NCBI GenBank assembly: GCA_016212295.1
Contig: JACRGO010000064.1
Span: 1-17,902, forward strand
From: Nitrospinota bacterium
GTDB lineage: Bacteria; Nitrospinota; Nitrospinia; JACRGO01
DNA: 17,902 nt
Direction: 5' to 3'
This document shows positions 1 through 17,902 of this stretch, one piece after another. A program made the translations under genes and the position numbers. The notes under the pieces were generated by a model. That model did no database searches and had not been told where the DNA came from. It worked only from the letters and a program-made list of their open reading frames with translations. Position 1 is the stretch's first letter; each line of letters starts with the position of its first letter.

Positions 1-130
1 ATGGCCTGTTGAAAAGGCGCCGTCATATATAAATTCCCCTCTTGAGAGGGGTGGCCGAAGGCCGGGGTGTGTTAAGAATTTCTCCGGCTATTTGCTTGCA
101 AGCCTTAATGTTTTTTTCAAGACAGCTTCT
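1..130 (-). repeat. ~130-bp palindromic dispersed repeat, copy 1
   Basis: Read on the minus strand, this segment aligns along most of its length with 9010-9140. Shared blocks include AGAAGCTG(T/C)CTTGAAAAAA, then TTGCAA, then GAAATTCT, then AACACACCCC, the perfect palindrome CCCCTCTTGAGAGGGG (36-51), and a distal block resembling TTGAAAAG...ATAAATTCCCC. A second small stem, GGCC-GAA-GGCC, lies at 53-63. It carries no ORF and sits just downstream of trpC. The element could be cut by the window edge. It is probably a non-autonomous mobile or REP-like element. Copy number and mobility are inferred; the homology is seen directly. Confidence 0.75.
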
Positions 131-190
131 AAGATTTTTTTGTATTTTTCCAATAACCATTCGCGCCTTTTGCCTTTACTATCTATCCAG

Positions 191-985
191 TTAAAAGCCA
201 GTAAGCTCCTTTAGTTTCAGCGCCGGGTCCTGGGATTTCATCAGGGAGGTCCCGATCAGGAACCCGCGGACCCCGTTTCTTTCCATTTCCACTACCTCCT
301 CCCTGGACTCAATCCCGCTTTCGCTGATGACTATTTTATCCCTCAGATGGTCCTTGTTTTTTTCCAGAAGGGACAAGGTGGTTTTGGGGTCGACCTTCAG
401 TGTCTTAAGGTCGCGGTTATTGATCCCAAGGAGGGCGAAGGGCAGGCCCAGGATCTTTTCAAGGGATTCCTGGGAATGGACTTCCACCAACGCGGCAAGG
501 CCCAGTTCGCGGCCGGTTTCAAGCAGAATTTTCAGGGAGTCGCGGTCCAGGTAATCTGCGATCAGGAGAAAGGCGTCGGCGCCGAAGACCCTGGCTTCGT
601 GGACCTGATAGGGGTCAAGGATGAAGTCCTTGCGGAGGATGGGCAATGTTGAGGCGTTTCGCGCCTCATTTAGATACCGGATATGGCCTGAAAAATATTT
701 TTCGTCGGTCAAAACGGAAATGGCCCTGGCGCCGCCGGATTCGTACATCCTGGCGATTTCCGGGACCGTTGCCCCCGGCCTGAAATTTTCCACTTTGCTG
801 CTTGGGGACCTGAATTTAATCTCCGCTATGATGGATGTCCTGCCTGGCCTGAAGGCGGATTGGAAATCCCGCGTGGATCCAAGGCCCTTGATGGTTTGCA
901 ACAAATCGTTCAAGGGCCTTTTTTCCTTGGCGGAAATCAGTTCTTTTTTCTTGTTTTCGAAAATTTCCCGCAGGATATCGCCCAT
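191..985 (-). CDS. trpC: Indole-3-glycerol phosphate synthase (TrpC)
   Basis: This enzyme closes the indole ring in tryptophan synthesis, converting carboxyphenylamino-deoxyribulose 5-phosphate to indole-3-glycerol phosphate. It is a cytoplasmic TIM barrel. The 264-residue product is the usual length for a stand-alone TrpC. Family active-site positions are all visible: E55 and K57 in AEIKFRSPS, K119 in LRKDFILDPYQ, E168 in LVEVH, N189 in INNRDL, and E222/S223 in ISESG. The phosphate-binding GFLIGTSLM comes near the C-terminus. The start is the natural N-terminus of the family (MGDILREIFENKKKEL) and lies 49 bp inside the 3' end of the HAD gene, so translation is probably coupled. No other trp gene is in view, so it is separated from the rest of the pathway here. 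Only repeat DNA follows; I saw no clear terminator. Confidence 0.97.
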   Translation of the reverse strand: MGDILREIFENKKKELISAKEKRPLNDLLQTIKGLGSTRDFQSAFRPGRTSIIAEIKFRSPSSKVENFRPGATVPEIARMYESGGARAISVLTDEKYFSGHIRYLNEARNASTLPILRKDFILDPYQVHEARVFGADAFLLIADYLDRDSLKILLETGRELGLAALVEVHSQESLEKILGLPFALLGINNRDLKTLKVDPKTTLSLLEKNKDHLRDKIVISESGIESREEVVEMERNGVRGFLIGTSLMKSQDPALKLKELTGF

Positions 986-1647
986 ATTACGTCATCCAAG
1001 CTCTCGCAAATGAAATCGGCTTCCGGAAATTCAATATCTTGGTTCAACTCATTGCGCACTACCACGCAGGGAATTCCAGCGGCCTTGCTTGCCTTAACTC
1101 CCTTTTCCGCGTCCTCCAGAACCAGGAGGTCCTTTGGTTTGATCCTCAATCCCCGCGCCGCTTTCAGGAATATGTCCGGGGCCGGTTTTTCCAGGGGAGT
1201 TGACTCCTTTCCAAGGACCAAGTGGAAGGTATTATGAAATCCGTTCAGGTCCAGAATGGCGCGAAGGTCGTCATTCCTGGAGCCGGACGCTATGGCCAGC
1301 TTGTATCCGGCGTCCTTGGCTATCTGGATCAGCTTTCTGGCTGAAGGAAAAAATTTGATCTCCCCGCTTCGGCAAAAGCCGGAATAGAAAATAAATTTTT
1401 TCTTTCTGATTTCAAGGGCGTCCAGGCCCTTTAATCCGTGCCTGTCTATCTCTCCCTGCGCCCCGTTCCCCTTTGAGGTGAACTCTATCCAGTATTCATC
1501 CGGGTTGATGGTGTGTCCGTGCTCTTCAAAGGCCGCGTTGTATGCCTTGTAGTGAAAAGGCTCGGAGTCCACAAGGAGACCGTCGAAATCGAAAATGATT
1601 CCCTTGCGGGATTGGAGCAGGATTTTAAGGTCGTTGGCTTTGGGCAT
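937..1647 (-). CDS. HAD-superfamily hydrolase, beta-phosphoglucomutase/phosphatase-like
   Basis: This 236-residue protein is a cytoplasmic haloacid-dehalogenase hydrolase of the subfamily that includes beta-phosphoglucomutase and sugar-phosphate phosphatases. Motif I is IIFDFDGLLVDSEP, with nucleophile D20 and acid/base D22. A helical cap follows (about residues 30-85). Motif II is the IASGS segment, the motif III lysine is in LEKPAPDIF, and motif IV is LVLEDAEKG. The substrate cannot be read from sequence. It follows cimA by about 160 bp of repeat DNA and its last 49 bp overlap trpC. The C-terminal tail (GKFSKTRKKN) is basic and is the part encoded in the overlap. The ribosome-binding site before the ATG is weak. 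The family call is secure; a specific gene name is not justified. Confidence 0.92.
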   Translation of the reverse strand: MPKANDLKILLQSRKGIIFDFDGLLVDSEPFHYKAYNAAFEEHGHTINPDEYWIEFTSKGNGAQGEIDRHGLKGLDALEIRKKKFIFYSGFCRSGEIKFFPSARKLIQIAKDAGYKLAIASGSRNDDLRAILDLNGFHNTFHLVLGKESTPLEKPAPDIFLKAARGLRIKPKDLLVLEDAEKGVKASKAAGIPCVVVRNELNQDIEFPEADFICESLDDVIWAISCGKFSKTRKKN

Positions 1648-1677
1648 GTTTGATTTAGTGGATCATAAAAAATATTA

Positions 1678-1813
1678 AACCACGAAGGACACGAAGACCA
1701 CGAAGTTTATTTTTTCGAGAAAAAAATGCATTTAAAAATCTTGAAACCAAATATCACTAATATTATTTTTTAAAAACTTATAATTCGTGAATATTCGTGT
1801 AAATTCGTGGTTA
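1678..1813. repeat. MITE-like element with CACGAA-type inverted ends
   Basis: The left end carries three spaced CACGAA units (CCACGAAGGACACGAAGACC and on). The right end carries three TTCGTG units (ATTCGTGTAAATTCGTGG at its core). Reverse-complemented, the right end matches the left in the order TAACCACGAA, CACGAA, CACGAA, so the two form imperfect terminal inverted repeats around an AT-rich core of roughly 70 bp. There is no ORF. The same motif family reappears at 9874-9920 and 17503-17519. This is typical of a non-autonomous dispersed repeat; mobility is inferred. Confidence 0.65.
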
Positions 1814-3454
1814 TTTATTCTTTTCAATCCTGGATTGTCCGCGTTTCGGCGGCTCGATCTTGTCCTTATGCAGCTTATACTCCAGGCTGTCGATCAGGGC
1901 CTGCCAGCTCGCCTCTATGATGTTTGAGGAAACGCCGACCGTCCCCCATTTGGCGCTTCCGTCGCCTGACTCTATCAGGACCCTCGGGCTCGCGGCCGCG
2001 CCGCTCTTTTCATCCAGGATGCGGACCTTGAAGTCGTACAGCTTCACATCCTTTAGCGAGGGATAAAATTTCACCAGGGCCTTGCGGATAGCGCCGTCGA
2101 GCGCGTCCACCGGACCGTTCCCCTCGGAGGCAGTGACTTCCAGGTGGTCGCCCACGTAAAGCTTCACGGTTGCCTCGGAGATAGGCTCCTCGTCCTCCTT
2201 GCGTTTTTCCACGATGACGCGGAAGCCCTTCAGGTCGAAATATTTTTTTTTCTTTTTCTCCGCCTTTTTTATCAATAGCTCAAAGGACCCCTCGGCGCCT
2301 TCAAATTGGAAGCCTTTATTTTCCAGGTCCTTAAGGGATTGAAGGACTTTCGTCACCGCGGGGTCGGAGGACTTCAGGTCTATCCCGTATTCAGCGGCCT
2401 TGTAGAGAATATTGCTCCTGCCGGCCTGGTCTGAAATCAGGACCCGTTGCCTGTTGCCCACCAGTTCGGGCCGGATATGCTCGTAGGTTTCCCGGTTTTT
2501 CCGGATGGCGCTCACATGGATTCCTCCCTTATGGGCAAAGGCGCTGTTTCCCACGTAAGGCTGATGCGTGCCGTGCCTGATGTTGGCCAGTTCATTCACG
2601 AAGCGGGACAGGCCGGTGAGTTGCGATAATTTTTTTGAGGAAAGGCATTCCATGCCCATTTTAAGCTGGAGATTAGGAATTACCGAGCATAGATTGGCGT
2701 TCCCGCAGCGCTCACCGAAGCCGTTGATGGTCCCCTGCGCCATGTCCGCTCCCAGGCCCACGGCTACCAAGGTGTTTGCAACGGCCATTTCTCCGTCGTT
2801 ATGCGTATGAATGCCCAAGGGGACGGAGATGGTCTTCCGCGCCATTTTGACGGCCCTTTCGATTTCGGCGGGCAAGCTCCCGCCATTTGTGTCGCATAGG
2901 ACTAGCCAGGCCGCCCCTGCGTCTCCTGCCGCTTCCAGGGCCTTGAGCGCAAAGTCCTCGTTGTTTTTGAATCCGTCGAAAAAGTGTTCAGCGTCAAAGA
3001 CCACTTCCTCGAATCTTGGCTTCAGATATTTGACGGTCGCGTGGATTAAATCAAGGTTTTCGTCCAATCCGATCCCCAGGACGTCCCGCGCGTGGAGGTC
3101 CCATGTCTTTCCGACTATAGTGGCCACCGCCGCCCCTGAATCCACCAGTTTTTTCAAAAGGGGGTCCTTTCCCGGCTTTGTCCCTGGCCTGTGCGTGGCG
3201 CCGAAGGCCGCAACCCTGGAAAAGCGGAGGGGCTCCCGTCTGATCCTTTCAAAAAATTCGTTGTCCTTTGGATTGGCCCCCGGCCATCCGCCCTCGATAT
3301 AATGCATGCCTATATCATCCAGCTTTCGGGCGATCCTCACCTTGTCCTCGGCGGAGAAGGAGATGTCCTCTGCCTGGCAGCCGTCGCGAAGGGTGGTGTC
3401 GTATATTTTTATTTTGCGCATGGGTTTAGTATAACGGTTCCCTGTTAAAGGCAT
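1811..3454 (-). CDS. cimA: Citramalate synthase (CimA type, 2-isopropylmalate synthase family)
   Basis: The predicted reaction is condensation of pyruvate with acetyl-CoA to (R)-citramalate, the first step of the threonine-independent route to isoleucine. The order is: catalytic HMGL-like TIM barrel (about residues 12-290) with IYDTTLRDG and the metal-binding [15 protein letters not shown]; a linker with HKGGIHVSA; and a C-terminal LeuA-type allosteric domain (about 410-530) ending in [20 protein letters not shown], characteristic of CimA rather than LeuA. The family N-terminus is normally [14 protein letters not shown] (Met12 here, position 3421). The upstream ATG at 3454 has the better ribosome-binding site (GAGGGG 9 nt upstream) and overlaps the stop of the MBL gene by 10 bp, so I kept 3454 and regard 3421 as the alternative. 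Feedback regulation by isoleucine is likely from the C-terminal domain. The homologous (R)-citrate/homocitrate-type synthases are less likely. Confidence 0.93.
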
Positions 3455-4281
3455 ATCTCCAGCCCCTCGTAAGCCGCGACTGTGCCGGGGAAGCGTTTTT
3501 TCGCGTTGGATTCAATTTCCTCAACCTTTACATCATCTCTGCCGTGGTGAAAAAGGGCCAACCGCTTGGCGGCGGTTTCCTTGACTAATTCCACGCCCAT
3601 CTCCCAGGTGCTGTGCCCCCATCCCTTACGCCCACCGCCGCCGTCGGCCCCTGAGTATTCCTCGGGCGTGTACTGGCTGTCAAAAATCAGCAGATCCACT
3701 CCTTTGGAAAATTTTGCTATCCTATCTTCCGATTCATCGGAATGCTCATGGTCGCATATATAAGCCACTGATTTGCCATTGAAGTCGACCCTGTAGCCGA
3801 AGGCCCTATTAGGGTGGTTTAGCTCAACGTTTCTTATGACGGCCTCGCCCACTCTAACGGATTCGTCAGCCTTCAACTCCTTGAAGCTTATCCTTGATGG
3901 CATGTCTCTTAGTCTGATGGGAAAATGGGGGGATATCATCTGGCCCCGGAGGGCGGTCTCGATGTCGGTGTCGGAATGTTTCAAGCCGTAGAGATAAACC
4001 TCCGCTCCGGCGATGAAAGCGGGCTTGAAAAATGGAAAGCCCTGGATGTGGTCCCAGTGGACATGACTGAAGAAGATGCAAAGTTTTTTATTTTTTCCGG
4101 AACCGAATCCATTGGCCATCATGTCCTGGCCCAATGGCCTTAGCCCGGTCCCTCCGTCAATGATGATGATCTCGCCGCCGCAGTCCACCTCCACGCAACT
4201 GGTATTGCCGCCAAATTTCAATGTCTCCGGCCCTGGCACAGGAATGCTGCCGCGGACTCCCCAGAATTTAACCTTAATCAT
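3445..4281 (-). CDS. MBL-fold metal-dependent hydrolase
   Basis: This 278-residue cytoplasmic protein belongs to the metallo-beta-lactamase fold, in the branch that contains RNase Z-like and class II cyclic-nucleotide-phosphodiesterase-like enzymes. It opens with [13 protein letters not shown], followed by the strand with IIIIDGGTG. The metal motif [15 protein letters not shown] has ligands H73, H75, D77 and H78. Further ligand candidates are the His of [13 protein letters not shown], the Asp of LLIFDSQYT and the late ALFHHGRDD. No signal peptide is seen. A GGAG lies 3 nt before the ATG, rather close. It is the first gene of the minus-strand group and its stop overlaps the cimA start, so the two are probably co-transcribed, although no biochemical link to isoleucine synthesis is evident. 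Substrate is unknown. Confidence 0.9.
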
Positions 4282-4676
4282 TTACTCCATGCCTTTCACA
4301 AAATGGCCATGAAAATTTTATTTTTAACGATGTTGGTCCGAATAAAAAGAAAGGCGGTTTTCAGCACGGAGATCAATTCTGGATTTCTAAGTGGCGTTTT
4401 TTCAGGCTAAATGCATCCAGGTTTATCGCCAATACAGGCAGGTGAATTTGCCCGGGCGCATAGGCCATATAACTCCCGCCATTGAGAGAAAATTTGTACC
4501 ACAATTTGGCTTTTAAAGCAAGCCGGCAACAGGGATATTTCATTGAATGGACACTGTGCGTTCTATTTTAAGACGGTTAATATGCTATAATGATTTGCCG
4601 TAATTTTCACCGGGCATTGCTGCATTGCTGATTTTTTTATCTGAAAACCGATCAGATTTTTTTACAGTAATTTGCC
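4282..4676. other. Intergenic region between divergent MBL and comEC genes
   Basis: There is no credible coding sequence here. It must carry the promoters of both flanking divergent genes. The only sharp signals are the extended -10 at 4583-4591 and the motif at 4561-4582, which recurs at 10739-10760. Small ORFs in this stretch lack ribosome-binding sites and family resemblance. Confidence 0.6.
4583..4591 (+). promoter_or_regulatory. Extended -10 promoter element upstream of comEC
   Basis: TGCTATAAT is a perfect extended -10 (TGnTATAAT), about 86 bp before the comEC start codon. No good -35 hexamer sits 16-18 bp upstream, which is expected for extended -10 promoters. Instead, the position is filled by a motif (4561-4582) shared with 10739-10760. 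Confidence 0.55.
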
Positions 4677-7148
4677 TTGTCCTCTTTTCTCAAAGCCCCA
4701 TCTTTTCCGGTTCTCGCGTCTTATATCGCCGGACTCCTTTTTCCACCGGACCCTGCGTCGGCCCTTGCCGCAGGCGCGTTGATTTTCATAGCCGCCTTTT
4801 ATTGCGTGAAAAGGAAAATCGCGGGGTGGGGCATTTTCCTTGCCGCCTTTTCCTTTTTTGTCCACGGGCAGATCATCCAGACCAGTCCCGCTTATCCGCC
4901 TGACCTTTCCCATGTTTATTACCAAGCCGCACGGCCCCAAAAGCTGGAATTGGTGGGGGTCGTGGATTCCCTGCCCGCGAAACTGGAACGTAAGACCAGG
5001 ATCATTGTGAAGGGAGAACGGCTATACTCCGGAAAGGAATGGCTGGCTGTTTCAGGCGATATACGCATTGATCTGTACGGAGAAGCGCCGGATTTACGCT
5101 ACGGCGACAGGGTGAGATTCTCCAAGGTGAAACTCTCGCGTCCGCGAAATTTCAGGAATCCAGGCGCGTTTGATTACGCGGGTTACCTCCAGAAGCTGGG
5201 AATTCATGTCATAGGGTGGTGCGGCGAAAAGGACTCGGTCGAGGTCCTTGCCAGGAACCAGGGATGGAAGTTCTGGAAGGCCGTTTACAATGTGAAAGAC
5301 AGAATGGAGAGTTACGCCGGCGAGACCATGTCCCCGCGAAACGCTTCCCTGTTCAACGCCATGGTCTTCGGCGAAAAAGGAGACCTTTCCAGTGAAGACA
5401 ACGAACTTTTCATTAAGACCGGGATCGCGCACCTGACAGCCGTTTCCGGACTCAACATAGGCTTCGTGGCGTTCACTTCCTATTTTGTCCTGAACTGGAC
5501 GGGGATCCGGTTCCTGATCCGGTTTTTTCCTCGGGCCGCGCTGGCTGGCTGGTCGGGCAGGCTCGCGGCCCTGGCCTCCATTGTCCCCGTTTTGTTCTAT
5601 GCACTTATAGTGGGCGAGATGGTTTCCTCCATACGCGCGGCCATAATGGGCGCGCTCTTTCTCCTGTCCATCGCCATAAGGAGGGGACATTTCCATTACT
5701 ACACCCTGGCCACCTCAGCCCTGGCCATTCTCCTTTGGAAGCCAGGCTCCTTATTCGACGCCGCGTTCCAGTTGTCCTTCGCCGCCGTGTTTTTCATCAT
5801 CTTCCTGTTTTCAAATTGGCTGAAACTCCCGGAAGACGCTTACTCTCCCCTGACCTCCACGGCTTTCGAGGAGTTCATGTTAAAGCACAAATACCTTTCC
5901 GGTTATTTTTTTACCAGTCTCTTCGCCGCGATAGGCGCGCTGCCTTTAACCGCCTTTCATTTTAATCGCGTGAATCCCTTGGGCCTGTTCATAAATCTCC
6001 TGGCCGTTCCTATCTCAAACGTCATTGTGACCCTCGGCCTGTTCCTCACTTTTTTGTCCTTGTTTTTATACCAAGCGGCTTCCTGGCTCGCTTTTGTTCC
6101 GGAATTCTGCGCGGCCTTGCTGGTAAGGATAGCGGAAGGCTTCGCTGTCTTGCCCCTGGCGTCGGTCAGGGTTTCCACGCCTTCTCCAGGACTTATCATC
6201 GCTTATTATTGGATGGTTATAGCGGCCACCATCTTCAAAAAAAATATTAAAAAGGCGTTGCTTGTTTCCTTGCCAGCCCTTTTGCTGCTGCCTTTTTTTC
6301 CAGGGGCGGAGTCACGGCATGACAGGGGCGGGCTTGCCGTGACTTTTCTGGATGTTGGACAAGGAGACTCTGCCTTGGTCCGGTTTCCCAATGGAAAGAC
6401 CATGCTGATCGACGGGGGACGGCTTTTCGGCGATATGGATTTGGGTAAATGGGTGGTTGGCCCGTTTATTTGGGACGTGGGAGTGGGAAAGGTGGATTAC
6501 CTGGTGGCCAGTCATCCTGATAGCGACCACATAGGCGGTCTTTTATATATCCTTGATGAGTTTGAAACAGGGATTTTGTATGAGAACGGCGATTCCTCCA
6601 AGAACAAGTACATGGAGGGTTTACGCGAAGCCGCGAAGTCCCGGGAAATTCCAGTGAGGGCGCTTAAATCCGGCGATCTGCTGCAAATAGACGGCGCTGT
6701 AGTGGAGGTATTGAATCCTGGAGAAATTTCCGCCGGACCACAGGGCAAGAAAGAGGAGAAGGAAAACAACCGCTCCCTGGTCCTGCGCGTGGGATGCGGC
6801 GAGGTCTCTTTTCTTTTCACTGGGGATATCGAGTACGGCGCTGAAGCGGCGATGATTAATTCCGGCAAGGGCCTTCATTCCACAATAATAAAAGTCCCGC
6901 ACCACGGGAGCGCCACCTCGAGTTCAATGGATTTTATCAAGGCCGTCCAGCCGGAAGTGGCGGTGATGTCAGTTGGAGCGGACAATATGTTCGGCCACCC
7001 TGAAACCAAGGTTTGGGGCAGATATAAGAAATCAGGCGCAATGGTCTTGAGCACCGCCCATTGCGGGGCGATTGAAATTTTCACCGACTGCAAGACGTAT
7101 CGGGTGAAGACGTCGGTAGATTGCGCTGACATTGGGAAGGCCGAATAA
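4677..7148 (+). CDS. comEC: ComEC/Rec2-family DNA internalisation channel
   Basis: ComEC is the inner-membrane channel that passes single-stranded DNA into the cytoplasm during natural transformation. The 823-residue product has the full architecture. First comes an N-terminal membrane and DUF4131-type region (about 1-200, starting PSFPVLASYIAGLLF). The multi-pass Competence domain follows (about 215-540), with the hallmark LTAVSGLNIG near residue 252. Last is a periplasmic MBL domain from about residue 555 (VTFLDVGQGDSALV) with LIDGG, H613-P-D-S-D-H618 and VPHHGS. The frame is closed by TAA at 4668, so the TTG at 4677 is the first possible start and gives the normal family N-terminus. The ribosome-binding site is weak, suggesting low expression. 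It converges on recJ with only 23 bp between stop codons. No other competence gene is in the window, so transformability is inferred only. Confidence 0.95.
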   Translation: MSSFLKAPSFPVLASYIAGLLFPPDPASALAAGALIFIAAFYCVKRKIAGWGIFLAAFSFFVHGQIIQTSPAYPPDLSHVYYQAARPQKLELVGVVDSLPAKLERKTRIIVKGERLYSGKEWLAVSGDIRIDLYGEAPDLRYGDRVRFSKVKLSRPRNFRNPGAFDYAGYLQKLGIHVIGWCGEKDSVEVLARNQGWKFWKAVYNVKDRMESYAGETMSPRNASLFNAMVFGEKGDLSSEDNELFIKTGIAHLTAVSGLNIGFVAFTSYFVLNWTGIRFLIRFFPRAALAGWSGRLAALASIVPVLFYALIVGEMVSSIRAAIMGALFLLSIAIRRGHFHYYTLATSALAILLWKPGSLFDAAFQLSFAAVFFIIFLFSNWLKLPEDAYSPLTSTAFEEFMLKHKYLSGYFFTSLFAAIGALPLTAFHFNRVNPLGLFINLLAVPISNVIVTLGLFLTFLSLFLYQAASWLAFVPEFCAALLVRIAEGFAVLPLASVRVSTPSPGLIIAYYWMVIAATIFKKNIKKALLVSLPALLLLPFFPGAESRHDRGGLAVTFLDVGQGDSALVRFPNGKTMLIDGGRLFGDMDLGKWVVGPFIWDVGVGKVDYLVASHPDSDHIGGLLYILDEFETGILYENGDSSKNKYMEGLREAAKSREIPVRALKSGDLLQIDGAVVEVLNPGEISAGPQGKKEEKENNRSLVLRVGCGEVSFLFTGDIEYGAEAAMINSGKGLHSTIIKVPHHGSATSSSMDFIKAVQPEVAVMSVGADNMFGHPETKVWGRYKKSGAMVLSTAHCGAIEIFTDCKTYRVKTSVDCADIGKAE

Positions 7149-7171
7149 GTACCTAAAATCCAAAATCGCGC

Positions 7172-8914
7172 TTAAGCTTCCTCGCGGACCCTGCAATCAA
7201 GGAGTTTCAACTGCAGCGCTACCCGTCCATTCCATTCATTCACCTGCGGATTGAACAGGACGTCAAACGAGGCGTTCTCAGAATCGATCTTGCTGAAGAA
7301 CCTCTCCATGCGAAAACCCACCGCCTCAATTTGAATTCCGCGGCTGTTTTGTATAAGGAATTTTATATGGTTCTTGTTCTGGCCTATGCGGACCACTTTC
7401 CCTATCGGCTTGACGTTCCTCGCGACAAAGGCTGGCGCCGGGTTTGAAATCCCGAATGGCCCAAGCGCCTCAAGGCGCCTCACGGCGTCCATGTCCAACT
7501 CGTCCAGGTTGATCTCCCCGTCGGCCCTGAGATTCTTTACAAGGTCCTCCGGCCGCAGCGCTTCCGCCGCCACCTGGGCGAATTTGCTCCTGAACACGGA
7601 AATTTTGTCCGCGTCGATGGTGAGTCCCGCCGCTGCCTCGTGTCCGCCGAATTCCCTTAAAAGGCCCGCGCATTCGCGCAAGCCCTTATAGATGTTGAAA
7701 GGACCGATGCTCCTGGCCGATCCCTTGCCCACCCCGTTTTCCACGGTGATTAGCACGACGGGCCTGTGGAAGGAGTCCACGATCTTCGAGGCGGCGATGC
7801 CGATCACCCCAGGGTGCCACTCCTCCGAGGCAAGGACAATAGTGAATTCGGTGTTGAGGTTGACCGATTTTTTCACCATGAGCCTGGCTTCTTCCACCAC
7901 CTTTTCCTGGAATTCCTGGCGCTCGCGGTTTTCGCGGTCCAGTTCCGAGGCCGACTCCATGGCCTTGGCCATGTCCAGGGAGACAAGCAGCCTGACGCCC
8001 CTGTCCGCTTCCCCCAATCGTCCGGCCGCGTTCAGCCTTGGGGCCAATTGAAAACCCACGCTGTAGGAGTTCAGTTTTTTTTCCATGAGGCCGGAAACGG
8101 ACTTCAATGCCCTGAGTCCTATTTTTTTAGTGCTTGAGAGTTCCTCAAGTCCGTGGCGCGCTAGGATATGGTTTTCGCCGGTTAAAGGGACCAAGTCCGC
8201 GATGGTCGCCAGCGCCACCAGGTCGAGATGCTTCTTGAGGTTTGGAATTTCCTGGAGGCGCCCTTTTTCCCGAAGCTCGGCGCGGAGGCCGATAAGCAGT
8301 TTGTAAATGATGCCCGCCCCGGACAGGAATTTATAGGGATATGGACAGTCTTCCTGGAGCGGATTCAGGATGGCCATGGCGGGCGGCAGCTCTTCAGGGA
8401 CCTGATGGTGGTCGGTCACGATCACCTCCATGCCCAGTTCCGCGGCCTTTTGAATTTCCCGCGCGGCCCCGATCCCGCAATCCGCCGTGATCACCAGCGC
8501 CGCGCCCTTTTCCTTCAAAGCCACTACTGCCTTCTCCTTCAGGCCATAGCCATCGGACATGCGGTTGGGTATGTAGTAATCAATCGGACATCCTATCTCC
8601 CGGAAGAAATGGACCATCAAGGCAGCCGAGGCGACGCCGTCAACGTCATAATCCGCGTAGACCCATATACTTTCCTTGCGCTGAATCGCCTGGAATATCC
8701 GGTCCACCGCCCGGCGCATTCCCTTCATAAGAAAGGGATCATGCATGTCCCGCAGCGGGGCGTTGAGAAAGGAGGACGCGGCGGCGGGGTCCGCAAGGCC
8801 GCGAAGGACCAGCACCCTGGCCAGCAGCGGGGGGACGCCGAGCGAATGCGATAGCTCCGAGACCCTTTCCTGGTCCGGCGCGGCTATGATCCAGTTTTTT
8901 TGATTTGGCTTCAC
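7172..8914 (-). CDS. recJ: Single-stranded-DNA-specific 5'-3' exonuclease RecJ
   Basis: RecJ degrades single-stranded DNA 5' to 3' in recombination (RecF pathway), mismatch repair and base-excision repair. The 580-residue length is standard. DHH-phosphoesterase motifs are intact: motif I WVYADYDVDGVASAALM (D88, D90, D92), motif II VITADCGIG (D145), motif III IVTDHH (D168, H169, H170), and motif IV ATIADLVPLTGENH. The DHHA1 region contains HPGVIGIAASKI and REFGGHEAAAGLTI, and a C-terminal OB-like domain follows (about 455-575). The start is GTG at 8914; the frame offers no better upstream codon and the ribosome-binding site is poor. The N-terminus (MKPNQKNWIIAAPD) is normal for the family. It converges with comEC. 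Confidence 0.97.
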   Translation of the reverse strand: MKPNQKNWIIAAPDQERVSELSHSLGVPPLLARVLVLRGLADPAAASSFLNAPLRDMHDPFLMKGMRRAVDRIFQAIQRKESIWVYADYDVDGVASAALMVHFFREIGCPIDYYIPNRMSDGYGLKEKAVVALKEKGAALVITADCGIGAAREIQKAAELGMEVIVTDHHQVPEELPPAMAILNPLQEDCPYPYKFLSGAGIIYKLLIGLRAELREKGRLQEIPNLKKHLDLVALATIADLVPLTGENHILARHGLEELSSTKKIGLRALKSVSGLMEKKLNSYSVGFQLAPRLNAAGRLGEADRGVRLLVSLDMAKAMESASELDRENRERQEFQEKVVEEARLMVKKSVNLNTEFTIVLASEEWHPGVIGIAASKIVDSFHRPVVLITVENGVGKGSARSIGPFNIYKGLRECAGLLREFGGHEAAAGLTIDADKISVFRSKFAQVAAEALRPEDLVKNLRADGEINLDELDMDAVRRLEALGPFGISNPAPAFVARNVKPIGKVVRIGQNKNHIKFLIQNSRGIQIEAVGFRMERFFSKIDSENASFDVLFNPQVNEWNGRVALQLKLLDCRVREEA

Positions 8915-9009
8915 TGGGTTATTTTTTCATACTGCATGCTTATAATCAAACCGGCTGTAAGAAAAGCTTAGCCATTCTCAGGCGCGGCATGATAAGTAAA
9001 AATAATTGA

Positions 9010-9140
9010 GAAGCTGCCTTGAAAAAATATTTTAGCCTGATTACCTTGCAACCGGCCATCGAAATTCTAAACACACCCCGGCGCTTCGCGCCACCCCTCT
9101 CAAGAGGGGAATTTATGGATGAGACCGTCTTTTCAATATG
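9010..9140 (+). repeat. ~130-bp palindromic dispersed repeat, copy 2
   Basis: This is the most complete copy. It runs from GAGAAGCTGCCTTGAAAAAA through ACACACCCC, the stem GGCGC-TTC-GCGCC (9080-9092) and the palindrome CCCCTCTCAAGAGGGG (9094-9109) to GAGACCGTCTTTTCAATATG. It is in opposite orientation to copy 1. The small stem differs from copies 1 and 3 (GGCC-TTC-GGCC) by changes on both arms that preserve pairing. Confidence 0.75.
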
Positions 9141-9282
9141 GACTATGAGGATTAAAGAACAAAAACTCGTGGCAAGGCGCTGGGGATCGTATAGGTATAG
9201 AGGAAGACACTGAAAATAATAAAGGTATCGAAGAAACCGCTGAAAATCATGCAGGCGGTGACTGAAAATTTATTTCTTTAAA

Positions 9283-9327
9283 AAATTCCCCTCTTGAGAG
9301 GGGGGGCCGAAGGCCGGGGTGTGTTAA
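9283..9327 (-). repeat. Palindromic dispersed repeat, copy 3 (core only)
   Basis: This copy keeps the conserved core: AAATTCCCC, the CTCTTGAGAG palindrome, GGCC-GAA-GGCC and GGGGTGTGTTAA, in the same orientation as copy 1. I saw no convincing extension into the long arms, so it looks truncated. Confidence 0.7.
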
Positions 9328-9500
9328 CCGGCTTCTTATTCAAGCCTCATATTCGCGCTTCAGGACAAACATTTTTTATTTGAATTTTTGCGGAACAGCG
9401 GGTTTGAACCCGGCAACAAGTCTTCAAATGAACAGCCAAGATTTTAGACGCCTCCGCCAAGACTGGAGATGGCTCCGGTTCTGCAGGTTTAGGGATTTAA

Positions 9501-9908
9501 TCATTTGTGCCAGTTATAAAGCTTATCTCTATATTCTTTATAAATCGCGCCTTCTTTTAGTTTTTTCTCCTTTCTCTCCTTTTCTACCGCCTCAATATCT
9601 TTTTTTGATGTTACTTTTTTCAGCAATACCATGAATGTGCGTATATCCGCCTGGCATCCCTCTTTTTCCATCTTTTCCAATATCTCAAAACCTTCTTGAA
9701 GGGTTTTGCACAAAGGGATCAAGGAAGTGAACGTCACAGCATTAGGCTTAATGCCCAATTTTTTCATTTGCCCGATCACTTTTAGTCCTTGCTCCAAATT
9801 CCTTGCCTGGCGGACGAATTTACTGAAGGCATAAATATCATTTAAAAAATCTTTCTTCAACTCCTCGAAGGTGCGAATTAATTCGTATAATTCGTCTATT
9901 AGTGACAT
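9501..9908 (-). CDS. Small pentatricopeptide-repeat (PPR)-like protein
   Basis: The 135-residue product (starting MSLIDELYEL) has an internal 32-residue repeat: about residues 27-58 (AFSKFVRQARNLEQGLKVIG...), 59-90 (TFTSLIPLCKTLQEGFEILE...) and a degenerate third unit 91-122. Repeats 1 and 2 share F2, L12, G15, M22, K24 and G26. Unit 2 resembles a PPR motif (VTxxxLIxxCK...EGFEILEKMEKEG), three residues shorter than the canonical 35 in the first helix. PPR proteins bind RNA in organelles and are rare in bacteria; RNA binding here is inference. A tetratricopeptide-like fold is the alternative. The frame extends upstream to an ATG at 9953, but that part encodes a hairpin repeat, so I placed the start at 9908. 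The ribosome-binding site is weak, and the first codons overlap ACGAAT-type repeat DNA. There is no operon partner. Confidence 0.6.
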   Translation of the reverse strand: MSLIDELYELIRTFEELKKDFLNDIYAFSKFVRQARNLEQGLKVIGQMKKLGIKPNAVTFTSLIPLCKTLQEGFEILEKMEKEGCQADIRTFMVLLKKVTSKKDIEAVEKERKEKKLKEGAIYKEYRDKLYNWHK

Positions 9909-9945
9909 TCGTGTTCTTAATTTTGGTTGCGGCGAAGCCGCGCCA
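9874..9945. repeat. ATTCGT-type repeat with terminal GCGGC-GAA-GCCGC hairpin
   Basis: Recurring ATTCGT units (GAATTAATTCGTATAATTCG, then ATTCGTGTTC) lead into a perfect 13-bp hairpin GCGGCGAAGCCGC at 9929-9941. The units belong to the same motif family as the right end of the element at 1678-1813. On the minus strand it covers the start region of the PPR-like gene. Confidence 0.5.
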
Positions 9946-9986
9946 TGAAACATGAATCTGGAATATAAGAAATCGCAAAGCCGGGG

Positions 9987-10211
9987 TTAAATCCCGCCCT
10001 CAAGGCATATCAGCCATTCGCGAAAGTGGGGACATGCCTTGCGGATAGCTTCGAGGCCGATTTCAAGAACACCCAGGGTCCCATAGATCGGTTTTTCGTA
10101 TCCAGGAACCAGTTGCCCTACGCGCTTGGAGGGAGCGGTCACCGGAGAATCATTTATTTCTTCAGGAGAGGGAAACTGTTCCCGTATCGCCTGGAAGTTA
10201 GTCGCAAGCTC
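9987..10211 (-). pseudogene. C-terminal remnant of a DUF4276-family gene
   Basis: About 75 residues match what I recall of the C-terminal part of DUF4276 proteins: ELATNFQAIREQFPSPEEIN, then SPVTAPSKR, then VPGYEKPIYG, then EIGLEAIRKACPHFREWL. A full-length member is around 200 residues, so the N-terminal half is missing. The open frame continues upstream to 10310, but that portion reads through the neighbouring ATPase DNA in the wrong frame. DUF4276 genes commonly sit immediately downstream of AAA-ATPase genes, which is the order here. It is a relic, not a functional gene. Confidence 0.65.
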
Positions 10212-10254
10212 CGGGCGACCAATGCCGCGGCTCAAGGCGGCGCAATCGCTTTGG

Positions 10255-10425
10255 CGGGTCGAGTCTGGTGAATTGCGTGCATCCATTCGCGCGGTCGGCA
10301 ACCAACACATCCTCTGGCTGGAAATGGTCTAGGAGCAGAGGGGATTGAGTCGAAAGAATGACCTGTGTATTCACGGCCGCTTGCTTGACCAAAGACGCCA
10401 TCTGCCTAAACGAAGGCGAACCCAA
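10255..10425 (-). pseudogene. C-terminal remnant of an AAA-family ATPase
   Basis: The frame reads ...FRQMASLVKQAA, then TQVILSTQSPLLLDHF, then PEDVLVADR and TQFTRLDP. This is the conserved late region of SMC/OLD-like AAA ATPases (Walker-B-distal, with the STQSPLLLDHF 'H-loop-like' strand). Everything N-terminal, including both Walker motifs, is absent: the frame is closed by a stop at 10450-10452. The C-terminal tail after LDP is replaced by out-of-frame sequence. Together with the DUF4276 piece it forms a two-gene cassette collapsed by truncation and an internal deletion near 10211-10255. Confidence 0.65.
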
Positions 10426-10449
10426 CCTGCTGTTCTTATGACGTTTGGG

Positions 10450-10897
10450 TCACTAATCCCTGCTTCCTGGCCATTGCCGCGTGCTCTGAGGGTCGCAGTG
10501 TACGGTTGCTGTGGATGATGAGATTTATCCCAATAATAAGCCCATTAATTGGCGGGGTATAAGCTGTCCTCCGCAGTTGGTTTAAGGGTCAACTCATAAT
10601 GATGTAATCTAGTTCCGGGGTATTCATTGAATTATAGATTACCTCACTTTTCTTTTTTTGTCATTCATGAGATTTAGTCAAGCAGGGTGGTTTATTCTGT
10701 TGTTTCAGTTACTGATTCTCTTGCTCTCTCTATGTGTGTTCTATTTTGAGACGGTTAATAACGGCGGTGAGGCAGGAGCCCGGGAACGAGAGCCAGGGTC
10801 TATGTCGATGCCCAAAGGCGAATCAATGGCCGGTGGTAAATGGCTCCGCCCTAACGGCGATGAATTCTCGAGGAGTTTTTGGAGGGATGCTGTCTAA
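10450..10897. other. Gene-free stretch between the decayed ATPase and the barrel gene
   Basis: There is no recognisable gene. An open frame at 10658-10897 (plus) has a hydrophobic N-terminus followed by low-information sequence, no ribosome-binding site and no family resemblance. The segment 10739-10760 matches 4561-4582 at 21 of 22 positions. The rest is probably debris from the same decay event as the ATPase remnant. Confidence 0.5.
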
Positions 10898-11668
10898 CTA
10901 AAAACGGACGAAAAGGCCGGCCACCGGACCTGAGAAGCTGGTATCCACAAAGACATTGGAGTGGTCCACTTTCAATTTTATGTACCTGTATCCGCCATAC
11001 ACCCCCATGCTTGGAATTGGTGAAAACTCCATTTGGGTCTCGGCGTCAATAAAATGGTTTCCGGAATAGGCAAGCCCTCCCGCGCGGCACACAAGGCCCA
11101 GGAAATCCGCCAGGGCCACTCGTCCCCGGAGTCCCACGGTTGGAATTGGAAGAATGGCGGAATCGTTTTCAGACACCCCCAGGAGCGGGTCTTTCATGCC
11201 CACTTCTGCCCGGATGGTCTTGACCTCCGCCTCAACGCCCAACTGGACCCTGGCCGGAAGGTCGTCAAAATTTAAAAAATAATAGGAGAGGCCGAGGTCC
11301 AGGATGTCGGCGTCCAGATAGCTCTCCACCTGATGTCCCGCGCTGAAATTTTGTCCGTTGAAGGTTATAGAGGAGCCAAGGGGCTTGCTCCCGTTGAATC
11401 TCAGCGGCAAATAGGACGCCTCGAGCCGCAGGTCCCCATATTGGAAGGCCGCTTCCAGGGTCCCTGCGTTGTCCCTGCCAAAACCAAGGGTATTGTCCAC
11501 GTCCATTCTGCTCCCGCCCATGCTCCCGGCGCTGACACCGAATTTTCCAGAGGGTTTTAGGCTTATTAATCCCCCCTTCAGGGAAAAGGACTCATCCGCC
11601 TTTGCCGCTGTGGAGGCGAAAAGAAAAACCGAAGTTAAAAACGCGATAATGAATTTTTCACGGCGCAT
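10898..11668 (-). CDS. Secreted outer-membrane beta-barrel protein, function unknown
   Basis: The 256-residue protein begins with a classic signal peptide: MRREK, a hydrophobic stretch (FIIAFLTSVFLFAS) and a likely cleavage after AAKA before DESF. The mature part alternates polar and hydrophobic residues with aromatic girdles (LEAAFQYGDLRLEASYLPL, LGLSYYFLNF, GVYGGYRYIKLKV) and ends in GLFVRF. A terminal Phe is the usual Bam-recognition signal of outer-membrane barrels. The size suggests an 8-10 stranded barrel similar to OmpA/OmpW-like or Lom-like porin-type proteins, but no specific family is recognised. The start at 11668 has a strong ribosome-binding site (GAGGA, 7 nt spacing). The open frame extends to 11821, but the added residues would bury the signal peptide. 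It diverges from the leader-RNA/oxidoreductase unit, and a tandem 8-bp repeat lies between them. Confidence 0.8.
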   Translation of the reverse strand: MRREKFIIAFLTSVFLFASTAAKADESFSLKGGLISLKPSGKFGVSAGSMGGSRMDVDNTLGFGRDNAGTLEAAFQYGDLRLEASYLPLRFNGSKPLGSSITFNGQNFSAGHQVESYLDADILDLGLSYYFLNFDDLPARVQLGVEAEVKTIRAEVGMKDPLLGVSENDSAILPIPTVGLRGRVALADFLGLVCRAGGLAYSGNHFIDAETQMEFSPIPSMGVYGGYRYIKLKVDHSNVFVDTSFSGPVAGLFVRF

Positions 11669-11835
11669 ATTTTTATCCTCTAAGTTTTTTGACGCTGATG
11701 CTAAAAAAGCACTATTTGTGCCAGATGAATTCAATGAGGACAGAGCACGGTTTTTGTCCGCAACCAAATTAAAAGTATCTCCGCATGTGAAGAAATATTG
11801 CGCCTTTTTTGAAAATTTCAAATATTTTTGGCGAT

Positions 11836-11853
11836 ACTTTAGTTCACTTTAGT
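11836..11853. promoter_or_regulatory. Tandem 8-bp direct repeat, possible operator
   Basis: ACTTTAGT occurs twice with a 10-bp period (11836-11843 and 11846-11853). That puts the copies on the same face of the helix, between the divergent barrel gene and the leader promoter. The arrangement fits a direct-repeat binding site for a regulator; function is inferred. Confidence 0.35.
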
Positions 11854-11892
11854 CAATAGTACCGTAATCTCTTTGATTTTAAAAGAAAAATT

Positions 11893-11920
11893 TTGAAATT
11901 CCGATACAGTAAATTATAAT
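11893..11920 (+). promoter_or_regulatory. Sigma70-type promoter of the structured leader RNA
   Basis: TTGAAA (11893-11898), a 16-bp spacer and a perfect TATAAT (11915-11920) predict transcription starting around 11926-11928, exactly at the start of the structured segment. The region just upstream is AT-rich. Confidence 0.7.
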
Positions 11921-11925
11921 TAGTG

Positions 11926-12080
11926 CCTGGGCGCCCCCCGTTCAGGCGGTGTATGGGTTGCCGCTAACGGAGAATTTTTGCCGTATAAGAAATGGTGATT
12001 TCCACCATGCGGTAAAGAAACAAATGGAAAACTTTAAAAGATTGTAAAGGAAACGCCCAAGCCATTGGGCTTTTTTTATT
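11926..12080 (+). ncRNA. Structured ~150-nt leader RNA, candidate riboswitch or attenuator
   Basis: Between a good promoter and an intrinsic terminator nearly every segment can pair. P1: TGGGCG (11928-11933) with CGCCCA (12054-12059). P2: CCGTT/AACGG (11938-11942 with 11966-11970) enclosing GCGG/CCGC (11946-11949 with 11961-11964). P3: TGCCG/CGGTA (11979-11983 with 12010-12014) enclosing ATGGTG/CACCAT (11992-11997 with 12003-12008). P4: CTTTA/TAAAG (12032-12036 with 12045-12049). P1 uses the same bases as the 5' arm of the terminator, so the two are mutually exclusive. A 5' alternative hairpin GCCTG/CAGGC would free the terminator. I recognise none of the conserved cores of known riboswitches, 6S, SRP RNA or tmRNA. 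An independent small RNA is the alternative. Pairings are read by eye, without energy calculation. Confidence 0.6.
12055..12080 (+). terminator. Intrinsic terminator in the oxidoreductase leader
   Basis: The stem is GCCCAA (12055-12060) with TTGGGC (12065-12070) around the loop GCCA, followed by seven T and then ATT. It ends about 15 nt before the ATG at 12093, so any transcript reaching that gene must read through it. This suits a regulated terminator. Confidence 0.85.
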
Positions 12081-12092
12081 AGAGACCCAACC

Positions 12093-15000
12093 ATGAGAAT
12101 CAGGGAAATCCCTTACAACTACACCTCCTTTTCCGACCGGGAGATCGTGATCCGCTTCCTCGGAGAGGACATGTGGAACACGCTGAACGATTTACGGTCA
12201 AAACGCCGCACAGGCCGCTCGGCCAGGATGCTCTTCGAGGTCCTCGGCGATTTGTGGATGGTCTCGCGGAACCCATTTATTCAAGAAGACCTGCAAGCCG
12301 ACCGCAAGCGCCTCGCCTCCCTCCTGGACGCCATGGGGCGGCGCCTGGACCAGATCGAGGCGCGGGCCGATTCCAATCCCAATGTCCTTCTCCTGGCCGG
12401 CAGGGCCAGGGAGGCGGTGAAGGAATTCGCGGACCGCTTTTCAGGCCATGAGGCCCTCAGGGCAAAGGTCCTACGCTCCCTCTCCCGCGCAACTCGGCGC
12501 GACAACGTGGATTTCAGCGGCGTCGCCCTGGTCTCCCATGTGACGGACGCCACGGACTGGCGCGTGGAGTGTCCCTTCGCGGTTGTCTATCCGGAACTGG
12601 AGGAGGAGACGGCGGACATCGTCAAAAGCTGCATGGAACTGGACTTCACCATCATCCCGCGCGGCGGCGGCACCGGATACACTGGCTCCGGGGTCCCCCT
12701 TGTTCCCGAAACCATTGTGATCAACACGGAAAAGCTGGACTTCATAAATGCCGTGGAGCTTATGAAAATCCCTGGCCGCGATGAGCCGGTCCACTCCATC
12801 CGGGCCGGCGCGGGCGCCGTGACCAAGCGCGTGGCCGAGGCAGCCGAGGCCGCTGGAATGGTCTTCGCCGTTGACCCCACCTCACAGAACGCCTCCACCG
12901 TCGGCGGGAACATAGCCATGAACGCTGGCGGCAAAAAGGCCGTGCGTTGGGGCTCCACCCTGGATAACCTGATCTCGTGGCGCATGGTGGGCCCGGACGG
13001 GCAATGGCTGGAGGTGGTCCGCCTGAACCACAATATGGGAAAACTCCACGACCTGTCCGAGGCCAGGTTTCAAGTCACCCGGTTCCAACGGGACGGCAAG
13101 ACGCCGGACGGAGAGCCGCAAGCCGTCTCCATCCCCTCTGACAAAATCCGGAAGCCGGGCCTGGGCAAGGACGTCACCAACAAATTCCTCGGCGGCCTGC
13201 CAGGAGCGCAGAAGGAGGGCTGCGACGGGATCATCACCAGCGCTGTCTTCGCCCTGCATCCCAAGCCCGCCCACATCCGCGCCGTGTGCCTGGAATTCTT
13301 CGGCCACGACCTGGCCAAGGCGGTCCCGGCCATAGTGGAGATAAAAAATTATCTGGACCAGGGACCTGACGCCGGGTGCGCGGGACTTGAGCACATGGAT
13401 GAGCGTTACGTGAAGGCCGTTGGATACAACACCAAGGCCAGGCGCGGGGAGAGGCCCAAGATGGTCCTGCTTGTTGACGTGGCGGGAGACCAGGAGGAGG
13501 CCGTGGACAAGGCCGCCTCCCACGTGGTGGGCCTTGCCAAGGCCAGGGGCGGCGAAGGGTTTATCGCTGCCAGCCCAAACGCCAGGGAGCGGTTCTGGGC
13601 GGACCGCGCCAGGACGGCTGCCATCGCGGCGCACACCAACGCCTTCAAGGTGAACGAGGACGTGGTGATCCCCCTGGAACGGCTGGCCGAGTACACAGAG
13701 GGTATCGAACGCATCAATATCGAGCAATCCGTGGCCAATAAGCTGCGCATGGCCAGGGCCGTCATCGACTTCCTCAAAGGGGACGCCTTCGCCGCCCATC
13801 TTCCATCCGACTGTCACGCCGGTTCCGAGAGCGAAGCCCTCATAGAGGACAAAAAAGCCGCGGCCTTGTCCCTCTTGAGGGAAGTGGAAAAACGCTGGGA
13901 GAAGATCATTGCGAATCTGGACTCTCCAATAAGCGGTCTGCCGGACCTGGCCCCAAGCGAGGAGCGGCTCCCCTTGTTCGACGGCGCGGCCCAAGACCTG
14001 GACCTTGCCGGGGAGCCGCTGATCCGCTCCCTGTTGCGGCGGGACCTGCGCGTCTCTTACCGGGCCGAGGCGGAGCGTCCCTTGAAAAATATCTTTATAG
14101 GCGACCTCTGGGCAGGAATCCGCAAGGAACTGGACCACATCCACGCCGCCCATCGTTCGAGCCGCCTCTTCGCGGCGGTCCACATGCACGCGGGAGACGG
14201 AAACGCGCACACCAATATCCCGGTAAACTCCAACGATTATGAAATGCTGAGGGAGGCGGAACGCATGGTGGAGCGGATCATGAGCCTGGCCGTCAGCCTG
14301 GGCGGGGCCATCTCAGGCGAACACGGCATCGGCGTCACCAAGCTTCATTTCATGGACCAGGACAAGGTGGAGGCCTTTGCCAGTTATAAGGAAGCCGTGG
14401 ACCCCAAGGGCCGCTTCAACAAGGGAAAACTCCTCCCCGGCGCGGGCGTTGAGCGGGCCTACACTCCTTCACTGCGCCTGGTGCAGCAAGAGGCCCTCAT
14501 CCTCAGGGAGAGCGCCCTGGGCGACCTGAACGACGGCATCAGGAACTGCCTCCGGTGCGGCAAATGCAAGGCGGTTTGTTCCACGCACGCGCCGCGCGCG
14601 AACCTTCTTTACTCGCCCCGCAACAAGATACTGGCCGCAGGACTCATCATCGAGGCTTTTCTGTACGAGGAGCAGACAAAGCGCGGGATTTCCATCCGCC
14701 ACTTCGACGAACTGAACGACCTCTCCGACCACTGCTCCGTTTGCCGGAAATGCGTTGTCCCTTGTCCGGTTGACATCGATTTCGGCCTTGTAACCATCAG
14801 CATGAGGGAGATATTGAAGTCCAGGGGCAAAAAAAAGGGAAACCTGGGCGCCAGGATGGCCCTGGGATTTCTCAAGGCGTCGGACCCCCGCGCGGTCAGT
14901 ATGGCCCGCAAGGCCCTGATCCAATGGGGGTATTCCGGCCAGAGGATCGGACACAAGGCGGCCAAGTCCCTTGCGTGGCTGGGGGGCAGCGGCGCGCCCG

Positions 15001-15959
15001 GCCCAACCGCCGGCAAGCCCTCCTTCAAGGACCAGATGGTCCATCTACTGAAAAGACCCTTGCCGGAACAGATACCTGATCTGGCCATGCGGGCCTTCCT
15101 GGGGATCGAGGACAATAAGACGGTCCCCATCCTCCGCGACCCGGCCAAGGCCAATGAAAACAGCGAGGCGGTTTTTTATTTTCCAGGATGCGGCAGCGAG
15201 CGGCTCTTCAGCCAGGTCTCCCTCGCGGTCCTGGCCCTGTTGCGCCACCTGGGGGTCCAGACGGTCCTGCCCCCAGGCTATCTTTGCTGCGGATTTCCAT
15301 TGGCCGCCTCCGGGGACAGGGACCTGGGACGTAGGACCAGCACCGCGAACCGGGTCCTATTCCACCGCGTGGCCAATACCCTGAACTACCTGGACGTCAA
15401 GACAGTGCTGGTCTCGTGCGGGACATGTCTTGGCCAATTGGAAGGCTATGAATTCCACAACATCTTCCCAGAATGCCGCCTCATGGACATCCATGAGTAT
15501 CTAATGGAGAAGGGAGTGCGGACAGAGGAGAAGTCCGGCGCGAGCGCCTATCTTTTTCACGACCCTTGCCACTCCCCTATCAAGAGGCGCGCCCCCCTGG
15601 AAGTGGCGGAAACGTTGCTGGGAGGAAAGGCGGTCCTGTCCGGCCGCTGTTGCGGGGAGGCAGGGACCCTGGCCGTGTCAAGGCCGGACATCGCCAACCA
15701 GATCCGCTATTCCAAGGAAGAGGTTCTGCGGGAAGGAATCGAGCGGACCGTGAAGGAAGGAAACGCTCCCGGCGGGGCCTGCAAGGCGTTCACCGCCTGC
15801 CCTTCCTGCCTGCAAGGGCTTTCCCGCTACCGGGAAACCAGCGGCCTGGAGCCGGAGTTCATGGCGGTGGAACTGGCTGAAAGGGTCCTTGGAAAAAATT
15901 GGTTGAAGGATTTCATCCGCGCGGCGTTGCGGGAGGGAATCGAGAAGGCGCTGTTGTAG
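12093..15959 (+). CDS. Giant FAD/Fe-S oxidoreductase (DUF3683-type; D-lactate/glycolate dehydrogenase-like fused to a CCG Fe-S module)
   Basis: One 1288-residue chain joins what are separate subunits in glycolate (GlcD/GlcF) or D-lactate oxidation. Residues 1-60 are a DUF3683-like N-terminus (MRIREIPYNYTSFSDREIV). An FAD-binding type 4 domain follows (about 165-305; IPRGGGTGYTGSGVPL, then DPTSQNASTVGGNIAMNAGG). Next is an FAD-oxidase C domain (about 420-795; HMHAGDGNAHTN, then SGEHGIGVTKLHFM). Two 4Fe-4S motifs come after: C819/C822/C825/C829 and C881/C884/C887/C891 with following Pro. Two CCG domains complete it (FYFPGCGSE, GYLCCGFP, HDPCHSPI, GRCCGEAG). It probably oxidises a 2-hydroxy acid and passes electrons through Fe-S clusters to quinone or another carrier; the substrate is inferred. 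No signal peptide is present. It is visibly richer in GC than the neighbouring genes. The ribosome-binding site is weak and a structured leader with a terminator precedes it. There is no operon partner. Confidence 0.9.
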   Translation: MRIREIPYNYTSFSDREIVIRFLGEDMWNTLNDLRSKRRTGRSARMLFEVLGDLWMVSRNPFIQEDLQADRKRLASLLDAMGRRLDQIEARADSNPNVLLLAGRAREAVKEFADRFSGHEALRAKVLRSLSRATRRDNVDFSGVALVSHVTDATDWRVECPFAVVYPELEEETADIVKSCMELDFTIIPRGGGTGYTGSGVPLVPETIVINTEKLDFINAVELMKIPGRDEPVHSIRAGAGAVTKRVAEAAEAAGMVFAVDPTSQNASTVGGNIAMNAGGKKAVRWGSTLDNLISWRMVGPDGQWLEVVRLNHNMGKLHDLSEARFQVTRFQRDGKTPDGEPQAVSIPSDKIRKPGLGKDVTNKFLGGLPGAQKEGCDGIITSAVFALHPKPAHIRAVCLEFFGHDLAKAVPAIVEIKNYLDQGPDAGCAGLEHMDERYVKAVGYNTKARRGERPKMVLLVDVAGDQEEAVDKAASHVVGLAKARGGEGFIAASPNARERFWADRARTAAIAAHTNAFKVNEDVVIPLERLAEYTEGIERINIEQSVANKLRMARAVIDFLKGDAFAAHLPSDCHAGSESEALIEDKKAAALSLLREVEKRWEKIIANLDSPISGLPDLAPSEERLPLFDGAAQDLDLAGEPLIRSLLRRDLRVSYRAEAERPLKNIFIGDLWAGIRKELDHIHAAHRSSRLFAAVHMHAGDGNAHTNIPVNSNDYEMLREAERMVERIMSLAVSLGGAISGEHGIGVTKLHFMDQDKVEAFASYKEAVDPKGRFNKGKLLPGAGVERAYTPSLRLVQQEALILRESALGDLNDGIRNCLRCGKCKAVCSTHAPRANLLYSPRNKILAAGLIIEAFLYEEQTKRGISIRHFDELNDLSDHCSVCRKCVVPCPVDIDFGLVTISMREILKSRGKKKGNLGARMALGFLKASDPRAVSMARKALIQWGYSGQRIGHKAAKSLAWLGGSGAPGPTAGKPSFKDQMVHLLKRPLPEQIPDLAMRAFLGIEDNKTVPILRDPAKANENSEAVFYFPGCGSERLFSQVSLAVLALLRHLGVQTVLPPGYLCCGFPLAASGDRDLGRRTSTANRVLFHRVANTLNYLDVKTVLVSCGTCLGQLEGYEFHNIFPECRLMDIHEYLMEKGVRTEEKSGASAYLFHDPCHSPIKRRAPLEVAETLLGGKAVLSGRCCGEAGTLAVSRPDIANQIRYSKEEVLREGIERTVKEGNAPGGACKAFTACPSCLQGLSRYRETSGLEPEFMAVELAERVLGKNWLKDFIRAALREGIEKALL

Positions 15960-15983
15960 AATACTATTTGCTATAAGGACGTG

Positions 15984-16012
15984 TTGAAAAAAAATTATCA
16001 GAGCTATATATT
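15984..16012 (+). promoter_or_regulatory. Sigma70-type promoter of the 16052 gene
   Basis: TTGAAA (15984-15989), a 17-bp spacer and TATATT (16007-16012) lie about 40 bp before the start codon of the next gene, which also has a strong GGAGGG ribosome-binding site. This marks the start of a separate transcription unit after the oxidoreductase. Confidence 0.6.
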
Positions 16013-16051
16013 ATAAGCACAATAAAAAATGCTTATTGGAGGGACTCGGCA

Positions 16052-16465
16052 ATGTCACTGGTGATGGCCGTTGAGACTGGACCTGTAATAGGAAACAGGC
16101 TTTCCACTGAAGCTGCCGCTCAAGGCATTAGGAACATAAACGATCAAAAGGTGTTGAATGCCACCATTGAGAGAATAAACAAAACAAAAACCGCTTTTGA
16201 TTCTGTCAATGAGCAGGGAAAACGCATAGCCGGCTCCATAAAGGAAACAGCCGGAAAAACCGCGGACGAGGCGGCCAAGAACGCCGATCAACTGAAAAAT
16301 ATATTGAATAAAACCATTGAAACTCTCCATGGCAGTATCGCTAAAACGCAGCAAACTAATATTGCGTTATATAAAGCTGCCAGCACAGGTGGAGGGGCTG
16401 CGGCCGGTGCAGGGGCAGGAGCGGCTGAAACCGGTAAAGGGGCCAAGATCAATGTTCAAGGCTGA
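16052..16465 (+). CDS. Small helical protein of unknown function with Gly/Ala-rich tail
   Basis: The 137-residue product is not recognised. Residues 1-20 (MSLVMAVETGPVIGNRLSTE) are mildly hydrophobic but lack the positive charge of a signal peptide. Residues about 25-108 are rich in Lys, Glu, Asn, Ala and Thr and should be largely alpha-helical, possibly coiled coil (NATIERINKTKTAFDSVNEQ, DEAAKNADQLKNILNKTIET). Residues 110-137 are low-complexity Gly/Ala (ASTGGGAAAGAGAGAAETG) and probably disordered. GGAGGG 8 nt before the ATG and a good promoter argue that it is a real, well-expressed gene. A zinc-ribbon ORF follows 16 nt after its stop, with its own AGGAG, and is probably in the same operon. 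Base composition is lower in GC than the oxidoreductase upstream. Confidence 0.75.
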   Translation: MSLVMAVETGPVIGNRLSTEAAAQGIRNINDQKVLNATIERINKTKTAFDSVNEQGKRIAGSIKETAGKTADEAAKNADQLKNILNKTIETLHGSIAKTQQTNIALYKAASTGGGAAAGAGAGAAETGKGAKINVQG

Positions 16466-16481
16466 TAAATAGGAGAAGAAA

Positions 16482-16703
16482 ATCGAAAAGGAAATTTTTT
16501 TAAGATGCCCCCAGTGCGGATTTACCTCCTTTTTCATAAAAGACAAAGGCGGCGAATTCGTTTTTTTCAATATCCGGCCGGACGGGACGCCTGTTTTGAC
16601 CAAGCCTTTAAACGCTGATTTGGCGAAACTTGATCTTTCCATCGTGGGATGCACTGGTTGTTCCTGGAAGGGAACCATTGAAAAACTGAAAAAATTCGCG
16701 TGA
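16482..16703 (+). CDS. Small zinc-ribbon protein with apparent ATC start codon
   Basis: The open frame reads (M)EKEIFLRCPQCGFTSFF..., then ...LDLSIVGCTGCSWKGTIEKLKKFA, 73 residues. Paired CPQC and CTGC knuckles about 48 residues apart would bind one zinc. No ATG, GTG or TTG occurs in frame before the first knuckle. AGGAG (16471-16475) lies 6 nt before an ATC, which is ideal spacing, so I place the start there. Alternatives are a start at ATT 16494, a sequencing error in an original ATG, or a gene inactivated by loss of its start. It follows the 137-aa gene by 16 nt and is likely co-transcribed. Function is unknown; zinc ribbons often mediate RNA or protein contacts. Confidence 0.6.
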   Translation: MEKEIFLRCPQCGFTSFFIKDKGGEFVFFNIRPDGTPVLTKPLNADLAKLDLSIVGCTGCSWKGTIEKLKKFA

Positions 16704-17572
16704 TGGTTGACTGGTGGTCTCGCGGCGCTTTTACCACTTTTTGTGCCTTCCATGCTTATCAGTTTCCCAAATCCTTTTTAACAACGGATTTCACCGATTA
16801 CAAAGCTTAATGAAATTTCAAATATAGCAAAAGATATTTTAAATTTCAGATTGCGGATTTTAGATTGAAAAAATATAAAAACAAAATATCCTGTGCATCC
16901 TGTCTATCCCTGTTAAATTTTTTTTCTTTTGCAGGGATGGACAAGATAGGCAGGATAAAGATGAAAAGAGAAAATCTGCCACAAATATAAATTTAGTTTC
17001 ATCGGCTTTTCTTAAATTGTGAGAGACGAATTCTCAGATATTCAGCGTAAGTATCTAAAAAGAGCCCCTTGCGGGACCAATTGGCCAGTAAATTCAACTC
17101 CATAGACTTAAACGAGTTTGAGCAATATAAACGTGAAACCCTGTCTCCATTTTTAGATATGTCTTATCTTGGTTAATCTTGATCCACGGAAAGGGCATGA
17201 ACAAGGTGGAGAAAGACCCGTTGTTGTAATACTGCTAGGTTGAAAGGCCAAAAACAGAGGGAAGCTCAGTGTTGCATTGCCTTGTTGAACTGCCGAAATA
17301 CACAGGGAGAATAATGGTGAATGGGGTCGCGTCTTGAATAGTGAATTGCTCGTTTCAGATTCGCAACATGGAACGTTGTTCCTTTGGGATTTGCAATCAG
17401 ATAGCAGGAAAAATGGGCCGCACCTTGTCAGTTGAAAAATTCAAATGAGTAAAAAAGAGATGTATTTGCCGCGGATAAACGCGGATAAAACCTTCTTTTG
17501 CCACCAAGTCACGAAGACACAAATCCCCTTTAATGGAATTTTTAAAAATACAGATAAAAAAGGAGGCCCGTC
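16704..17572. other. AT-rich, repeat-laden stretch with no clear gene
   Basis: Apart from the inverted repeat at 16888-16956, it holds short pieces typical of dispersed bacterial repeats: AACGGATTTCACCGATTAC (16783-16801), TTTCAGATTGCGGATTTTAG (16844-16863), tandem GCGGATAAA (near 17471-17490) and CCACCAAGTCACGAAGACAC (17501-17520), the last related to the CACGAA element at 1678. A minus-strand frame at 16999-17103 encodes 34 residues (MELNLLANWSRKGLFLDTYA...) and stays open upstream to about 17167; it lacks a ribosome-binding site and may be gene debris. No promoter or transposase gene was identified. Confidence 0.5.
16888..16956. repeat. Imperfect inverted repeat (25-bp arms)
   Basis: The left arm 16888-16912 begins ATCCTGTGCATCCTG and the right arm 16932-16956 ends TAGGCAGGAT. 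They pair at 20 of 25 positions, several of the remaining ones being G-U in RNA, around a T-rich loop of 19 nt. It may be a dispersed palindromic element; terminator activity for the 16052-16703 unit is possible but unproven. Confidence 0.6.
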
Positions 17573-17719
17573 ATGGAAGCGATAGTAAGGAAATTGGGCA
17601 ATTTATTGAGCATTGTTATTCCCGATGATTTTAAGAAAAGATATGGCCTCAAAGAGCAAATGATCTTTGAAACCCTCGCGGAAAACGTACAAAATTTGAA
17701 AAATTGTAGTTCTTCGTAA
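17573..17719 (+). pseudogene. Truncated AbrB/MazE-type antitoxin
   Basis: The 48-residue frame begins MEAIVRKLGNLLSIVIPDDF and continues KKRYGLKEQM. This is the start of a SpoVT-AbrB domain antitoxin (usual pattern: ...RKLGNSLGIVIPKE...KYGLKEGD). Residues 1-30 fit the family; from about residue 31 the sequence departs (ETLAENVQNLKNCSSS) and lacks the second half of the swapped-hairpin fold. A perfect AGGAGG 6 nt before the ATG survives. No PIN/VapC or MazF toxin follows. Instead, antisense to its 3' end lies the broken end of a barrel gene. I read it as an antitoxin cut by recombination, though expression of the stub is possible. Confidence 0.6.
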
Positions 17720-17902
17720 ACTTTTTTTCCTGATACCCTCCATAGATCTTTAGTCCGTGATTTTTCCGAATTCCAGGGAGGTAGAAACCCGACTGAATGC
17801 CCGCAATAGTGCCTAAATCATTGCCAATGAATGGCGTATGGCGGTAAACCAAATCGATTTGCTGGCCCCAGCGAGGCATTAAACTTTGTTCCGACTGCAG
17901 CA
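17649..17902 (-). pseudogene. Fragment of a beta-barrel surface protein, cut at its 3' end and by the window edge
   Basis: The minus-strand frame is open to the window end and reads ...PRWGQQIDLVYRHTPF, then FYLPGIRKNHGLKIYGGYQ, then FSNFVRFPRGF, ending QRSFAL. Amphipathic strands and the YLPG...HHGL..YGGYQ and FPRG signatures resemble the C-terminal barrel of TolB-like/PD40 propeller outer-membrane proteins that I recall mostly from Bacteroidota. In that family a long stretch follows FPRGY, so the stop after QRSFAL looks like truncation near 17670, the same point where the antitoxin homology stops on the other strand. The 5' part lies outside the window. Confidence 0.45.

Follow-up and report, generated by a model that had tools for sequence, protein, structure and literature searches.

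Does the intergenic region in front of a very large FAD/Fe-S oxidoreductase gene of a Nitrospinota bacterium carry a leader RNA that controls the gene, and if so, is it a riboswitch or an attenuator? The window, i.e. the whole stretch of DNA that was analysed (17,902 nucleotides), comes from a draft genome of 3.74 Mb, in which it is contig C13. The intergenic region of about 420 nt runs from a divergent minus-strand gene (start ~11668) to the start of the oxidoreductase gene at 12093, and no plus-strand gene directly precedes the leader. The features that define the setting are as follows.

10898–11668, minus strand: divergent gene with a sub-cutoff match to an outer-membrane beta-barrel family
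11873–11909, plus strand: start-proximal repeat core TTGATTTTTAAAGAAAAACTTTGAAATTCCGATACAG, found genome-wide by own-genome search
11893–11920, plus strand: promoter-like TTGAAA-16-TATAAT, with the –35 within the repeat core and the –10 just outside it
12055–12077, plus strand: intrinsic terminator GCCCAA-GCCA-TTGGGC + U7 (GCCCAAGCCATTGGGC + U7), from sequence, folding and a background scan
12093–15959, plus strand: oxidoreductase of 1288 amino acids with domain matches to DUF3683, FAD-binding, Fe-S, CCG and DUF3400

Promoter-like sequence and terminator

The promoter TTGAAA-16-TATAAT named by the initial annotation is present in the sequence. TTGAAA occupies 11893–11898 and is followed by a 16-nt spacer and by TATAAT at 11915–11920, giving an 11/12 promoter match. 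Dinucleotide shuffling of the intergenic region equalled it in 5 of 1000 cases. It is not an isolated feature, as TTGAAA is part of a repeat core that matches the genome in 36 places. A promoter at 11893–11920 is plausible from these letters. Conservation across the copies of the repeat does not extend to the –10.

The terminator claimed ahead of the gene was borne out as well. The segment 12050–12080 folds at –10.1 kcal/mol, and only 3 of 200 shuffles fold as well. It lies about 135 nt past the promoter, and 15 nt separate its U tract from the ATG at 12093, a start codon fixed by the DUF3683 match to residues 2–113. An intrinsic terminator between promoter and start codon is one mark of a transcription attenuator, and by sequence the leader has one. 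Since the upstream neighbour is divergent and no co-directional gene lies directly upstream, this terminator can be reached by, and act on, only RNA whose synthesis began between the two genes.

How unusual this arrangement is was assessed with a background scan of stretches totalling about 647 kb with 488 genes, using crude ORF calling and strict hairpin criteria. A terminator-like hairpin 5–40 nt before the start was found for 4 of the 488 genes. Judged by eye, one of the other three comes right after an upstream gene's stop codon and two lie inside coding sequence. The hairpin at 12055–12077 is the only one of the four hits that neither an upstream gene end nor coding sequence explains. A terminator this near a start is rare in the genome. 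Read from the sequence, its position supports either attenuation of the leader or the end of a small-RNA gene at this site.

Fold of the leader

The leader spans about 150 nt from promoter to terminator. Folding gave the following elements, all on the plus strand.

11928–12059: P1, pairing 11928–11933 with 12054–12059, in competition with the terminator
11938–11970: P2, a two-tier hairpin
11975–12018: P3, a two-tier hairpin with the cap AUGGUG-AUUUC-CACCAU
12032–12049: P4, a weak 5-bp hairpin
11949–12047: possible 32-codon leader ORF with a GTG start and a weak ribosome site, from ORF reading; it may be due to chance

P2 and P3 are good local hairpins, two-tiered as had been claimed, and are present in the P1 fold and in the terminator fold alike. 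The description of four independent stems, on the other hand, could not be maintained. P1 occupies five of the six bases of the terminator 5' arm, and therefore P1 and the full terminator are mutually exclusive and the stems are not independent; P4 is weak. The fold of the whole leader has a z score of –2.1 (3 of 200 shuffles as good). Without the terminator the z score is –1.4 (15/200), and shuffling of the body alone, next to a fixed terminator, gave a fold as good in 30 of 500 cases. The evidence for leader structure beyond chance is thus weak, and the body fold is close to chance.

The P1 fold is more stable than the full-terminator fold by 1.7 kcal/mol, with modelled populations of about 0.88 for the P1 state and about 0.12 for the terminator state. 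The overlap of P1 with the terminator 5' arm looks like a switch that could keep the terminator from forming, but shuffled bodies compete with the terminator as strongly as the real body in 65 of 500 cases (13%). Nor is P1 a clean antiterminator: with P1 paired, a 4-bp hairpin and the U6 after it (12060–12071) remain.

The attenuator reading

The best explanation is that the oxidoreductase gene has an attenuator-like 5' leader, to which we give about even chances. Transcription would start at or just after the repeat core (~11914–11927), and much of it would stop at the intrinsic terminator at 12055–12077, the gene being expressed by read-through. The terminator 5' arm could pair either with its own 3' arm, forming the terminator, or with 11928–11933, forming P1, and this choice could set the level of read-through. 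That promoter and terminator work, and that read-through is regulated rather than constant, we infer from the sequence. This reading is favoured by a terminator that beats shuffles at a rare position 15 nt before the start, by the divergent neighbour, by the 11/12 promoter and by two folds within 1.7 kcal/mol. Against it stand its finding in one genome only, the near-chance body fold and the 13% of shuffles that compete equally. Of the original proposal of a riboswitch or attenuator, the second half fits the anatomy of promoter, leader and rare terminator 15 nt from the start; the first half, a new riboswitch, is not supported, as neither a family match nor conservation was found. The layout resembles transcription attenuators generally in having a promoter, a leader, a terminator directly before the ribosome site and a putative rival pairing of the terminator 5' arm. 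It differs in that here there is no identified sensor and no conservation, and the competition is matched by 13% of shuffles. At present it amounts to a single attenuator-like leader of local interest. Should it be regulated, it would show how a newly acquired metabolic gene comes under the control of a leader absent from its homologues.

Distribution of the gene and of its leader

The oxidoreductase carries DUF3683, FAD-binding, FAD-oxidase, Fe-S, CCG and DUF3400 domains. At E 1e-100 it was found in this genome only among 100 relatives searched (77 of the class). Its best relatives are in Gammaproteobacteria; those listed are mainly from Gamma-, Beta- and Zetaproteobacteria with 46–61% identity, together with a few Magnetococcales and Geobacter loci. 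These matches suggest that the gene was probably acquired horizontally.

From 11920 onward the leader is single copy in its own genome by sequence search, and 60 class genomes gave only short matches of about 17–43 bases. A single-sequence covariance model, R1, was built from the leader and found only itself with confidence in 77 class genomes. Its best match outside the window (E 0.025, 1 of the 77 genomes) is antisense in an ORF start and a second one is only a terminator; both were taken as chance. Phage records gave nothing resembling the leader, and plasmid records two chance-level matches. At 80 loci carrying the orthologous gene, neither R1 nor sequence comparison of the upstream regions detected a relative of the leader, and no strict terminator lies closer than about 120 nt to the gene. 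A looser hairpin lies at about 90 nt in one locus, and in another the upstream sequence is too short for a judgement. R1 was also run on 14 whole genomes of orthologue carriers and found none, an empty answer without a positive control. Conservation in homologous leaders, by which the initial annotation would have judged its proposal, is hence absent at the 80 loci, which is a weak test as the orthologues are 46–61% identical and come from distant bacteria.

These results bear on the main rival, an unregulated accident. The acquired gene would then have landed behind an existing promoter and terminator, or behind a small-RNA gene, and would be expressed by low constant read-through, the hairpins having no switching role. 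In its favour are a gene found in just one of the class genomes searched, with its best relatives in Gammaproteobacteria, orthologues without such a leader and a body fold close to chance. However, a terminator so near a start is rare in this genome, and no leader relative was found in the class to show that the leader predated the gene. We consider this reading possible, though doubtful.

Leader peptide, known RNA families and candidate ligands

Attenuation by a leader peptide, in which a ribosome on a short ORF (11949–12047 or 12024–12047) would control terminator formation, is unlikely. The 32-codon ORF stops 7 nt before the terminator stem, where a ribosome would cover the 5' arm. However, its ribosome-binding site is weak, it has no regulatory-codon run and no serine codon, and eight ORFs of at least 4 codons occur within the same 167 nt.

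According to a proposal by Price et al. (2018), proteins of this type in Burkholderia and Herbaspirillum provide phosphoglycerate dehydrogenase activity in the synthesis of serine (PMC5764234). The proposal was drawn from mutant fitness, and complementation of an E. coli serA mutant failed (PMC5764234). The DUF3683 FAD-linked oxidase of Burkholderia phytofirmans and Herbaspirillum seropedicae has the same domains as the protein here (DUF3683, FAD domains, 4Fe-4S, CCG and DUF3400). In contrast to that system (PMC5764234), the genome here also keeps a canonical serA-like gene, recognised by a Pfam match and by reading of the protein sequence, and therefore the DUF3683 enzyme would not be the sole enzyme of this kind. 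The presence of both genes may mean a redundant or alternative entry to serine synthesis. As the orthologous enzyme was proposed to act in serine synthesis, the earlier guess of a 2-hydroxy-acid substrate can be sharpened by analogy toward serine-pathway compounds, which would be the first candidate ligands. A regulated leader would also open a way into the still unproven part that DUF3683 oxidases may play in serine synthesis.

The initial annotation saw no known riboswitch core, and the Rfam search agreed. With the Rfam 15 covariance models at gathering and permissive thresholds, the leader gave only chance-level matches. T-box leaders of serine genes have been described for Paenibacillus polymyxa (PMC8002221), and they share with the present case a position before a gene possibly of serine synthesis. 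They differ from the leader here, for which the T-box covariance model gave no match within 11860–12110 even at E 10. 6S RNA (RF00013) was rejected: the likeness is a structured RNA of 150–190 nt, whereas the leader fold here is multi-branched, the leader gave no match, and the genome has its own 6S RNA at C177:678-856.

It is possible but very unlikely that the leader is a metabolite riboswitch of a class not yet described, with a ligand such as serine, phosphohydroxypyruvate or 3-phosphoglycerate. All the positive evidence for it is anatomical, a two-state pairing with the terminator, beside the serine-synthesis proposal for the orthologous enzymes. Against it, Rfam gave no match, and searches of 77 class genomes, of 14 whole orthologue-carrier genomes and of its own genome turned up no other copy, so the canonical serA does not share the leader. 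A new riboswitch class would be recognised by a conserved core and covarying stems across genomes, and the genomes and loci searched yielded no second member. Very unlikely too is a lineage-specific leader that evolved in front of the acquired oxidoreductase of the serine pathway and responds to a metabolite of that pathway by changing from P1 to terminator or back.

Repeat core at the putative promoter

The segment 11866–11919 belongs to a repeat family found by own-genome search. With up to 3 mismatches allowed, the core TTTGAAATTCCGATACAG matched 36 times and the reversed control 3 times. At up to 1 mismatch, the core TTGATTTTTAAAGAAAAACTTTGAAATTCCGATACAG has 26 matches in this genome versus 2 in a genome of the same genus. 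Of 15 copies in the 647-kb sample, 14 point toward a gene on their own strand, at a median distance of 14 nt. Some copies of TTGATTTTTAAAGAAAAACTTTGAAATTCCGATACAG touch the start codon (L041 and L156) or the ribosome site (L031). Since cores normally adjoin gene starts, the 183 nt between the window copy and its gene start is unusual and leaves room for a leader. On its upstream side, TTGATTTTTAAAGAAAAACTTTGAAATTCCGATACAG is joined to different repeats. This core may be a promoter, a 5' UTR element or a mobile repeat.

Two promoter assignments were tried for the family and given up. Many copies contain TAAAG-N15-TCCGATAC, which resembles the sigma-28 promoter consensus; this was dropped as copies in relatives are without the –35 part. 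As a general sigma-70 –35 the core fared no better, a –10-like hexamer occurring at 16 nt in 3 of 27 copies and at 17 nt in none, while several other spacings gave as many or more.

A related core, TGGAAATTCCTATACTAT, has 89 matches and 0 control matches. The copies read in this genome (e.g. L049, L051 and L058) are joined to a GC-rich CCCCCCTGGCAAGGGGGGATCAAGGGGGG repeat, and 14 copies from the 647-kb sample have no orientation preference. Between the divergent genes of L039 (C137:6075-6267) there are two cores within 200 bp of each other that point outward, the flank being of the CTTTAGTCACTTTAG type in one and of the CATTCGTGGTTCC type in the other; the pair could be either divergent start elements or the ends of one element. 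In the window, TTTTGAAAATTTCAAATATTTTTGGC lies at 11808–11835, upstream of the promoter, and a near-repeat of it precedes a degenerate core copy in L163.
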